Shown one piece after another: positions 1 through 64,000 of a stretch of DNA of 64,000 nt. Position 1 is the stretch's first letter, and each line of letters opens with the position of its first letter. The stretch lies in assembly GCF_006352025.1 (NCBI RefSeq), contig NZ_CP040936.1:2480001-2544000 (forward strand), in the 5' to 3' direction. The notes under the pieces are model-generated. The model was not told the DNA's origin, made no database searches, and worked only from the letters and a program-made list of their open reading frames with translations. A program made the translations under genes and the position numbers. Source of the stretch: Hymenobacter sp. DG01. Lineage in GTDB: Bacteria; Bacteroidota; Bacteroidia; Cytophagales; Hymenobacteraceae.

Positions 1-234
1 GCGGTCAAACTCCTCCGTGAGGCGGGGCAGCTCGCGGCGGGCTGTGGTGGCCGCCTGATCTACCTTGCTGTTCACCCAGTCGCTGAACACGCGCAGGTCG
101 CGCTCCACGCCGGCCGTAGTAGAGCTGGCCGAGGGCGCTTTGGTGGTTTTAGGAGTTTGCTGGGCCACGGCAGCCGGAGCTATCAGCAGGCCAGTGCCCG
201 TAAGCAGGGCAAGCGAAAACAGGAAAGGTTTCAT
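1..234 (-). CDS. Secreted protein of unknown function, C-terminus cut by window edge
   Basis: The first 78 codons are visible, starting at the ATG complementary to 232-234. Residues 1-25 form a signal peptide (Met-Lys-Pro, a hydrophobic stretch, then AVAQ at the likely cleavage site). A Thr/Ser/Ala-rich linker follows, and then a charged, probably helical stretch (about residues 43-78). I do not recognise the family. Transcription runs leftwards, divergent from the acetyltransferase gene. Confidence 0.7.
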   Translation of the reverse strand, partial: MKPFLFSLALLTGTGLLIAPAAVAQQTPKTTKAPSASSTTAGVERDLRVFSDWVNSKVDQAATTARRELPRLTEEFDR

Positions 235-403
235 AGGCAGGTAGGCGTAGTCGGGAGGAAGGAAAGGATGGTGATGAAGTAAAACACGAAAACGACCCCG
301 GAGCCGAACTCGTGTAGCTGAGGCAGGCAATTTCCGGCCCAAAACGAGTGAAACCGGACCTGGGGTTCGGTTTTGCGCCGAATAATGCCGTTTTTTGCCT
401 GCT

Positions 404-919
404 ATGTCAGTCTCTGCCGCCGCTCCGCTTCGTATTCAGCCCGCCACCCTCACCGATATTCCTACCATCATTGGGCTGGCGGAAGCAACCTGGGAGCCTA
501 CGTACCGGTTCATTATTTCGCGGGAGCAGATTGACTACATGTACCGCGTTATTTACACGCCAGCCTCGCTGGAGCGGCAAATGACCGAGCAGGGCCACAC
601 GTTTCTGCTGGTGTACGTAGAGGGCGAGCCGCAGGGCTACGCCTCCTTTTCGGCCCAACCTACCGCGGGGCTCTACAAGCTGCACAAGATTTACGTACTA
701 CCCTCGGCCCAGGGGCAGGGCCTGGGCCAGCACCTGATTGGGGCCGTGGAAGCGGCCGTGCGCGCGGCCGGGGGCCACGCCCTGGAGCTGAACGTAAACC
801 GCCACAACCCTGCCCTGGCCTTCTATGAGCGGCAAGGCTTCCAGCTTCACCGCGAAGAAGATATTGCCATCGGCCCGTACTGGATGAACGACTACGTGAT
901 GCGCAAAGAGCTCCTGTAG
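404..919 (+). CDS. GNAT family N-acetyltransferase
   Basis: A 171-residue single-domain protein of the GCN5-related acetyltransferase fold, which transfers acetyl from acetyl-CoA to an amine. The acetyl-CoA pyrophosphate-binding loop QGQGLG is at residues 103-108, after the strand KLHKIYVLP. The later NVNRHNPALAFYERQGF segment (about 130-146) is the usual motif B with its conserved Asn and Tyr. I chose ATG 404 because a TTG at 395 adds only three residues with no homology value. The substrate cannot be read from sequence. It is probably cytoplasmic, as no signal peptide is visible, and it stands alone between divergent and downstream genes. Confidence 0.9.
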   Translation: MSVSAAAPLRIQPATLTDIPTIIGLAEATWEPTYRFIISREQIDYMYRVIYTPASLERQMTEQGHTFLLVYVEGEPQGYASFSAQPTAGLYKLHKIYVLPSAQGQGLGQHLIGAVEAAVRAAGGHALELNVNRHNPALAFYERQGFQLHREEDIAIGPYWMNDYVMRKELL

Positions 920-1013
920 CCCAGGCAGCCGGCTGCCGGCCTGATCATACGCCCCGTTTATTCGTTACCCGTACCCATTTACCCCTTCACTTCTTCACCT
1001 CATTACCTCAAAT

Positions 1014-1301
1014 ATGGCAACCAAACTTACCGTTCTCAGCAACGGCTCTCTGCGGGTAGAGGGCACCGATTTCGAACTAGTAGATGCCCAGGGCCAGCCC
1101 TACGGCCTGGGTGGGCGCGAGCGAATCAGCATCTGCCGCTGCGGGCTTTCCAAGAACAAGCCCTTCTGCGACGGTTCGCACAAAGGCCATTTCGAGCACA
1201 ACGCCGTAGCCTTCGACCTGCCGACGCCCGGTGGCGCGCCCGCCAATCCGGCTCCGGCCGCCCCTACCCCGCCCGATGCTGGTAACCAGCCCCTGGCCTA
1301 G
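1014..1301 (+). CDS. CDGSH iron-sulfur domain protein
   Basis: A 95-residue protein with a full CDGSH signature. Cys41, Cys43, Cys52 and His56 lie in the spacing C-x-C-x2-S-x3-P-x-C-D-G-S-H, which binds a redox-active, pH-labile 2Fe-2S cluster (3 Cys, 1 His). Family members act in iron-sulfur or redox handling; the partner is not known here. There is one motif, so it is the single-cluster form. The last ~30 residues are a Pro/Ala-rich disordered tail. No membrane anchor is visible, unlike eukaryotic mitoNEET. A strong terminator follows at 1327-1362. Confidence 0.93.
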   Translation: MATKLTVLSNGSLRVEGTDFELVDAQGQPYGLGGRERISICRCGLSKNKPFCDGSHKGHFEHNAVAFDLPTPGGAPANPAPAAPTPPDAGNQPLA

Positions 1302-1326
1302 CCTCACCACGCGGGTGGCCCAGAGA

Positions 1327-1362
1327 AAAGCCCGCTGCCAGGTTCTGGCAGCGGGCTTTTTT
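1327..1362 (+). terminator. Rho-independent terminator after the CDGSH gene
   Basis: A GC-rich hairpin (AAAAGCCCGCTGCCA paired with its near-complement TGGCAGCGGGCTTTT) is followed by a T-run. It lies 26 bases after the stop codon. The left-side A-run means it may also serve the convergent gene ending at 1392. Confidence 0.9.
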
Positions 1363-1391
1363 GTATTGATTCGTATTGACGAAGGCAGCTC

Positions 1392-1643
1392 TTAGAACAG
1401 GGAGTTTACGAAATCAACATACTCCTGGCGGGCTTCGTCCTGGGATTTACCGCGCAGGCCGGCCCAGGCGTCGTACTTGGCAATGCCTTTGAAGTCGAAG
1501 CCGCCGGGCCGGTCGCCGGTTACGTCGCCTTCGCTGGCCTGCTTGAACAGGGCGTACAGCTTCAGGAGGGTAGAGTTATCGGGCTTGCTGGGGAGCTGCT
1601 GCACGCGCTGCTGAGCGGCTTCAAAATCGGCGGTAGTGGCCAT
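1392..1643 (-). CDS. Acyl-CoA-binding protein (ACBP)
   Basis: An 83-residue protein, the standard ACBP length. It binds medium- and long-chain acyl-CoA esters in the cytoplasm and acts as a transport and pool-forming protein. Expected ligand contacts are present: Tyr30 and Lys34 in LYALFKQA, then Lys56-Tyr57 in KYDAWAGLRGKS, and Tyr75. I chose the ATG at 1641-1643; an upstream extension would add 22 unrelated residues. It is convergent with the CDGSH gene and divergent from the amidohydrolase. Confidence 0.93.
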   Translation of the reverse strand: MATTADFEAAQQRVQQLPSKPDNSTLLKLYALFKQASEGDVTGDRPGGFDFKGIAKYDAWAGLRGKSQDEARQEYVDFVNSLF

Positions 1644-1796
1644 GCGAAGAGAGGAATGAAATGGTAAAACAGTAGGCTTGCGGCTCTGCCGTAGCAGAAC
1701 CGGTGGCAAAAGATACGGATTGGGCGGGAGTTAGGCTGCATGCAGCGTTTTTCTGCGTTGTATCTTCCCCGCTCTACTTCACCTCACTGCTCTCCT

Positions 1797-3095
1797 ATGT
1801 TCCCAAAGCTACTTTCCGGCCTGGCCCTGAGCGGGGCCCTGCTGCTGGCTCCCGCCGCCTGGGCCCAGAAAACCTACCTGCACTGCGGCCGCCTGCTGGA
1901 CATGCGCCAGGACCGCGCCCAAACCGAAGTAACCGTGGTAGTTGAGCAAGGCCGCATTGTGGCGGTAGAGCGCGGCTACACTACCCCGGCCACCGCCCGA
2001 GACCGGGTAGTGGACCTGAAAAATCGCACCGTTCTGCCCGGCCTCATCGACTGCCACGTGCATCTGGAGGGCGAAACCAGCAAGGACAACTACCTGAAGG
2101 AATTCACCCAGAACCCCGCCGATGTGGCCTTCAGCTCCCTGGAGTACGCCCGCAAAACCCTACAGGCCGGCTTCACTACCGTCCGCGACCTGGGCGGCTC
2201 GGGGGTTAACCTGGCCCTGCGCAATGCCATCAACCGGGGGCAGGTAACGGGGCCGCGCATTTTCACGGCGGGCAAGGCCATTTCGGGCACCGGTGGCCAC
2301 ATGGACCCCACCAACGGCTACCGCCTGGACCTGATGGGCATGCCCGGCCCGGCTGAGGGGGTAGCCAACGGCCCCGACCAAGGCCGGCAGGCCGTACGCG
2401 AGCAGTACAAGCGCGGCGCCGACCTGATTAAGATTGCCAGTACCGGCGGTGTGCTTAGCGTGGCCAAAGACGGCTCGGCCCCGCAGTTCACGGAAGAGGA
2501 AATCAGGGCGGTGGTGCAAACGGCCCGCGACCTGGGTCTGAACGTAGCCTGCCACGCCCACGGCGCCGAGGGCATGAAGCGGGCCATCCGGGCGGGCGTG
2601 ACCAGCATTGAGCATGGCACCCTGATGGACGACGAAACCATTCAGCTCATGAAGAAATACGGCACCTGGTACGTGCCCACCATCACGGCCGGCAAATCCG
2701 TAGCCGATTCGGCGGCCAAAAACCCTACCTACTACCCCCCGCTAGTGACGCCTAAGGCCCTGGCCATCGGCCCCAAGCTGCAGGGTACGTTCGGGCGGGC
2801 GTATAAGGCCGGGGTGAAAATTGCGTTTGGCACCGATGCCTCCGTATTCCGGCACGGCGTAAATGCCCTGGAGTTCCGCTACATGGTAGAGGCCGGCATG
2901 CCGCCCCTGCAGGCATTGCGGGCCGCCACCGTAAACGCAGCCGAGCTGCTGGGCCAAACCCCAAACCTGGGCACCGTGGAGGCCGGCAAGCTGGCCGACC
3001 TAGTGGCTGTGGAGGGCGACCCGGTGCAGGATATCAACGCCATGCAGCGCGTCCGCTTTGTGATGAAACAGGGGGTAGTGTACCGGCAGGACTAG
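1797..3095 (+). CDS. Secreted metal-dependent amidohydrolase (imidazolonepropionase/prolidase-like)
   Basis: A 432-residue protein with a signal peptide (residues 1-24, ending AAWAQ) and an amidohydrolase-superfamily TIM barrel. The metal-binding HVH is at residues 87-89, followed by a candidate bridging Lys in DLIKIASTGG, His residues in ACHAHG and SIEHGT, and the catalytic Asp in FGTDAS. The ending with ADLVAVEGDP is typical of the group annotated as Xaa-Pro dipeptidase or imidazolonepropionase-like. The exact substrate, a dipeptide or a cyclic amide, cannot be fixed. The start is ATG 1797, which begins the signal peptide. A hairpin terminator follows. Confidence 0.9.
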   Translation: MFPKLLSGLALSGALLLAPAAWAQKTYLHCGRLLDMRQDRAQTEVTVVVEQGRIVAVERGYTTPATARDRVVDLKNRTVLPGLIDCHVHLEGETSKDNYLKEFTQNPADVAFSSLEYARKTLQAGFTTVRDLGGSGVNLALRNAINRGQVTGPRIFTAGKAISGTGGHMDPTNGYRLDLMGMPGPAEGVANGPDQGRQAVREQYKRGADLIKIASTGGVLSVAKDGSAPQFTEEEIRAVVQTARDLGLNVACHAHGAEGMKRAIRAGVTSIEHGTLMDDETIQLMKKYGTWYVPTITAGKSVADSAAKNPTYYPPLVTPKALAIGPKLQGTFGRAYKAGVKIAFGTDASVFRHGVNALEFRYMVEAGMPPLQALRAATVNAAELLGQTPNLGTVEAGKLADLVAVEGDPVQDINAMQRVRFVMKQGVVYRQD

Positions 3096-3149
3096 GGCAA
3101 TGGGGCTCTCAACCGGGTAGCCCTGCCAACCTCGACTATAACATTTGGG

Positions 3150-3184
3150 CGGCGTATTGGCGTAAAGCCGATACGCCGTTTTTT
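3150..3184 (+). terminator. Hairpin terminator after the amidohydrolase gene
   Basis: CGGCGTAT pairs with ATACGCCG, with a short inner GGC/GCC stem, followed by TTTTTT. It sits between the stop at 3095 and the next start at 3193, so the PncC-like gene probably needs its own promoter or readthrough. Confidence 0.75.
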
Positions 3185-3192
3185 ATTTTCTG

Positions 3193-3720
3193 ATGAAGCC
3201 CAACGACCTGAACACCCTCGCGCAGAAGTTTTTGCAGTATAAACTTACCCTGGCTTTTGCCGAAAGCTGCACGGCTGGCCTGCTGGCCTCCGAGTTTGTA
3301 AAAGCCTTCGGCAGCAGCGAGGTGCTGCTGGGCTCTGTGGTAACCTACCACCCCATTGCCAAACAGCGCCTGCTGGGGGTGAAAAAGGAAACCCTGGCCC
3401 TGTACACCGCCGAAAGCCAGCAGGTGACCAACGAAATGGTAATGGGCTTGCACAAGCACCTGCCTACCGCCGACATTTGCGTGGCCGTTACGGGCCTGTG
3501 CGGGGGCGGAGCCTCGGAATCGGAGGAGAAGCCGGTGGGTACCATGTACTTCACCGTTCTGCATCAGAAACGTGCCTACGAGCTCCGCGAGCAGTTCACG
3601 GGCGACTGTGACAAGGTGCGCCTGCTGGCCGTAGACTACATTTTCAACTACCTCAACACCCTACTCGATGAGTACGCCGAGCAGCACGCCGGCTCCGCCA
3701 TTGAGGAGAAAATGAAGTGA
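3193..3720 (+). CDS. pncC: CinA C-terminal domain protein, nicotinamide-nucleotide amidase-like
   Basis: A 175-residue stand-alone CinA_C domain. The family hydrolyses nicotinamide mononucleotide to nicotinate mononucleotide and ammonia, recycling pyridine nucleotides. Visible motifs are AESCTAGLLAS near the N-terminus with the conserved Ser and Thr, then a Ser/Thr-rich GSVVTYHPIAKQRLLGV segment, and VAVTGLCGGG where other members have VAVTGIAGPGG. The Cys-Gly in place of the usual Ala-Gly-Pro is a small deviation. The N-terminal molybdopterin-binding half of full-length CinA is absent. The function is inferred from family. Confidence 0.85.
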   Translation: MKPNDLNTLAQKFLQYKLTLAFAESCTAGLLASEFVKAFGSSEVLLGSVVTYHPIAKQRLLGVKKETLALYTAESQQVTNEMVMGLHKHLPTADICVAVTGLCGGGASESEEKPVGTMYFTVLHQKRAYELREQFTGDCDKVRLLAVDYIFNYLNTLLDEYAEQHAGSAIEEKMK

Positions 3721-3737
3721 TTTTGGTGATGACAGGC

Positions 3738-3900
3738 GTCATGGCGAGGAGGCACGACGAAGCTATCCGTCCTGACCACCGCCCTACCGCCCTCATGATG
3801 TGACAAGCCCTTGACGCTCGCACAGTCGTCAGGAGGCTTGGGTGTTTAGCAGGATTATTATAGAAGACAGGAAGGATGGCGTCGGTGCCCTCGCCATGAC
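3738..3900. repeat. Palindromic intergenic repeat R1, copy a
   Basis: A 163-bp element with perfect 11-bp terminal inverted repeats (GTCATGGCGAG at 3738-3748, CTCGCCATGAC at 3890-3900). It contains an inner hairpin built on AAGCCCTTGACG and CGTCAGGAGGCTT. It shares ends, the inner AAGCCCTT hairpin and the TGTTTAGCAGG segment with copy b at 32895-33050. It encodes no protein and resembles a small MITE-like or REP-like unit. Both copies lie between converging genes. Confidence 0.85.
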
Positions 3901-3927
3901 ACTTTACTCAGTCACTCACTCGCTCAT

Positions 3928-4959
3928 TCACCTTTTCCCTCTTCCCAGGGTCAGCAGCAGGTTCAGGCGCACTACGTCGCCCATGGAGCGGCAGGCGCTG
4001 AATTGCCCGGTGCGGTGGTGCTGGTTGAGCTGGGTTTTTAGTTGGGTTACTTTTTCCGGGGGCGACACTTCATCCTGGCGCAGGCAGTCGATGAGGTCTT
4101 TGAGGCGGTAGCGCTCCGAGCGGGCCCGCCGGGCCATCAGGGTGCGCTCCTCGGTTTGGTACTGCCGGATGGTTTCAGGCTCCAGCAGCTGGCTGCACAA
4201 CATCACCACGGCCCGGTTATCCTTGAAAAACTGGGGTAGATACATGTTTTTCTTGCCCTCATAGCACTGCTGATCGAAGTCGATGGCGCGTACCCGGTAC
4301 TGCTCATCCTCGAAGTCGGGCGTTACGTCAATAACGTAATTGTAGGCCCTCATATCGCCGAGCAAGCGGGCAAAGCACCGCTCGTTAAACTTCACGAATT
4401 CCTTGGCTATGCGCACCTGGTTAAGGTGGGGGCGTTGCAGATGGTCGCGGATGAAGTCGTCGCCGGGGATGCCAGCAATGTGCTCCTCAATCAGCGTATC
4501 GCCGTGCACCAGATAGTTCATGCTGTTGGGCGAAAGCAGATGTTCCAGCTCCAGGCCGTACACCCGCGAGGCATCGGCCCGCTTCACGTAGAAGTAGTCG
4601 TAGTTATCGTTGAGTTGATTGACGATGCGCACCCGAAACGGGTTGGAGTTGCCGAAGCGGCAGTAGTCGATGCGGTCAGCAATGAGGTGGTCGGTAAAGG
4701 AAAGGTCGCCGGCGGTTTTCAGCAGGGCGTACACCTGGGCCAGCCCCTCGCTCAGCTCGCGCAGGGCCTGCGGCTCGTAGAATACCGTTTCCCAGAGGGT
4801 GTCGCGCCCTTTGCGGTCCAGCAGCGGAAAGGCCCCGCTGATGCGCGTCAGTTCCAGGTAGGTAACCGGCAACTGGCTTTCCCGGTCGTAGTCGCGCAGG
4901 TAGTGGCGCAGCTTGTCCTGGATGGGGTAAGTAATTTTCTTTTTGGAGATGAGTGTCAC
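3928..4959 (-). CDS. Uncharacterised protein with possible protein-kinase-like fold
   Basis: A 343-residue cytoplasmic protein with no signal peptide or membrane span. I do not recognise a named family. The order of several motifs resembles a kinase fold. Lys126 in YFYVKRAD looks like the ATP-anchoring lysine, Glu138/Glu140 follow, EEHIAGIPG (158-166) looks like a hinge, Asp202 and Asn207 have the D-x4-N spacing of a catalytic loop, and IDFDQ (226-230) resembles the DFG metal site. The C-terminal 70 residues are charged and helical. The kinase reading is inference from motif order and spacing only. The gene is convergent with pncC across repeat R1. Confidence 0.6.
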   Translation of the reverse strand: MTLISKKKITYPIQDKLRHYLRDYDRESQLPVTYLELTRISGAFPLLDRKGRDTLWETVFYEPQALRELSEGLAQVYALLKTAGDLSFTDHLIADRIDYCRFGNSNPFRVRIVNQLNDNYDYFYVKRADASRVYGLELEHLLSPNSMNYLVHGDTLIEEHIAGIPGDDFIRDHLQRPHLNQVRIAKEFVKFNERCFARLLGDMRAYNYVIDVTPDFEDEQYRVRAIDFDQQCYEGKKNMYLPQFFKDNRAVVMLCSQLLEPETIRQYQTEERTLMARRARSERYRLKDLIDCLRQDEVSPPEKVTQLKTQLNQHHRTGQFSACRSMGDVVRLNLLLTLGRGKR

Positions 4960-5178
4960 GGGGCGGGGGTGGGAGGTTGAGGCAGAAAGGGCGGATACCA
5001 GCCCTGCATACGAGCCGGACGGGAAAGATGCAGCCGTTTTGGCCGAAAGCCATCCGCTGCTCCTTTATCGGGTTGAAAGCACAACCAAGGGTAGCACGCC
5101 CGAGATTTACGGGCTGCCAGCACCGTCTGTAGGGGCACATCTTGCCGGCAAAAGTCAGCACATCAAGTGCTTCGGTTG

Positions 5179-5186
5179 TACCTTTG
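5179..5186 (+). promoter_or_regulatory. Candidate -7 promoter box for the S1/P1-like gene
   Basis: TACCTTTG fits the Bacteroidota -7 consensus TAnnTTTG and lies 32 bases before the chosen start at 5218. I find no convincing -33 TTTG at standard spacing. Confidence 0.4.
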
Positions 5187-5217
5187 CCATGCTTTTCCTT
5201 GTTGTTGCGCTGCTCTT

Positions 5218-6459
5218 ATGAGAAAACTTCTGCTCACTCTCTTTGTCGTGCTACTTTGCCCGGTATGGTCGCCGGGCTGGGGCGTTTTCGGTCATCGCAC
5301 CATCGCCCAGATTTCGGTGTATGCCTTGCCCTCCGCTATGCGCGGCTTCTACTACCGCCACCTGCCCCAGCTGATCCGGCTGAGCACCGCCGCCGATGAG
5401 CGCAGCGACCAGGACCCGCTGGAAGCCAGCAAGCACTTCATTTACATGGACCATTACGGCGACGACCCCTTCGGCCTCATGCCCAAGGCCTGGGATAAGG
5501 CCGTAGCCAAGTACACCGCCGATACCCTGCGCAAGTACGGCACCCTGCCCTGGGCCGTGCTGGAAACCAAAACCAAGCTGACGGAAGCCTTCCGCCAGCG
5601 CGATACGGCCGCCATTGTGGCGCTTTCCGCCGACCTGGGCCACTACGTAGCCGATGCCTACGTGCCCCTGAACATGACCGTGAACTACAACGGCCAGAAA
5701 TCCAAGCAGGAAGGCATTCGGGCCCTGTGGGACAGCAAGCTGCCGGAGCGCCACATTGCCAAGTACAAGCTCGACAGCGAATCGGCGGACTACTCCAAGG
5801 ACCCACTCAAGGACATCTGGCAGGCCGTGCAGGACTCGTACGGCTTCCTGGGCGACACCTTTGATAAAGAGGAGGAAATAACCCGCAAGTACACCCCTGA
5901 AACCAAGTACGTATTCAGCCACAAGTACGGCAAAACCCGGCGCTCCTACTCCGATGCCTTTGCCGACTCTTACCACGAGAAGGTAGGCGGGCAGGTGGCC
6001 TACCGCCTGAAGCTGGCTCCTACCATGGTGGCCTCGATGTGGCTGACTGCCTGGAAGGATGCCGGCAGCCCCAACCTCGATGCGCTACTCAAGAAGGCGC
6101 CCACCAAAGAAGAAAAGGAGAAACTCTCGCAGGAGCTGAAAATCTGGAAAGATAACGGCCTGGTGGACGGGCAGATGCTCCTGTCACTGCAGAAATACAA
6201 AGAAGCCGAGCGCCCCGACCTGATTAATGCGGCCAAGGACATGCAGCCCCTTCCCGCCGACGCAGAAGCTGCTCCCGTGGTGGCCGCCCCGGTGCCCGGC
6301 GCCCCGGCCCCGCCCGCCGGCACTACCTCGGTTAAGGTGAAAAGCAAACCCGCCACCGGCCCGGCTCAGAAGCAGAAAACCAAACCTGAGCAGCCTGCCA
6401 AACCCAAGAAAAAACCTGCTTCTGACGGGTGGGATACTCCCGCTGGCTCAGGCTGGTAA
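5218..6459 (+). CDS. S1/P1 nuclease-like secreted protein with altered zinc site
   Basis: A 413-residue exported protein. The signal peptide (1-20) is followed directly by WGVFGH, so the mature chain begins with Trp21 and His26, as in S1/P1 nucleases where the N-terminal Trp binds zinc. HYVAD (His142, Asp146) matches the central HxxxD, and Asp172 in ALWD matches the later Asp. Two positions usually held by His look replaced, by Asn152 and Arg168, so the trinuclear zinc cluster may be incomplete. The last ~90 residues are a Pro/Ala/Lys-rich tail. A phospholipase C-like role is an alternative. The start is ATG 5218, just before the signal peptide. Confidence 0.78.
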   Translation: MRKLLLTLFVVLLCPVWSPGWGVFGHRTIAQISVYALPSAMRGFYYRHLPQLIRLSTAADERSDQDPLEASKHFIYMDHYGDDPFGLMPKAWDKAVAKYTADTLRKYGTLPWAVLETKTKLTEAFRQRDTAAIVALSADLGHYVADAYVPLNMTVNYNGQKSKQEGIRALWDSKLPERHIAKYKLDSESADYSKDPLKDIWQAVQDSYGFLGDTFDKEEEITRKYTPETKYVFSHKYGKTRRSYSDAFADSYHEKVGGQVAYRLKLAPTMVASMWLTAWKDAGSPNLDALLKKAPTKEEKEKLSQELKIWKDNGLVDGQMLLSLQKYKEAERPDLINAAKDMQPLPADAEAAPVVAAPVPGAPAPPAGTTSVKVKSKPATGPAQKQKTKPEQPAKPKKKPASDGWDTPAGSGW

Positions 6460-6489
6460 GCACCTCCTCAGTAGAAAGAACAATAACGG

Positions 6490-6526
6490 GGCGGCGTCGG
6501 CAAATAAGCCGGCGCCGCCTTTTTTT
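6490..6526 (+). terminator. Terminator after the S1/P1-like gene
   Basis: A 12-bp stem (GGCGGCGTCGGC with GCCGGCGCCGCC, one G-U pair), an AAATAA loop, then seven Ts. It lies 30 bases after the stop codon. Confidence 0.9.
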
Positions 6527-6809
6527 GCTTATACCTCAACTCATTCATCTTTATATTATTGATAATTAATGCGTTGATGTTACAGATACAAAGATCCGGC
6601 AATCCGCGCCGTAACGCTACAGGCAGCTCCGGTCTGGGTTTACTGCTATAACCAGCCAGCGCATTTATACGCAAACTCATAATTATCATTAACATACAAG
6701 TGAATAACATTCCGGTATTCATCAACCTGCCGGATAAACTGCCGTTAACTATAGCGCTCCGCTACAGGCGGAGGATAGCACTCGTTTTTCACCTCAAACC
6801 CAAGTTGCT
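6527..6809. other. AT-rich non-coding stretch upstream of manganese catalase
   Basis: About 280 bases without a supported gene. Base composition is clearly more AT-rich than the flanks. It carries an imperfect inverted repeat around 6559-6570 (TTGATAATTAAT) and about 6679-6691 (ATAATTATCATTA). It probably holds the catalase promoter, but I cannot name a convincing -7/-33 pair. Confidence 0.5.
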
Positions 6810-7715
6810 ATGATTCTGCGCTATGACCGGCTGGCCGTTGAGCTGCCCAAACCCAAAAACCCCTCTCCCAACGACGCGGCGGCCATTCAGGAGCTGCTGG
6901 GCGGTAAGTACGGGGAGATGTCCACCCTGATGAACTACACGTTTCAGTCGTTCAACTTCCGGGGTCGGAACCGGTTGCGGCCGTTCTACGACCTGACCTG
7001 CAGCATAGCCGCCGAGGAATATAGCCACATTGAGGCCGTTTCCTACGCTATCAACCTGCTCCTGACGGGCCAGACAGTACGGGGCAAAGACCCGGTGCCG
7101 GCCCCGCTGGCCGATGCCAAGGATGCCCGCAACAGCTACCACTTCCTGAGCAGCGCCCAGGCCGCCGTGCCCTTCGACTCGATGGGCAACCCCTGGACCG
7201 GCCAGTACGTGCATGCCAGCGGCAACCTGAAGCTGGACCTGCTGCACAACTTCTTCCTGGAATGTGGAGCCCGCGCCAATAAGATGCGGGTGTACGAAAT
7301 GGTATCGGATCCGTGCGCCCGCACCATGGTGGGCTACCTGCTGGTGCGCGGCGGCCTGCACGTAGTGGCTTATGCCAAAGCCCTGGAAAAGCTGACGGGC
7401 GTGGAAGTAAGCAAGCTGGTGCCCGTGCCCGAGCTCAGCAACGACGCTTTCCCGGAAGCCAAAAAGCTTCAGGATCAGCAGAAGCTGCACCTGAAGCTCT
7501 ACACCTTCAGCCCCGACGACTACAAGCAGGCCGGCATCATCTGGAACGGTACCCACCCCGAGGACGGTCAGCCGCTGGAGGTTATTCAGGGCGGCTTTGA
7601 GGGCGTACCCTACCCCGTGCTGGAAGAGGAACCCCAGCTGAACTCGCCCGGCGCCGACGACTACGACCCGCAGATGTTCGCGGACATCGCCAAGAAAATG
7701 GGCATCAAGCTCTAA
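6810..7715 (+). CDS. Manganese catalase (non-haem, ferritin-like)
   Basis: A 301-residue protein of the dimanganese catalase family, which converts hydrogen peroxide to water and oxygen. All five expected metal ligands are visible with canonical spacing: Glu36, Glu70 and His73 (EEYSH), Glu151 (FFLECGARANKMR) and His184 (GGLHVVAYAKAL). No signal peptide is present, so it should act in the cytoplasm. The C-terminal ~60 residues, rich in Pro and acidic residues, match the tail that wraps neighbouring subunits in this family. It is a single gene with its own terminator at 7742-7774. Confidence 0.95.
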   Translation: MILRYDRLAVELPKPKNPSPNDAAAIQELLGGKYGEMSTLMNYTFQSFNFRGRNRLRPFYDLTCSIAAEEYSHIEAVSYAINLLLTGQTVRGKDPVPAPLADAKDARNSYHFLSSAQAAVPFDSMGNPWTGQYVHASGNLKLDLLHNFFLECGARANKMRVYEMVSDPCARTMVGYLLVRGGLHVVAYAKALEKLTGVEVSKLVPVPELSNDAFPEAKKLQDQQKLHLKLYTFSPDDYKQAGIIWNGTHPEDGQPLEVIQGGFEGVPYPVLEEEPQLNSPGADDYDPQMFADIAKKMGIKL

Positions 7716-7741
7716 GCTGACTGTTCTGCATTCATCTTACA

Positions 7742-7774
7742 AAGCGGCTACCCCTCAGGCGGGGGTAGCCGCTT
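7742..7774 (+). terminator. Hairpin after manganese catalase
   Basis: A perfect 13-bp stem AAGCGGCTACCCC / GGGGTAGCCGCTT with a seven-base loop, followed by CTACTTTG. The T-tract is weak, so termination is likely but not certain. Confidence 0.7.
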
Positions 7775-7788
7775 CTACTTTGTGCACT

Positions 7789-7863
7789 GTCATTCTGAGC
7801 GTCACGTAGAATTGGAGAACTCACAGGAGGCTAACCCAGATTTCTTGCTCCCCTCGGAATGAC
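7789..7863. repeat. Palindromic intergenic repeat R2, copy a
   Basis: The ends GTCATTCTGAG (7789-7799) and CTCGGAATGAC (7853-7863) are inverted with one mismatch. Read on the minus strand it begins GTCATTCCGAG and continues through GAAATCTGGGT, which matches the start of copy b at 27046. It is non-coding. Confidence 0.7.
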
Positions 7864-7962
7864 AAGCGGCGTAGTGTGTTTTTTTCCCTGACGAAGCTGC
7901 TTTCACCCGACTGCGGCGCGGTTCGTATCATTGCACACCGCCACTTGTGCTGCTCACCTGCT

Positions 7963-8718
7963 ATGCTCCAGTCCTTTTTTCGCGTCCGCCGCTCCGCCGT
8001 GCTGCTTGGCCTGGGTCTGCTGGCCGCCGCCTGCAACCGCACCCAGCCCGAAGCAGCCGCACCCCCTACCCCTGCCCCGGTCAACATACCTGGCCCCGAC
8101 CTGATGAGCCTCACCGACTCCACGGCCGCGGCGTTGTTGCTGCCTTACGGCCGCCAATACCCTGGCCAGGAGGTGCTGCTGCAAACGCGCCACGGCAACA
8201 TGCGCATTCGGCTCTACGAGGACACCCCCCTGCACACGGCCAACTTCCTGCTGCTGGCGCGCAAAGGATACTTCGACCAGACTGTCTTTAATCGGGTAGT
8301 CAAGGATTTTGCTATTCAGGGCGGCACCTCCGACCGCCTTACCATGCGCCTGAGCCGCTACCGCCTACCCCCCGAAATCAGGGCCGGGCACTTCCATAAG
8401 CGCGGGGCCGTGGGCATGGCCCGCTACGACGACGAGCAGAACCCCGGCAAGCTGTCCTCCAGCCACGATTTTTACATTGTGCAGGGCCAGAAGCTCACCG
8501 CCTACCAGGCTCAGTCCAGCACCTACCGCAAGCTCACGCCTACCCAACTGCGCACCTATGCTACCCAAGGCGGCATCCCCAGCCTCGACGGCGAGTACAC
8601 GGTGTTCGGGGAGGTCGTGGAAGGCTTAGAGGTTATCGATAAGATTGCCAACGAGCCCGTCGGCTCTGATCACTGGCCCACCCAGGACGTAAACATCAAG
8701 ATGAAAGTGGTGCGGTAA
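7963..8718 (+). CDS. Cyclophilin-type peptidyl-prolyl isomerase, lipoprotein
   Basis: A 251-residue lipoprotein. The N-terminal hydrophobic segment ends in the lipobox LAAAC, so it is probably anchored in the periplasmic or outer-membrane leaflet. A Pro-rich spacer precedes a cyclophilin domain with GNMRIRLYEDTPLHTANF, VFNRVVKDFAIQGG (the conserved Phe/Gln core) and an ending of FGEVVEGLEVIDKIA. The family isomerises Xaa-Pro bonds and helps fold envelope proteins. I chose ATG 7963, which starts the lipoprotein signal; upstream sequence in this frame covers repeat-adjacent DNA. An insertion before SLDGEYTVFGE lengthens a loop. Confidence 0.92.
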   Translation: MLQSFFRVRRSAVLLGLGLLAAACNRTQPEAAAPPTPAPVNIPGPDLMSLTDSTAAALLLPYGRQYPGQEVLLQTRHGNMRIRLYEDTPLHTANFLLLARKGYFDQTVFNRVVKDFAIQGGTSDRLTMRLSRYRLPPEIRAGHFHKRGAVGMARYDDEQNPGKLSSSHDFYIVQGQKLTAYQAQSSTYRKLTPTQLRTYATQGGIPSLDGEYTVFGEVVEGLEVIDKIANEPVGSDHWPTQDVNIKMKVVR

Positions 8719-8770
8719 GGGGCCGCCCCTACCCTCGCCAAGCGCCCAAACCCTGAAAACGCGAGCAGCC

Positions 8771-9130
8771 TTACCGGCGCACTTCTATCAGGCGGCTATG
8801 CTGCACGTCGCCGGGTTGCTCCTGCAGCAATTCCCGGGCTTCGGCACGGGTGTAGGGCAGGCTTTTCTCCTGGGCAAACAGGTTGGGCGCTACTGCATCG
8901 GGGGTAGCTGCATCCGTGCGAGCCGGGTGCAGGTACACGCTGTCGGGCGTAACGCGGTGGATCTGGTAGAAGAAATACCGCGTTTCTGCTCCGCCCTGGG
9001 GCTGAAACTGCACCACGTACACGTCGCCTTGCTGGGGATTTTGCACCTGTTCTTCCAGGGAAGGCTGGCAGGCGGTCAGCAGCCAGGCACCCAGCATACA
9101 CGCGCCGCACCCACGAATAAATTGTTGCAT
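8771..9130 (-). CDS. Small lipoprotein of unknown function
   Basis: A 119-residue lipoprotein. The signal sequence has a lipobox LLTAC at about residues 17-21. The mature part is compact, with a VYVVQFQPQ strand, a YFFYQIHRV strand and a C-terminal HSRLIEVRR. I do not recognise the family. It begins at the ATG at 9128-9130. It is convergent with the cyclophilin gene and downstream of the M13 peptidase on the same strand, separated from it by a strong terminator. Confidence 0.75.
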   Translation of the reverse strand: MQQFIRGCGACMLGAWLLTACQPSLEEQVQNPQQGDVYVVQFQPQGGAETRYFFYQIHRVTPDSVYLHPARTDAATPDAVAPNLFAQEKSLPYTRAEARELLQEQPGDVQHSRLIEVRR

Positions 9131-9157
9131 GCGGCAAGGTAGCCCCGCGTGGCCCAC

Positions 9158-9190
9158 AAAAAAAGCGCCCCGCACTGAGTGCGGGGCGCT
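9158..9190 (-). terminator. Terminator of the M13 peptidase gene
   Basis: AGCGCCCCGCA (9164-9174) pairs perfectly with TGCGGGGCGCT (9180-9190). On the minus strand the hairpin is followed by TTTTTTT. It lies 30 bases past the peptidase stop. Confidence 0.92.
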
Positions 9191-9219
9191 TATCAGGGTA
9201 GGCTATCTTCTTAAAAAGA

Positions 9220-11331
9220 CTACCATACTTTGGCGCGCTCAGCCTGAGCACGTACCATTTTAGCGTCTTCTTTGCAGCCGAAGGCCTCGTAGAACTGGGG
9301 CATGTTCATGAGCGGGCCGCTAGTGCGGAACTGAGCCGGCGAGTGCGGGTCCGTCATGACCTGCTGGCGCAGGTACTCGGGGCGGGCGTTGGTACGCCAG
9401 ATCTGAGCCCAGGCCAGGAAGAAGCGCTGCTCCGGCGTAAAGCCGTCGTACTTGGGCGCGTTGCCGTTCGGGTACTGTTTTTTGAGCTGCTTCTGCAGGG
9501 CCGTGTACGCAATGTTCAGCCCGCCGAGGTCAGCCAGGTTTTCGCCCATGGTCAGCTTGCCGTTCACGAATACCGAGTCCAGCGGAGAGAAGGCCGAGTA
9601 CTGCTTGCCTACCATGTCGGCGCGCTGCTCAAACTTAGCGGCGTCCTCTTTGGTCCACCAGTCGCGCAGGTTGCCTTCCGAGTCGTACTGCCGGCCCTGG
9701 TCATCAAAACCGTGAGTGATTTCGTGGCCGATAACGGCGCCCATGCCGCCGTAGTTTACCGCATCATCGGCTTTGGGGTCGAAGAACGGGGGCTGCATGA
9801 TGCCGGCCGGGAACACAATTTCGTTCATCGGCGGGTTGTAGTAGGCATTCACCGTGGGCGGCGTCATGCCCCACTCCTTCCGGTCGATGGGCTTACCGAA
9901 TTTGTTGAGGTTGTCCATGGAAGCCCACTGCCGGGCGGCCAGCACGTTCTTCAGGTACGACTCGCGCGAGATGTTCAGGGCCGAGTAATCCTTCCACTGG
10001 TCGGGGTAGCCGATTTTCACCGTGAAGGCATTCAGCTTCTTGAGGGCTTCCTGCTTGGTAGCGTTGCTCATCCAGTCTGACTGCTGGATATGCTCGCCCA
10101 TGGCTTCGCGGATGTTGGCTACCATTTCCATGGCCTTCTGCTTGGTTTCCGGCGTGAAGGCCTTGTCCACGTACAGCTGGCCGAAGGCTTCGCCCAGGGC
10201 GCGGTCAGTGGCGGCGTTCATGCGCTTCCAGCGGGGCTGCTGCTTTTTAGCGCCCGTCAGCACCTGCGAGAACCGGAACGACTCATCCCCGAACGCCTTC
10301 GGCAGGGCCGAGGTCAGGGAGGTCGTCAGGTGCCAGCGCAGGTAGGTTTTGACGTCGCCAATAGGCTCCTGCTTCAGCATGGCGCTTTCCTCCTTGAAGA
10401 ACTCGGGCTGTCCTACAATAACGGTTTTCACCGCGCCCAGCTTCATGGCCTGCAACGACTGCGCCAGCGCCAGGTTCGGGAACTGCTTGTTGAACTCGGC
10501 CACCGTCATCTTGTTGTAGTTGGCCTGCGGGTCGCGCAGGGCTACGCGGGTGCGGCTGGCTTTGGCCAGGCGGGTTTCCAGACGCATCACGGCGGCGGCG
10601 TTCTTGGCGGCCGTGGCTTCATTGTCGCCCAACAGTTTGAAAGTGTTGGTGAGGTAGGTGGTGTAGGCCGCGCGCAGTCCTTTCGAGCGGGCGTCATCCT
10701 TCAGATAGTAGTCCCGGTCGGGCAGGCTGAGGCCGCCCTGGTAGAGCTGGAAAGCGTATTCCGTGCTGTTTTTCTCGTCCTGGCCCACGCCGGCGCTGTA
10801 AAAGGCACCGGTGCTGTAGAGTTGCTGACGCACAATTTCGCTTTGCACGCCTTTCAGGTCCTTGATAGCATTGATGCGCGCCAGCTCGGGCTGCAGGTAC
10901 TTCAGGCCGGCCTGCTCAATGGCCATCGAGTCCATGGCCGTGGCGTAGTAGTCGCCTACTTTCTGGGCGTTGGAGCCTTTGGCGGCCGAGATGTTGGCAG
11001 CGGCTTCCTGCAGAATCTGCCGCATGAGGGCGTTGTTCTTGTCGGCCAGCTCATTGAAAGAGCCCCAGCGCACTTCAGCAGCCGGAATAGGGTTGTTTTT
11101 CAACCAGTTGCCGGAAGCGTACTGAAAGAAGTTGTCGCAGGCGTTAACTGAGTTATCAATGTTCGCCACGTTCAGGCCCACACCTTGGGGGTTGGCGGCC
11201 GGAGCGGGGGTAGCGGGAGCCGTGGTGGTAGCGGCCGCCGTGGGTGCGGCGGTTTTGCTGGAGGCACAACCGGCCAGCGAAAGGCCAGCCATTGCCACCG
11301 CTGCCAACTTCAGGCTATTGCGGTTTTTCAT
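9220..11331 (-). CDS. pepO: M13 family zinc endopeptidase (neprilysin/PepO-like), lipoprotein
   Basis: A 703-residue envelope metalloprotease. The lipobox LAGC ends the signal sequence and an Ala/Pro/Thr linker follows. The N-terminal M13 domain begins DNSVNACDNFFQYASGNW. The catalytic domain carries the zinc site HEITH in VIGHEITHGFDDQG, the third ligand Glu in GENLADLGGL, and NAYYNPPMNEIVFPAGI upstream, all diagnostic. The C-terminus ends in Val-Trp after a CKEDAKM segment, the usual family ending. It cleaves short peptides on the amino side of hydrophobic residues. I chose the ATG at 11329-11331, which starts the lipoprotein signal. Confidence 0.95.
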   Translation of the reverse strand: MKNRNSLKLAAVAMAGLSLAGCASSKTAAPTAAATTTAPATPAPAANPQGVGLNVANIDNSVNACDNFFQYASGNWLKNNPIPAAEVRWGSFNELADKNNALMRQILQEAAANISAAKGSNAQKVGDYYATAMDSMAIEQAGLKYLQPELARINAIKDLKGVQSEIVRQQLYSTGAFYSAGVGQDEKNSTEYAFQLYQGGLSLPDRDYYLKDDARSKGLRAAYTTYLTNTFKLLGDNEATAAKNAAAVMRLETRLAKASRTRVALRDPQANYNKMTVAEFNKQFPNLALAQSLQAMKLGAVKTVIVGQPEFFKEESAMLKQEPIGDVKTYLRWHLTTSLTSALPKAFGDESFRFSQVLTGAKKQQPRWKRMNAATDRALGEAFGQLYVDKAFTPETKQKAMEMVANIREAMGEHIQQSDWMSNATKQEALKKLNAFTVKIGYPDQWKDYSALNISRESYLKNVLAARQWASMDNLNKFGKPIDRKEWGMTPPTVNAYYNPPMNEIVFPAGIMQPPFFDPKADDAVNYGGMGAVIGHEITHGFDDQGRQYDSEGNLRDWWTKEDAAKFEQRADMVGKQYSAFSPLDSVFVNGKLTMGENLADLGGLNIAYTALQKQLKKQYPNGNAPKYDGFTPEQRFFLAWAQIWRTNARPEYLRQQVMTDPHSPAQFRTSGPLMNMPQFYEAFGCKEDAKMVRAQAERAKVW

Positions 11332-11633
11332 GAAAACAGGAAAATAGAAAGGTGGAACTAGGGTTATGTAAAGGCAAGGTAAAATAATTTCCGGCCGCAG
11401 CCACCTGCTTTGCCCAAGCGAAATGACGAGATGGTGCACTGGTGCGTTGGTTTTTCAATGAGCTGTGACAAGCAGCTCGGCGGAACTGGCACCCTCTATT
11501 CAGCGGTTTAGATTGCTTCGTTAGGCTTTGCACAAGCCGGACGGGTAGGGATGCCCTACCCCTCTGCGCCTTCAGAACCGCAAACTCACTAATTCACCAC
11601 CTCACTTGTGCTTCTGCGTAACTTGCGCATCTG
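11332..11633. other. Divergent intergenic region between pepO and xseA
   Basis: About 300 bases with no supported gene. It contains a short palindrome GGGTAGGGATGCCCTACCC near 11541-11559. Both flanking genes read outwards, so it must hold two promoters. I see only near-matches to the TAnnTTTG box. Confidence 0.5.
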
Positions 11634-13124
11634 ATGCCTTTGTACAACCGCCGCCCCGAGCCGGGGCTATCTTCGGCCCAATCACCATCGTTGCCGCCGG
11701 CGGCCTTGCCGCTTAGCGAGCTGCTGGCCCGGGTGCGCCAAACGCTGAGCGAGCGGTTCGCGGACTCCTATTGGGTAGTGGCCGAAATTGCCGACCTCAC
11801 CCTACCCCGCTTCGATGGGGCGCATTGCTACCTCACTCTCACCGACCAGCACACCACGGCCCGCGGGGCCCAGCTCAAGGCCCAGGCCCGCGCCACCATC
11901 TGGAGTCAGCGTTTTCAGCAGCTGAGCGCCGTGTTCGAAGAGCAAACCGGCCTTACCCTGCGCATTGGTTTGAAGGTGATGCTGCGGGTACAGGTAAAGT
12001 TTCATGAGCAGTTCGGCCTGAGCCTCGATGTGCTGGCCTTGGACCCAACTTATACCGTCGGCGACCTGGCCCGGCTGCGCCTGGAAACCCTGCGGAAGCT
12101 GCAGGCCCAGGATCTGCTGGAACGGCAGAAGCGCCTGACCTTGCCCATTGGGGTGCAGCGGGTGGCCGTTATTTCGTCGCCGACGGCTGCGGGCTGGCAG
12201 GATTTCGTGCAGCAGCTCCAGGAGACCCCCTACGATTTCTCCCTGACGCTTTTCCCCGCTCTCATGCAGGGCGACGATTCGCCGGCCAGCATCCGGGCGG
12301 CTCTGGATGCCATCCGCAGCCGCCGCGACGAATACGATGCGGTGGTCATCATCCGGGGCGGGGGCTCCAAAACCGATTTGCTGGCCTTCGACGACTACGG
12401 CCTAGCCGCCGCCATCGGCTCCTTTCCCCTACCCGTGCTAACCGGCATCGGCCACGAGCGGGACGAAGCCGTGGTGGACCTGACCGCACACACCGCCCTC
12501 AAGACGCCGACAGCAGTAGCCGCCTTCCTGATTGAGCGCCTCGCCCGCCTGGAAGCGGCGCTGGAGGGCTACGGCCTGCGCATTCGGGAGCTGGCCCAGG
12601 AGCGGGTGCAGGCCGAAGGCACCCGCCTTAACCGCCTGCTCCGCCACGCCCACCTGGCAGCGCACAACCAGCTCCAGGACCAGCGCGAGGCCCTGCACCA
12701 GCGCATCCGGCAGGCCGCCGCTACCCCCCGCGCCCAGCTGCGGCAGCAGGAACATCAGCTGATTCGGCGCCGTCACCAGCTGCACCGGGCCGCCCGCACT
12801 ACCCTGCGCCACCAGGAGCAGGGCTTGCGCAAGCGGGGCCGTATTCTAGCCCGGCACTTCCGCCGCCTGCACCGCCGCCGCTGCGAGCAGCTCCTGCGCC
12901 GGCAGCACCAGCTGCAGCTGGCCGCTACCCGCCTGCTGCACCGCGCCGAGCTGCGCCTAGCCCGGCTCAATGCCCAGCCGGCCAGCGGCACCATCCGCCT
13001 GCTGACGCCCAAGGGTCAGCCCTTTACGGGGCCCCTGCGTGCGGGGCAGCAGGTGCTGCTGCGCCTCCCCGACGGGGTAGTACCGGCCCGCATTGGGGGT
13101 CAGCTTCCCCTCCTTCTTTCCTAA
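11634..13124 (+). CDS. xseA: Exodeoxyribonuclease VII large subunit
   Basis: A 496-residue catalytic subunit of exonuclease VII, which degrades single-stranded DNA from both ends to oligonucleotides. It has an N-terminal OB-fold (LPLSELLARVRQTLSERF, YWVVAEIADL), then the conserved catalytic region with AVISSPTAAGWQDF, VVIIRGGGSKTDL and TGIGHERDEAVVDL. A long Arg/Gln/His-rich coiled-coil (about residues 300-450) binds the small subunits, and a C-terminal beta segment LTPKGQPFTGPLRAGQQVLLRLPDG follows. xseB begins 12 bases after the stop, so the two are co-transcribed. Confidence 0.96.
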   Translation: MPLYNRRPEPGLSSAQSPSLPPAALPLSELLARVRQTLSERFADSYWVVAEIADLTLPRFDGAHCYLTLTDQHTTARGAQLKAQARATIWSQRFQQLSAVFEEQTGLTLRIGLKVMLRVQVKFHEQFGLSLDVLALDPTYTVGDLARLRLETLRKLQAQDLLERQKRLTLPIGVQRVAVISSPTAAGWQDFVQQLQETPYDFSLTLFPALMQGDDSPASIRAALDAIRSRRDEYDAVVIIRGGGSKTDLLAFDDYGLAAAIGSFPLPVLTGIGHERDEAVVDLTAHTALKTPTAVAAFLIERLARLEAALEGYGLRIRELAQERVQAEGTRLNRLLRHAHLAAHNQLQDQREALHQRIRQAAATPRAQLRQQEHQLIRRRHQLHRAARTTLRHQEQGLRKRGRILARHFRRLHRRRCEQLLRRQHQLQLAATRLLHRAELRLARLNAQPASGTIRLLTPKGQPFTGPLRAGQQVLLRLPDGVVPARIGGQLPLLLS

Positions 13125-13136
13125 GCAATTCCTATT

Positions 13137-13352
13137 ATGTCGCCCCAAAACCTTACCTACCGCCAAGCCATCGAAGAGCTGGAAACCATTCTGCGCGCCC
13201 TGGAAACCGATGCCGTGGATGTGGACGACCTCACGGCCCGGGTGCAGCGCTCGGCCGAGCTGATTCGCCTGTGCAAACAGAAGCTGCGCTCCGCCGAGTC
13301 GGCCATTGACCAGGTATTTGAAAATCTGGAGGAAGAGGATGAGGAAGCATAA
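13137..13352 (+). CDS. xseB: Exodeoxyribonuclease VII small subunit
   Basis: A 71-residue helical protein with the family pattern YRQAIEELETILRALE, DVDDLTARVQRSAELI and CKQKLRSAESAIDQVFENLEE. Several copies bind the coiled-coil of XseA and are needed for activity. It lies directly downstream of xseA in the same operon and ends in an acidic tail. Confidence 0.95.
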   Translation: MSPQNLTYRQAIEELETILRALETDAVDVDDLTARVQRSAELIRLCKQKLRSAESAIDQVFENLEEEDEEA

Positions 13353-13382
13353 ATATGTTATGATTTATACCTGACGCAGCTA

Positions 13383-13408
13383 TTGGCATAGCCGTACTCT
13401 TATATTTG
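13383..13408 (+). promoter_or_regulatory. Candidate Bacteroidota-type promoter for the Cys-domain gene cluster
   Basis: A TATATTTG -7 box (13401-13408) fits TAnnTTTG and lies 30 bases before the start at 13439. TTG at 13383-13385 could be the -33 element, but its 15-base spacing is shorter than usual. Confidence 0.45.
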
Positions 13409-13438
13409 GTCATTGTTTCTGCCAACTAACCCACACCT

Positions 13439-13786
13439 ATGACCAACAACGACGCCTTGAGCCAAGCCAGCGCCTGGACCCGCAATTATCGCAATCAGAA
13501 CTTCGGTGGTATTAAGGGCCACTGCCTTCCCGCTGAAACACTGCAAGCAATACTCAGCCAAGAGGGTTGTGTTGGCGTGCGGGCTTACTACGGACTCACC
13601 GACGACAATACGCCTAAGCTGATTCTGGTAGGTTACGATACTAATGATAATGATATCTTATCAAACACAATCAGTGCTGCCCGCAGCTCAGTAGAAGCCG
13701 AATCGGTTGCGGGAACCAGCCAAGTTGCTATTGATCTGCCTCCCTGCCCTCCCTGCTGCAGCGTAGAAAATCCCATCAATAGCTAA
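13439..13786 (+). CDS. Small Cys-tail protein, unknown family, copy A of a repeated domain
   Basis: A 115-residue protein without signal peptide. The domain starts with ASAWTRNYRN (11-19), then a helix ending in QEGC (Cys44), VGVRAYYGL, and LILVGYDTNDNDIL (61-74). After a Ser/Ala linker the chain ends with CPPCC at 103-107. The same pattern recurs in the genes at 14665 and 15342. I know of no named function. Cys44 plus the CPPCC tail suggest disulfide or metal chemistry, which is inference. The membrane protein starts 7 bases after its stop codon, so they form an operon. Confidence 0.75.
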   Translation: MTNNDALSQASAWTRNYRNQNFGGIKGHCLPAETLQAILSQEGCVGVRAYYGLTDDNTPKLILVGYDTNDNDILSNTISAARSSVEAESVAGTSQVAIDLPPCPPCCSVENPINS

Positions 13787-13792
13787 CCTCTA

Positions 13793-14479
13793 ATGTCTGA
13801 CTGGTTCATTACATTTTGTAAATCTCTAGACTTACTAGTGTATTGGGCAATGATAATACCTTTTGCCGTAGCGTTTCGGTACCGTTCATCATTAACAGGG
13901 GGAATGCGCACCCTTCGCTGGGTCCCCCTATTTTTGTTTTTGATGTATTGCTTATTGCAAATTTCGATTAAAATATGGCATTATGGCCTCATCATTAATC
14001 ACATCAATACAGTAGGAGAAACTCTTTTATATATCAAAGTATATCACGACGAATTCAATAGCAAGAAAACTAAGCGTTGGATTCGCATTCTAACAGTATG
14101 TTTTCTAATATTTGCTGCTGTAGATTCTTTCTGGATAGAGGGTTTTGATAGTATAAATTCTTATACAAACCTTGTTGAAAGTATTATAGTAATAAGCTTA
14201 GGGATTTTGTTTTTTGAACACATTATATCAAAGAGCAACCACCAGCAGATTCAAAAAATACCTATGTTCATTGCCACTGTTGGCATATTATTATACCTCT
14301 CTGGAACAGTGCTTTTGTATTTAGTAACGAATAATTTTATAGCATCAAATGACGAATACAGCACACGACTCATGTATCTATTAAATTCTATTTTACTTCT
14401 CTTGTTAGCTATTATTTTTTTGAGAGCTTTCTTTCTGGCCCGGAAGAAGACCCCAGCCGCCCCGGTTTACGCCGGCTAA
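13793..14479 (+). CDS. Integral membrane protein of about seven spans, unknown function
   Basis: A 228-residue hydrophobic protein. Probable membrane segments lie near residues 10-29, 43-60, 64-82, 98-115, 126-144, 157-177 and 190-213, with a short basic C-terminus. The motif INHINTVGETLLYIKVY (about 68-84) has polar residues inside a membrane region. The gene is strikingly AT-rich, with many ATA and TTA codons, against GC-rich neighbours such as xseA. It follows the Cys-tail gene by 6 bases. The topology resembles sensory membrane modules found near Bacteroidota histidine kinases, but no catalytic domain is attached. A receptor role is inference. Confidence 0.75.
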   Translation: MSDWFITFCKSLDLLVYWAMIIPFAVAFRYRSSLTGGMRTLRWVPLFLFLMYCLLQISIKIWHYGLIINHINTVGETLLYIKVYHDEFNSKKTKRWIRILTVCFLIFAAVDSFWIEGFDSINSYTNLVESIIVISLGILFFEHIISKSNHQQIQKIPMFIATVGILLYLSGTVLLYLVTNNFIASNDEYSTRLMYLLNSILLLLLAIIFLRAFFLARKKTPAAPVYAG

Positions 14480-14664
14480 CGGCCCTACTTCTGGCTCTAA
14501 CCCCAAAATGTGCCTCAGCTATATTGTGTAAAATACAAATACGAAATATGCACTCAATTCTAAAGTAAACTACTCGAATTCTCAAGTGCTCATATAGCTG
14601 TTTATTTCTCTAAAATTTTCGATACACCTTTCAACACATAAAAAATAATCACAAACTGTTCTTC

Positions 14665-15180
14665 ATGAGACATAAATCATTACTACTCTTGTTAAGCGGC
14701 CTTACTATTGGCGCTTTGTGTGGCGTAGGTTGCCAAAAGACTGAATCAGTTGCCCCTATTGCTGATTTAGCATCTAAACAAGACTTTAATACCCAAGCGG
14801 GTCATTTCTTTCCTAGCGTAGCAGAAGCTGCTAATTGGACTCGCAACTACCGCAACAAGTATCCCCGCCTTTCTTCAGATGGACATACTAACAAAGTTTT
14901 ATACTCCACTTATTTTGGCAGTAGCTTCCTGCGTCAGATAATGGACCAGCCCGATTGTGTAGGCATACGTTTCTATAAAGCTATAGATCCAAAGGGAGAC
15001 GAGCACATCCTAGCGGTAGGAACTGATGCTAATGGGAATGATCTAGTGCTACGCAGGAAAGTAAATACTACTAATAACACCAGTAGCATTAAAGGTACAG
15101 AGGACACTGAAGTAATGGTAGGAAACTGGGGACATCGCTGCCCTGACTACTGCAGCACCGGAGAGCTATCTGGCAACTAA
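14665..15180 (+). CDS. Lipoprotein with the same Cys-tail domain, copy B
   Basis: A 171-residue protein with a lipoprotein signal (residues 1-23, lipobox GVGC, Cys23). The mature part repeats the family pattern: AANWTRNYRN (56-63), a helix ending in QPDC (Cys98), VGIRFYKAID, and ILAVGTDANGNDLVL (115-129). It ends with CPDYC (159-163), equivalent to CPPCC in copy A. Unlike copy A it is exported, so family members act in different compartments or A is exported by another route. It has AT-rich codon use. Function unknown. Confidence 0.75.
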   Translation: MRHKSLLLLLSGLTIGALCGVGCQKTESVAPIADLASKQDFNTQAGHFFPSVAEAANWTRNYRNKYPRLSSDGHTNKVLYSTYFGSSFLRQIMDQPDCVGIRFYKAIDPKGDEHILAVGTDANGNDLVLRRKVNTTNNTSSIKGTEDTEVMVGNWGHRCPDYCSTGELSGN

Positions 15181-15341
15181 TTTAGTTTAGCAGACGCACC
15201 TCCGTGAACGTAGTATTGGAGATAGAATAATATATGTTTTGCCTCTTTCATTTAATAAGTTTATCTCACAACACTACCATATCATACATATGACTATATT
15301 TAGCGATTCACTTTCATACTATTAAACATTTCTTACAGATC

Positions 15342-16058
15342 ATGAAGTTGTTACGTAAGCGTTTCTCCACCGAACCAGCAGAAAGAATCTCATCTCTGGA
15401 ACAGGCACGCACTCTAATTCAAGAGTTTCAGCTAGCCAATCCTAGTGCAGTACAGTCTCATTTCATTGGTCGTGAGAAACTAGAGGCACTTTTAGCGCAG
15501 GATAACTGCAAAGGAATTCGATTGTATTTCGGTCTGGATGATGCCGAACACCTAAATTTGCTGGCTGTAGGCACTAATAGTCTGCTCAATGATATGTTGC
15601 GGGGTCCGGTCGCTGTTAGCACGCATCCTAACCTACCATTTAGCGAAGCAACTGTAGCCCACTTCACGGGCAAGGAAGGTCGGTTCATCAACAAACCATT
15701 AGCGGCTAATTGGACAGCTAGTTATCGGCGTAGCGTAGCTGGCCGAGATGCTTTTTTTGCCATACTGTTTCCTGTCCATTTCCTTCAGCAGTTCTTTAGC
15801 CAAGCAGATTGCCAAGGCATCAGTTTCCACTATGCGCTCGACTCGCAAGCTCGGATGACACTAATACCAATGGGCGTTACCTCAGAAGGAGCTAATCTGT
15901 TCTTCAGCTATGATTCTGATACACACCAACCTTGTCCACCCTGCTGCAGCTTGGAAGACTGGTGGAGCATTCTTGGCTTTTCGCTTAACCAAGATGCGCC
16001 ACGGAGTCAAAAACTCCGGGTTGCTACTGCTGTTTGCCGAGAAAACCGCTTTGCGTAA
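15342..16058 (+). CDS. Two-domain Cys-tail protein, copies C1 and C2
   Basis: A 238-residue protein with two tandem copies of the domain. C1 (about 20-86) contains QDNC (Cys56), KGIRLYFGLDD and LLAVGTNSLLNDML. C2 (about 119-191) contains AANWTASYRR, QADC (Cys157), QGISFHYALD and LIPMGVTSEGANLF. CPPCC follows at 198-202, then a Trp-rich stretch and a basic tail ending CRENRFA. No signal peptide is visible. Internal duplication and the match to neighbouring genes argue that this is a real, locally amplified family. Function unknown. Confidence 0.75.
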   Translation: MKLLRKRFSTEPAERISSLEQARTLIQEFQLANPSAVQSHFIGREKLEALLAQDNCKGIRLYFGLDDAEHLNLLAVGTNSLLNDMLRGPVAVSTHPNLPFSEATVAHFTGKEGRFINKPLAANWTASYRRSVAGRDAFFAILFPVHFLQQFFSQADCQGISFHYALDSQARMTLIPMGVTSEGANLFFSYDSDTHQPCPPCCSLEDWWSILGFSLNQDAPRSQKLRVATAVCRENRFA

Positions 16059-16096
16059 CACTGCACCAATATTTCGCCTTTAAACTTCTCTATTTC

Positions 16097-16131
16097 AAAG
16101 CCCTATCTATGATATAGATAGGGCTTTGTTT
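16097..16131 (+). terminator. Terminator ending the Cys-domain cluster
   Basis: A perfect 14-bp stem AAAGCCCTATCTAT / ATAGATAGGGCTTT with a three-base loop, followed by GTTTAG. It lies 38 bases after the last gene of the cluster and separates it from the histidine kinase. Confidence 0.8.
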
Positions 16132-16331
16132 AGTATGGTACAATCGCACATAATATATCAGGCTGCACTAATGTTACGGATGATCCTTCTTCTCACCGTT
16201 CACATAACCTAGGGCACACGCTATCAAAGTGGCTGTTGTTTTAGCTTAGGTATTGCCCGCACATTTAGCTGGATAAATCCCCGTATCTTGGTCCATTGAA
16301 TATTCTTTATCGGCTGCTGCATCTTTCCTAA

Positions 16332-17144
16332 ATGCCTGACGCGCTTATTCCGCTAGTTCTCGTGACGCCCATTCTGCTGCTGCTGGCGCTGGGCATCGTG
16401 GGCTTCGTGGTGCGCTACCAGCGGCGCCTGATTCAGCAGCAGCTGGAAATGCAGGAGTTGCACGAGGCCGCCCAGCAACAGGCCCTGGAAGCGGCCCTGC
16501 TGGCTCAGGAAGAAGAGCGCCGCCGCATTGCCGGCGACCTGCACGATGGCGTGGGCACTACCCTGGCTATTGTGAAGCTCCACCTGAACACGCTGGACCA
16601 GCCGGAGCTAACCCAGGAGGCATCCTCCCTGCTAGACCAGGCCATTAATGAGGTGCGCCGCATCTCCCGCAATCTGCTACCCGCCGCCCTGCAGAAATTT
16701 GGGCTGCCCTTTGCCCTGGAGGCCCTGGCCCGCACGGTTCCCGCCGATGGCCCTACCCGGGTGGAAGTAGAGCAACGGGGCCAACCGCGCCGCCTCGACC
16801 CTAAGTATGAGCTGATTGTGTACCGGGTAGTGCAGGAACTCTTGGGCAATGGCCTGCGCCACGCCTACGCGGCCCATATTCACATCGTCGTGGAATTTGG
16901 AGCCGACCAGCTCTCCCTGCAGTATTCTGATGATGGCGTGGGCTTCGACCCTACCCTGCCAGACCACCCCCCGGCTCCTGGAACCCGTACCGGCCTGGGC
17001 TTAACCAACTTACGCAGCCGCGTTGGCGTATTACGCGGAACGTTGCGCCACGAATCGGCTCCGGGCGAAGGAACCCGGGTTTGGATTTGCTTACCCGTTC
17101 CGTACCTTTCTACAATTCTACCTGCTCCCTCTTCCGTCCTATGA
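16332..17144 (+). CDS. NarL-family sensor histidine kinase (HisKA_3 type)
   Basis: A 270-residue kinase. One membrane span near residues 5-27 is followed by a coiled-coil rich in Gln. The dimerisation and phosphoacceptor helix has RRRIAGDLHDGVGTTLA, with His71 as the phosphorylation site, typical of HisKA_3. The ATPase domain follows, with ELLGNGLRHAYA (N-box), DDGVGFD and GLGLTNLRSRVG. The protein has almost no extracellular part, so it probably senses through the membrane, inside the cell, or through a partner. Its stop overlaps the start of the response regulator (ATGA, 17141-17144), so the pair is translationally coupled. A weak -7-like TATCTTGG lies at 16284-16291. Confidence 0.93.
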   Translation: MPDALIPLVLVTPILLLLALGIVGFVVRYQRRLIQQQLEMQELHEAAQQQALEAALLAQEEERRRIAGDLHDGVGTTLAIVKLHLNTLDQPELTQEASSLLDQAINEVRRISRNLLPAALQKFGLPFALEALARTVPADGPTRVEVEQRGQPRRLDPKYELIVYRVVQELLGNGLRHAYAAHIHIVVEFGADQLSLQYSDDGVGFDPTLPDHPPAPGTRTGLGLTNLRSRVGVLRGTLRHESAPGEGTRVWICLPVPYLSTILPAPSSVL

Positions 17145-17566
17145 GTTCTACCACCATTCGCCTAGCCGTAGTTGATGACCATATCCTGTTCCGCAAGGGG
17201 TTGCGGGCGCTCATCAGCGGCTTTCCCGGTATGGAAGTGCTGTTTGAGGCCGGCGACGGTCAGGAGCTTCTGGAGCGGCTAGACCAGGGTATTATTCCGG
17301 ATGTAGTGCTGATGGACCTGCAGATGCCGGTGCTGGATGGCCTACAAACCGTGCGCCTGCTACGGGCCCAGTACCCGCAGGTGCGCTCCATTATTATTTC
17401 CATGCACGATGAGCCGGAGCTGATTGACTCCCTGCGGGCCGAGGGCGCCCACGGCTACCTCCTGAAAAACGCCAGCCCGGAGGAAGTGCGGGGGGCCATT
17501 CAGAACGTGGTGGATAACCGCCCTAACCCCGATAGCTCCCGCTTTTTGCTGACTACTACCTTTTAA
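17141..17566 (+). CDS. Receiver-only response regulator
   Basis: A 141-residue protein consisting of one receiver domain: acidic pair Asp12-Asp13, phosphoacceptor Asp59 in VVLMDLQMP, and the conserved Lys in YLLKNASPEE. The neighbouring kinase is of the class that normally pairs with NarL/LuxR regulators having a DNA-binding helix-turn-helix of about 60 residues after the receiver. Here the frame ends with SSRFLLTTTF and the next 75 bases hold only a terminator, so no output domain follows. It may signal by protein contact or have lost its output domain. Start ATG 17141 overlaps the kinase stop. Confidence 0.92.
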   Translation: MSSTTIRLAVVDDHILFRKGLRALISGFPGMEVLFEAGDGQELLERLDQGIIPDVVLMDLQMPVLDGLQTVRLLRAQYPQVRSIIISMHDEPELIDSLRAEGAHGYLLKNASPEEVRGAIQNVVDNRPNPDSSRFLLTTTF

Positions 17567-17604
17567 GCAGCCTACCCCACCGGGTTGCGGCTGACACAGA
17601 TTTT

Positions 17605-17642
17605 CCCTGTTCCTGGGTGTAGCCACCCGGGAACAGGGCTTT
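17605..17642. terminator. Bidirectional terminator between response regulator and ATL gene
   Basis: A perfect 15-bp stem CCCTGTTCCTGGGTG / CACCCGGGAACAGGG with TTTT on the right and AAAA on the left. It serves the converging genes ending at 17566 and 17643. Confidence 0.92.
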
Positions 17643-17999
17643 TTATTCCAGCTCAGTGGCGGGGTCCCAGAACAGGCGCTTGAACTCCACTACCTGGTCT
17701 TCTTCCACCCGGATGCCCTCAGCTTCCAGGGCTTCCTGCATGGCCGTAGGCGAGGTATAGTGCTGGCGGCCCGTGAGCAGCCCATTGCGGTTTACTACCC
17801 GGTGAGCCGGCACGTAGGCATCGGCGGTATGCGCGGCCATCATGGCCCAACCCACCATGCGGGCGCCGTGCCGGGCACCCAGGTAGTGGGCAATGGCGCC
17901 GTAGGTAGTCACGCGGCCCAAGGGCACCAAACGTACAACTTCATGCACTTCCTGGAAAAAATTACGCTGCTTTTCGGTGGGGTTGCGGGGTAGGGACAT
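17643..17999 (-). CDS. Alkyltransferase-like protein (MGMT family without active-site Cys)
   Basis: A 118-residue member of the O6-alkylguanine-DNA alkyltransferase fold. The helix-turn-helix region reads VPLGRVTTYGAIAHYLGARHGARMVGWAM. In true methyltransferases the active motif is PCHRV. Here it is PAHRVV at residues 64-69, so Ala65 replaces the reactive Cys. It should therefore bind alkylated guanine and hand it to nucleotide excision repair, the known role of ATL proteins, instead of repairing it directly. Its length (no N-terminal domain) also fits ATL. The start is the ATG at 17997-17999. Confidence 0.92.
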   Translation of the reverse strand: MSLPRNPTEKQRNFFQEVHEVVRLVPLGRVTTYGAIAHYLGARHGARMVGWAMMAAHTADAYVPAHRVVNRNGLLTGRQHYTSPTAMQEALEAEGIRVEEDQVVEFKRLFWDPATELE

Positions 18000-18261
18000 A
18001 AAAAGGCGGTTGGCTCCTGCGGCTGGTTTCCGGCAAATAAACCAGGACCTGGTATAAGCTACTAACGGCAGGCCCGGGAAAGTGGTATGGGTTACTTGCT
18101 GCCGGCCACCGGCAAGCAACCCACACCACTTTTTTGTGTCTTACCCCCATTATCCGACTCCCCCTCCCCTGATCCAACTTAATACCGGCGGTTAGCGTTG
18201 TGACGGTTGCACCCACAGCCGCGCGCCGCGTTGGGTAGGGCATCACACTCGTAGTAGCTAC

Positions 18262-19443
18262 ATGCAAACGCAGCAAGAAACTGAACAAGAAGTAACTGAC
18301 AGCCGCTCCGGTGGCGCTGGTCGTCGCATCATCTGGATGCTGGTGGCCCTGGCCGTAGTAGGAGCCCTGGCTTTCATCAAGATAAAGTACTTTCCCTCCC
18401 AGGGTGCCGAGGGCAAAGGTGGCGGTGGAGGCGGCAAGGGTGCCGCTGCCGGTGGTGGCAAGGGAGCCCCCGGAGGGGCTGGTGGCAAAGGCGGAGCCGG
18501 CGGCGGCCAGAAGCTGCCCGTGCAGGTGTACGTAGTAAAAGCTACCAACCTGGCCGACGAAGTGGCCGCTACCGGCTCTATTCTGGCCGAAGAGTCGGTG
18601 GTACTGAAAAGCGAAATTTCGGGCAAGATTACGAGCCTCAACATCCGGGAGGGCCAGCCGGTGCGCAAGGGCCAGCTGCTGCTGACCATCAACGCCGACG
18701 AGATTCAGGCCCAGCTGCGCAAGCAGGAGTACAACATCAAGCTTTTCCGCGACCAGGAGCGCCGCCAGCGTACCCTGCTCGACAAAGAATATATCAGCGC
18801 CCAGGAGTACGAGCAGGCCAATAACCAGCTGCTCACGGCCCAGGCCGACCTGCAAGCCCTGCGTGCTTCCCTGACCAAAGCCTATATCCGGGCACCTTTT
18901 GATGGCGTGCTAGGGTTAAGCACCATTACGGTAGGTACGTACGTGAGCCCGGGGGCCGAAATAACGACCCTTTCACGGGTGAAGCCGGTGAAAATCAGCT
19001 TCACGGTGCCCAGCCGCTTCTCAAACCTGGTACGCACCGGCGACCCCATTACCATCACCGACGAAGCTTCGAACAAGAAGTACGAAGCCAAAGTCTATGC
19101 CCTTGATCCGCAGATTGACCCCGTGAGCCGCACCCAAACCGTGCGCGCCCGCTATGCCAATACCAGTAATGAGCTGCGCCCCGGTGCCTTCGTGAAGGTG
19201 AATCTGCAGCTGGGCCAAACCTCGGAAGCCCTGCAGGTGCCCACGGAAGCCGTAATTCCGGAAGCTGCCGGCTACAGCGTGTACACGGTGCAGAACGGTA
19301 AAATGGTCCCGAAAAAGGTAAAAATCGGGGTCCGCTCTGCCCGCCTGATTCAGATTACCGAGGGCATTGCCGTGGGCGACTCGGTAATCCGCACCGGCAT
19401 TTTGCAGGTTAAACCCGGTGATGCTGTGCGCGTTACTAAGTAA
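18262..19443 (+). CDS. RND efflux periplasmic adaptor (AcrA/HlyD family)
   Basis: A 393-residue membrane fusion protein linking the inner-membrane pump at 19547 with the outer-membrane channel at 22687. It has an N-terminal cytoplasmic segment, one membrane anchor (about 24-43), an unusual Gly/Lys/Ala-rich linker (about 50-85), a lipoyl-like half motif (GKITSLNIREGQPVRKGQ), an alpha-hairpin (about 150-200), the second lipoyl half (AYIRAPFDGVLG) and beta-barrel domains. It is the first gene of a three-gene operon. The long Gly-rich linker is not typical of AcrA, which instead is a lipoprotein. Confidence 0.93.
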   Translation: MQTQQETEQEVTDSRSGGAGRRIIWMLVALAVVGALAFIKIKYFPSQGAEGKGGGGGGKGAAAGGGKGAPGGAGGKGGAGGGQKLPVQVYVVKATNLADEVAATGSILAEESVVLKSEISGKITSLNIREGQPVRKGQLLLTINADEIQAQLRKQEYNIKLFRDQERRQRTLLDKEYISAQEYEQANNQLLTAQADLQALRASLTKAYIRAPFDGVLGLSTITVGTYVSPGAEITTLSRVKPVKISFTVPSRFSNLVRTGDPITITDEASNKKYEAKVYALDPQIDPVSRTQTVRARYANTSNELRPGAFVKVNLQLGQTSEALQVPTEAVIPEAAGYSVYTVQNGKMVPKKVKIGVRSARLIQITEGIAVGDSVIRTGILQVKPGDAVRVTK

Positions 19444-19444
19444 G

Positions 19445-19540
19445 ATTTCTCGCTGAGGTTCGCTGAGGTTTTCGCTGAGGTTCGCGGAGGCCGTACACTG
19501 CAAACCTCAGCGAAAACCTCAGCGAACCTCAGCGAGAAAT
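19445..19540. repeat. Perfect 38-bp inverted repeat between adaptor and pump genes
   Basis: The arms at 19445-19482 and 19503-19540 match 38 of 38 bases as reverse complements, separated by 20 bases. Each arm is itself built from three near-repeats of CGCTGAGGTT. It would form a very stable mRNA hairpin that ends 6 bases before the pump's ATG at 19547. It lies entirely between two genes of an operon and has no T-run, so it is not a simple terminator. Confidence 0.95.
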
Positions 19541-19546
19541 AACACT

Positions 19547-22500
19547 ATGAGCTTATCCTCCACCAGTATCAACCGGCCGGTGCTCGCCATTGTGATGAGC
19601 CTGGTCATCGTGATTTTCGGGGTGATTGGGTTTCGCTACCTCAGCGTCCGGGAGTACCCGAGCGTTGACCCACCCATCATCACGGTATCGGCCTCCTACA
19701 CCGGCGCCTCCGCCGACGTAATGCAGGGCCAGGTGACTGAGCCCCTGGAAGAAGCCCTCAATGGTATTCAGGGCATCAAGAACCTGACCTCGAACTCCCG
19801 CGACGGCCGCACCCAGATTACGGTAGAGTTTGACCTCGACGCCGACCTGGAAACGGCAGCTAACGACGTGCGCGATAAGGTGTCGGGGGCCCAGGGCCGC
19901 CTACCCCGCGACATCGACCCACCCGTGGTGAGCAAGGCCAACGCTGACTCCCAGCCTATTGTGATGACCTACCTCAGCTCCAGCCAGCGCAATTTGCTGG
20001 AGCTGACCGATTACGCCAACAACACCCTGAAAGAGCGCCTCCAAACCATCCCAGGCGTGTCGGAAGTGCGGGTGTACGGGGAGCGGAAGTATTCCATGCG
20101 CCTGTGGCTGGACCCCGTGAAGCTCTCGGCCCTGGGCGTGAGCCCCGTGGATGTGCAGGCCGCCCTGACCCGCGAAAACGTGGAGCTGCCCAGCGGCTCG
20201 GTGCAGGGCGAAGCTACTCAGCTGACCCTACGTACCATGGGTCGTCTGTCGTCGGTAGAAGACTTCAACAATCTGATTATCCGGCAGGATGAATCAGCCC
20301 TGGTGCGGCTCTCCGATATCGGCTACGCCGAGCTCTATCCCGAGAACGACCAAACCATCTTCAAGGTGAATGGCGTGCCGATGGTTGGCTTGGCCGTTAT
20401 TCCGCAGCCGGGCTCCAACCAGATTGACATTGCCGACGAGTTCAACCAACGCATTGCCCTCTATGGCAAAGACCTGCCCAAGGACCTGGTGCTAAAGCCG
20501 GGCTTCGATAACTCAGTGTTTATCCGCAAGTCCATTAACGAGGTAGAGCACACCATCATTGAGGCCTTCGTGCTGGTGGTAATTATCATCTTCCTGTTCC
20601 TGCGCGACTGGCGTTCTACCATCATTCCGGTGGTAGCCATTCCGGTGTCACTCGTCGGTATCTTCTTCGTGATGTACCTGATGAATTTCTCCATCAATGT
20701 GCTCACCCTGCTGGCCGTAGTGCTGGCTATTGGTCTGGTAGTGGACGACGCCATTGTGGTACTGGAGAATATCTATTCTCGCATTGAGGGCGGCGAGGAC
20801 CCAAAAACGGCAGCTATTAAAGGCTCCGAGGAAATTCTGATGGCCGTTGTCAGCACGACTATCGTACTGGCGGCGGTGTTCCTACCCGTAGTGTTCCTGA
20901 CCGGTATTACCGGGCGCCTGTTCCGCGAGTTTGGCATTGTGGTGGCTGGTTCGGTGCTGATTTCGGCCTTCGTGTCCCTTACCCTGACGCCCATGATGTG
21001 CTCGGTTCTGCTCAAGCGCGAGGAAACGCACAACTGGTTTTACCGCAAAACTGAGCCCTTCTTCGAGAAGATGATTGGCGGTTACCAGAGCAGCCTGGAA
21101 AGCTTCCTGCGCAACCGCTGGATGGCTTGGCTAATGGTAGTTGGCACGGGGGTAGGCATCTGGTTTTTCATGAAAACCATTCCGTCCGAGCTGGCCCCCA
21201 TTGAAGACCGAAGCCGGGTGAACATCAACGCCACGGGTCCGGAAGGTGCTTCGTTTGAGTTCATGGACGCCTACATGGCCCAGCTCACCCGACTGGCGAT
21301 GGACTCTACCGGTGAGCAGAATCTGAGCAGTGTGTTTGCCGTAACCTCGCCTGGTTTCGGGGGCGGCTCTAACTCCGGCACAGCCCGTGTACTCCTGCTC
21401 GATGCTGACAACCGGAAGATAGGCCAGCAGCAAATATCAGATAAGCTGAGCGCCGGCGTAAAGAAACTAACCGCCGCTCGCACCTCCGTGTCGCAGGACC
21501 AGAGTATTGGTGGCGGCGGTGGTGGCCTACCTGTGCAGTTTGTTATCCAGACCCAGGATTTCGACAAGCTGCGCACCGCCGTTCCGAAGTTCTTGGATGC
21601 CGCCCGCCAAGACCCCACTTTCCAGTTCGTGGACGTGAACCTGAAGTTCAACAAGCCCGAGCTGCGCGTGAACATCGACCGGGAGAAAGCACAGAGCCTG
21701 GGCGTGTCGGTGCAGAGCATCAGCCAGACGCTGCAGTCGGGCCTGAGCGGACAGCGCTACGGCTACTTTATCCGGGAAGGCAAGCAGTACCAGATTATCG
21801 GGCAGGTAGCGCGCGAAGACCGCAGCCAGCCCCTGGATGTGCGCCTGCTGTCGGTGAAGAACGCCAACGGGGAGTTGATTCAGCTGGATAACGTCATTCG
21901 ACTGGAGGAAAGCAGCACCCCGCCCCAGCTCTACCGCTTCAACCGCTACAACTCGGCTACCTTCTCGGCCTCCCTGGCCCCGGGCCGCACCCTCGGCGAC
22001 GGTATTGCTGCCATGCAGGCCATTGCCGACAAAAACCTCGACGATACCTTCTCTACCGAACTCGCCGGTGCCTCCCGCGACTTCCAGGAAAGCTCTTCCT
22101 CGCTGGTATTTGCTTTCGGCCTGGCCCTGGTACTGATTTACCTGGTGCTGGCGGCGCAGTTCGAAAGCTTCCGCGACCCGGTGATTATCATGGTGACGGT
22201 ACCGCTGGCGTTGTCGGGGGCCCTACTCAGCCTGTGGTATTTCAACCAGACCCTCAACCTGTTTTCCCAGATCGGCATTATTATGCTGGTGGGCCTGGTA
22301 ACGAAAAACGGTATCCTCATCGTGGAATTCGCTAACCAGCAGGTAGAAAACGGCAAAGACTACATGACCGGCCTGATTGAAGGCGCTACCGCTCGTTTCC
22401 GCCCCATCCTGATGACCTCTTTGTGCGCCATCTTGGGTATTCTGCCCATTGCGGTGGCTACCGGAGCGGGCGCGCTTAGCCGTCGGGCCATGGGCATTGG

Positions 22501-22630
22501 GGTAGTAGGTGGCCTGTTCTTTGCCACGGCGCTTACCCTGTACGTGGTGCCGGTGATGTACTCATACTTCGCCACGGCCAAAAAGCACAAGCAGCCTGAA
22601 GCCGCCGAGCGAGAGGCCGTAGCCGCTTAA
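19547..22630 (+). CDS. RND multidrug efflux pump, HAE1 family
   Basis: A 1027-residue inner-membrane proton antiporter of the AcrB type. It begins with SINRPVLAIVMSLVIVIFG (TM1), has two large periplasmic loops (about 35-330 and 550-850) and a second six-helix bundle. TM4 carries the proton-relay Asp pair in GLVVDDAIVVLENI, typical of the HAE1 group instead of the metal pumps. The later VTKNGILIVEFANQ motif in the second half is also typical. Likely substrates are hydrophobic drugs or detergents, as a family inference. Its translation start lies just after a strong hairpin. Confidence 0.96.
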   Translation: MSLSSTSINRPVLAIVMSLVIVIFGVIGFRYLSVREYPSVDPPIITVSASYTGASADVMQGQVTEPLEEALNGIQGIKNLTSNSRDGRTQITVEFDLDADLETAANDVRDKVSGAQGRLPRDIDPPVVSKANADSQPIVMTYLSSSQRNLLELTDYANNTLKERLQTIPGVSEVRVYGERKYSMRLWLDPVKLSALGVSPVDVQAALTRENVELPSGSVQGEATQLTLRTMGRLSSVEDFNNLIIRQDESALVRLSDIGYAELYPENDQTIFKVNGVPMVGLAVIPQPGSNQIDIADEFNQRIALYGKDLPKDLVLKPGFDNSVFIRKSINEVEHTIIEAFVLVVIIIFLFLRDWRSTIIPVVAIPVSLVGIFFVMYLMNFSINVLTLLAVVLAIGLVVDDAIVVLENIYSRIEGGEDPKTAAIKGSEEILMAVVSTTIVLAAVFLPVVFLTGITGRLFREFGIVVAGSVLISAFVSLTLTPMMCSVLLKREETHNWFYRKTEPFFEKMIGGYQSSLESFLRNRWMAWLMVVGTGVGIWFFMKTIPSELAPIEDRSRVNINATGPEGASFEFMDAYMAQLTRLAMDSTGEQNLSSVFAVTSPGFGGGSNSGTARVLLLDADNRKIGQQQISDKLSAGVKKLTAARTSVSQDQSIGGGGGGLPVQFVIQTQDFDKLRTAVPKFLDAARQDPTFQFVDVNLKFNKPELRVNIDREKAQSLGVSVQSISQTLQSGLSGQRYGYFIREGKQYQIIGQVAREDRSQPLDVRLLSVKNANGELIQLDNVIRLEESSTPPQLYRFNRYNSATFSASLAPGRTLGDGIAAMQAIADKNLDDTFSTELAGASRDFQESSSSLVFAFGLALVLIYLVLAAQFESFRDPVIIMVTVPLALSGALLSLWYFNQTLNLFSQIGIIMLVGLVTKNGILIVEFANQQVENGKDYMTGLIEGATARFRPILMTSLCAILGILPIAVATGAGALSRRAMGIGVVGGLFFATALTLYVVPVMYSYFATAKKHKQPEAAEREAVAA

Positions 22631-22686
22631 TTGTGCCGTATCCTTTTGTTATACAACCGCCCTGTTTTCAGCAGCTGATTTCCTTC

Positions 22687-24111
22687 ATGCGTCGTTCTTT
22701 TCTTGCTGCTTTTCTGCTCGCCGCTCCCCTACCCCTGCTTGCCCAGCAGCCGGTGCTGCCCTCGCGCCAGCCTACCACCCAGCCCCAAAGCAAACCCCAG
22801 ACGGAAAAACCCGAAACGGTAGCTCCGGCGCCTTTCCTGACCCTGGCCGAAGCCATTCGGGTAGGGATTGAGAACAACTATAACATCCGGCTTTCGCGCC
22901 AGGACGAGCGCATTGCCGAAAACAACGTGACCCGTGGCAACGCCGGGCAGCTGCCTACGGTAAACGGTAACTTCACCCGGACCTTCAACCGCAACAACGT
23001 GCGGCAGGAGTCATCGAGCCGGCCTGAGCCCAGCATTGCCAACAATGCCAAGTCGAACCTGCTGAACGCCAACGTGGCCGCTACCTGGACCATTTTCGAT
23101 GGTTTCGGGATGTTTATTGCCTATGACCGCCTGCAGGCCCTGGAGCAAAGCCAGCGCCAGCTCACGCGCGCTACCCTGGAGGAAACGGTAGCCGCCATTA
23201 CGGACGCCTACTTTGTGGTAGTGCGGGAGTCAGGCAAGATTAACTCTATTGAGGAAGCCCTGAAAATCGGTCAGGCCCGCATCGACCTGACCCAGGCCCG
23301 GGTGGATGTAGGCGTGAGTGCCAAAGTAGAAGTGCTGACGGCCCGCGTGGACTATAACGCCGACCGCTCGGCCCTGATTCAGCAGCAGGAAGCCTTAAAA
23401 ACGGCTAAAATCAACCTGAACAATTTGTTGGGCCGCAACCCCAACCTCAACTTTCAGCCCCAGGACTCCATTGTGGTCAGCCCGGATCTGAACCGGGATG
23501 TTGTGCTGCAGGCCGTGCGCCAGAATAACCCCCGTCTGCAACAAGCCCGCATCAACACCGAAGTAGCCACATACGACCGGCGTCTGGTACGGGCCTCGCG
23601 CTTTCCACAAATCGGCCTTACTACCGGCTACGGGCTGAACCGCAACATCAACGGCGCGGCGTTCTTCGGCTCCCAGCTGGTAACCAACACCGGCCGGACC
23701 TACGGCCTGAACTATGGTGTAGTAGCCTCGGTGCCTATTTTCGACGGCTTCAACCGCAACCGCCTGGAGCAGAACGCCCGCATTGTGGAGGAGCAGAGCC
23801 GCCTGCAGCTCGACCAGACCCAGCTGCAGCTGGATGCGGATGCCGAGCAGGCGTGGGCTCAGTACCAGAACCGCCTGGAGCTGCTGGAGCTGGAAGAAGC
23901 CAACATTCTGCTGGCCCGCGAAAACGTGGCCATTGCCCTGGAGCGCTACCGCCTGGGCCTGCTCACGCCCATTGCCCTGCGCGAGGCCCAGCGCACCCAG
24001 CTCGACGCCGAAGTGCGCCTGTTGGACATCCGCTACCAGGCCAAGCAGGCCGAAATTGTGCTACGCCGCCTGAGCAGTGGCCTGGTGCAGCAGGGAACCG
24101 CTCAGCCCTGA
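22687..24111 (+). CDS. TolC-family outer-membrane efflux channel
   Basis: A 474-residue protein with signal peptide (1-20, ending LLAQQ) and a Pro/Gln-rich N-terminal spacer. The outer-membrane efflux protein fold shows two internal repeats, each with LTLAEAIRVGIENNYNIRL-like and long heptad helices, and a GVVASVPIFDGFNRNRLEQNA segment in the second half. It completes the RND operon begun at 18262. The start is ATG 22687; a GTG at 22633 would add 18 residues before the signal peptide, overlapping no useful feature. Confidence 0.93.
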   Translation: MRRSFLAAFLLAAPLPLLAQQPVLPSRQPTTQPQSKPQTEKPETVAPAPFLTLAEAIRVGIENNYNIRLSRQDERIAENNVTRGNAGQLPTVNGNFTRTFNRNNVRQESSSRPEPSIANNAKSNLLNANVAATWTIFDGFGMFIAYDRLQALEQSQRQLTRATLEETVAAITDAYFVVVRESGKINSIEEALKIGQARIDLTQARVDVGVSAKVEVLTARVDYNADRSALIQQQEALKTAKINLNNLLGRNPNLNFQPQDSIVVSPDLNRDVVLQAVRQNNPRLQQARINTEVATYDRRLVRASRFPQIGLTTGYGLNRNINGAAFFGSQLVTNTGRTYGLNYGVVASVPIFDGFNRNRLEQNARIVEEQSRLQLDQTQLQLDADAEQAWAQYQNRLELLELEEANILLARENVAIALERYRLGLLTPIALREAQRTQLDAEVRLLDIRYQAKQAEIVLRRLSSGLVQQGTAQP

Positions 24112-24153
24112 TTTTCGGTTTACTGCGCATATCAAGCAACTGTATTTCACGCT

Positions 24154-24579
24154 ATGAACTCTGCACTGGCTTCTTCTTGTGCTGATTTTTTGGACCTCGG
24201 CTACCGTGCAGATATCAAGGTACTGACGGTACGCTGGCTACGCTCGGTTTCGCGGGAAGAGCTGCAGGCTGGGTTTGAGCAGGCCCGCCAGCTGAGCCTG
24301 GAGCAAGAGGCAACCCGCTGGTTGGTGGATGTGCGTCGCCGTTCCTCGCTGGACGCGGTTTCATCGGCCTGGGTGGCCCAGGATTTTTTACCTATGGTAG
24401 CCCGTGGTCTGGGCAGCCGGTTAATGATTGCCTATCTTCTGTCACCGGCCCGGGAGGTTGTTCTACGGATTGACCCGGGTATGCGCGCAGCAACAGAGGC
24501 AGCCCTGAATTCGGCTCAACCCTACTCCCTTCAGACTTTCATAGATGAAGGGCCGGCTACGCAATGGTTACTGGCGTAG
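24154..24579 (+). CDS. Hypothetical protein, possibly SpoIIAA/STAS-like
   Basis: A 141-residue soluble protein. The layout of alternating strands and helices (YRADIKVLTVRWLRSVSREELQAGFEQA, TRWLVDVRRRSSLD, MIAYLLSPAREVVLRID) is reminiscent of SpoIIAA/STAS-like folds, but I do not recognise a named family. No signal peptide. It begins 43 bases after the efflux operon, which it may follow transcriptionally. Fold assignment is low-confidence inference. Confidence 0.7.
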   Translation: MNSALASSCADFLDLGYRADIKVLTVRWLRSVSREELQAGFEQARQLSLEQEATRWLVDVRRRSSLDAVSSAWVAQDFLPMVARGLGSRLMIAYLLSPAREVVLRIDPGMRAATEAALNSAQPYSLQTFIDEGPATQWLLA

Positions 24580-24745
24580 TTAGTGTAGCCAAGCCGTGCT
24601 CTCTTCTGATTTTACCCTGTCAGGGGGGCAGAAGGCAGTAGCATATTTCTCTAATTGAGAATCACGTTTGCCTGTTAAAAACGCCTTTTCACTGGGGAAA
24701 CGCCCCCACACAGCGAAGAGATTCTACAAGTGGGAAACTCAACAG

Positions 24746-24753
24746 TAGTTTTG
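24746..24753 (+). promoter_or_regulatory. Candidate -7 box upstream of a small secreted protein gene
   Basis: TAGTTTTG fits the TAnnTTTG consensus, 31 bases before the start at 24785. No clear -33 element. Confidence 0.35.
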
Positions 24754-24784
24754 TTTCATCAACAACGCTACTCTCCTACTGCAC

Positions 24785-24967
24785 ATGCTTACTGCTCTCC
24801 GCCTAGCGCTCGTTTTCTTTGTACTGTCGTTCTGCTTGCCGTCTGAATCAGCCGCCTCTACGTTGCGCGGGCGGGGCTTGCTGCCTGCCGCGCGGGCCAA
24901 AGTGAAAGGTCAGCGTCATGTGCACCGCCCGAACTACCGCATTTATCGCCCCAGCCGTATCCGGTAG
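24785..24967 (+). CDS. Small basic secreted protein
   Basis: A 60-residue protein with a plausible signal peptide (about 1-24, ending ESAAS). The mature part is very basic and rich in Arg, His, Pro and Tyr (HRPNYRIYRPSRIR at the end). I do not recognise a family. Support is moderate: a signal peptide, an upstream -7 box and a position between non-overlapping genes. It could act as a nucleic-acid- or surface-binding peptide, but that is speculation. Confidence 0.5.
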   Translation: MLTALRLALVFFVLSFCLPSESAASTLRGRGLLPAARAKVKGQRHVHRPNYRIYRPSRIR

Positions 24968-24988
24968 CTACCGCCGAATGAACTGCCG

Positions 24989-26248
24989 CTACTTGACCTG
25001 CACGGCCCGTAGCTGCTCCAGCGCGGCCAGGGTTTCCCGGCGCTTTTCTTTTTCGTCTTCATCTACCGGTTCGCGAGCAGGCTGATTAAAGAAACTCAGC
25101 AAATGTTGCTGCTGAGGCGCGGTCAGGTGGTCAAACTTTTTGTCGGCCAGTTTGCGCAGCCACTCCCCATAGGTTTCATCGGTGAGGGCGTACTCGCCCA
25201 GCCGGGTAGGCTTGCCAGTGTCGAAGTCGGCATTGGGCAGGCGCGGCGCCAGGGCTGTGGTGTCGCGCGGCTCCTGCTCCAGTAGTGTGCAGTAGTTGCG
25301 CATCACCATCCGGAAGCTCCCCTTAAACAGTTCCTGCGCCTCTGGGGTAGGCAGCTTGAAGGCAAATGGCCGCAGTGGCCCAATTTTGGGCAGCACCCGC
25401 ACGAAATACGACAGTACGCGGGCGCCGGTGCCGGGGTGCTCGTAGTCGGTGCCGTAGCGGCGGCGGTATTCCCGCTCACTTTCCTGGTACACATACTCGC
25501 GGCGGCGGGCCTGAGGGCTTAGCCGCCGGATTTCTTTTTTCTGGGACTGCCAGGCGGCCCGGCTGGCAATTGGAATCAGGCTGCGCACGGCAAACCGGAA
25601 AGAGCTAACGGCCAGATCCACGTTGAACACCACCTGGCCCAATTCCAGACCATACGTTTTCAGAAAAGCCTGCTCCAGCACCGGCTTACTCACCTGAAAC
25701 CCGATGTAGCGCTGGTAGTCGGCGGTACGGTAGCGGCCGGCTGCTACCTGCACCACGTCAAAGGCAAACTCCAGCTGGGTATGCTGAATGGGGGCTTCCT
25801 CGTAGGTAATGCTATTGCCGAATTTCGCCTTTAGCTCCGGATAGACGCTGGGCATGGCGCGGTTGGTGCCCTCGGGATGGCCATGGATGTCGGCGGCGTA
25901 GTGGGCCAGGGCCCCCAGGGCAAAGGCATACTCATTCCGGCCGTGGGCCTCATCCAGCAGGTTGCGCACAAAGTCGCCGGAGCGCACGTAGTGGGTCAGG
26001 TTCGTGAACAGCTCCGAGCCGAAGGGGTAGTAGCCCATATCTTGCAGAATGGAGCCCCCGTAGGCGTAGCTTTTCGCCTCATTCAGCTGCTGCTCGGAGG
26101 CACCGGGGTAGCGCCGCTGCAACAGCGGCAGCAGGCAGCGCGTCCAGCTGGAATCCACGTTGGCCTGGTGGGTAAGCACAGAGTAAGCGGCCGCCGGTTG
26201 CGCAGCCAGTCCCAGCAGAACCGCCACGCCAAGTATCCATTTCAGCAT
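24989..26248 (-). CDS. Secreted zinc-dependent phospholipase C-like protein
   Basis: A 419-residue exported protein with signal peptide (1-21). The fold signature is YSVLTHQANVD near the mature start (His27), then YGGSILQDMG (63-72), NLTHYV with His86, and the HYAADIHGHPE motif (116-126), which gives the HxxxD plus further His ligands of zinc phospholipase C. The family cleaves phospholipid headgroups; substrate and exact activity are not certain here. The C-terminal part (about 230-419) is charged and has no known motif. It is convergent with the small basic gene. Confidence 0.85.
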   Translation of the reverse strand: MLKWILGVAVLLGLAAQPAAAYSVLTHQANVDSSWTRCLLPLLQRRYPGASEQQLNEAKSYAYGGSILQDMGYYPFGSELFTNLTHYVRSGDFVRNLLDEAHGRNEYAFALGALAHYAADIHGHPEGTNRAMPSVYPELKAKFGNSITYEEAPIQHTQLEFAFDVVQVAAGRYRTADYQRYIGFQVSKPVLEQAFLKTYGLELGQVVFNVDLAVSSFRFAVRSLIPIASRAAWQSQKKEIRRLSPQARRREYVYQESEREYRRRYGTDYEHPGTGARVLSYFVRVLPKIGPLRPFAFKLPTPEAQELFKGSFRMVMRNYCTLLEQEPRDTTALAPRLPNADFDTGKPTRLGEYALTDETYGEWLRKLADKKFDHLTAPQQQHLLSFFNQPAREPVDEDEKEKRRETLAALEQLRAVQVK

Positions 26249-26502
26249 AAAAAACAGGGCCTAGTCAAGCGAAATGGCTCAACCGCAAGCCCTGCCTTTA
26301 CGCGGCTCCGCCGGCCATGGTTGTAGCTACACGGGTACCGCCGAAGATAAGCTCGACAGGAACGTTATTTCGCCGGTTTTTCCTACCCCCTCAGCCGATG
26401 CAAAGCCCAGGAGCCCGCTATTTTTCGGCGGGCCTGAAATCATATTGATTCCAAATTTGCCCTCGGCGTGCGTTTTCCTGAACAACTCCCTGCCAGAGGA
26501 GT

Positions 26503-26510
26503 TACCTTTG
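26503..26510 (+). promoter_or_regulatory. -7 promoter box immediately before the His-rich gene
   Basis: TACCTTTG fits TAnnTTTG and ends only 5 bases before the ATG at 26516. If used, transcription would start at or near the start codon, giving a nearly leaderless mRNA for the heavy-metal efflux operon. Confidence 0.45.
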
Positions 26511-26515
26511 CCGTG

Positions 26516-26932
26516 ATGAAACCCGTGGTGGCCTTCTTTCTGGGAATGCTGATGCTCGTGAGCGGCCTGGTGCCCCAGAACGACCTGTCGGAGCTGGGGA
26601 AGCTGCCGGAGCTGGCGCGACACTACCGCTACCACCGGGCCTTATCGGGTGGAAGCCTCTCGCCGCTGGCGTTTCTGGTGCTGCACTACGGCCCCCACGG
26701 CGCCGACCACCGCCGCCACCCCTACTCTGAGCGCGACGCTCAGGACCATCACAAACTACCCCTGGAACAGCATCATCACGACTGCGTGGTGGTGAGCTTT
26801 GTGCTGCCCACGGGCCGGGTACTACTCCCGCCCCCGCCCCAAAGCTGGCCTGCCCCCGACTACCACATGATGGCCGGGCCGCTCTACACCTTCAGCGTCA
26901 GCCAGTCGCTGCTGCAGCCACCCCGAGCCTAG
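26516..26932 (+). CDS. Histidine-rich exported protein preceding a metal efflux pump
   Basis: A 138-residue protein with a signal peptide or N-terminal anchor (about 1-18). The body is unusually His-rich: LHYGPHGADHRRHP, QDHHKLP and EQHHHDC (about 62-95). Such stretches bind divalent metals. The gene sits 233 bases before a heavy-metal RND pump, so a role in metal capture or sensing for this exporter is likely, though inferred. The start is ATG 26516; an upstream ATG (26468) would put 16 unsuitable residues before the signal. Confidence 0.75.
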   Translation: MKPVVAFFLGMLMLVSGLVPQNDLSELGKLPELARHYRYHRALSGGSLSPLAFLVLHYGPHGADHRRHPYSERDAQDHHKLPLEQHHHDCVVVSFVLPTGRVLLPPPPQSWPAPDYHMMAGPLYTFSVSQSLLQPPRA

Positions 26933-27045
26933 CGGCCCCAAGCCCCCGGGCGCAGTGCGTCCGGCTGCTACCCCCGTTGCCGTGCGCAACCCTTCTTCTT
27001 TCTTGCTGATTTCGCCTCCGCCATATCGGTGTAATGACACCATTC

Positions 27046-27123
27046 GTCATTCCGAGCAGCGCGAGAAATTTGGGTCGAGCCGTTGGATGGCTACCTCAGG
27101 TTCCTCCCGTTGGTTGGGATAAC
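27046..27123. repeat. Palindromic intergenic repeat R2, copy b
   Basis: It begins GTCATTCCGAG, continues GAGAAATTTGGGT, and ends with a degraded arm TTGGGATAAC. The first ~30 bases match repeat R2 copy a (7789-7863, read on the minus strand). Translated in the pump's frame it gives VIPSSARNLG, an artefactual N-terminal extension that should not be used to choose the start. Confidence 0.65.
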
Positions 27124-27165
27124 AAGTGGCCCCTACCCCACGCGAAGGCTGCAACCCTTTCCTTT

Positions 27166-30100
27166 ATGCTTTCCCGCATTATCCGGGCCAGCATCCACAA
27201 CAAGCTGTTTGTGGTGCTGATGCTGGTGGCGCTGGTAGGCTGGGGCGGCTACTCGGCCGCTCACCTACCCCTCGATGCCATTCCCGACGTTACCAATAAC
27301 CAGGTTCAGGTTATCACCCAAAGCCCCGCCCTGGCTGCCCAGGAGGTAGAGCAGCTGCTCACGATTCCGCTGGAGCTAAGCTTGCGCACTATTCCGGGCG
27401 TTACGGAAATTCGCTCCACCTCGCGCTTCGGCCTCTCGGTGATTACTGTGGTGTTCGAGGACGACATCAGCACCCTGCAAACCCGGCAGCTGGTGGCCGA
27501 GAAGCTGCGCACCGCCGAAGCTGACCTGGGCGCGGACCTGGGCCGCCCCGAAATGGCGCCCATCACCACCGGCCTCGGCGAAATCTACCAGTACAGCATC
27601 GGCATCAAGCCCGGCTTCGAGAAGAAATTTTCCCTGGCCCGGCTGCGCGAGGTGCAGGACTGGATAGTGAAGCGGCAGTTGGCCGGCGTACCGGGGGTAG
27701 TGGATGTCAGCAGTTTCGGGGGCTACGTGCGCCAGTACGAGGTGAGCGTGAACCCGGAGCGCCTCAACGCCAGCGGCGTAACCATGAGCGAGCTGTTTAC
27801 CGCTCTGGAAGCCGGCAACGCCAACACCGGCGGCTCTTACCTGGAGCGTGGTCACAATGCCTATTTCATCCGGGGTGAAGGTCGTGCTACCTCCCTGCAG
27901 GACGTAGGCAGCATGGTTATCAAGCAGGTAAACAATGTGCCCATGCTGGTGCGCGACGTAGCCGAGGTTCGCTTCGGCCACTCCGTGCGCTACGGGGCCA
28001 TGACCTTTGATGGCAAGGGAGAAACCGTGGGCGGCATCGTACTGATGCTGAAGGGAGCCTCCTCCGAACAAACCATCAGAGGCGTGAAGGCCCGGGTAGA
28101 GGAAATCAACCGCCAGCTGCCCGAGGGCCTCTACGTTCGTCCCTTCCTCGACCGGACCAAGCTGGTGGACACGGCCATTCATACCGTCGCCAAAAACCTG
28201 ATTGAGGGCGGCGTGATTGTGATGGTGGTGCTGCTGGTACTGCTGGGCAACTGGCGGGCCGGCCTCGTGGTGGCCTCCATGATTCCGCTGTGCATGCTGT
28301 TTGCCCTGGGCCTGATGAGCACCTTCGGCGTATCGGCCAACCTGATGAGCCTGGGCGCCCTGGACTTCGGGCTGATTGTGGACGGGGCCGTGATTATCGT
28401 GGAAGCCATGATTTTCCACCTCGTGCACTTCCGCCAGAAAGCCGAGCACGAAACCATGGACCAGGTGGCCGAAACCGCCGCTACCCGCATGATGCGCTCG
28501 GCCCTGTTCGGGCAGCTCATCATCCTCATTGTGTACCTGCCCATTCTGGCCCTCACGGGCATCGAGGGCAAGATGTTCCGGCCTATGGCCCTGACGGTGA
28601 GCTTTGCCATCATCGGGGCCATGCTGCTGTGCCTGACTTATGTGCCGGCCGTGTCGGCGTGGGCGCTGCGCAAGGATATCAAGGAGGAAGGCACCCTGGC
28701 CGACCGCATCATGAAGTTCCTGTACCGTGGCTACCGGCCCATTATTCACGGGGCCTTGCGCCTGCGCGGGCTGGTGGCCGGGGCAGCCGTGGGGTTGCTG
28801 GTGCTGGCGGGGGTAGTGTTTGCGGGTATGGGCGGCGAGTTTATCCCGCAGCTCGATGAGGGCGACTTTGCCGTGTACGTCGGGCTGCCGCCTGGCTCTT
28901 CTCTGGCCCAGAGCATTACGACCACCACCCAGGTGCAGAAGATTCTGCTGAACAAGTTTCCGGAGGTAGAGCAGGTAGTCAGCAAAATCGGCACCTCCGA
29001 AATTCCGACTGACCCCATGAGCCTGGAAGACTCCGACCAGATTGTAGTGCTCAAGCCCCAGGCCGAGTGGACCTCGGCAGGCTCGCGCGAGGAGCTGGCC
29101 GGTAAGATGAGCGAGGCCCTGGCCGGTGTACCGGGCGTGAGTCTGGAGTTTCAGCAGCCCATCCAGATGCGCTTCAACGAGCTGATTTCGGGGGTGAAGT
29201 CCGATATCAGCATCAAGATTTACGGCGACGACCTGGGCCTGCTTTTCGACAAAGCCAACGAAGCCGCCGCCCTTATCCGCCCTCTGCCGGGGGTAGGCGA
29301 CCTGAAGGTAGAGCAGATTGCCGCCCTGCCCCAGCTGCGCGTGACGTACAACCGCCCGAAAATGGCCCAGTACGGCCTGCGCGTTTCTGACCTGAATACG
29401 CTGTTGCGCGCCTCCTTTGCCGGCGACGTGGCCGGCCAGGTGTACGAAGGTGAGCGGCGCTACGACCTGGTGGTACGCCTCGACAGCCTCAACCGCCGGA
29501 GCATCCAGGATTTGCGCGCCCTCTACGTCGATCTACCCAACGGCGAGAAAGTACCCCTGGAAGAAGTAGCCGCCGTGGACTTCCGCAACGCTCCCATCCA
29601 GGTGTCGCGCGATGATGCCCGCCGCCGTATCAACATTGGCGTGAATGTGCGCAACCGCGACGTGGAAAGCTTGGTGACGGATATTCAGCAGCAGCTCAAT
29701 GCCAAGCTGAAACTGCCTGAAGGCTACGCGCTCAAGTACGGCGGGCAGTTCGAGAACCTGCAGCAGGCCAAGTCGCGCCTGGCCGTGGCGGTGCCCGTGG
29801 CGCTCCTGCTGATTTTCGTGCTGCTCTACCTTTCCTTCCACTCCGTCAAGCAGGCCCTGCTGATTTTCACGGGCATTCCGCTGGCCGCCATTGGTGGTAT
29901 TCTGGCCCTGTGGATGCGCGGCATGCCCTTCAGCATTTCGGCGGGGGTAGGGTTTATTGCTTTGTTCGGGGTAGCGGTACTGAACGGCATCGTGCTGGTA
30001 GCCAGCATCAACGAGCTGGCCCTGGTAGGCATTACTTCCGTGCATGAGCGGGTGCTGAAGGCCACCGCCGAGCGGTTCCGGCCGGTGCTGCTCACGGCGG

Positions 30101-30327
30101 CCGTGGCCTCGCTGGGGTTCCTGCCCATGGCCCTGAGCAACTCGGGCGGCGCCGAGGTACAGAAGCCCCTCGCTACGGTGGTAATCGGTGGGCTGATTTC
30201 GGCTACCCTGCTTACCCTGGTGGTGCTGCCCGTGCTTTATACTTTTTTCACGAAAGATGGCGAGGCCAGCCCCGTGGAGTCAACCCCGGAGGCCCTGGCC
30301 GATGCCCGCGAGAATCATGAACTGTAA
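27166..30327 (+). CDS. Heavy-metal RND efflux pump (CusA/CzcA family)
   Basis: A 1053-residue inner-membrane pump of the HME branch. It starts LSRIIRASIHNKLFVVLMLVAL (TM1), followed by AIPDVTNNQVQV. TM4 has LDFGLIVDGAVIIVEAM, the single-Asp metal-pump version of the proton relay. A periplasmic Met-containing region lies between the halves. Members export Cu+, Ag+, Zn2+, Co2+ or Cd2+ from the cell; I cannot fix the metal. The start is ATG 27166, because the frame upstream runs through repeat R2. It is followed by channel and adaptor genes, with order pump-channel-adaptor. Confidence 0.95.
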   Translation: MLSRIIRASIHNKLFVVLMLVALVGWGGYSAAHLPLDAIPDVTNNQVQVITQSPALAAQEVEQLLTIPLELSLRTIPGVTEIRSTSRFGLSVITVVFEDDISTLQTRQLVAEKLRTAEADLGADLGRPEMAPITTGLGEIYQYSIGIKPGFEKKFSLARLREVQDWIVKRQLAGVPGVVDVSSFGGYVRQYEVSVNPERLNASGVTMSELFTALEAGNANTGGSYLERGHNAYFIRGEGRATSLQDVGSMVIKQVNNVPMLVRDVAEVRFGHSVRYGAMTFDGKGETVGGIVLMLKGASSEQTIRGVKARVEEINRQLPEGLYVRPFLDRTKLVDTAIHTVAKNLIEGGVIVMVVLLVLLGNWRAGLVVASMIPLCMLFALGLMSTFGVSANLMSLGALDFGLIVDGAVIIVEAMIFHLVHFRQKAEHETMDQVAETAATRMMRSALFGQLIILIVYLPILALTGIEGKMFRPMALTVSFAIIGAMLLCLTYVPAVSAWALRKDIKEEGTLADRIMKFLYRGYRPIIHGALRLRGLVAGAAVGLLVLAGVVFAGMGGEFIPQLDEGDFAVYVGLPPGSSLAQSITTTTQVQKILLNKFPEVEQVVSKIGTSEIPTDPMSLEDSDQIVVLKPQAEWTSAGSREELAGKMSEALAGVPGVSLEFQQPIQMRFNELISGVKSDISIKIYGDDLGLLFDKANEAAALIRPLPGVGDLKVEQIAALPQLRVTYNRPKMAQYGLRVSDLNTLLRASFAGDVAGQVYEGERRYDLVVRLDSLNRRSIQDLRALYVDLPNGEKVPLEEVAAVDFRNAPIQVSRDDARRRINIGVNVRNRDVESLVTDIQQQLNAKLKLPEGYALKYGGQFENLQQAKSRLAVAVPVALLLIFVLLYLSFHSVKQALLIFTGIPLAAIGGILALWMRGMPFSISAGVGFIALFGVAVLNGIVLVASINELALVGITSVHERVLKATAERFRPVLLTAAVASLGFLPMALSNSGGAEVQKPLATVVIGGLISATLLTLVVLPVLYTFFTKDGEASPVESTPEALADARENHEL

Positions 30328-30400
30328 GCCCGCCACGCGGTACCTCATCAGAGCAAGCCACGCCGCGCTTAACCCCCAACTCCCGCTCAGAAAACCTATT

Positions 30401-31660
30401 ATGCTCTATCGTTTTCTGTTTCTGCTGCTCGTCGTGCTGCCCGGCTTCCTGTACGCCCAGACGACCCCGCGCACCCTACCCCCTCCAACCTCCGCAAGCC
30501 CGGTAGCCTCACCCGATGGGCCGCTAACGTTGCAGCAGGCCCTGCAAACCGGCCTCGGCCAAAGCCTGCTGGTGCAAACCGGCCGGCTGGAAGTGGAGCG
30601 CCAGCGGGCCCTCTCCCGCACTGGCTACGACGTACCGCGCACGGTGGTGGACTACCAGGTGGGGCAGATTTCGGGCCCCCTACGCGACCAAAGCCTGAAT
30701 ATTGTGCAGCAGTCGGCGCTGCCGGGCGTGTACGGGGCGCAGCGGCGCTTGCTGGAAGGCCAGATTATGACCGCCGAGCAGCGCGTGCGTAGCCAGCGCC
30801 GGGAGCTGGTGCACGCCATCCGGAGCACGTATTATGAATTGCTGGTGAGCTACCGCCGGGCGGCTTTGCTACGCCAGCAGGACAGCTTGTACCGCCGGGC
30901 GGCCCGGGCAGCCCGCATCCGCTACCAAACCGGCGAAACCAACCGTCTGGAACAGGTTTCGGCTGAGGCCCGGATGCGGGAACTGCAGAACCAGCTGGCC
31001 ATCGTGCTGACGAACCGGCAGGTGCAGCAGCAGCAGCTTGGGGTCCTCCTGAACCTGGGCCGCCCCGCCTCTATCGACACGACAGCAGCGGCCGTAGCGC
31101 CTCTCTCTCCCGCTGACACGGCGGGCCTTACGGCAGCCTCCAATCCTACGCTGGCCCTGCTGGAACAAGAAATTGACGTGAGCAAGCGCCAGACCAAAGT
31201 GGAGCAGTTGCGCCGCCTGCCGGACCTGCGCTTAGGCTACTTCACCCAGACCATCAACAAAGAAAACGGCTTCCACGTAGCCCAGGCCGGCATTGCGGTG
31301 CCGTTGCTCGGCGGCATCCAAAAAGCCCGCATTCAGGCGGCACAGCTAAGTGAGCAGGCTGCTGAGGCTCAGCTGCGCTACGCCACTACCCAACTGCGCG
31401 GGCAACTGGCGGGGCTGCGCCAACAGTTGAGCCGGGCGCGGGCCTCGCTCACGTACTACGAGCAAACCGCCTTGCCTCAGGCCCGCCTTATTCTGAGTAC
31501 GGCCGAGAAAAGCTTCCGGGCCGGCGACATCGACTACGTGGAATACGTGGTGAATACGGAGCCTGCCTGGCAGATTCGCACGGCCTACCTCGAGCAGGTC
31601 CGGCAGTACAACGAGCTGGCCCTTTCCCTCCAGACGCTGACCGGCCCGGACGTGCCATAA
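30401..31660 (+). CDS. TolC-family outer-membrane channel of the metal efflux system (CusC/CzcC-like)
   Basis: A 419-residue protein with signal peptide (1-19, ending LYAQ). It has an outer-membrane efflux fold with LTLQQALQTGLGQ at the start of the first repeat, long Arg/Gln-rich helices (about 125-220) and GIAVPLLGG in the second repeat. The RYQTGETNRLEQVSAEARMRELQ segment is typical of CzcC-like channels. The start is ATG 30401; the frame upstream overlaps the pump's 3' end. It probably forms a tripartite complex with the pump at 27166 and the adaptor at 31709. Confidence 0.93.
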   Translation: MLYRFLFLLLVVLPGFLYAQTTPRTLPPPTSASPVASPDGPLTLQQALQTGLGQSLLVQTGRLEVERQRALSRTGYDVPRTVVDYQVGQISGPLRDQSLNIVQQSALPGVYGAQRRLLEGQIMTAEQRVRSQRRELVHAIRSTYYELLVSYRRAALLRQQDSLYRRAARAARIRYQTGETNRLEQVSAEARMRELQNQLAIVLTNRQVQQQQLGVLLNLGRPASIDTTAAAVAPLSPADTAGLTAASNPTLALLEQEIDVSKRQTKVEQLRRLPDLRLGYFTQTINKENGFHVAQAGIAVPLLGGIQKARIQAAQLSEQAAEAQLRYATTQLRGQLAGLRQQLSRARASLTYYEQTALPQARLILSTAEKSFRAGDIDYVEYVVNTEPAWQIRTAYLEQVRQYNELALSLQTLTGPDVP

Positions 31661-31708
31661 CCTTTCGTGCTACCCCTTACATCGGCACGAACCCTCCTTA
31701 AATTCTCT

Positions 31709-32875
31709 ATGAAATCGACCTACTTCCTGCTGCTGGCTTCTTTACTGACCGCCTGTGGCACCGATAAATCGGCTCCCACCGAGACGGCCGCTGCCGCGCC
31801 CCCTACCCCTGCTACCCCCGCCAACCCCGACGAAATCAGCGTGAGCAGTGCCCAGGCCCAGGCGGCAGGGCTGGAAACCGGCTCTTTCGTCTGGAAAAAC
31901 ATGACTACCGACGTGCAGGCCAACGGTAGCATTGACGTGCCCCCGCAAAACCGGGCGTCGGTATCGGCCGTGATGGGCGGTTACGTGCAGTCGGTGGCCG
32001 TGCTGCCGGGGCAGCAGATAGCGCGCGGCGGCACCGTGGCCGTGCTGCGCCACCCCGACTACCTCCGCCTGCAGCAGGACTATCTGCAAAGCAAAGCCCG
32101 CGTAACGTTTCTGCAGAAAGAGCTGCAGCGCCAGCAAACCCTCGACGCCGAAGACGTGGGCGCCAAGCGCAAGCTTCAGCAGGCCCAGAGCGACTATGCC
32201 TCCGAGCAGGCTACGCTTCGTGCCACGGCCGCCCAACTCCGGATGCTGGGTATCTCGCTCAGCCGCCTCGACCGGGGCGAAATTGCGCCCACGGTGCCGC
32301 TGGTGTCGCCCATCAAAGGCTACGTGAAGTCCGTCAATATCAACCCCGGTCAGTTCGTGAATCCGCAGGATGTGCTGGTAGAAATCGTGGACCGCTCCGA
32401 CCTGCACCTGGAGCTAAAGGTGTTTGAACGGGACATTGCGCGGGTGAAAAACGGGCAGCGCATTCTGTTCAAAATTCCTAGTCGTGGCTCCAATGAAGAC
32501 TTGGGAGCCCGCGTATTTCTGGTGGGCAAAGCGTTCAACGACGACGCCCGCACCGTGAGCGTGCACGCCCACCTGGAGCCCGAGCGCGACGACGTGCTAC
32601 CCGGACAATACGTATCGGCCCACATCCAGACGGCCGGCGCCCGCCAACGCACCCTGCCCGAAGACGCCATTATTCAGGCTGGGGAGTTTAGCTATATCTT
32701 CGCCCAGACCGGCCCCACCTCCTACCGGCGCTACCGCGTCCGGACCGGCGCCACAGACAGCGGCGACGTAGCCATTACCCTCCTCGACCAACTCCCCGAC
32801 ACAACTCGCCTCGTCCGCCACGGGGCCTATTTTCTGGATGCCGAACTGAAAAAAGGCCAGGACGCGGAAGAGTAA
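31709..32875 (+). CDS. Metal efflux periplasmic adaptor lipoprotein (CusB/CzcB-like)
   Basis: A 388-residue lipoprotein (lipobox LLTAC at about 12-16). Ala/Pro/Thr spacer, then barrel-sandwich hybrid domains: GGYVQSVAVLPGQQIARG and VSPIKGYVKSVNINPGQFV, separated by a helical hairpin with QQDYLQSKARVTFLQKEL. C-terminal beta domains follow (VLPGQYVSAHIQ). It is the last gene of the heavy-metal operon. It lacks the extra Cys/Met-rich N-terminal metal domain of some CusB proteins, so metal delivery may rely on another component such as the His-rich protein. Confidence 0.93.
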   Translation: MKSTYFLLLASLLTACGTDKSAPTETAAAAPPTPATPANPDEISVSSAQAQAAGLETGSFVWKNMTTDVQANGSIDVPPQNRASVSAVMGGYVQSVAVLPGQQIARGGTVAVLRHPDYLRLQQDYLQSKARVTFLQKELQRQQTLDAEDVGAKRKLQQAQSDYASEQATLRATAAQLRMLGISLSRLDRGEIAPTVPLVSPIKGYVKSVNINPGQFVNPQDVLVEIVDRSDLHLELKVFERDIARVKNGQRILFKIPSRGSNEDLGARVFLVGKAFNDDARTVSVHAHLEPERDDVLPGQYVSAHIQTAGARQRTLPEDAIIQAGEFSYIFAQTGPTSYRRYRVRTGATDSGDVAITLLDQLPDTTRLVRHGAYFLDAELKKGQDAEE

Positions 32876-32894
32876 ACGAGTGAGTGAGTGCGTT

Positions 32895-33050
32895 GTCATG
32901 GCGAGTGGAGCAAAGCCATCCGTCCCGGCCAGCGCCCTACCCCCTTGAAACGTGCCAAGCCCTTACCTCCGTGCTGGAAGTAAGGGCTTGTCTGTTTAGC
33001 AGGGTTGTCATATAGCAGAGGAAGCATGGCTTCGCTTCTCTCATCATGAC
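32895..33050. repeat. Palindromic intergenic repeat R1, copy b
   Basis: It starts with GTCATGGCGAG (32895-32905) and ends CTCATCATGAC (33040-33050, two mismatches to a perfect inverse). An inner perfect 11-bp hairpin CAAGCCCTTAC / GTAAGGGCTTG lies at 32956-32966 and 32980-32990. Outside the ends, GAGTGAGTGAGTG and CACTTCACTCATTC extend the palindrome. It lies between converging genes, as copy a does, and may act as a bidirectional terminator. Confidence 0.85.
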
Positions 33051-33064
33051 ACTTCACTCATTCG

Positions 33065-34342
33065 CTATTCCCCCAGCCGCTGGCGCAGCTCCTGCACTTC
33101 CCGCTCCAGGTCGAGAGTGCGGAACATGACTTTAGCTTCGAGGTCGGAGTAGGCGCGCTCCAGTTGTTCCTGCAGCTGCTTTTGCTCCGTGATGTCGGTA
33201 TTGGTACCGCACCACCGCACAATACGGCCTTCCTCGTCGCGCACGGGTAGGGCGCGGCTCAGGAACCACCGGAATTCGCCGTCGTGGCGGCGGAGCGGGA
33301 AGGTGTCTTCCCACTTTTCACCGTTGCTTAACGCCTGCTTCCAGCCGGTAGTTACCTGCTCCACATAGTCGGGGTGCTGCACGCTTTGCCAGCCCCAGCC
33401 CAGCATTTGCTCCTGGGTCGTGCCCGTAAACCGGAACCACCGGTCGTTGTACCAGAACAGAGAGCCGGTTTCATCGGCCATCCAGGCCAGCTGCGGAATG
33501 GCATTGGCCAGGGTCGTGAAGTCCTGTTCCCGCTTGCGCAGGGCCAGCTGCTGCATTTTCTGGTCGTGGATGTCGGTGCAGGTGCCAAACCACTTCACAA
33601 TCTCACTGGCTTCGTTGCGCACTGGCAAGGCCTGGCCCAGAAACCAGCGGTAGTCACCCTGGCGCGACTTGAAGCGGTATTCTATTTCGTAGAACTCGCC
33701 GGTAGCCAGCGAATGGCCCCACACCTCCCGCGCGTGCTGGCGGTCATCGGGGTGCAGCAGGTTGTTCCACATATCGGGCCCTACGCTGTCAGAGAGGGTA
33801 TAACCCGTAAAATCGGTCCAGCGCTGGTTGAAGTAGGTATGAAAACCACTGGGGTCCGTGGTCCAGACCAGCTGCGGAATAAGCTCGGCCAGGAAGTTAA
33901 AATCGGCGGGCGAGTCAATTCCGCCGGCTGCGCTGCCTTGCCGCAACTGCTCTACGTCCATGGTGCACACAATCCACTGGTGTACTTGCCCGGCCTCGTT
34001 CAGCTGCGGATAGCCGGAGCTTTCCACCCACCGGTAGCGCCCATCGTGGCGGCGCATCCGAAACCCGATCTGGTAGGTCTGGCCCGTAGCCAGGGCCTGC
34101 CGCGCCTGGGCGGCCACCCGGTCCTGGTCGTCAGCGTGCACCAGGGTCAGCCACTCCGTACTCAGCTGGGGCAGCGACAACCCTGTAAAGCGCAGCAGTT
34201 GCGGGCTGGCGTACAGGGTCGAGCCGGCGGCGTCGGCAATACTCAGCAGCATGGCCTGAGCCGGCTCCGTGCTGGTGGGCATGGAGGGGCTTTCGGGGAG
34301 TGAAGCCAGATTTTCCGGAGTATCAGAATGGGCAAGGTCCAT
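33065..34342 (-). CDS. Triple PAS-domain protein without a kinase domain
   Basis: A 425-residue cytoplasmic protein with three PAS-PAC modules (about 28-125, 148-262 and 275-388). Each has the fold end signature: HDGRYRWVESSGYP, RQGDYRWFLGQALPV and HDGEFRWFLSRALPV, then ITEQKQLQEQLERAY. A C-terminal coiled-coil with DLEAKVMFRTLDLEREVQELRQRL ends the chain. PAS proteins sense ligands or redox state and usually pass the signal to a kinase or cyclase. None is fused here. The gene ends 15 bases from repeat R1 copy b. Confidence 0.9.
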   Translation of the reverse strand: MDLAHSDTPENLASLPESPSMPTSTEPAQAMLLSIADAAGSTLYASPQLLRFTGLSLPQLSTEWLTLVHADDQDRVAAQARQALATGQTYQIGFRMRRHDGRYRWVESSGYPQLNEAGQVHQWIVCTMDVEQLRQGSAAGGIDSPADFNFLAELIPQLVWTTDPSGFHTYFNQRWTDFTGYTLSDSVGPDMWNNLLHPDDRQHAREVWGHSLATGEFYEIEYRFKSRQGDYRWFLGQALPVRNEASEIVKWFGTCTDIHDQKMQQLALRKREQDFTTLANAIPQLAWMADETGSLFWYNDRWFRFTGTTQEQMLGWGWQSVQHPDYVEQVTTGWKQALSNGEKWEDTFPLRRHDGEFRWFLSRALPVRDEEGRIVRWCGTNTDITEQKQLQEQLERAYSDLEAKVMFRTLDLEREVQELRQRLGE

Positions 34343-34375
34343 ACGGAAACAAGCAGATTAGCGTGGGAAGGGAAT

Positions 34376-34735
34376 TTACGGGCGGGTGAGCTGCATCTCC
34401 ATCCCCGACTGAAAGTAGAGGTTGAGTTGACTTACGCTGCCGTCGCGGGAGCGGCGCAGGCGGGTAATCAGGGCGCGGGTCTGCTCCTGGCCTGTGCTTA
34501 TTTCCAGATAAGGGCGGTTCAGAATATTATCGCGCTGCACCAGCCACTGGCCGGCATCCTGCACTCCGGGCGCCTGAATCTCTAACCGCCCAGGCTCCAA
34601 CTGCAAGCGCTCGGCCTGGGCCAGGGTAGTGCCCGGGTCAGTGCGATTCAGCACACGGTCGGCTACCCGCCAGTTGCCCGTCAGGAAATCATCGGACAGC
34701 TGCTGCAGATTAACGTCAAAAAGCAGTTCAGACAT
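34376..34735 (-). CDS. Hypothetical protein
   Basis: A 119-residue soluble protein with no signal peptide. Visible segments are SELLFDVNLQQLSDDFLTGNWRVADRVLN, an acidic middle and SVSQLNLYFQSGMEMQLTRP at the end. I do not recognise a family. Its stop lies 33 bases before the start of the PAS gene on the same strand, so the two could form an operon. The start is the ATG at 34733-34735, which drops three extra residues of a longer frame. Confidence 0.65.
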   Translation of the reverse strand: MSELLFDVNLQQLSDDFLTGNWRVADRVLNRTDPGTTLAQAERLQLEPGRLEIQAPGVQDAGQWLVQRDNILNRPYLEISTGQEQTRALITRLRRSRDGSVSQLNLYFQSGMEMQLTRP

Positions 34736-34860
34736 AAAGACCACAAAGATACAGCAGGCTTCAGGGAAACACCAGCCCGGCCCAGAGGCAGGAGCTGGCA
34801 GGCGCCGGGGAGGATAGTAATATACTGCTAGTAGAGCACTTCTGCGCGCTAAAGGCAGGC

Positions 34861-34914
34861 CCTTTAACAGAACAACCTCCCGGCCCGAAGGTCAGGAGGT
34901 TGTTCTGTTAAAGG
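34861..34914. repeat. Perfect 20-bp inverted repeat (hairpin)
   Basis: CCTTTAACAGAACAACCTCC (34861-34880) and its exact complement at 34895-34914, with a 14-base loop. It lies after the serine tRNAs on the minus strand and before the hypothetical gene at 34735. There is no T-run on either strand, so it may be a weak terminator or processing site. Confidence 0.85.
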
Positions 34915-34943
34915 ATTTGCTTGCCGTACCCGCTGGCATGTTG

Positions 34944-35028
34944 CAGAGGAGGAGGGATTCGAACCCCCGGAGGTTTAACCCTCAACGGTTTTCAAGACCG
35001 CCGCAATCGACCACTCTGCCACTCCTCT
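34944..35028 (-). tRNA. tRNA-Ser (anticodon UGA)
   Basis: An 85-base gene with 7-bp acceptor AGAGGAG/CTCCTCT, an anticodon loop CTTGAAA reading UGA, a long variable arm as expected for serine, and T-arm GGTTCGAATCC. Discriminator base G. CCA is not encoded. UGA reads UCA, UCG and UCU-type codons by wobble. Confidence 0.95.
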
Positions 35029-35105
35029 AAGGGGTAAGCCTAGCATGCCATGCGGGATGTGACAAGCAAGAAAAAAGGCTTTTTCACGAGCTGAAAAAAC
35101 CAGTG

Positions 35106-35192
35106 CAGAGAGGGGGGGATTCGAACCCCCGATACCCTTGCAGGTATAACGGATTTCGAATCCGTCGCATTCGACCACTCTGCCACCTCTCT
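35106..35192 (-). tRNA. tRNA-Ser (anticodon CGA)
   Basis: An 87-base gene with acceptor AGAGAGG/CCTCTCT, anticodon loop TTCGAAA reading CGA, a class II long variable arm and T-arm GGGGGTTCGAATCCCCC. Discriminator G, no encoded CCA. It lies 77 bases from the first serine tRNA, same strand and probably the same transcript. Confidence 0.95.
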
Positions 35193-35310
35193 ATAAGGTT
35201 CCAACTGAGCGGTTTGGGATGGCAAAAGTATTGAGGATTACGCAATGCGCAATACGGCCGCGCACTTTTTTTACGGCATAAATTCTTACCACCTCATTTT
35301 CAACCACAAA

Positions 35311-36282
35311 TCATTTTCGTCCGGCCGACGCAGCCACGGGCAGCGGGCGCTTCAGCCGGCCCGTTACGGCATCAATGCTTACGTTTACTTCAAACCCCAG
35401 AATCAGGGTCATACACACAAAATCAAGCCACACCATGAAGCCTACCAGCGTGCCAATGGAGCCGTAAAAGTGGTTGTAGCTGTCGAAGATCTTGACGTAG
35501 AGAATAAACAGGAACGACACCAGAAAGATAAGCAGGGTAGCCACCACCGAGCCAGCCGAAAGAAACGGCCACTTGTCGTGCACGGGGGGTACGTAGTAAT
35601 ACACCAGGCAGGTAGTGAGCAGGAACAGCCCGACTACCGAGCCGTAGCGCAGCAGGGCAATCAGCTGATCCGTCAGGTGCTCAGGCACGATTTCGTGGTA
35701 CACCAGCGCATCAATAATGTAGGTACCAAAGAAGATACCGGCCACGGAGAACAGCAGCACCGAGGACAACACTACTGTCAGGAGGGTAGCAATAACACGC
35801 TTCCGGACGTAGGTGCGCTTCTTGAACGAAGGGTACTTCTTCTCGAAGGCATCGAGCAAAGCCATGATGCCGTTGGAGCTGAGCACCAGGGCCGTAGCAA
35901 AACCAAAGGACAGCAGGCCGCCGTGCGGAATGTTCACGATATCCTCAATAGTCCCGGAAACAGCCACGTACATCTCCCGCGGAATCAGGTCGGCGAGGAA
36001 CTGCAGAATGTCGAGGTTGAGGTTGGGGACGGGGATGTACGGAATAAGGGTGAACAGAAAGATGATGGTGGGGAAAATGGCAATGGTAAAGTTGAATGCC
36101 ATGTAACTGGCCCGCTTGGCAATGCCATCCAGCTTGATTTCCTGCAGTAGCCGGTCCACCACATCATACACCGAGGCCTGCCCGCCATGAAAGCGCAGCC
36201 GCTTCAGCAGCACAATAAAGCGCCGGTAGCTGCGGCGGCGGCGCACATCGGGTAAATGATATCGACGAACAGGAAGGCGCAT
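35311..36282 (-). CDS. YihY/BrkB family inner-membrane protein
   Basis: A 323-residue protein with about six membrane helices (near 80-100, 128-148, 178-200, 225-245, 255-280 and 292-310) after a cytoplasmic N-terminus. Family signatures are KRASYMAFNFTIAIFPTIIFLFTLIPYIP and FYGSIGTLVGFMVWLDFVCMTLILGFEVN. Members were once called ribonuclease BN by mistake; the true role is unknown, possibly transport. The start is the ATG at 36280-36282; a longer frame adds 22 residues. Confidence 0.93.
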   Translation of the reverse strand: MRLPVRRYHLPDVRRRRSYRRFIVLLKRLRFHGGQASVYDVVDRLLQEIKLDGIAKRASYMAFNFTIAIFPTIIFLFTLIPYIPVPNLNLDILQFLADLIPREMYVAVSGTIEDIVNIPHGGLLSFGFATALVLSSNGIMALLDAFEKKYPSFKKRTYVRKRVIATLLTVVLSSVLLFSVAGIFFGTYIIDALVYHEIVPEHLTDQLIALLRYGSVVGLFLLTTCLVYYYVPPVHDKWPFLSAGSVVATLLIFLVSFLFILYVKIFDSYNHFYGSIGTLVGFMVWLDFVCMTLILGFEVNVSIDAVTGRLKRPLPVAASAGRK

Positions 36283-36412
36283 AGAAAGAGTAAACGGCGT
36301 AGCTGAGTAACTGAGTAACCGGCAAGGCAGTTCGCCGCGGGTAAGCACCCGGTTGCTGAGTAGTAAGCAGAAAGCAGGTGGCGCTGACCCTATACTCTGT
36401 TATTCCGCTGCT

Positions 36413-36898
36413 CTACTTCAGGAAAGCGGCGGGTGCCGGGGCATCGGCGGGCGTTTTGGGCGGAGTGAGCGGGCCGGCCGTTTCGTCATCGGTGAAATAG
36501 GGCGCCAGCTTGGCCTGAATATCGGCCGGAATGGCCACGGGCCGGCCGGTAGCCATGCTCACAAACACCATCAGGGTGTGGCCTTCGGTCAGCAGCTCGT
36601 CGGCCTCATTACGGATTTCATATTCAAATAAAATCCGGGAACCCTCGGGGGGCTGCCTCAGCAGCAGGCGCACGGTCAGTAAGTCGTCGTAGCGGGCGGG
36701 GCGGCGGAAGCGGGTACGGATTTCTCCTACCGGCATGCCTACCCCATCGGCCTCCAGATCCTTGTACCGGATGCCCAGCTGCCGGAAAGCCTCGGTGCGG
36801 GCTACCTCGAAGTATGCCGCATAGTTGCCGTGGTACACGTAGCCCATCTGGTCGGTTTCGGCGTACCGGACGCGGATGTGGGTGTCTGATTGATACAT
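36413..36898 (-). CDS. Acyl-CoA thioesterase, hot-dog fold (YbgC/FadM-like)
   Basis: A 161-residue protein of the 4-hydroxybenzoyl-CoA thioesterase group. It hydrolyses acyl-CoA to free acid and CoA. The motif YAETDQMGYVYHGNYAAYFE near residues 12-31 has the catalytic Asp16 and the conserved HxxY. The C-terminal ~30 residues are Pro/Ala-rich and extend beyond the fold. The start is the ATG at 36896-36898. It lies 70 bases downstream of mltG on the same strand. Confidence 0.9.
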   Translation of the reverse strand: MYQSDTHIRVRYAETDQMGYVYHGNYAAYFEVARTEAFRQLGIRYKDLEADGVGMPVGEIRTRFRRPARYDDLLTVRLLLRQPPEGSRILFEYEIRNEADELLTEGHTLMVFVSMATGRPVAIPADIQAKLAPYFTDDETAGPLTPPKTPADAPAPAAFLK

Positions 36899-36968
36899 AG
36901 TCAGTTGCCAGTTATCAGTTGCCGGTTGCCAGTTTTGGTTGTCATCAGCCCTCAACCGGAAACCGCAG

Positions 36969-38045
36969 TTACTTCATAATGCCGGCCCGGCTGAGGGCGG
37001 CCTGGTAGCGGCGGGCATTTACGAGGTGCTCCTGCTCGTTGCGGGCAAAGGCGTGGTAGCCGCTGAAATCCTCTTTGGCGCAGAAATAGAGGTAGTCGTG
37101 GCTCTCGGGGTTCAGCACGGCATCGATGCTGGCAATGCTGGGCAGATTGATGGGGCCGGGCGGCAGGCCAGCGTATTTGTAGGTGTTGTAGGGCGAGTCT
37201 TTGGCCAGGTGCACGTTCAGTACGCGCTTAATGGTAAAGTCGCGGTTGGCGTACACCACGGTCGGGTCGGCCTGTAGCTTCATGCCGCGCCGGAGGCGGT
37301 TGAGGTACACGCCGGCCACTCGGGGTCGCTCGTCGGGGTGCTGCTGCTGCTCGGCTTCCACAATGCTGGCTAATGTGCTGACCTCAGCTCGGCTCAGACC
37401 CAGCTTTTTGCGCTTGGCGTCGCGCTCCGGGGTCCAGAACTTTTCGTACTCCTTTTTCATGCGGTGCATGAGGTTGTCGGCGGAGGTGTTCCAGAGCAGC
37501 TCATAGGTGTTCGGAATGAACATGGTCAGGATGCTCGTGGTATCGAAGCCCAGGCTTTTGGTGTAGGCCGGCGAAGTCAGCAGGGAGTCAAACTGCCCGG
37601 GGCGCGCATCAATGGTGGTGCTCAGCTTGCGGGCCAGATCCTGCCGCAGCCGGATGTTCTGAAACGTCAGCATCAGGGGCAGCTTGTTGCTACCCGTGCG
37701 CAAATCATTGATCAGCTGCCGGTTGGTGTAACCATTTTTCAGCTCGTAGCGACCGGGCTTCACCAACTGGTCGTACTTAAGCAGGCGGGCTACAAAGCGC
37801 AGGCTCAGCTTATCAATCACTACCCCGGTAGCCTCAATGGAGTCGAGCACGGCCTTGGCCGACTCCCCCCGCCGCACGACCACGTAGGCCGGCCGGCCCT
37901 TGGTATCAATGTTGGGCGTAAAGAAAACCTGGTAGAAATAGTAGGAGAAGGTAACAAGCAGCAACCCAAAAATGCCGGTAACGTATGCAAACCGGTTGCG
38001 GCGGCGCGTGGCGTTGGCTTTATAATCGATGCGGGTTTTGGCCAT
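36969..38045 (-). CDS. mltG: Endolytic peptidoglycan transglycosylase MltG
   Basis: A 358-residue inner-membrane protein with one N-terminal membrane span (about 20-40). It cuts nascent glycan strands and acts as a terminator of peptidoglycan polymerisation. Visible are the LysM-like part with RRGESAKAVLDSIEATGVV, and the YceG catalytic region with LASIVEAEQ (catalytic Glu), VAGVYLNRLRRGMKLQADPTV, SPYNTYKYAGLPPGPI and HDYLYFCA. The start is the ATG at 38043-38045, at the usual position just before the anchor. It is divergent from the type IX secreted gene. Confidence 0.96.
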   Translation of the reverse strand: MAKTRIDYKANATRRRNRFAYVTGIFGLLLVTFSYYFYQVFFTPNIDTKGRPAYVVVRRGESAKAVLDSIEATGVVIDKLSLRFVARLLKYDQLVKPGRYELKNGYTNRQLINDLRTGSNKLPLMLTFQNIRLRQDLARKLSTTIDARPGQFDSLLTSPAYTKSLGFDTTSILTMFIPNTYELLWNTSADNLMHRMKKEYEKFWTPERDAKRKKLGLSRAEVSTLASIVEAEQQQHPDERPRVAGVYLNRLRRGMKLQADPTVVYANRDFTIKRVLNVHLAKDSPYNTYKYAGLPPGPINLPSIASIDAVLNPESHDYLYFCAKEDFSGYHAFARNEQEHLVNARRYQAALSRAGIMK

Positions 38046-38093
38046 GAAGCGAAAGAGGTAACAAAACGGTAACATTGCGTATCCAATCTTATA

Positions 38094-38125
38094 TTGGACC
38101 CGACAACGGTTAGCAGGTAGATTTG
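38094..38125 (+). promoter_or_regulatory. Bacteroidota-type promoter for the type IX secreted protein
   Basis: A -33 TTG (38094-38096), then 21 bases, then TAGATTTG (38118-38125) matching TAnnTTTG. It lies 54 bases before the start codon at 38180. Confidence 0.6.
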
Positions 38126-38179
38126 CTGCTCAAAAGTACGAGTTCTAATTCTTCACCCCCCCTTCTCTTTTCTTTTATC

Positions 38180-39166
38180 ATGCAACACTCTTACACTTCT
38201 AAAGCTGCGTTCCGCGGCCTCCTGGGTTTGCTTCTGAGCGCAGGCGCTTGTGTTTCGGCCTCAGCGCAAACTGTTACCCCCGTTAGCGTAGCGGCTGGCG
38301 CTATTTACACCCAAAACTTCGACGGTGTTGGCGTAACGGGTACTGCGTATCCGGCGGGCTGGAGTGCTGTACGTCTGGGTGGCACTGGTACCCTGAACCA
38401 AGTACTGGATCTTTCTGCCTCTGATGGCAACAGCACCTCGGGCGGTATCTACAACGTAGGCCTCGCCAACGACCCTGACCGTGCATTTGGCACTATTGCG
38501 TCGGGCTCCACCGTACCGGCTTTTGGTGCTGCCTTCACCAATGGTACGGGCGCCGCTGTAACCCGGGTAAACATGGCCTTCCGGGGCGAGCAGTGGAAGT
38601 CCGGCAGCGCAGTTGACATAACTGAAGTGCTGGCCTTTGAATACAGCCTGGATGCTACCAGCCTGACCACCGGCACCTGGACAGCTGTTACGGCTCTTAA
38701 CATCACGGAGGTAGCTAACGCCAACGTATCTACGGCTCCTATTAACGGCAATGAAGCGGCTAACCGGGCTGCCATTGCTGGCTCAATCAGCAACATTACC
38801 TGGCCGGCCGGCGCTACCATGTGGATTCGCTGGAAAGACACCAACGATGGCGGCACCGATGCCCTGCTGGCACTGGATGATTTCGCTATTTCTACGGGCA
38901 CTACCGCCCTGGCTAGCCGCAACGCTATTGCCGCCAGCAATGTAGCCATCTTCCCCAACCCCACTGCCGAAGCCGTAACCATTCAGGTTTCGGGCCGCGC
39001 TCAGAAGGCAGCCGTTACCGTTTCGGACCTGATGGGCCGCACGGTACTGCGTGGCACCGCCGCCGCCGATGGCACGTTCAGCCTCCGCTCCCTGCAGGCT
39101 GGCAACTACGTAGTGAAGGTACAGAACGGTGACTCGTTCAGCACCCACAAAGTAACCAAACAATAA
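38180..39166 (+). CDS. Type IX secreted protein with C-terminal sorting domain
   Basis: A 328-residue protein with signal peptide (about 1-29, ending ASAQ). The middle is a beta-rich region with TQNFDGVGVTGTAYPAGWSA and LLALDDFAIST, typical of surface lectin-like or jelly-roll domains. The last ~75 residues are a Por/type IX secretion sorting domain: VAIFPNPTAEAVTIQV, VTVSDLMGRTVLRG, SLRSLQAGNYVVKVQNG and a final KVTKQ. It is therefore exported across the outer membrane and either anchored or released. The cargo's binding target is unknown. The start is ATG 38180. Confidence 0.92.
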   Translation: MQHSYTSKAAFRGLLGLLLSAGACVSASAQTVTPVSVAAGAIYTQNFDGVGVTGTAYPAGWSAVRLGGTGTLNQVLDLSASDGNSTSGGIYNVGLANDPDRAFGTIASGSTVPAFGAAFTNGTGAAVTRVNMAFRGEQWKSGSAVDITEVLAFEYSLDATSLTTGTWTAVTALNITEVANANVSTAPINGNEAANRAAIAGSISNITWPAGATMWIRWKDTNDGGTDALLALDDFAISTGTTALASRNAIAASNVAIFPNPTAEAVTIQVSGRAQKAAVTVSDLMGRTVLRGTAAADGTFSLRSLQAGNYVVKVQNGDSFSTHKVTKQ

Positions 39167-39187
39167 GCGTATTGCCCGTTCATTAAG

Positions 39188-39220
39188 AAAGCCCCGGTGC
39201 ATGTCGCCGGGGCTTTTTTT
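39188..39220 (+). terminator. Terminator after the type IX secreted gene
   Basis: A 10-bp stem AAAGCCCCGG / CCGGGGCTTT followed by a T-run, 22 bases after the stop codon. Confidence 0.92.
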
Positions 39221-39369
39221 GTACCAAAGCCTCAGGCGGCTACTACCCCAGGGGCAACCCGCCCGAAGTTTTTATCGAAAAGAGTAGCAGGTCTCTGTAG
39301 GGCCTTGTACCTTGACCGCCCCCGTCGCCCGCCGGCGCCGGGTTTGCTGCTCACTCAACTGCTTTTGCT

Positions 39370-39999
39370 ATGTCTGCAACCCTGCTTCGTATTCACCCCG
39401 ACAACCCGCCTCAGAATCGTATTGCGCAAGCCGTGGAAGTGCTTCGAAACGGAGGCGTTATTATTTATCCGACGGACACAGTGTATGGCCTGGGCTGCGA
39501 CATTCATAACGCCCGCGCCGTGGAAAAGCTTTGCCGGATCAAGGGCATCCACCCCGAGAAGGCCAATCTGTCGTTTATCTGCTCCGACCTTTCGCACATC
39601 ACCGACTACGCCAACGGCATTACCACACCCGTGTACAAGGTGCTGAAGAAAGCGCTGCCCGGCCCGTTTACCTTCATTTTTGAGGCCAGCACGAAAGCCC
39701 CTCGCTACGGCGGAGTTAAGCGCAAAACTGTTGGTATCCGGGTGCCCGATAACCAGATCTGTACTACCCTGGTGCGCGAGCTGGGCAACCCCATCGTCTC
39801 AACCTCCATTCACGACGACGATGAAATTCTGGAGTACAGCACCGACCCCGACCTTATTTTCGAGAAGTACCGCCCGCTGGTTGACCTGGTCATTGATGGC
39901 GGCTTCGGCAACAATATTGCCAGCACCGTGGTGGATTGTACCAACGAGGACTTCGACATCATTCGTCAGGGTGCCGGCGACATTGAACAGTATCTGTAG
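39370..39999 (+). CDS. tsaC: Threonylcarbamoyl-AMP synthase (TsaC/YrdC/Sua5 family)
   Basis: A 209-residue enzyme that makes L-threonylcarbamoyladenylate from threonine, bicarbonate and ATP for the t6A modification at position 37 of ANN-decoding tRNAs. Signatures are GGVIIYPTDTVYGLGCDIHN, the KGIHPEKANLSFICSDLSHI stretch, LPGPFTFIFEAS, VGIRVPDNQ and GNPIVSTSI. The Sua5 C-terminal extension is absent, so it is the short YrdC form. The substitution in KGxxxxKP, KGIHPEKAN, lacks the common Pro. Confidence 0.93.
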   Translation: MSATLLRIHPDNPPQNRIAQAVEVLRNGGVIIYPTDTVYGLGCDIHNARAVEKLCRIKGIHPEKANLSFICSDLSHITDYANGITTPVYKVLKKALPGPFTFIFEASTKAPRYGGVKRKTVGIRVPDNQICTTLVRELGNPIVSTSIHDDDEILEYSTDPDLIFEKYRPLVDLVIDGGFGNNIASTVVDCTNEDFDIIRQGAGDIEQYL

Positions 40000-40050
40000 A
40001 GAGTGATGGGGGTAGGAACCCAGCCGAATCCCTACCCCCAGTAGCTGCCC

Positions 40051-40112
40051 AAAGCCCGAGTGGGACGGTACCAGTCGTTAAACGATCAGGGGCCGCCTCA
40101 CTCGGGCTTTTA
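40051..40112 (+). terminator. Terminator between tsaC and the convergent acyltransferase gene
   Basis: A perfect 12-bp stem AAAGCCCGAGTG (40051-40062) / CACTCGGGCTTT (40099-40110) with a 36-base loop, flanked by A- and T-runs. It is probably bidirectional. Confidence 0.7.
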
Positions 40113-40186
40113 GTTTTCCAGCGGTGTTAGGGCTCCGCTACGCCGCTGGTTGAAGCTGACTAGTGGGCCGCTTTAGTACTTTGGCA

Positions 40187-41092
40187 CTACCTTACCCGCT
40201 TATGCTTCCAGCGGCGGTGGGTCCAGAGGTAGTCAGAGGGACTAGCCTGAATATCCCGCTCCAGCTGACGGGCAAAAGCCTCGGTTAGTTGATGCTCAGC
40301 GGGCGGTAGCACATGCTGCCCATCGTGGAGTTCCGTGAACGTAATTTCATAGTAGCCGCGCCGCGCCCGTCGAATCCCAACGTACACTACTGCGCACTGA
40401 AATTGGGCGGCCAGCCGGTCGGCACCAGTATAGAATGGAGTATCCTGATGCAAAAAGTCGGTCCAGTAGGGGTAGTCTTCGGGGCCGGCGGCCTGGTCGG
40501 AAAGCAGGCTAAGCGTGCGCCCTTGCCCTTTGTGCTTCACCAAGTCGCGCAGAGTGCTGAGCATGGGCACCAGGTGGGCACCAAGACGGCTCCGTAACCG
40601 CAGCATAAAACTCTCGAAGAAAGGGTTCATTAAGGGCTTGTACACGCCGCCCGCCTTGCCGGGGTACTGCAGCGCCGCCGCCGACAGGATCCACTCCCAG
40701 TTGCCAGCGTGTGAACCCAGGGTAAGCACCTGCTTGCCTTCCGGAAAAAACCGACCCAGCACTTCTGGGTTCGTGAACCGAACCCGTTTCCGCAGCGCCG
40801 GCGCTGATATAGTACGCAGCTTCAGAATTTCTACAACAACCTGCGCGAAGTGCCAATAAAACTGGTAGGCCAGCTTCTCAATTTCAGCGGCCGATTTCTC
40901 GGGAAAAGAATGGCGCATGTTTTCCAACACCACCCGCTTCCGGTAGCGCGCTACGTAAGCCAGCAGCAGATAGAAGCCCCGGGCCACCGCGTAGAGCACA
41001 GGCAAGGGCAGGTACGAGAGGCCAATCAGCAACCACTCTACCGGCCGGTAATACCAGGGGTAGGGTTTGGGGGCTACGCGGGCCGCGCTCAT
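40187..41092 (-). CDS. Lysophospholipid/lipid A-type acyltransferase (LpxL/HtrB family)
   Basis: A 301-residue membrane-associated acyltransferase. An N-terminal hydrophobic segment (about 17-47) is followed by the catalytic HAGNWE motif at 128-133, the H-x4-E dyad of LpxL/LpxM enzymes, then SLLSDQAAGPEDYPYWTDFL and LERDIQASPSDYLWTHRRWKH. It transfers a secondary fatty acyl chain to lipid A or a related glycolipid at the inner membrane. The start overlaps the stop of the upstream gene by four bases (41089-41092), so it is translationally coupled. Confidence 0.93.
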   Translation of the reverse strand: MSAARVAPKPYPWYYRPVEWLLIGLSYLPLPVLYAVARGFYLLLAYVARYRKRVVLENMRHSFPEKSAAEIEKLAYQFYWHFAQVVVEILKLRTISAPALRKRVRFTNPEVLGRFFPEGKQVLTLGSHAGNWEWILSAAALQYPGKAGGVYKPLMNPFFESFMLRLRSRLGAHLVPMLSTLRDLVKHKGQGRTLSLLSDQAAGPEDYPYWTDFLHQDTPFYTGADRLAAQFQCAVVYVGIRRARRGYYEITFTELHDGQHVLPPAEHQLTEAFARQLERDIQASPSDYLWTHRRWKHKRVR

Positions 41093-41973
41093 CGGGACAT
41101 AACGGCTCCGGCCGGAGCGTAATCGGCCGGGTTACGGCGCACGGTGGTAGTTTGGGTAGTCAGCACTTGGTTTTTAGCGTTTCGAACTTCCAGCGTGAGC
41201 AGGTACTCGCCGGCGGGCACTTTGCTTAGGTCCAGCTCTCCGGCCAGCACCGTGGGTTTGCCCTCCGCGCCCTGAGCGGCTCCCTGGCCGGTGGCAGCAT
41301 CCTTGGCGGCTTTAGCAGCCCGCAGGCGGTAGCGAAGCACCAGGGGCTGCCCGGTAGGCGCGTTGTACAGCTCGGCGTAAAAGTACAGCTTATCCATGCC
41401 GCGCGCATACAATCCGCCCGGGGCCCGGGTCAGGCTCAGGCCATTTCGTATAAAATTATTAGCCTCCACGCTGGAGCGGCTGGCCGGCCTGCTGAGCAGC
41501 ACTACGTCGCTCAGGCTGGGTTTTATGTTGCTGAACTCCATTACTAAAGGCCGTTCCACAATATCGGTGTTGGCGGCGCGGTACTGGTCGCGCAGGTGCC
41601 CACGCAGCAGGTAGCGCCCTTCGGGTAAGATGATGCGCTTCTGAAAGCTGATCGGGTTTTTGATGGCTGCGGTCGTATCGCGCAGCACTGGAGGGCGCAG
41701 GGTTACGGTTTCCTGGTAGATGGCCGAGCCATCGGGGCGCACAGCTTCCAGCGTAACGGTAGCTCCGGCCTGAAACATTTTGGGTCCGCGGCGCTGGTAC
41801 GTCAGCTGCTTGCCCGCTACGGTAACGTAGATTTCTACTGTTCCGCCCTTCACGGCCACATCCGTGCTCCGGAAACGGGCTACGTCCAGCTGCAGCTGGT
41901 GTTGGGCCCGAGCCGCCGCGAAGGGTAGGCAAAGCAGGCAAATGGTCAGCAGAAGTCTAAATCCGGAGGGCAT
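41089..41973 (-). CDS. Exported protein of unknown function, coupled to the acyltransferase
   Basis: A 294-residue protein with a signal peptide (1-24, ending ARAQ) when started at the ATG complementary to 41971-41973. An in-frame ATG at 41992-41994 would add seven residues. The mature part is beta-strand-rich and repeats patterns like VEIYVTVAGKQLTYQRRG, GRYLLRGHLRDQY and AGEYLLTLEVRN, suggesting Ig-like or beta-sandwich domains in the periplasm. I do not recognise the family. Its four-base overlap with the acyltransferase suggests a shared role in the envelope. Confidence 0.8.
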   Translation of the reverse strand: MPSGFRLLLTICLLCLPFAAARAQHQLQLDVARFRSTDVAVKGGTVEIYVTVAGKQLTYQRRGPKMFQAGATVTLEAVRPDGSAIYQETVTLRPPVLRDTTAAIKNPISFQKRIILPEGRYLLRGHLRDQYRAANTDIVERPLVMEFSNIKPSLSDVVLLSRPASRSSVEANNFIRNGLSLTRAPGGLYARGMDKLYFYAELYNAPTGQPLVLRYRLRAAKAAKDAATGQGAAQGAEGKPTVLAGELDLSKVPAGEYLLTLEVRNAKNQVLTTQTTTVRRNPADYAPAGAVMSR

Positions 41974-42205
41974 AGTGTCAGAATGTCGGTACATTGAAAA
42001 GGCAGATTCGCCTGAAACGGCGGTGGGCAAACACGGGCCTCTCTGATGGCGTTTCAAAAGTACTCTCCCACTTTTGTACAAACCTCCCCCATATTCGGAA
42101 GTAAGGCTGCTTCGGCCGGTCGGTTCCGGCATCTGGCCTCTGCATTTGCCTGTCGGGCCGTATTATCACGCTTTCCTTGCCATTGGTGGCACTAGTCTTT
42201 TTTTC

Positions 42206-42829
42206 ATGCCCGCTATTCTTTTCGAGTCGCAGTACAATCCGCCCGCGGCCTTTTTTGCTGAACTTCTTGGCGCCAAGGCTCTCTACCTGGAAGCCCATGA
42301 CAACTACCGCAAACAAACGTACCGCAACCGCTGTCTTATCCTCACGGCCCAGGGAGTACAGCCGCTGACCGTGCCGGTTATTGATGGCAACCGGAGCGAA
42401 AAAGTGCTGACCTCGGCTATTGAAATTGACTACCGCCAGAATTGGGTACACCGCCACTGGCGCACCCTGCAAACCGCTTACGGCGGCTCGCCGTATTTCG
42501 AGTACTACGCCGACTATCTGCATGATATCTACGTACAAAAGCCTCCGCTTCTGTTCGAGTTGAACCTGAGCTTACTGCAGTTGCAGCTGCGCTGTTTGCG
42601 GCTGCGGTTACCCATTCTCCTAACCCCCGAGTACTACCCCTCTCCTACCCCGGTTTCCCTCCTGGATCGGCGCGATTGGCTGACACCGAAAGCAGCGGCC
42701 CCGGCGGAACCTGACAGGACGTCGGTTCGGCCCTACCGGCAGACGTTTGGTAAAGATTTTGTACCGGGACTCAGCATCTTAGACCTGCTTTTTACGCAGG
42801 GCCCGGCCGCCGGCAGTTTTCTTACGTAG
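42206..42829 (+). CDS. WbqC-like family protein
   Basis: A 207-residue cytoplasmic protein matching the WbqC-like family: ILFESQYNPPAAFFAELL at the N-terminus, HDNYRKQTYRNRCLI, LTVPVIDGNRSEKVL, WVHRHWRTLQTAYGGSPYFEYY and a C-terminal GLSILDLLFTQGP. Members occur in surface-polysaccharide loci, but their catalysis is not well established. The start is ATG 42206, just before the family's conserved N-terminus; the open frame continues 5' without homology. It is divergent from the exported-protein gene. Confidence 0.88.
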   Translation: MPAILFESQYNPPAAFFAELLGAKALYLEAHDNYRKQTYRNRCLILTAQGVQPLTVPVIDGNRSEKVLTSAIEIDYRQNWVHRHWRTLQTAYGGSPYFEYYADYLHDIYVQKPPLLFELNLSLLQLQLRCLRLRLPILLTPEYYPSPTPVSLLDRRDWLTPKAAAPAEPDRTSVRPYRQTFGKDFVPGLSILDLLFTQGPAAGSFLT

Positions 42830-42948
42830 TGTACTAGCCGCCTCCGAACCTTCGCCCGCATCCTTCTGTTTTCAGAGTACAGCGGCCCAACCCGCCAGCG
42901 CCGAAACCGGGCTTGCGGGGTTCCGTTTTTCTTCACTACCTTATCTGC

Positions 42949-45570
42949 ATGGAAGCTAAATTCTCAAATCGTGTCAAGGAGGTCATCTCCCTGAGCCGGG
43001 AGGAAGCCATCCGGCTTGGGCACGACTATATCGGTACTGAGCACTTATTGCTGGGCATGATTCGCGAGGGGGAAGGCACGGCCATTGGTCTGCTCAAGAA
43101 ATTGGGCGTATCGGTGGACGAGCTGAAGTACGCTCTCGAACAGGCTACCCGCAATACCGCTACTCAGGGCACGAGCATTACCGGCTCTATTCCCCTGACG
43201 AAGCAGACCGAGAAAGTACTCAAGATTACCTACCTGGAAGCTAAAATCTTCAAAAGCGAAATCATTGGCACGGAACACCTGCTGCTGTCGATTCTGCGCG
43301 ATGAAGACAACATTTCGTCCCAAATCCTGAGCAAATTCAACGTGAACTACGAATCCGTACGTGATTCGCTGGACTACCACGGTAACACGGCGAACAACCC
43401 CACCAACGGCCCCGAGGCTGACGACGACGACAACGACCGCCTCTTTGGTGGCAGTGCAGGCCGCGGCGGTGCCGGCGCCGGTGCTACCCCCAAGAAGGGC
43501 AACGAGAAGTCGCGCACGCCGGTGCTCGATAACTTCGGTCGCGACCTGACCAAGCTTGCCGAGGAAGACAAGTTGGACCCCATTGTAGGCCGCGAGAAAG
43601 AAATTGAGCGCGTAGCTCAGATTCTGTCGCGCCGCAAGAAGAACAACCCCATCCTGATCGGTGAGCCCGGCGTAGGTAAAACGGCTATTGCCGAAGGCCT
43701 GGCCCTGCGCATCATCCAGAAGAAGGTGTCGCGGGTACTGTTTGGCAAGCGCGTGGTTACGCTTGACCTGGCTTCGCTGGTAGCGGGTACCAAATACCGC
43801 GGCCAGTTTGAGGAGCGCATGAAGGCCGTGATGAATGAACTGGAGAAGTCGCCCGACGTTATCCTGTTCATTGACGAGCTGCACACGATTGTAGGTGCTG
43901 GCGGCGCTTCCGGCTCGCTGGACGCTTCCAACATGTTCAAGCCGGCCCTGGCCCGCGGCGAGATTCAATGCATTGGCGCTACTACGCTTGATGAGTACCG
44001 TCAGTACATCGAGAAGGATGGTGCCCTGGCCCGTCGTTTCCAGATGGTAATGGTGGACCCCACCACGCCCGAGGAAACCATCGAAATCCTGAACAACATC
44101 AAGGATAAGTATCAGGACCACCACCACGTTCTGTACACCGATAAGGCCATTGAAGCCTGCGTGAAGCTGTCGGACCGCTATATGTCGGACCGTTTCCTGC
44201 CAGACAAGGCCATCGACATTCTGGACGAAGCTGGTGCCCGCGTGCACATCAACAACATTGTGGTTCCCGAGGATATTCTCAAGCTCGAAGAGCAGATTGA
44301 GAACATCAAGACGGAGAAGAACCGCGTGGTGAAGTCGCAGAAATACGAAGAAGCCGCCAAGCTCCGCGACACGGAGAAGAAGCTGATTGATCAACTCGAC
44401 CAGGCCAAGAAAGACTGGGAGGAGGAGACCAAGAAGAAGCGCTACACCGTGAAGGAGGAAAACGTGGCCGAGGTTATTGCCATGATGACCGGCATCCCCG
44501 TTTCGCGCGTGGCTCAGAACGAAAGCTCCAAGCTGCTGAAAATGGGTGAAGAGCTGAAAGGCAAGGTAATTGGCCAGGATAAGGCTATTGCCCAGCTCGT
44601 GAAAGCCATCCAGCGTACCCGCGTAGGCCTGAAAGACCCGAAGAAGCCCATCGGCTCGTTCGTGTTCCTCGGCCCGACCGGTGTAGGTAAGACGGAACTG
44701 GCCAAAGTGCTGGCTACCTACCTCTTCGACAAGGAAGATTCGCTGGTGCGGATTGACATGTCGGAGTACATGGAGAAGTTCAGCATCTCGCGCCTGGTAG
44801 GCGCGCCTCCCGGCTACGTGGGGTATGAAGAAGGTGGTCAGCTGACGGAGAAAATCCGCCGCAAGCCCTACTCAGTTATCCTGCTCGACGAGATTGAGAA
44901 GGCGCACCCCGACGTGTATAACCTGCTCCTGCAGGTGCTCGACGACGGTATCCTGACCGACGGCCTGGGCCGCAAGGTGGACTTCCGCAACACCATCATC
45001 ATTATGACCTCGAACATTGGGGCCCGTGACCTGCAGGACTTCGGTGCTGGTATCGGTTTCGGCACCAAGGCTCGTCAGGAAAACATGGATGAGATTACCA
45101 AGGGCACCATTACCAACGCCCTGCGGAAAACCTTCTCGCCGGAATTCCTCAACCGTCTGGACGACGTTATCGTGTTCAACTCTCTGGAGAAGCAGGATAT
45201 TCACCGCATCATCGACATTTCGCTGTCGAAGCTGCTGGGCCGTATCCAGACGCTAGGCTACCGCGTGGAACTGACCGATGCCGCCAAGGACTTCGTGGCT
45301 GAGAAAGGCTACGATCCTAAATATGGCGCGCGTCCGTTGAACCGGGCTATCCAGAAGTACATCGAAGACCCGATTGCGGAGGAAATCCTGAAAGCAGAAA
45401 TTGCCCAGGGCGACGTTATTACGGCTGACTACACGGCCGGTGCTGAAGAGCTAACGTTTGCCGTAAGTAAGAGCGGTGAGCAACTCAACCTCGCCAGCGA
45501 CGAGCGGCCCGAGGAGGCTCCTGAGCCCAACGACGACGAGCCCAACGACTCGAAGAAGAAAGGCGAGTAA
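42949..45570 (+). CDS. clpC: ClpC-type AAA+ unfoldase of the Clp protease
   Basis: An 873-residue ATPase with two AAA+ modules. Two Clp_N repeats come first ([28 protein letters not shown] and the copy after TKQTEKVLK), then a variable acidic linker (about 150-180), AAA+1 with Walker A GEPGVGKT and Walker B LFIDELH, and a UVR-type middle segment with [22 protein letters not shown]+2 has GPTGVGKT and sensor SNIGARD. UVR and the two Clp_N repeats mark ClpC, not ClpA or ClpB. It unfolds proteins for ClpP, probably with an adaptor. The C-terminus is an acidic tail. The start is ATG 42949. Confidence 0.95.
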
Positions 45571-45585
45571 TCGTCTGGAATGAAT

Positions 45586-45626
45586 AGAAACGGCCGGTTC
45601 CCGCTTGGAAACCGGCCGTTTCTGCT
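45586..45626 (+). terminator. Terminator after clpC
   Basis: A perfect 14-bp stem AGAAACGGCCGGTT / AACCGGCCGTTTCT with a 10-base loop, 15 bases after the stop. The T-tract is weak (GCTTTAT). Confidence 0.75.
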
Positions 45627-45743
45627 TTATCACTTCCTCGTTAAACCTTACTTCATTTTCCTTCACCAAGACTGACTGAACGCTTCTGGTTTAAGACAAG
45701 CGCCGCCCCACAATTCTGGTGCGGCTTTTCTTTACCCGTACGT

Positions 45744-45751
45744 TACCTTTG
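45744..45751 (+). promoter_or_regulatory. -7 box before the acyl-CoA carboxylase gene
   Basis: TACCTTTG fits TAnnTTTG, 46 bases upstream of the start at 45798. No exact TTTG at the -33 position. Confidence 0.4.
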
Positions 45752-45797
45752 GCTTCTGACCTAAGTAGCACAACCGACTTCCTCAAGCCCACCCCGC

Positions 45798-47366
45798 ATG
45801 TCTGATTCGCGCACTGAAGCCCAACTAAGTAAACTCGAAATCCTCGACCAGAAAAACCAGGAGGCCCTGCTCGGCGGCGGCCAGGCCCGCATCGATGCCC
45901 AACACAAGAAAGGCAAGCTCACGGCCCGGGAGCGAATTGACTTGCTGCTCGATGAGGGCTCCTTTGAGGAAATTGGCAAGTTCGTGATGCACCGCTCCAA
46001 GGACTTCGGCCTAGACAAAGAGTATTACCTCGGCGACGGGGTAGTAACCGGCTACGGCACCGTGAACGGCCGATTGGTGTACGTTTTCTCCCAGGATTTC
46101 ACGGTGTTCGGCGGCTCGCTGAGCGAAACCCACGCCGAGAAAATCGTGAAGATTATGGACCTGGCCATGAAGAACGGCGCCCCGGTTATCGGCCTGAACG
46201 ATTCGGGCGGGGCCCGCATTCAGGAAGGGGTAGTAAGTCTGGGTGGCTACGCCGACATCTTCTATAAGAACACCCTGGCCTCGGGGGTAGTACCCCAGCT
46301 TTCGGCCATCATGGGGCCATGCGCGGGCGGCGCAGTGTACTCGCCGGCCATTACCGACTTCATCCTGATGGTGGAAGACACGAGCTACATGTTCGTGACC
46401 GGCCCGAACGTGGTGAAGACCGTAACCCACGAAAACGTAACCAGCGAAGAGCTGGGCGGGGCCAGCACCCACTCCACCAAAAGCGGCGTGACGCACTTCA
46501 CGGCTCCCAACGAGGTAGCCTGCATCAATCAGCTGAAGGCCCTGCTGAGCTACATGCCCCAGAACTGTGAGGAAACGGCTCCGGCCGTACCCTACGAGCC
46601 GCAAGGCGATGAAAGCCGGACGGTGCTGGACAGCATCATCCCCGAAAACCCCAACCAGCCCTACGACATTCGGGAGGTGATTGAGGGCATTATTGATGCC
46701 GACTCCTTCATGGAGGTGCACCAGAACTTCGCCGAAAACATTGTGGTAGGCTTTGCCCGCCTGGGTGGCCGTAGCATTGGCATTGTGGGCAACCAGCCCG
46801 CCGTGCTGGCCGGCGTGCTCGACATCAACGCCTCTACCAAAGCGGCCCGGTTCGTGCGCTTCTGCGACTCGTTCAACATTCCGCTGCTGGTGCTGGAAGA
46901 CGTACCTGGCTTCCTGCCCGGCACCGACCAGGAGTGGCGCGGCATCATCACCAACGGGGCCAAGCTGCTCTACGCCTTCTGCGAAGCCACCGTGCCGCGC
47001 ATCACGGTTATTACCCGCAAAGCCTACGGCGGAGCGTATGACGTGATGAACTCCAAGCACATCGGGGCCGACATGAACTACGCCTGGCCGACCGCCGAAA
47101 TTGCCGTAATGGGCGCCAAGGGCGCGGCGGAAATTATCTTCAAGCGGGAAATTGCTGCGGCCGAAGACCCCGAGGCCAAGCTGCAGGAAAAGGTAGATGA
47201 GTACCAGCAGAAATTTGCTACCCCCTACCGCGCCGCGCACCGTGGCTTCGTAGATGAAGTGATTCTGCCGTCGCAAACACGCCAGAAGCTCATCCGGGTG
47301 TTCAAAATGCTGGAAAACAAAGTAGATACCTTACCCCGTAAGAAGCACGGAAACATTCCGTTGTAA
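45798..47366 (+). CDS. Acyl-CoA carboxylase carboxyltransferase (beta) subunit
   Basis: A 522-residue subunit of a biotin-dependent propionyl- or methylmalonyl-CoA carboxylase/decarboxylase. Carboxyltransferase N-half: [59 protein letters not shown] and [14 protein letters not shown]-half: [34 protein letters not shown] and [32 protein letters not shown]. Acyl specificity is not decidable from sequence; propionyl-CoA is the usual annotation. No biotin-carrier or biotin carboxylase subunit lies nearby. Confidence 0.93.
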
Positions 47367-47383
47367 CCTTAGCGGCCCCTAGT

Positions 47384-47698
47384 ATGGACATCTTTTCAGC
47401 CAGCAACATTCTTCCCGCTATTCTACTGATGGCGGTAGGCGCGCTTATCGTGTTCTTAGCACGGTCTGTGCGGCGTGGTAACGTTGAAATTTTGTCTGGA
47501 TACGATGCGGCTCGCGTAACCGACAAAGCCGGACTAGCATCCTGGGCCGGACGAGGTTTGCTTCTGCTGGGCTACTGGCAAATAGCCGCTGGTCTGATAA
47601 GTTTTGGCAATGTCTCTATTGGAGGCACCCTCTTTTTTCTAGCAACAGTCATCTTGGTGGGTCGGACCGTAATAGGTGCCCAACGGTTCCAGCACTAG
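47384..47698 (+). CDS. Small membrane protein, unknown function
   Basis: A 104-residue protein with about three membrane helices (near 8-25, 55-72 and 76-95). A polar middle segment NVEILSGYDAARVTDKAGLASW resembles the linker of small DUF3784-type membrane proteins, which I give only as a weak hint. It starts 18 bases after the carboxyltransferase stop, so it probably shares its transcript. Confidence 0.7.
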   Translation: MDIFSASNILPAILLMAVGALIVFLARSVRRGNVEILSGYDAARVTDKAGLASWAGRGLLLLGYWQIAAGLISFGNVSIGGTLFFLATVILVGRTVIGAQRFQH

Positions 47699-47734
47699 CC
47701 TTGTCTTTTCTCCTTTCTGTAGCTCCTGACTTTT

Positions 47735-48805
47735 ATGCGTCAAGAATCATTTGACTTCCTCCAGAAATACCTGAATAACCCCTCTCCTACTGGCTTCGAG
47801 AAAGAAGGCCAGCAGCTGTGGCTGGAATACATCAAGCCCTACATCGACGAGTACTTTGTGGATACGTATGGCACCGTGGTGGGCGTTATCAACCCGGAGG
47901 CCAAGTACAAAGTAGTGATTGAGGCCCACGCCGACGAAATCAGCTACTTCGTCAATTATATCACCAAGGAGGGCTATATCTATCTGCGCAAGAATGGCGG
48001 CTCCGACCCCTTGGTAGCTCCCAGCAAGCGTGTGAACATTCACACCAAGAAAGGCATCGTGAAGGCGGTGTTTGGCTGGCCGGCCATTCACGTACGCAAG
48101 GTAGAGCAGGACAAAGCGCCCACTATTGAAACCGTGTTCCTCGACTGCGGCGCTTCGAGCCGGGAAGAAGCAGAGGAAATGGGCATCCATGTGGGCTCGG
48201 TGGTGACATTTGAGGACGAGTTTACCGTGCTCAACGACCGGTTTTACGTGGGCCGGGCCCTCGACAACCGCGTAGGTGGCTTCATGATTGCCGAGGTGGC
48301 CCGCATGCTGAAGGAAAACGGCAAGCAGTTGCCTTTCGGCCTCTACATTGTGAATGCGGTGCAGGAAGAAATTGGCCTGCGTGGCGCGGAAATGATTGCC
48401 CACCGCATTCAGCCCGACGTGGCCATCGTGACGGACGTAATTCACGACACGCAGGCCCCGATGTATGAGAAGAAGACCTCCGGCGACCTGCACTGCGGCA
48501 AAGGCCCCGTTATTACCTACGGTCCGGCCGTGCAGAACAATCTGCGGGAGCTCATCATCGAAACAGCCCAGACGGCAGAAATTCCGTTCCAGCGCGCCGC
48601 TGCCACCCGCGCTACTGGCACCGATACGGATGCCTTCGCCTACTCCAGCGCCGGTGTAGCCTCGGCCCTGATTTCCCTACCCCTCAAGTACATGCACACC
48701 ACCGTGGAAACGGTGCACAAGGATGACGTGGAGAACGTAACCCGCCTCATCTACGAAACCCTGCTCCGCATCGAGGACGGCCACGATTTCCGCTACTTCA
48801 GCTAA
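47735..48805 (+). CDS. M42 family aminopeptidase (glutamyl aminopeptidase/endoglucanase-like)
   Basis: A 356-residue dimetal aminopeptidase. Metal and catalytic residues are His in EAHADEISYFV, Asp in ALDNRVGGFM, the Glu-Glu pair in VQEEIGLRGAEM, Asp in IVTDVIHDTQ and His in LKYMHTTVETVHKDD. The fold includes the PDZ-like dimerisation insert at about 70-150. It removes N-terminal residues from peptides in the cytoplasm. No signal peptide. Its stop codon lies just inside the left arm of repeat R3. Confidence 0.94.
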   Translation: MRQESFDFLQKYLNNPSPTGFEKEGQQLWLEYIKPYIDEYFVDTYGTVVGVINPEAKYKVVIEAHADEISYFVNYITKEGYIYLRKNGGSDPLVAPSKRVNIHTKKGIVKAVFGWPAIHVRKVEQDKAPTIETVFLDCGASSREEAEEMGIHVGSVVTFEDEFTVLNDRFYVGRALDNRVGGFMIAEVARMLKENGKQLPFGLYIVNAVQEEIGLRGAEMIAHRIQPDVAIVTDVIHDTQAPMYEKKTSGDLHCGKGPVITYGPAVQNNLRELIIETAQTAEIPFQRAAATRATGTDTDAFAYSSAGVASALISLPLKYMHTTVETVHKDDVENVTRLIYETLLRIEDGHDFRYFS

Positions 48806-48965
48806 TCACAGATTCGAACGGATGCATCGGATTTCTCGGATTATTTCGCTCCGATGACGTCATTCATTTACCCAAAAGAGCCGCTCTTACCGGAGCAGCT
48901 CTTTTGTCTTTACATCCCTTGCATCAGTCATCCGAAATCCGATGAATCCGTTTGAATCTGTGATT
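48804..48965. repeat. Long imperfect inverted repeat R3 bridging two genes
   Basis: The left arm (48804-48841, beginning AATCACAGATTCGAACGGAT) is the inverse of the right arm (48930-48965, ending TTTGAATCTGTGATT), with 38 and 36 bases and only a few differences. The loop holds a separate terminator. The right arm covers the proposed start codon of the BtuF-like gene, so the repeat contributes to its 5' end. Confidence 0.85.
48874..48909 (+). terminator. Terminator nested inside repeat R3
   Basis: AAAAGAGC pairs with GCTCTTTT, with an inner GCTC/GAGC stem, then TGTCTTT. It terminates the transcript of the aminopeptidase gene. Confidence 0.75.
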
Positions 48966-49745
48966 CCGCTGACCGTAACCGATCAGATGAACCGGCGGGT
49001 AGCGGTGCCGTTTCCGCCGCGCCGGATTATATCGTTGGTACCTTCGCAGACCGAGCTTTTGTTTGACCTGGGGCTGGGCGAGCGGGTAGTTGGCGTCACG
49101 AAATTCTGCATTCACCCGGCGGGAGCCCGGCGGTCGGCCACAGTTATCGGCGGGACCAAGAATTTTCACTTCGAGCAAATAGATGAGCTGCGCCCCGACC
49201 TCATCATTGGCAACAAGGAAGAGAATTATCAGGAAGGCATTGAGCAACTCGCCGCCCGCTACCCCGTGTGGATGAGCGACATCCTGACCCTGGCTGACTC
49301 AGCGGACATGATCCGACGGGTGGGGCTGATTACAGGTCGCAAGGAAGCAGCAGAACAGATCAGCCAGGAAATTCTGGATTCCTTTGCCGCCCTACCCCCT
49401 GTGACGGCCCCAACCACAACTGCGTATTTCATCTGGCGCAAACCCTACCTGGTAGCCGCTTCCGGAACCTTCATTGATGATATGCTGGCGCGGGCGGGCT
49501 TCCGCAACGTGTTCGGCCACCTAGGCCGCTACCCCGAAATTACGCCCGAACTCCTGCAAGCCGCCGCTCCCCAGCAGATTCTGCTGTCCTCAGAGCCCTA
49601 CCCCTTCGGCGAAAAGCACGTAGCGGAGTTTCAGGAAATATGTCCTGAGGCCCGCATCCGAATGGTAGATGGAGAGCTGTTCAGCTGGTACGGCAGCCGG
49701 CTGCGGCATTCGGCGAGGTATTTCTGGGAGCTTACGCACGGCTAA
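48942..49745 (+). CDS. Helical-backbone metal receptor / BtuF-like binding protein
   Basis: A 267-residue substrate-binding protein of the cobalamin and siderophore class. Visible are PPRRIISLVPSQTELLFDLGL, HFEQIDELRPDLIIGNKEEN, LTLADSADMIRRVGLITGRKE and HLGRYPEITPELLQAAAPQQILLSSEPYPF. No signal peptide is visible, although such proteins are usually periplasmic; it may be a cytoplasmic variant or need a different start. ATG 48942 lies in repeat R3. A GTG at 48960 and an ATG at 48987 are alternatives. No permease or ATPase lies nearby. Confidence 0.85.
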   Translation: MNPFESVIPLTVTDQMNRRVAVPFPPRRIISLVPSQTELLFDLGLGERVVGVTKFCIHPAGARRSATVIGGTKNFHFEQIDELRPDLIIGNKEENYQEGIEQLAARYPVWMSDILTLADSADMIRRVGLITGRKEAAEQISQEILDSFAALPPVTAPTTTAYFIWRKPYLVAASGTFIDDMLARAGFRNVFGHLGRYPEITPELLQAAAPQQILLSSEPYPFGEKHVAEFQEICPEARIRMVDGELFSWYGSRLRHSARYFWELTHG

Positions 49746-49810
49746 CAGCCTGGCCCGGACCAGAAAGACAGGCCAGCTTCAAAAACGAATTGAGCAATCA
49801 GGATATACGT

Positions 49811-50257
49811 ATGGCTTCTACTTCCCGCGAGAATCCGCCCGCCGCTCTTACCCCCGAGTTGGGTGCTCCAACCTTCTACCACCGCACGAAGGCCAATCTG
49901 AACCTGGGCGACCTGATTGAACCCGGATTTGCGTCAAACTATGGACAGCGGAAGAAGGCGGCTTACGTCTACCTGACTGCTACCCTGGACGCGGCCGTTT
50001 GGGGCGCCGAACTGGCCCGGGGCGAAGGTCGCGGCCGAATCTATATCGTGGAGCCCACCGGCCTCATTTAGGACGACCCCAACCTGACAGACAAGAAGTT
50101 TCCGGGCAACCCCACCCGTTCGTACCGCACCCGGAGCGGGCTTCGGGTTGTTGGTGAAGTTACAGAGTGGCAAGGGCACCCGCCTGAGCAGCTCAACGCC
50201 ATGAAAGCCCACCTGGAACGCCTAAAGCAGCAGGGTATTGAGGCCATTGAGGACTAG
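49811..50257 (+). pseudogene. arr: Rifamycin ADP-ribosyltransferase (Arr), broken by an in-frame stop
   Basis: The frame encodes a near-complete Arr enzyme, which inactivates rifampicin by ADP-ribosylation. FYHRTKANLNLGDLIEPGFA and YVYLTATLDAAVWGAELA match the family, followed by GRIYIVEPTGLI. A TAG at 50069-50071 stops translation there. The same frame continues with DDPNLTDKKFPGNPTRSYR, GEVTEWQGHPPEQLNAMK and a normal family ending ...GIEAIED before TAG at 50255. The TAG occupies the place of the Glu in the usual EDDPN. The catalytic Asp of the family lies just after this point, so a truncated product should be inactive. A sequencing error is an alternative explanation. Confidence 0.85.
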
Positions 50258-50319
50258 GCAAGAAGGTATCAGGTGCTTACAACCTCACCTGCCCCGACCT
50301 CATACCTCATTCGGGGCCA

Positions 50320-50366
50320 TTAAGTAAAAAGCCGATTTCTGAATCAGAAATCGGCTTTTTACTTAA
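50320..50366. terminator. Bidirectional terminator between arr and aroA
   Basis: A perfect 23-bp inverted repeat (50320-50342 and 50344-50366) with a single-base centre, including AAAAAGCCGATTTC and its complement. Converging transcripts from arr and aroA both meet it. Confidence 0.9.
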
Positions 50367-50377
50367 TATATGCGGCA

Positions 50378-51685
50378 CTAATACACGGGCGCCGGCTCGG
50401 GGTCGGTCCGGAACCCTACCTGCTCCAGTTCCTGCCAGAATCGGGGGTAGGACTTGCGCACTACCTGCGGGGCCTCCACCGTTAGGGGCCCACGCAGGGC
50501 CAGGGGGGCGAAGGCCATAGCCATGCGGTGGTCGTGGTAGGTAGCGACGGTTTGGCCGGCCACCCGGAAACCTTGGGCTGACACCCGGAATCGGCCCTCT
50601 CCCTCATCGGTCAGGGCGCCGCCAAACTTGGCCAACTCTATCTGTAAGGCCGCAATTCGGTCGGTTTCCTTGATGCGCAGACTCTCCAGACCGGTCATTT
50701 CCGTGGGGATACCCAGGGCCGCTGCCACCACGGCTATGGTTTGGGCTAGGTCGGGGCAGTCGGTGAAATCCTGGGTTAGCGAAGCAGCCGGCTCCACCTG
50801 CGTGAGACGCACGGCTTCATCGGCCAGAAACTCAGTCTTCACGCCCAGCTTTTCCATGATGCCCACAATGGCCTGGTCGCCCTGCCAGGAGTAGCGACGC
50901 AAGGTGGGCAGAGTGAGCGAGGAGCCAGCCGGGGCCAGGGCCACCATAGCGTACCAGTAGCTGGCTGCCGACCAGTCGCCTTCCACGGTGTAGTTGGTGG
51001 GCTGATAGGCCTGGGGCCGTACTTCCAGCACCTCGCCCAGGTCGCGGCACTGGGCCCCGAAGTGCTGCATCAGGGCCTGCGTCATTCGGATGTAGGGCCG
51101 GGAGCCCACCTTGCCGGTCAGCCAGATACGCAAGCCGTGGGGCAGGGTGGGCCCAATCATCAACAGAGCTGAAATGTACTGGCTGCTGATGTCGCCGCGC
51201 ACGGTCAGCTCCGTGAAGTCCGCATCCTCTTCGGTAGCGGGCTGGGGGGTGCGGCCTTGCAGCCGGAGGGGGGGGTAGCCCTCCTGGCCGGTGTACTCGA
51301 TGCGGGCTCCGAGCTGGCGCAGGGCATCTACCAGCACGCCAATGGGCCGCTCCCGCATGCGGGCCGTGCCGGTCAGCTCGGTTTGGCGGCCCGTCATGGC
51401 CAGGTAGGCGGTCAGGAAGCGCATTACGGTGCCGGCATCCTCGGCGTCGAAAATGGGGGCCGTGGGGTCTTGGAGCAGGCGCCGCATCAGGCGCGTATCG
51501 TTGGCGTCGGAGAGGTTACCTAGTTCCCCTCCTCCCGCCAGGGCTTGAATAATCAGGGCGCGGTTGCTTTCGCTTTTTGAAGCCGGCACCTGCGCTTTGC
51601 CGCGCAGCATGCCGCCGTCCCAGGAAAGTGCTATGGAAGAGTTGATGACAAATGAATGTTGCAGGGCAAAGCTCCAGCCTCGCAC
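50378..51685 (-). CDS. aroA: 3-phosphoshikimate 1-carboxyvinyltransferase (EPSP synthase)
   Basis: A 435-residue enzyme of the shikimate pathway that joins phosphoenolpyruvate to shikimate-3-phosphate. It has the typical KSESNRALIIQAL at the N-terminus, DAGTVMRFLTAYLA, RPIGVLVDALRQLGARIEY, GDISSQYISALLM, EGDWSAASYWYAMVAL, LRIKETDRIAALQIELAKFG and DHRMAMAFAPLAL. The start is uncertain: the in-frame GTG at 51683-51685 lies inside repeat R5. No in-frame ATG exists close to the family N-terminus. Upstream is aroB on the same strand. Confidence 0.93.
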   Translation of the reverse strand: MRGWSFALQHSFVINSSIALSWDGGMLRGKAQVPASKSESNRALIIQALAGGGELGNLSDANDTRLMRRLLQDPTAPIFDAEDAGTVMRFLTAYLAMTGRQTELTGTARMRERPIGVLVDALRQLGARIEYTGQEGYPPLRLQGRTPQPATEEDADFTELTVRGDISSQYISALLMIGPTLPHGLRIWLTGKVGSRPYIRMTQALMQHFGAQCRDLGEVLEVRPQAYQPTNYTVEGDWSAASYWYAMVALAPAGSSLTLPTLRRYSWQGDQAIVGIMEKLGVKTEFLADEAVRLTQVEPAASLTQDFTDCPDLAQTIAVVAAALGIPTEMTGLESLRIKETDRIAALQIELAKFGGALTDEGEGRFRVSAQGFRVAGQTVATYHDHRMAMAFAPLALRGPLTVEAPQVVRKSYPRFWQELEQVGFRTDPEPAPVY

Positions 51686-51749
51686 CTCATGAAACGATAA
51701 GAAGGCTGCCCTACCGCAGGCAGCCGCAGTGGCAAAGCTGGAGCTTTGC
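51666..51749. repeat. Nested inverted repeat R5 between aroB and aroA
   Basis: Outer arms GCAAAGCTCCAGC (51666-51678) and GCTGGAGCTTTGC (51737-51749) are exact complements. Inner arms GGCTGCC (51704-51710) and GGCAGCC (51719-51725) form a second stem. The right outer arm is also self-palindromic (GCAAAGCT-GG-AGCTTTGC). It lies in the aroBA operon and overlaps the apparent aroA start. Confidence 0.85.
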
Positions 51750-51760
51750 GCGGGGGCCGG

Positions 51761-52801
51761 CTACAACCGATGGTAGTAACGAAGCGACGCCGCAATTTCC
51801 TCCAGCGTTACGGGCTGGTTGTACACGCCCCGGCCAATGCCTTCCAGCAGCGTGCAGTTGATGATGTCCGCCTCGTTTTTCTTGTCCTGACGGGCAAAGT
51901 CAGCAATGGCCTCGGTTTCCAGGGTCACGAACTGGGCCTTTTCAAACACCGAGAAAATGAAGGTTTCTATCTGGTCCAGCTCCTGGGCGCTGAGCAGTCC
52001 CTTGTGGTGGCTCAGCCAGGCCTCGCAGATCATGCCGGCGGCCACCGCCTCGCCGTGCAGAATTTCACGGCCGGGCTGGGTGAGCAGGTAGCTTTCGAGG
52101 GCGTGCCCCACCGTGTGCCCGAAGTTGAGCAGCTTGCGCGGGCCGCTTTCCAGTGGGTCCTGGGCCACAATGCGCTGCTTCAGCGCCACCGACTCCTGAA
52201 TGATCGGCGTCCAGTCATCCACTACCACCCCAATAGAACGGTTGTGGGCGAAGGCCGCGGCATCAGCAATCAGCCAATGCTTTATTACTTCGGCGTAGCC
52301 TGATTTCAGCTGGCGTGGGTCCAGGGTCTGCAAAAAGCGCGGCTCGATGCACACGGCCAGGGGCTGCTGAAATACCCCCAGTTGGTTTTTGAATCCGAGA
52401 AAATCGATGCCGGTTTTACCGCCCACGCTGGCATCTACCTGAGCCAGCAGGGTAGTAGGCACCTGCACGAACGGAATACCACGTTTGTAGAGTGCGGCGC
52501 AGAAGCCTCCCAGGTCCGTTACCACTCCCCCACCCACATTTACCAACAGCGCGTGGCGGTCGGCCCGGGCCTCAGTCAGGGCGTTCCAGACGGTTTCGCA
52601 GGTAGCCAGCGTTTTATATTCTTCTCCGGCCGGAATTTCAATAGGGGTATAACCCGAAGGCAGCTGTCTTTCCAACAGGGGCAGGCAGCAACGGGCCGTA
52701 TTGGCATCCAGCAGCACAAACACCTGGCGTACGGCTGGCCGGCGCAGCAAGGCTCCCAATTCGGCCAATGCCTCGGGTCCTATGAACAGGTTTTCGTTCA
52801 A
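51761..52801 (-). CDS. aroB: 3-dehydroquinate synthase
   Basis: A 346-residue NAD-dependent enzyme that converts DAHP to 3-dehydroquinate, step two of the shikimate pathway. Signatures are IPAGEEYKTLATCETVWNAL, VNVGGGVVTDLGGFCAALYKRGIPFVQVPTTLLAQVDASVGGK (the NAD and substrate core), SGYAEVIKHWLI with metal-binding Glu, and LNFGHTVGHALES with metal-binding His. aroA follows on the same strand. A -7 box TATTTTTG lies upstream at 52850-52857 (minus strand). Confidence 0.96.
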   Translation of the reverse strand: MNENLFIGPEALAELGALLRRPAVRQVFVLLDANTARCCLPLLERQLPSGYTPIEIPAGEEYKTLATCETVWNALTEARADRHALLVNVGGGVVTDLGGFCAALYKRGIPFVQVPTTLLAQVDASVGGKTGIDFLGFKNQLGVFQQPLAVCIEPRFLQTLDPRQLKSGYAEVIKHWLIADAAAFAHNRSIGVVVDDWTPIIQESVALKQRIVAQDPLESGPRKLLNFGHTVGHALESYLLTQPGREILHGEAVAAGMICEAWLSHHKGLLSAQELDQIETFIFSVFEKAQFVTLETEAIADFARQDKKNEADIINCTLLEGIGRGVYNQPVTLEEIAASLRYYHRL

Positions 52802-52849
52802 AATAATATCGTTTTAAAAAAAGTCCTGTCAGCATTAAAAGAAATCGGA

Positions 52850-52857
52850 CAAAAATA
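52850..52857 (-). promoter_or_regulatory. -7 box for the aroB operon
   Basis: TATTTTTG on the minus strand fits TAnnTTTG, 49 bases upstream of the aroB start. The nearest TTG is only 13 bases further upstream. Confidence 0.4.
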
Positions 52858-52925
52858 GCTTGCTTTGATGCAACTATTCAGCCTGAATTCTGCTCATACC
52901 AGTGCAACTTACTTTCTATTCAGTT

Positions 52926-53381
52926 ATGACTTCTTTTGTACGTGGTGTATTTCTAGTAACGCTAGGGGCAGCGGGGCTGCTTACCGCCGGCTGTAGCCGC
53001 GAATCGGTGCCCACCGTGGAGGAAAAGCTGGTGGGCCGCTGGGAGTGGCAGCAAACGGAAACCGGCAGGCAGCAGGCACTTACGCCGGGCAATACCGGCC
53101 ACCGGGTGCTGGTAGAGTTTGACCGGCGCGGGCGGGCTCGGTTTTACCAGGACGGGCAGCTGGTTAGCGCAGCCGCCTTTTCGGTTCGGCGCGTGATGAG
53201 CGGCTTTGGGCAGCCTTCGCAGCACGTCATTATTTACCGGGGCTACCAGAACAACCAATACTATTCGGTTTCGGGCAACCGCCTGCACCTGCAGGATGCC
53301 AGCGGCAAAAGCTCGGCCCACACCTACATCCGGGCTACTCCGGAAGTTTCGGCGCGGTCGGCGGTTCCAGGCGTTTTGTAG
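52926..53381 (+). CDS. Lipocalin-like lipoprotein
   Basis: A 151-residue lipoprotein with lipobox TAGC. After the Cys comes SVPTVEEKLVGRWEWQQTETG, a lipocalin-like opening where the Gly-x-Trp is conserved, then beta-strands such as GHRVLVEFDRRGRARFYQDG and NQYYSVSGNRLHLQD. It probably folds as a small beta-barrel at the outer membrane or in the periplasm. The ligand is unknown. The start is ATG 52926. Confidence 0.75.
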   Translation: MTSFVRGVFLVTLGAAGLLTAGCSRESVPTVEEKLVGRWEWQQTETGRQQALTPGNTGHRVLVEFDRRGRARFYQDGQLVSAAAFSVRRVMSGFGQPSQHVIIYRGYQNNQYYSVSGNRLHLQDASGKSSAHTYIRATPEVSARSAVPGVL

Positions 53382-53466
53382 CGCCCTTTTCGGGGTAGCA
53401 GGTACTGGCCCGGGGTAGGCCGGCGGCAGGCACGTAGCGTTGGGCTAGAGGGAGGCAACTATCCGG

Positions 53467-53495
53467 TTTGGAACAATGTTTACCGGTTATCTTTG
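53467..53495 (+). promoter_or_regulatory. Bacteroidota-type promoter for proline dehydrogenase
   Basis: TTTG (53467-53470), a 17-base gap, then TATCTTTG (53488-53495), an exact match to TTTG / TAnnTTTG. It lies 47 bases before the start at 53543. This is the best-formed promoter in the window. Confidence 0.7.
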
Positions 53496-53542
53496 CGGTA
53501 CCAACTCCCACCCGGTTGCCACTTATCCCCTACCACCCCACG

Positions 53543-54736
53543 ATGCCCACTACGCAAGCCCCACCCGTTTCCTTCGACGATACTGCCGTTGCTTTCGCCT
53601 CCAAGTCGGATGGTGAGCTGCGTAAGATGTATGCCCTGTTCGCGGCCATGAACAACAACTCGCTGGTAAAAACCGGCGGGGGCCTGATGAAAGCCGCCCT
53701 GAAGTGGCAGCTGCCGGGCACCAAGTTTCTGATTAAGAACTCTATTTTCGAGCAGTTCTGCGGGGGCGAGTCCATTCAGGAGTGTTTGCCCGTTATTCAG
53801 GAGCTCGGGCGCTACCACATCGGCACCATTCTCGATTATTCCGTGGAAGGGGAAGGCAACGACAAGAGCTTCGATGCCACCACCACCGAGCTGCTGGCTA
53901 CCATTGATCTGGCCCACCGCTCCCAGAACATTCCGTTCTCGGTGTTTAAAGTAACGGGGGTAGGCGACGCGGCCATTCTGGAGAAAGTGCAGCAGGGCAC
54001 GCCCCTGTCGCCGGCGGAGCAGGCCAGCTTCGAGCGGACCAAAAAGCGTATTAACGCCATTTGTGCTCGTGCCCACCAGTATGGGGTGCGGGTTTTCGTG
54101 GATGCCGAGGAAAGCTGGTTTCAGGAAACCATTGACCAGCTTACCTATGAGATGATGCAGCGCTACAACCGCGAGTCAGCCATTGTCTGGAATACGTATC
54201 AACTCTACCGCCACGACCGGCTCGATGCACTGGCGAAAGCCCACCTCGATGCGGAGCGCGGCGGCTACTTCCTGGGCGGCAAGCTGGTGCGCGGAGCTTA
54301 TATGGAGAAAGAAGGGCGCGTAGCCCAGCAGCAAGGTCGCCCTAACCCCATCAACCCCAGCAAACAGGCCACCGACGACCTCTATAACGAAGCGCTGCGC
54401 TATTGCATTGAGCACGCCGACCGCATCAGCATTTGCGCGGGTACGCACAACGAGGCCAGCTCGCTGCTGCTTACGGAACTGATGCAGGAGCACGGCCTGC
54501 GCCCCAACGACTCGCGGGTGTGGTTTGCCCAGCTCTACGGCATGAGCGACAACCTCAGCTACAACCTGGCCCATGCTGGGTATAACACGGCCAAGTACGT
54601 ACCCTATGGCCCCGTGGAAGCCGTGATGCCCTACCTGCTGCGCCGGGCCGATGAGAATACGGCTATTGCGGGCCAAAGCAGCCGCGAGTTTCTCCTGATT
54701 CAAAAAGAAATGAACCGGCGCAAGGCCCGGGCTTAA
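53543..54736 (+). CDS. Proline dehydrogenase (monofunctional)
   Basis: A 397-residue flavoenzyme that oxidises proline to pyrroline-5-carboxylate and passes electrons to quinone. The TIM-barrel motifs LDYSVEGEG, FSVFKVTGVGD, VRVFVDAEESWFQ, GGKLVRGAYMEKE and ICAGTHNEAS are present, with the C-terminal LRRADENTAIAGQ that carries the Arg-Arg substrate-binding pair. It lacks the P5C dehydrogenase half of PutA. It has its own promoter and terminator, so it is a single-gene unit. The start is ATG 53543. Confidence 0.95.
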   Translation: MPTTQAPPVSFDDTAVAFASKSDGELRKMYALFAAMNNNSLVKTGGGLMKAALKWQLPGTKFLIKNSIFEQFCGGESIQECLPVIQELGRYHIGTILDYSVEGEGNDKSFDATTTELLATIDLAHRSQNIPFSVFKVTGVGDAAILEKVQQGTPLSPAEQASFERTKKRINAICARAHQYGVRVFVDAEESWFQETIDQLTYEMMQRYNRESAIVWNTYQLYRHDRLDALAKAHLDAERGGYFLGGKLVRGAYMEKEGRVAQQQGRPNPINPSKQATDDLYNEALRYCIEHADRISICAGTHNEASSLLLTELMQEHGLRPNDSRVWFAQLYGMSDNLSYNLAHAGYNTAKYVPYGPVEAVMPYLLRRADENTAIAGQSSREFLLIQKEMNRRKARA

Positions 54737-54774
54737 TTGCTATATAGCTGATCGGCACAGTTTTGGTTAGCGGC

Positions 54775-54819
54775 CACCCGCTGCCCGGGTTTTCTCCTGG
54801 GGCAGCGGGTGTTTTTTTT
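54775..54819 (+). terminator. Terminator after proline dehydrogenase
   Basis: A perfect 12-bp stem CACCCGCTGCCC / GGGCAGCGGGTG with a 13-base loop, then eight Ts. Confidence 0.93.
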
Positions 54820-54856
54820 GCTACATTCCGCTTTCACTTTCCCCCGTTTCCCACTC

Positions 54857-55225
54857 ATGACCGGCCGAGTACGCAGCCATTTGATCCGATTTGCCCGCAC
54901 CCAGGTAGGTACAACCAGCTACCTGAATCTGGTTCAGGAAGCAGAGTTAGGCCTGAACCTGGACATTTCCCACGAGAAAGCCCGTCTTAATGAGATTCTG
55001 GCGGAGATTACGGAAACCGAGTTCCGGGCTGGCCGCCCCCTGCTGAGCTGCCTGGTGAAAGTAGAAGGCTCCAAGGGCCAGGGCGACAACTTCTATAAGC
55101 TCTGTGAGCGGCTCGGCCTGGGAGAGTGGCGGACACTGAAGCAACAGGAGGATTTCCTGAAAACCATCCGGCGCGAGGCCCGCGAGTTTTGGAAAGACAA
55201 TAGCAACTTCGAAAAATTTGGATAG
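54857..55225 (+). CDS. Hypothetical protein
   Basis: A 122-residue cytoplasmic protein with alpha/beta character: FARTQVGTTSYLNLVQEAELGLNL, a GRPLLSCLVKVEGSKGQGDNFYKL segment and a helical, charged C-terminus. I do not recognise a named family. The start is ATG 54857; the longer frame would place a false hydrophobic stretch before it. A terminator follows at 55229. Confidence 0.7.
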   Translation: MTGRVRSHLIRFARTQVGTTSYLNLVQEAELGLNLDISHEKARLNEILAEITETEFRAGRPLLSCLVKVEGSKGQGDNFYKLCERLGLGEWRTLKQQEDFLKTIRREAREFWKDNSNFEKFG

Positions 55226-55228
55226 CCT

Positions 55229-55261
55229 AAAAGGCTCATAAGGGCTTCAGGAGCCTTTTTT
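55229..55261 (+). terminator. Terminator after the 122-residue hypothetical gene
   Basis: AAGGCTC pairs with GAGCCTT, followed by TTTTTG. Short but typical. Confidence 0.75.
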
Positions 55262-55415
55262 GAATGGATGTGAGCAGAAAAATCAAAAATATTTCTGCAA
55301 CCCCATAAGAGGAGCTGCCGTTAAGCAACTCGAAACCGATGTTGGATTATTTTCTTCATTAATAGTCCGCATCGGAGGTACTCTCTCCTTTCCATTCAAA
55401 TTCAATTCCACCCTT

Positions 55416-56264
55416 ATGAACACCAACGATTCGAACAACCCGATGAACACCGGTACTGGCTCAGGCGCTAACTATGGTACTGGCTCGGCCGGTACCGGCT
55501 ACGGCGCTAACACAGGTAGCGGCACTTCCAGCGGCAATATGGGGAACTCCAGCATGGGCGACTCCTCTAATCAGGGTGGCCTTGGCTCAACTTCCTCTTC
55601 GTCTTACGGATCTTCCGATACCAACCCCCACCACGACCACGACGCTACCCGTAAGGGTGCTGCCATGGCAGGCACTGCCGGTGCTACGGTTGGCGCGGGC
55701 ATCGATGCCGTGCAAAACGCTGCCGGCGACGCTGGCCGTGCTATCACGGGCAACAGTTCTACCTACGGCTCGTTCCGCGACCGTGACAGCGCTGAGCGTG
55801 CTTACCAGTCGCTTTCGTCGCGTGGCTACAGCAAAGACGATGTAAACGTGCTGATGTCGGACGACACCCGTAAAACTCACTTCGGCGACCACACTCCTGA
55901 CACGGAGCTGGGCGATAAGGCCATGGAAGGCGCCGGCGTAGGCTCGGCCATCGGTGGCACGGCTGGTGCTATCATTGGCGCTATTGCTGCCATTGGTACG
56001 TCGGTAGCACTGCCCGGCCTGGGCTTGGTAATTGCCGGTCCGATTGCTGCTGCGCTGGCTGGTGCCGGTGCCGGTGGCCTGACGGGTGGCCTGGTAGGCG
56101 CCCTGGTAGGCTCGGGTATCCCGGAAGAGCACGCCGCTGAGTATGAAAGCGACGTGAAAAACGGTAACATCGTAATGGGTGTGCGTCCGCGCAACGAGGA
56201 AGATGCCCGTTACTTTGAAGAAGAATTCCGCCGCCACAGCGGCGACAAAGTACGTCGCTACTAA
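55416..56264 (+). CDS. Glycine-rich general stress protein (YflT/GsiB-like flanking domain)
   Basis: A 282-residue protein. The first ~80 residues are Gly/Ser/Asn/Thr-rich and disordered (NYGTGSAGTGYGANTG-type repeats). A conserved domain follows with YGSFRDRDSAERAYQSLSSRGYSKDDVNVLMSD, typical of the YflT-like general stress family, then a very Gly/Ala-rich hydrophobic segment (about 183-243) with GxxxG spacing and a C-terminal EEDARYFEEEFRRHSGD. The hydrophobic part may insert in or associate with membranes. It is likely stress-induced, by family inference. The start is ATG 55416. Confidence 0.82.
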   Translation: MNTNDSNNPMNTGTGSGANYGTGSAGTGYGANTGSGTSSGNMGNSSMGDSSNQGGLGSTSSSSYGSSDTNPHHDHDATRKGAAMAGTAGATVGAGIDAVQNAAGDAGRAITGNSSTYGSFRDRDSAERAYQSLSSRGYSKDDVNVLMSDDTRKTHFGDHTPDTELGDKAMEGAGVGSAIGGTAGAIIGAIAAIGTSVALPGLGLVIAGPIAAALAGAGAGGLTGGLVGALVGSGIPEEHAAEYESDVKNGNIVMGVRPRNEEDARYFEEEFRRHSGDKVRRY

Positions 56265-56582
56265 TCTGGCAACAGGTTTGCAATGAAAAGCTCTTCCTGC
56301 CTCCGGGCAGGAAGAGCTTTTTTGCTTTTCAGAGGCTGCGGGCTGCAACTCATTCCCGATTCCGTGCTTACTTGCTAATCGGCATATATTCGGGAGGCGC
56401 TGATTATGGCGCGTGCAACCTCTCCGGCTTCTTTTTCACCTTTACCCTGATAGCAAAGACCCCACGCGGGCACTTATTTCCTTACCCCTAACGTTTTCTT
56501 CTAAACCGCCGGCATTGCCTGTGCGTAGCCTGTAGCAGGCACCTTTTCTCCGACTTTTCTTCATTTCATCCCCCGTTAGTTC
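56265..56582. other. Intergenic region before the C-terminal processing protease
   Basis: About 320 bases without a gene. The first part holds the strong terminator at 56286-56323. The rest is ordinary non-coding sequence, and must carry the protease promoter, but I see no convincing TAnnTTTG box. Confidence 0.5.
56286..56323 (+). terminator. Terminator after the stress protein gene
   Basis: A perfect 15-bp stem AAAAGCTCTTCCTGC / GCAGGAAGAGCTTTT followed by more Ts. Confidence 0.93.
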
Positions 56583-58730
56583 ATGTCTTCCCCCCGACTC
56601 AAGATAGGCTTGTATGCCTCGGTGTTGCTGGCGGTGTTCGTGTTGGCTTCTTATAAGCTATACCGGCGCAACGATGGCCGCTCACCCCAGAAGGATGAAG
56701 TTCTTATCAAGGCTATGCTCCAGGGCCTGAGCCAGGCTCATTACCAGCCTGAGCGCATTGACGACGCCTTCTCCAAACGGGTTTTCGACCTGTATCTGAA
56801 GCGTCTGGACAGCAGCAAAAAGTTTCTGCTGCAGTCCGATGTGGAGCAGCTGCGCAAGTACCAGAACGATATCGACAACCAGGTGCAGCGCGGCACCCAC
56901 GAATTTATGGATCTGGGCACCCAGCTGATGGCCCAGCGCGTGAAGGACATCCAGGGCCTGTACCGGGATATCCTGTCGAAGCCGTTTGACTTTACCACCG
57001 ACGAAACCTTCGAGACGGAATCAGATAAGGTGACTTTCGCCGCCAACGCTGCCGCTCAGCGCGAAGAGTGGCGTAAGTTTCTGAAGTACCAGACCATGGT
57101 GCGCGTATCGGAAATGATGGATGAGCAGGCCAAGAAGAAGGATAAGCCGCTGGCTTCTACTTCCGCTACCCCCTCGCCCAGCACCACCTCCGAGCCCATG
57201 CGCACACCGGCTCAGATGGAGGCCGAAGCCCGCAAGCGCGTACTGAAGTACTTTGATGACTACTTCAAGGGCCTGCAGCAGACGGATGCCAATGACCGTC
57301 TGGCGATGTATGCCAATACCATTGCCAACACCTACGACCCCCACACCGAGTACTTTGCTCCCCGCGACAAAGAAACCTTTGATATTGCCATGACTGGCCG
57401 CTTTGAGGGCATTGGTGCTTCTCTGCAGGAAAAGGATGGGCAGATCAAGGTTTCCGACATTATCCCGGGTAGCGCTTCTTACCGCCAGGGCGAGCTGAAG
57501 GCCGGCGACATTATTCTGCGGGTAGCCCAGGGTTCGGCCGAGCCGGTATCGGTGGAAGGCATGCGCTTGGAAAAGGCGGTGTCTATAATTAAGGGCAAGA
57601 AAGGCACGGAAGTACGCCTGACGGTGAAAAAGCCTGATGCCAGCACCAAAATCATCTCTATCATCCGGGATGTGGTTGTAATTGAGGAAACCTACGCGCA
57701 GTCGGCTACCATCAACGACAACGGCACCAAGCTGGGCTACATCAAGCTGCCTAACTTCTACGCCGACTTCAACGACAACGGGGGCCGCAGCTCGGCTGCC
57801 GACGTGAAGAAAGAGCTGGAGAAACTGAAGGCCGAAAACGTACAGGGCGTAGTGCTCGACCTGCGCTTCAACGGCGGGGGCTCCCTGCAGGACGCCGTAG
57901 AAATGGCGGGCCTGTTCGTGGAAAGCGGCCCGGTAGTGCAGGTGCGCAACTCCCAGGGTGCTCCTACCATCCTCAACGACCGTGACCCGCGCGTGCAGTA
58001 CGGCGGTCCGCTGGTGGTACTGGTAAATAAGTACAGCGCTTCGGCTTCCGAGATTCTGGCCGCCGCTATTCAGGACTACAAGCGTGGGGTTGTAATGGGC
58101 TCGGCCAGCACGTATGGCAAAGGCACCGTACAGCGCATCTTTGACCTGGATGAAGCTATGCCCGCCGAGTTTAACAGCATCAAGCCTTTCGGTTCGCTGA
58201 AGCTCACGACCTCGAAGTTCTACCGCATCAACGGCGGCTCGACGCAGTTCAAAGGCGTTATTCCGGATATCATCCTGCCCGACGCGTACAGCTACCTCGA
58301 CCAGGGTGAGAAGGAAACCGACTACCCCCTGAAGTGGGACGAAATCACGCCGGCCCGCTACCGCGCCTGGAACGCGGCTCCGGCCATCGACAAGCTGCGC
58401 CAGGCCAGCACGGCCCGGGTTAATAGCAGCCCCAGCTTTAAGCAGCTCTCCGATATGGTAGCCCGCATGGTGAAGCGTAAGGACGACACGAAAGTATCGT
58501 TGAAGCTGGCTAACTACCGTGCTGAGCAGGAGCAGGCTAAACTGGAATCGGATAAGTATGAAGCCATCCAAAACGCGGCCCAGCCTATTGCCATAGCCCC
58601 GCTGACCTTTGATCTGCGCCAGTTGGGTGCCGATACGATTAAAGTAAACCGCGCCTCCCGCTTCGTGAAGCCCCTGAAGAAGGACATCACCCTGCGCGAA
58701 GCCGTAGCTGTGCTGAAAGACCAGATCTAG
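56583..58730 (+). CDS. C-terminal processing protease (S41, Prc/Tsp-like)
   Basis: A 715-residue periplasmic serine protease, membrane-anchored by residues 8-24. N-terminal helical region (about 40-240), PDZ domain (about 270-360, with GRFEGIGASLQEKDGQIKVSDIIPGS), then the S41 core: KLGYIKLPNFYADF, VVLDLRFNGGGSLQDAVEMAGLF and NKYSASASEILAAAIQDY with the catalytic Ser, and GKGTVQRIFDL with the partner Lys upstream. It removes C-terminal tails of envelope or mis-folded proteins. It has its own terminator. The length fits the long Tsp class, not the short CtpA class. Confidence 0.95.
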   Translation: MSSPRLKIGLYASVLLAVFVLASYKLYRRNDGRSPQKDEVLIKAMLQGLSQAHYQPERIDDAFSKRVFDLYLKRLDSSKKFLLQSDVEQLRKYQNDIDNQVQRGTHEFMDLGTQLMAQRVKDIQGLYRDILSKPFDFTTDETFETESDKVTFAANAAAQREEWRKFLKYQTMVRVSEMMDEQAKKKDKPLASTSATPSPSTTSEPMRTPAQMEAEARKRVLKYFDDYFKGLQQTDANDRLAMYANTIANTYDPHTEYFAPRDKETFDIAMTGRFEGIGASLQEKDGQIKVSDIIPGSASYRQGELKAGDIILRVAQGSAEPVSVEGMRLEKAVSIIKGKKGTEVRLTVKKPDASTKIISIIRDVVVIEETYAQSATINDNGTKLGYIKLPNFYADFNDNGGRSSAADVKKELEKLKAENVQGVVLDLRFNGGGSLQDAVEMAGLFVESGPVVQVRNSQGAPTILNDRDPRVQYGGPLVVLVNKYSASASEILAAAIQDYKRGVVMGSASTYGKGTVQRIFDLDEAMPAEFNSIKPFGSLKLTTSKFYRINGGSTQFKGVIPDIILPDAYSYLDQGEKETDYPLKWDEITPARYRAWNAAPAIDKLRQASTARVNSSPSFKQLSDMVARMVKRKDDTKVSLKLANYRAEQEQAKLESDKYEAIQNAAQPIAIAPLTFDLRQLGADTIKVNRASRFVKPLKKDITLREAVAVLKDQI

Positions 58731-58751
58731 TCTAGATACCAGTTCCCTTAG

Positions 58752-58787
58752 AAAGCCCCTGCACACTGGTTGTGCAGGGGCTTTTTT
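58752..58787 (+). terminator. Terminator after the processing protease gene
   Basis: A 14-bp stem AAAGCCCCTGCACA / TGTGCAGGGGCTTT followed by Ts. Confidence 0.93.
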
Positions 58788-58959
58788 GGCTCTGGGTCAA
58801 TGCCTCATGTATCGTTAGCAAATCGACACTGAAAAACTTATTTCACACCGCCTCATTATCATTTATAAATGTCTAATAATCAGCATTATAATTTTAGTAA
58901 ATCATGTCAATATTTTTAGCAAATAAGAACTCAAAACCTGCTATCTTGGTTTATAAAGC

Positions 58960-59997
58960 ATGACAACGATGAACACAGAAACGACCATTATTCCGCTCGT
59001 AACGGACGAGCAGAAGCAGGCTGAGGAAATCTGGCGCAAATCCATTCCGGCCCAGGTGTTCCTGAACTACTTCTTCGCCATCAACTACCACATCCAGGAG
59101 GCTGACGACGCCATGGGCGGCCTGCAGCACCTGCCTTTCTTCCGGGCCCACCAAGCTGAGCTGACTGAGGCCGACGTACAAGCTATTACCAAGCTGCTGC
59201 ACGCTAGCTGGAGCACCGAGTATGCCCTGCGCGCTACCGCCGAGCTGGGCGACGAGGACTACCTGCGCAACGCCCTGCACTGGACGTTCCCACAGGCCTA
59301 TCATACCATCATGGCTGGGCTGCAGGCCTTCCTGTACACGGCCGGCGTACGCAGCAACAACCCTTCCCTGATCCGCAGGGAGGTAGGACGTTTGGTGGTG
59401 CGCAATGCCTACCCCCGCCCTATTTCCTTCTATGCGGCTGGCGCCTACGGCGACTTCAGCATTCACCGCCTACCCCTGGCGGGCTATAAAGCCGGGCTGC
59501 ACATTGCCAGCAAGGAGATTGATGCTCAGGCTCAGATCGGGCAGTTCCTACGCACTACCCGCAAGCTGAAGGCACAAGCTACCCGCCAGCAGGTACAGGC
59601 TAACCCGAACACGGCATTGCGCAGCCAGAAGACGGGCAAGGTGCTGGATAAGTGGACGGCGGCTCACTGGCAGCAGATTACCTGGCGCCTCGGCTACACT
59701 ACCATCTTCGACCTGCTGGGCCGCCTGCGCATTTCCCAGACCAGCCGTGAGATTGAGCGCTTCGTGGAGGCTGAGATTGACTTCAAGCTGTTCCACCAGT
59801 CCTTGCTCAACATTGTGAGCTACCTCAACGGCATCCACGAAACCTACGTGGCCAAGGCTATGGGGCTGGAGCGCTACCAGCAGCTGGTGGCGGAGTTGCC
59901 GAAGCACCTGCAGAACTCCTTTATGCAGGAGCGCCTGCAAACCCGCGTTGAGCCTCAGCTCCGCGACAACGAGCCGACCATGCGCATGGCGGCCTAA
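58960..59997 (+). CDS. Uncharacterised all-helical protein
   Basis: A 345-residue protein with no signal peptide or membrane span. It is mostly alpha-helical. Recognisable stretches are EEIWRKSIPAQVFLNYFFAINYHIQEA near the start, HASWSTEYALRATAELGDEDYLRNALHW, RPISFYAAGAYGDFSIHRLPLAGYKA, and KLFHQSLLNIVSYLNGIHETYV near the end. The first region resembles HEPN-like four-helix domains, but the R-x4-H motif is missing, so this is weak. Upstream DNA is AT-rich (58800-58950). ATG 58969 is an alternative start. Confidence 0.7.
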   Translation: MTTMNTETTIIPLVTDEQKQAEEIWRKSIPAQVFLNYFFAINYHIQEADDAMGGLQHLPFFRAHQAELTEADVQAITKLLHASWSTEYALRATAELGDEDYLRNALHWTFPQAYHTIMAGLQAFLYTAGVRSNNPSLIRREVGRLVVRNAYPRPISFYAAGAYGDFSIHRLPLAGYKAGLHIASKEIDAQAQIGQFLRTTRKLKAQATRQQVQANPNTALRSQKTGKVLDKWTAAHWQQITWRLGYTTIFDLLGRLRISQTSREIERFVEAEIDFKLFHQSLLNIVSYLNGIHETYVAKAMGLERYQQLVAELPKHLQNSFMQERLQTRVEPQLRDNEPTMRMAA

Positions 59998-60038
59998 GGT
60001 ACCCGAGCTGTTTTAGTAGTCCAACTGCATATACACGT

Positions 60039-60068
60039 AAGCGCTGGCCCCCTGGGCCGGCGCTTTTT
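60039..60068 (+). terminator. Terminator after the helical protein gene
   Basis: AAGCGCTGGCC pairs with GGCCGGCGCTT (one G-U pair), then TTTTTG. Confidence 0.85.
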
Positions 60069-60152
60069 GTTTGTGCTGACCTTACCACCAATACATTTTG
60101 GCCAACTATCCAACTCTTAGGTGGTTTATGCAAATAAGTGTTAGAGCCGCGC

Positions 60153-60160
60153 TACTTTTG
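60153..60160 (+). promoter_or_regulatory. -7 box for lysS
   Basis: TACTTTTG fits TAnnTTTG, 50 bases before the start at 60211. TTTATG further upstream could be a poor -33. Confidence 0.4.
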
Positions 60161-60210
60161 CAGCTTGACTTTACCGGCCCCGCGTGGGCTTTCTTTTTAG
60201 ACCTTGTACC

Positions 60211-61773
60211 ATGCAGCACCTCAGCGAACAGGAGATAATCCGTCGTGGCAAATTGGAAGAGCTCCAGAAGCTCGGCATTGAGCCCTACCCCTCCGAGCTG
60301 TTCGACGTGAACTTCTACGCCCAGGAGATTCTCGAGAACTACCACCCCGAGCTCAACAACTTTCAGGACGTAAGCCTGGCCGGCCGCCTGATGTCGATTC
60401 GGGTGAAGGGCAAAGCCTCGTTCGCGGAGCTGCAGGACGCCTCGGGCCGGATTCAGCTCTACATCAACCGCGACGAAATCTGCCCCGGCGAAGACAAGGA
60501 ACTATATAACACAGTATTCAAGAAGCTCGTGGACCTCGGCGACTTCGTGGGCGTGAAAGGCCATGTGTTCAAGACGATGGTGGGCGAAACCTCCATCCAC
60601 GTAACCGGCTTTACGCTGCTAAGCAAGAGCCTGCGCCCTCTGCCCGTGGTAAAAGAGCGGGTTGATGAGGCTACCGGCGAGAAAATCACCTACGACGCCT
60701 TTACGGACCCCGAGCAGCGCTACCGTCAGCGCTACGTGGACCTAGTAGTGAACCCGCACGTGCGCGACGCTTTCGTGAAGCGGACCCAGCTGGTGCAAGC
60801 CATGCGCAACTACCTTAACGACAAAGGCTACCTGGAGGTGGAAACGCCTATCCTGCAGCCCCTGTACGGTGGCGCGGCGGCTCGTCCCTTCAAAACCCAC
60901 CACAACACGCTGGACATGACGCTGTATTTGCGCATTGCCAACGAATTGTACCTGAAGCGCCTGATTGTGGGTGGATTTGATGGGGTGTACGAATTCTCGA
61001 AGGACTTCCGCAACGAGGGCATGAGCCGGTTCCATAACCCGGAGTTCACCCAAATGGAACTGTACGTAGCCTACAAGGACTACTACTGGATGATGGACCT
61101 GGTGGAGGAAATGGTGGAGCGCGTGGCCCTCACGCTGCACGGCAAAACAGAAGTGCAGGTAGGTGAAAACCTCATCAACTTTCAGCGCCCCTGGAAGCGC
61201 TTTACCATGGCCGAAGCCATTGAGCACTACACGGGCTTCAACATTGATGGCAAGAGCGAAGACGAGCTGCGCGCCGCCGCCAAGGACCTGAAAGTAGGCC
61301 TTGACCCGAGCATGGGCAAAGCCAAAATCATCGACGAAATCTTCGGGGAACATGTGGAGCCTAAGCTGATTCAGCCCACGTTCATCACTGATTACCCCGT
61401 GGAAATGTCGCCGCTGGCCAAGAAGCACCGCAGCAAGCCGGGCCTGGTAGAGCGCTTTGAGGCTATTTGCAACGGCAAGGAAATTTGCAATGCCTTCTCG
61501 GAGCTCAACGACCCCATCGACCAGCGCCAGCGTTTCGAAGACCAACTGGAGCTCGGCAAGCGCGGCGACACCGAGGCGATGGTGCTCGACGAAGACTTCC
61601 TGCGGGCTCTGGAGTACGGCATGCCGCCCACGGCCGGCCTGGGCATCGGTATCGACCGCCTGAGCATGATCATGACCAACTCCAACTCCATTCAGGATGT
61701 GCTATTCTTCCCGCAAATGAAGCCGGAGTACACCAAGTCGGAAAACGCGCCGAAGCCAGAGGCGGAAGCGTAG
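60211..61773 (+). CDS. lysS: Lysyl-tRNA synthetase, class II
   Basis: A 520-residue enzyme that charges tRNA-Lys. N-terminal OB-fold (about 60-160: [33 protein letters not shown]). Class II motif 1 ([30 protein letters not shown]), motif 2 ([21 protein letters not shown]) and motif 3 ([19 protein letters not shown]). A middle insertion (about 340-400) is common in Bacteroidota LysS. The start is ATG 60211, giving [16 protein letters not shown] terminator that is part of a duplicated unit follows. Confidence 0.97.
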
Positions 61774-61795
61774 TTTCCTACCCCCTGAAACGTCA

Positions 61796-61836
61796 GAAAG
61801 CCTCCCGCTCTGTACAGCGGGAGGCTTTCCTTTTTA
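61796..61836 (+). terminator. Terminator after lysS (first member of a duplicated unit)
   Basis: A 14-bp stem GAAAGCCTCCCGCT / AGCGGGAGGCTTTC followed by CTTTTT. It is the beginning of a ~293-base unit that is repeated at 62089. Confidence 0.92.
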
Positions 61837-62088
61837 ACTGACTAATTCTGTCCGTTGAACAGCCTTTGCCTGAAGAAGCTTGCGATGGGCCTGTACGATT
61901 TTACTGCCAAGGTTTGTTAACCATTCCTTTGCAGAAGCTCTACAGCCGGCAATTTTACAACAGGTGCGTATCCAACTTCTTGTAAGCCGGTTATGATATC
62001 TTTAACGGGGTAGCTCAACCAGGGTTACACGCCGGCGCAAAATTTTTCAGGAAAGTAGTGGGGCCGATACTCCTACTCCGGAAAAGCA

Positions 62089-62126
62089 GAAAGCCTCCCG
62101 CTAAATAAATGCGAGAGGCTTTCCTT
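62089..62126 (+). terminator. Terminator-like hairpin in the second copy of the duplicated unit
   Basis: GAAAGCCTCCCGC pairs with GCGAGAGGCTTTC (one mismatch) then CTTTTAA. It has diverged from the lysS terminator. Confidence 0.7.
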
Positions 62127-62341
62127 TTAATACAACTGGCTTACCCTTCCGAATGGGTTTACAGAAGAAGCTTGCGATGGACACCGCTTGATTTTACTGA
62201 CGGGTTGTTTGACCAGATCCTGTCAGAAGCTCAACGAGCCGGCAATTTTACTTGCTGTAATTTCTCCAATCTTCTCTTAAGCCGATTGTATATTCTTTAA
62301 CGGCGCTTAGGGGGTAGGGTTACAAACCGCTGAAAATATTT

Positions 62342-62701
62342 TCAGGATTTGTAGCCAGGGTAGTGCCGCGAGTCGCCGCCCACCCCATCGTAGTCGGAGT
62401 CGGCATCGGCGGAGGTTGACACTTCGTAGGCCGAGTCGCTGAGGGAATTCAGGAGCGTATCGGCGGCGGTGCGGTCGGTGCGCAACTGGTCGGAGGCGGG
62501 TTCCTCGGCCTTCAGGGAGCCCAGGCCGAATTTGCCCTGCTTGAGCAGCTTGTTCGGGCCGTCGCCCCATTTGGAGGCCGATTTCTTGAGGTTGGCCCGG
62601 GTGGCGTCGCCGGTTTCGGGGGCCAGCAGAAGCCCGGCTACCGCTCCGGCCGTAGCCCCAACCAACAGGGAGAGAATAACTTTGCCTTTCGTGTCTTGCA
62701 T
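62342..62701 (-). CDS. YtxH domain-containing protein
   Basis: A 119-residue protein with the YtxH-like hydrophobic opening: KVILSLLVGATAGAVAGLLLAPETGDATRANLKK at about residues 6-39. The LLAPETG signature is typical. The rest is Asp/Ser-rich and disordered. Members are small membrane-associated stress proteins of unknown mechanism. The start is the ATG at 62699-62701. It is related to the gene at 62897 by its first 45 residues. Confidence 0.88.
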   Translation of the reverse strand: MQDTKGKVILSLLVGATAGAVAGLLLAPETGDATRANLKKSASKWGDGPNKLLKQGKFGLGSLKAEEPASDQLRTDRTAADTLLNSLSDSAYEVSTSADADSDYDGVGGDSRHYPGYKS

Positions 62702-62840
62702 AAGACAAAACATGGTTAAGATGAGCACACTAGGTCCGGCCACGCACCGGGCTACCCCTGTACAACGCGAAAAGCATAGCGTAGGTTAGATATTGTTATC
62801 GGCCGGGTTTAGCCGCCTGCCGGGGGTAGGCGCCCAACAA

Positions 62841-62877
62841 AAAGCCCCCGCCAGCTGAGCTGGCGGGGGCTTTTTAG
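62841..62877. terminator. Strong hairpin between the two YtxH genes
   Basis: A 13-bp or longer stem GCCCCCGCCAGCT / AGCTGGCGGGGGC flanked by AAA and TTTTT. On the minus strand it follows the stop of the YtxH-CsbD gene at 62897. Confidence 0.92.
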
Positions 62878-62896
62878 CTTCAGAAGCCGCAATGGC

Positions 62897-63331
62897 TTAC
62901 AGTTCGTTGAGCAGCTTTACTACTTCCTGCTTGGCTTTGCCGAGCTTATTTTGCAGACGGCCCACCAGCTCGTCGCCCTGGCCTTCGGCATACTCCAGGT
63001 CTTCGTCGGTGAGTTGAGCATACTGCTGCTTCAGCTTGCCTTTCAGCTCGTCCCAGTTGCCTTTCAGCTTCAGTTTAGAGCCGGCGCCGGTGATGCCCAT
63101 GTCTTCGAGCTTCTCGATGTAGCCTTTGAAGCGGGAGTCGAGGTCTTCACCGTATTTCGAGAGCTGCTCGCCCAGCTGGCCGCTGTACTTGGTGGCAGCG
63201 CTGCCCAGCTTGCTGCGGGTAGCGGCGCCTTTGTCGGGGGCCATCAGCAGGCCGGCAATGATACCAGCACCGGCACCAGCCAATGCAGCGAGGAGAATTT
63301 TACCCGAGTTGTCTTCTTCGTGGTAGGACAT
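62897..63331 (-). CDS. YtxH-CsbD fusion stress protein
   Basis: A 144-residue protein. The N-terminal part has the YtxH motif GKILLAALAGAGAGIIAGLLMAPDKGAATRSKL (10-42). The C-terminal ~60 residues look like a CsbD-like domain: KLKGNWDELKGKLKQQYAQLTDEDLEYAEGQGDELVGRLQNKLGKAKQEV. CsbD proteins are small, stress-induced, usually stand-alone. A helical linker connects the two. It probably anchors the CsbD domain at the membrane. No exact function is known for either part. Confidence 0.85.
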   Translation of the reverse strand: MSYHEEDNSGKILLAALAGAGAGIIAGLLMAPDKGAATRSKLGSAATKYSGQLGEQLSKYGEDLDSRFKGYIEKLEDMGITGAGSKLKLKGNWDELKGKLKQQYAQLTDEDLEYAEGQGDELVGRLQNKLGKAKQEVVKLLNEL

Positions 63332-63576
63332 GATTCGTAGGGGAGAGAAATGAAAAATAGGGTTCGAGGTAAATCCTGACAGTTCCTCAGCAGAAGCGGG
63401 CCCAGACGATCAATCAGCAGGCCATTGTACAGGATATGGGCCTCTATACGGCGCGGCGCGGTCGAGGTTTTGCGCCAATATAAAAATTAGCTTAGCAAAA
63501 TATTCAACCGTTTATATATCGTTTGCGTGTGGCAACAGTCCTTTACCTTTAAGGCCACACGCTTCCCCTGCCTTCT

Positions 63577-63822
63577 ATGCGAAAAATCCTTGTTTTCGGA
63601 GCTTTTCTGGTTTCTACAGCGGCCTGCCAGCGCAATCCGGCTTCTACGGCCCAGGCTTCCTGCATCGACGAAAGCCGAATCCGGAAAGACGTTATGTGCA
63701 CCATGGACTACAAGCCCGTGTGCGGCTGCGACGGCAAAACCTATGGCAACGCCTGCCAGGCCACCAACGCGGGCGTAACCAGCTCCACGCCCGGCGAGTG
63801 CCCCCCGAAAAGCAGCAACTAA
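63577..63822 (+). CDS. Kazal-type domain lipoprotein
   Basis: An 81-residue protein with a lipoprotein signal (lipobox STAAC, about 13-17). The mature part is one Kazal-type serine protease inhibitor domain: Cys29, then Cys41, [16 protein letters not shown] with the CGCDGxTYxNxC signature, and a final Cys in TPGEC. Six Cys should form three disulfides. It would block serine proteases at the cell surface. The P1 residue and target are not readable. The start is ATG 63577. Confidence 0.92.
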
Positions 63823-63892
63823 CCCCCTACCCCCTCACCACCGGCGAAGCCTGGGCTAAGGCCCGTGTTGCCCGTTATTTGCATTTCCTGTT

Positions 63893-64000
63893 ATGTCTGA
63901 AAAGCGCTATTTCCGCCAGCAGAACCCGTTCATTGTCCCAACTACCGATGGCAAGCTGATAGAGGAACACATTGGCCTGGCCAGCACCGGCACGGGTCAG
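63893..64000 (+). CDS. Cupin domain protein, cut by window edge
   Basis: Only the first 36 residues are visible, beginning MSEKRYFRQQNPFIVPTT and continuing with DGKLIEEHIG. This opening matches small cupin-domain proteins of Bacteroidota, whose next section holds the metal-binding beta-barrel. Too little is present to assess activity. It begins 71 bases after the Kazal gene. Confidence 0.6.
   Translation, partial: MSEKRYFRQQNPFIVPTTDGKLIEEHIGLASTGTGQ

Follow-up and report, generated by a model that had tools for sequence, protein, structure and literature searches.

In the Sae system, SaeP and SaeQ act jointly, as a complex, on the kinase SaeS, SaeQ being a four-helix protein of a Gram-positive lineage. 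VraTSR comprises a kinase with little sensor of its own and an accessory membrane protein, whilst in UhpABC of the enterobacteria a HisKA_3-type kinase is steered by a separate polytopic membrane sensor. In ComQXPA and agr the signalling core is conserved, and the polymorphic genes for signal and receptor above it are exchanged. As far as the passages cited here describe them, the SaePQRS operon of Staphylococcus aureus encodes the lipoprotein SaeP, the membrane protein SaeQ, the kinase SaeS and the regulator SaeR (PMC3748130), in SRII-HtrII a separate seven-helix transmembrane (7TM) receptor engages a membrane protein feeding into a two-component pathway (PMC12917780, PMC2857822), and LiaFSR joins a kinase with little sensor of its own to an accessory membrane protein (PMC3543457).

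Here we analyse a stretch of 64,000 nucleotides from the 5.04-Mb genome of Hymenobacter sp. DG01 (the window), in which three genes for small proteins (Cys1 to Cys3) and one for a membrane protein (TM) lie between xseAB and a histidine kinase (HK) with its response regulator (RR). It is rather probable that these Cys and TM genes are the front half of a four-part signalling unit consisting of Cys, a 7TM receptor, a sensor-less HK and an RR, working by the mechanism set out below. The features, in window coordinates, are as follows:

11634-13352: xseA-xseB, the 5′ border of the Cys/TM block
13439-13786, + strand: Cys1, 115 aa, one domain, CPPCC tail near the C-terminus (ORF)
13793-14479, + strand: TM, 228 aa, seven-helix membrane protein, N-terminus out and C-terminus in by charge (ORF and AF2 model)
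14665-15180, + strand: Cys2, 171 aa, probable lipoprotein, CPDYC tail (ORF)
15342-16058, + strand: Cys3, 238 aa, two domain copies, CPPCC after the second copy (ORF)
16332-17144, + strand: HK, histidine kinase with one TM helix, HisKA_3 and HATPase_c
17141-17566, + strand: RR, response regulator with a receiver domain only

A preliminary description of this DNA had reported four copies of one domain in three genes. The ORFs were found at those places and the copies are related beyond chance: with Cys1 alone as query, the other three were recovered at E values of 1.5e-8, 1.1e-6 and 0.08, and a family profile (A3) built from 38 members, including Cys1 and Cys2 and excluding Cys3, matched the two Cys3 copies at 2.1e-19 and 1.7e-15. 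The gap of 6 bases between Cys1 and TM and the seven membrane spans of TM, now seen as seven helices in an AF2 model, were likewise borne out. The tail motifs (CPPCC, CPDYC and CPPCC) are present as reported, but that of Cys3 is not at the very end, as about 40 residues follow it. Cys1 has an in-frame stop just 5′ of its ATG and lacks an export signal. Cys2, the one copy put forward as a lipoprotein, probably is one because its hydrophobic N-terminus ends in GVGC; it is 49 and 51% alike to the second Cys of the related loci L054 and L055 (L numbers denote loci). The AT-rich character of the block was also recovered, with a GC content of 0.35-0.49 at 13500-16249 against about 0.56-0.73 in the flanks. 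However, GC is lower in the TM gene than in the kinase gene in 79/79 Hymenobacter loci, so low GC is inherent to such genes and by itself gives no sign of recent transfer.

The kinase and regulator directly 3′ of Cys3 belong to the same unit as the Cys and TM genes. These two genes, which lie outside the coordinates of the preliminary description, hold the key to the meaning of the unit. A domain search of the window kinase found no sensor domain, and the RR start, chosen by eye, overlaps the HK stop by 4 bases. Further downstream (18262-22630) are two adjoining genes that appear by eye to encode the periplasmic and inner-membrane components of an RND-type efflux pump.

The Cys domain is a real family, undescribed as far as searched. 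No convincing match was found in Pfam with 38 members (best E 0.03), in NCBIfam with 108 members (best E 0.0076) or among PDB sequences. This agrees with the preliminary description, which knew no named function for the domain and held that a match to a well-described family would refute its proposal. Profile A3 matched 406 proteins at E <= 1e-3, of which the best 120 were listed, and had matches in 45 of 395 genomes of the phylum. Over 108 aligned members Arg48 is invariant, followed by Tyr50 (99%), Pro104 (98%) and Asp72 (95%), and the cysteines are found at 89% (Cys103), 85% (Cys107) and 79% (Cys44). All three cysteines occur in 76 members and the tail pair only in 13; in the other 19 one or both tail cysteines are missing. 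The two tail residues are retained or lost jointly (phi 0.71), so that a disulfide or metal role is possible in those members having them. As a description of the family, however, 'disulfide-active' is not supported: besides the 19 members lacking at least one tail cysteine, the proline of CPxxC stays at 98%, and a fold search with the Cys model gave no match, redox folds included, among the matches listed. The invariant CxxC of thioredoxin-like oxidoreductases is not found in a tail conserved at 89 and 85%; no thioredoxin chain is among the matches listed, which does not exclude the fold, and one of 38 members matched PF00085, at E 0.15. The AF2 model of Cys1 (pLDDT 86, pTM 0.71) comprises two main helices together with two strands. 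Its residues 101-115 reach a pLDDT of about 91-92, and the CPxxC tail therefore seems, in the model, to be part of the domain fold; in two-domain proteins it comes after each domain.

Export signals were judged by a crude rule in 218 Cys proteins, of which one (L045) is a false match and two (L134, L167) are doubtful. By this rule 198 lacked an export signal, 10 had a lipobox and 10 a hydrophobic N-terminus, meaning that the suggested surface or secreted location fits about a tenth of the proteins. Lipoprotein or anchored forms occur in several lineages and some adjoin TM-HK on its 5′ side (L143, L145, L147, L166, L244, L245, L247). Hymenobacter also has solitary Cys copies with no TM (L073, L075, L131, L132, L134, L135, L167), several with lipoprotein-like starts. 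The copy at L167 (window genome C1:3648500-3656500, 3532-3975) has a hydrophobic N-terminus and neither TM nor kinase beside it, and the L134 copy is similar. That most members lack an export signal, and that C103 and C107 come and go jointly, with 76 of 108 members having all three main cysteines, would fit a Cys that works inside the cell and would either restrain TM-HK or be a co-sensor of redox state, a metal or heme, with the cofactor bound by its CPxxC tail. However, a cofactor site sits poorly with loss of tail cysteines from 19 members whilst the proline stays, and several forms occupying that gene position have a lipobox or membrane anchor; we consider this reading unlikely.

The predicted fold of TM resembles rhodopsins and GPCRs, the listed structural matches being receptors and light-driven rhodopsins, some of them pumps. 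Conservation is found in helix 6 (P157, F159, G164, Y168, G171, T172). At no position of helix 7 does lysine, the retinal-binding residue, exceed 6% of 81 members. A Pfam search of these 81 gave no Bac_rhodopsin match, and no microbial rhodopsin, GPCR or 7TMR-DISM models are among the 20 families listed at E <= 0.1. Nor does the TM alignment contain a conserved catalytic set fitting a processing enzyme. The TM profile matched 80 of 395 phylum genomes at E <= 1e-6. The preliminary description had Cys either sensed or exported by the membrane protein: the former is the reading we favour, whereas for the latter we found no positive evidence. A transporter or exporter of Cys or of a small molecule, reported on by the kinase, would account for the adjoining and paired genes, and transporters such as UhpC also act as kinase sensors. 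It seems quite unlikely here, given seven helices, a unit with no ATPase partner, and structural matches to receptors and rhodopsins, though some rhodopsins do pump.

The distribution of the genes was examined in 120 Hymenobacter genomes, of which 92 contained the kinase (E <= 1e-60, one each); all 92 regions were examined. Cys and TM lie between xseB and the kinase in 81 of these, Cys being the first gene of the pair: 39 loci hold a single pair, 24 are Cys-TM-Cys-TM, 15 have a single Cys ahead of two or three TM, two are Cys-TM-Cys-TM-TM, and the last is the window. Ten loci contain neither gene and one (L081) ends at a contig edge, such that Cys alone or TM alone was seen in none of the 91 uncut loci. 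The ten empty loci retain HK-RR and a gap of 131-693 bases, in which two (L115, L123) keep an open piece that by eye is the end of a TM gene; many of them are related, hence there were fewer than ten independent losses. Both genes are broken in L122, one of the 81. One genome carries the unit elsewhere, without xseAB (L129). The window genome has a second unit near C1:2185000 (L166, C1:2182500-2190500, 2499-4897), with a lipoprotein Cys, a 7TM protein and a HisKA + HATPase_c kinase.

Beyond the genus, a phylum sample gave 28 loci (27 outside Hymenobacter) and TM lies 3′ of Cys on the same strand in all 28, with the kinase recognised in 24 within the short stretch examined. The TM profile had been refitted on these 28; a Hymenobacter-only profile labelled 26 of them among the matches listed, L146 and L152 being the others. 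In a separate scan TM was directly downstream at 54 of 56 Cys places outside xse loci; of the remaining two, one (L168) has a TM confirmed on inspection and the other lies where its contig ends. Scanning named genomes returned 63 loci, which represent Flavobacteriales, Cytophagales, Sphingobacteriales, Chitinophaga and others and include four from Hymenobacter and one from a Zixiibacteriota MAG. A Cys frame was present in 62 and six were cut, leaving 56, of which 55 showed TM, then 51 HK, then 46 RR. Of the four loci scored without HK, two lie at contig ends, as do three of the five scored without RR; in the remaining two of these five (L215, L221) an RR is nevertheless visible. Median gaps between successive genes in the order Cys, TM, HK and RR were 9, -22 and -4 bases, calculated from the longest possible starts and so exaggerating overlap. 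Real exceptions are L231, which has no TM, L216, which is Cys-TM-TM and lacks a kinase, and L242, where no kinase lies on that strand. In L216, from a Flavobacteriales MAG, the two TM genes are followed by genes with LuxR-like starts, and L242 places a Cys-TM pair in a Candidatus Zixiibacteriota contig, outside Bacteroidota. Absence of co-occurrence with the membrane protein had been named beforehand as grounds for rejecting the association; in other genomes co-occurrence is near-constant. At the level of gene order, these counts show that Cys, TM, HK and RR form one tight unit across Bacteroidota.

Typed TM places with no Cys match numbered 51, and in 17 that were inspected HK follows in 15, with a weak Cys match in 6 and none in 11. 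TM-HK is therefore the wider core of the unit and Cys its usual small partner. Two loci (L169:4426-5169, L173:2314-3039) have a different protein of about 245 aa 5′ of TM-HK-RR, only the last residues of which (CPP) are like the Cys tail. In L183, TM is followed by a protein and regulator that by eye resemble the LytS/LytTR rather than the HisKA_3 type.

The 24 two-pair loci allowed each Cys to be compared with both TMs. With distances corrected for HK, the sole correction for kinship among these related loci, cognate correlations were 0.77 (Cys1-TM1) and 0.83 (Cys2-TM2; both p 0.0005), against 0.09 (Cys1-TM2) and 0.08 (Cys2-TM1) for non-cognate pairs. TM1 and Cys2 adjoin too, and mere linkage therefore fails to explain the cognate correlation. 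Over all 82 loci the values were 0.35 for Cys1-TM1, 0.71 for TM1 with HK and -0.13 for Cys1 with HK. As judged from gene content and these distances, Cys and TM are shown to be present, absent and replaced jointly, each Cys co-varying with its own TM.

Trees covering 25 loci place the window with L053-L057 in the HK tree (support 98/95) and the XseA tree (95), whereas in the TM1 and Cys1 trees it groups with L036, L037, L040 and others. Grouping of the window with L053-L057 is rejected for TM1 (AU p 4.6e-53) and Cys1 (3e-4). L059, L060 and L061 likewise form one group in the TM1 and Cys1 trees; the HK tree does not unite them, and support for their positions there is only moderate. Identities conflict in the same way: the window shares 96% (XseA), 99% (HK), 96% (RR), 50% (Cys1) and 34% (TM1) with L054, against 85% (XseA), 83% (HK), 65% (Cys1) and 63% (TM1) with L040. 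Constraint is similar in all three genes within alleles. From these conflicts, whole Cys-TM cassettes appear to have been exchanged above a constant kinase.

Amongst the 92 kinase loci the order Cys1-TM-Cys2-Cys3-HK-RR is found only in the window, which has no second TM; the two-domain Cys3 stands where relatives have that gene. Searching the 120 genus genomes at E <= 1e-8 gave a single full-length relative of Cys3, in G066 (L130), where it lies beside a lipoprotein copy with no TM within the 9 kb examined. The window's Cys1-TM pair appears to have supplanted the first pair native to its lineage, whilst the second TM has gone and Cys3 has taken its place.

Exchange of matched pairs of a small protein and a membrane protein is also what might be expected if Cys were a polymorphic toxin and TM its immunity protein. 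We find this highly improbable: the pair is coupled to HK and RR constantly across the phylum, ten loci lost Cys and TM yet retain HK-RR, and no toxin family was matched in Pfam or NCBIfam, with PADLOC returning only 2 of 108 members to one model at E about 0.006 or worse. A polymorphic receptor exchanged with its signal gene, as in quorum sensing, is found here if Cys is taken as the candidate signal. In a bolder form of our preferred explanation, Cys or a piece of its tail would be released by kin and mediate cell-to-cell signalling, the cassettes being pherotypes. Cognate pairs exchanged above a conserved kinase, and lipoprotein or anchored Cys in several lineages, some directly 5′ of TM-HK, speak for it. 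However, the great majority of Cys proteins (198/218) carry no export signal, the tail is predicted within the fold and recurs after each domain in two-domain proteins, TM has no processing-enzyme catalytic set and the loci hold no further constant gene; we regard it as possible but doubtful. Equally tentative is a GPCR-like form of bacterial communication, in which the folded Cys would be a kin-specific signal for its own 7TM allele driving HK, and Bacteroidota would swap cassettes as pherotypes.

The explanation we prefer is that TM is a receptor that would sense something with or through Cys. It may pass its state to HK by contact with the kinase TM helix, in the manner of sensory rhodopsins and their transducers, possibly via its more conserved parts, including the helix 6 residues, and HK would then set RR phosphorylation. 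Cys would be the receptor's dedicated partner, whether bound ligand, co-receptor or adaptor, and would help to set specificity. Comparison of the loci shows that HK and RR stay while the pair above them changes. Like L193, the window has a HisKA_3 + HATPase_c kinase adjoining a receiver-domain regulator, as in HisKA_3/NarL two-component systems; a LuxR-type DNA-binding domain is absent from the window RR and present in the L193 regulator. Hymenobacter RRs (n = 92) have a median of 13 residues after the receiver, one having 95, and that of Pontibacter L217 is also receiver-only, whilst in the named loci a tail of at least 60 residues was present in 47 of 50 RR genes, not all of which belong to the unit. 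Lacking a DNA-binding domain, the Hymenobacter RR probably has its output through protein contacts. Overall, what the preliminary description observed was confirmed and its interpretation is partly supported.

A literature search found no description of a Cys-TM-HK-RR unit. The four-part switch is real, phylum-wide and, as far as searched, unnamed, and it is apparently undescribed. Two unannotated families define it in many Bacteroidota lineages, bringing together a stand-alone receptor-like 7TM protein and a sensor-less kinase. If this is true, hundreds of proteins now called 'hypothetical' would gain a role, and bacteria would possess a receptor-kinase arrangement comparable to sensory rhodopsin and transducer, not driven by light. 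The exchanged cassettes would then be a natural experiment on specificity, with different receptor pairs above nearly the same kinase.

The unit has the plan of a two-component system whose membrane receptor is a separate protein. To our knowledge neither LiaFSR nor VraTSR includes a Cys-like small protein; both resemble the unit in plan, pairing a little-sensor kinase with an accessory membrane protein, LiaF and VraT being likened to TM by description. Unlike TM, UhpC is a 12-helix transporter homologue, and UhpABC is not known to have a small partner protein. In ComQXPA and agr the polymorphic receptor lies within the kinase and a processing enzyme is encoded, whereas the unit described here keeps a constant kinase and showed no processing enzyme. 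The nearest systems, as far as the passages cited above describe them, are sensory rhodopsin with its transducer, LiaFSR and SaePQRS. SaePQRS likewise combines a small protein, a membrane protein, a kinase and a regulator, a likeness of description, but TM is a seven-helix protein and most of the Cys proteins have no lipoprotein signal. SRII-HtrII shares the separate 7TM receptor and a similar predicted 7TM fold; TM differs in having neither the retinal lysine nor a Bac_rhodopsin match, it is paired with the histidine kinase directly, and the unit includes an additional small protein.
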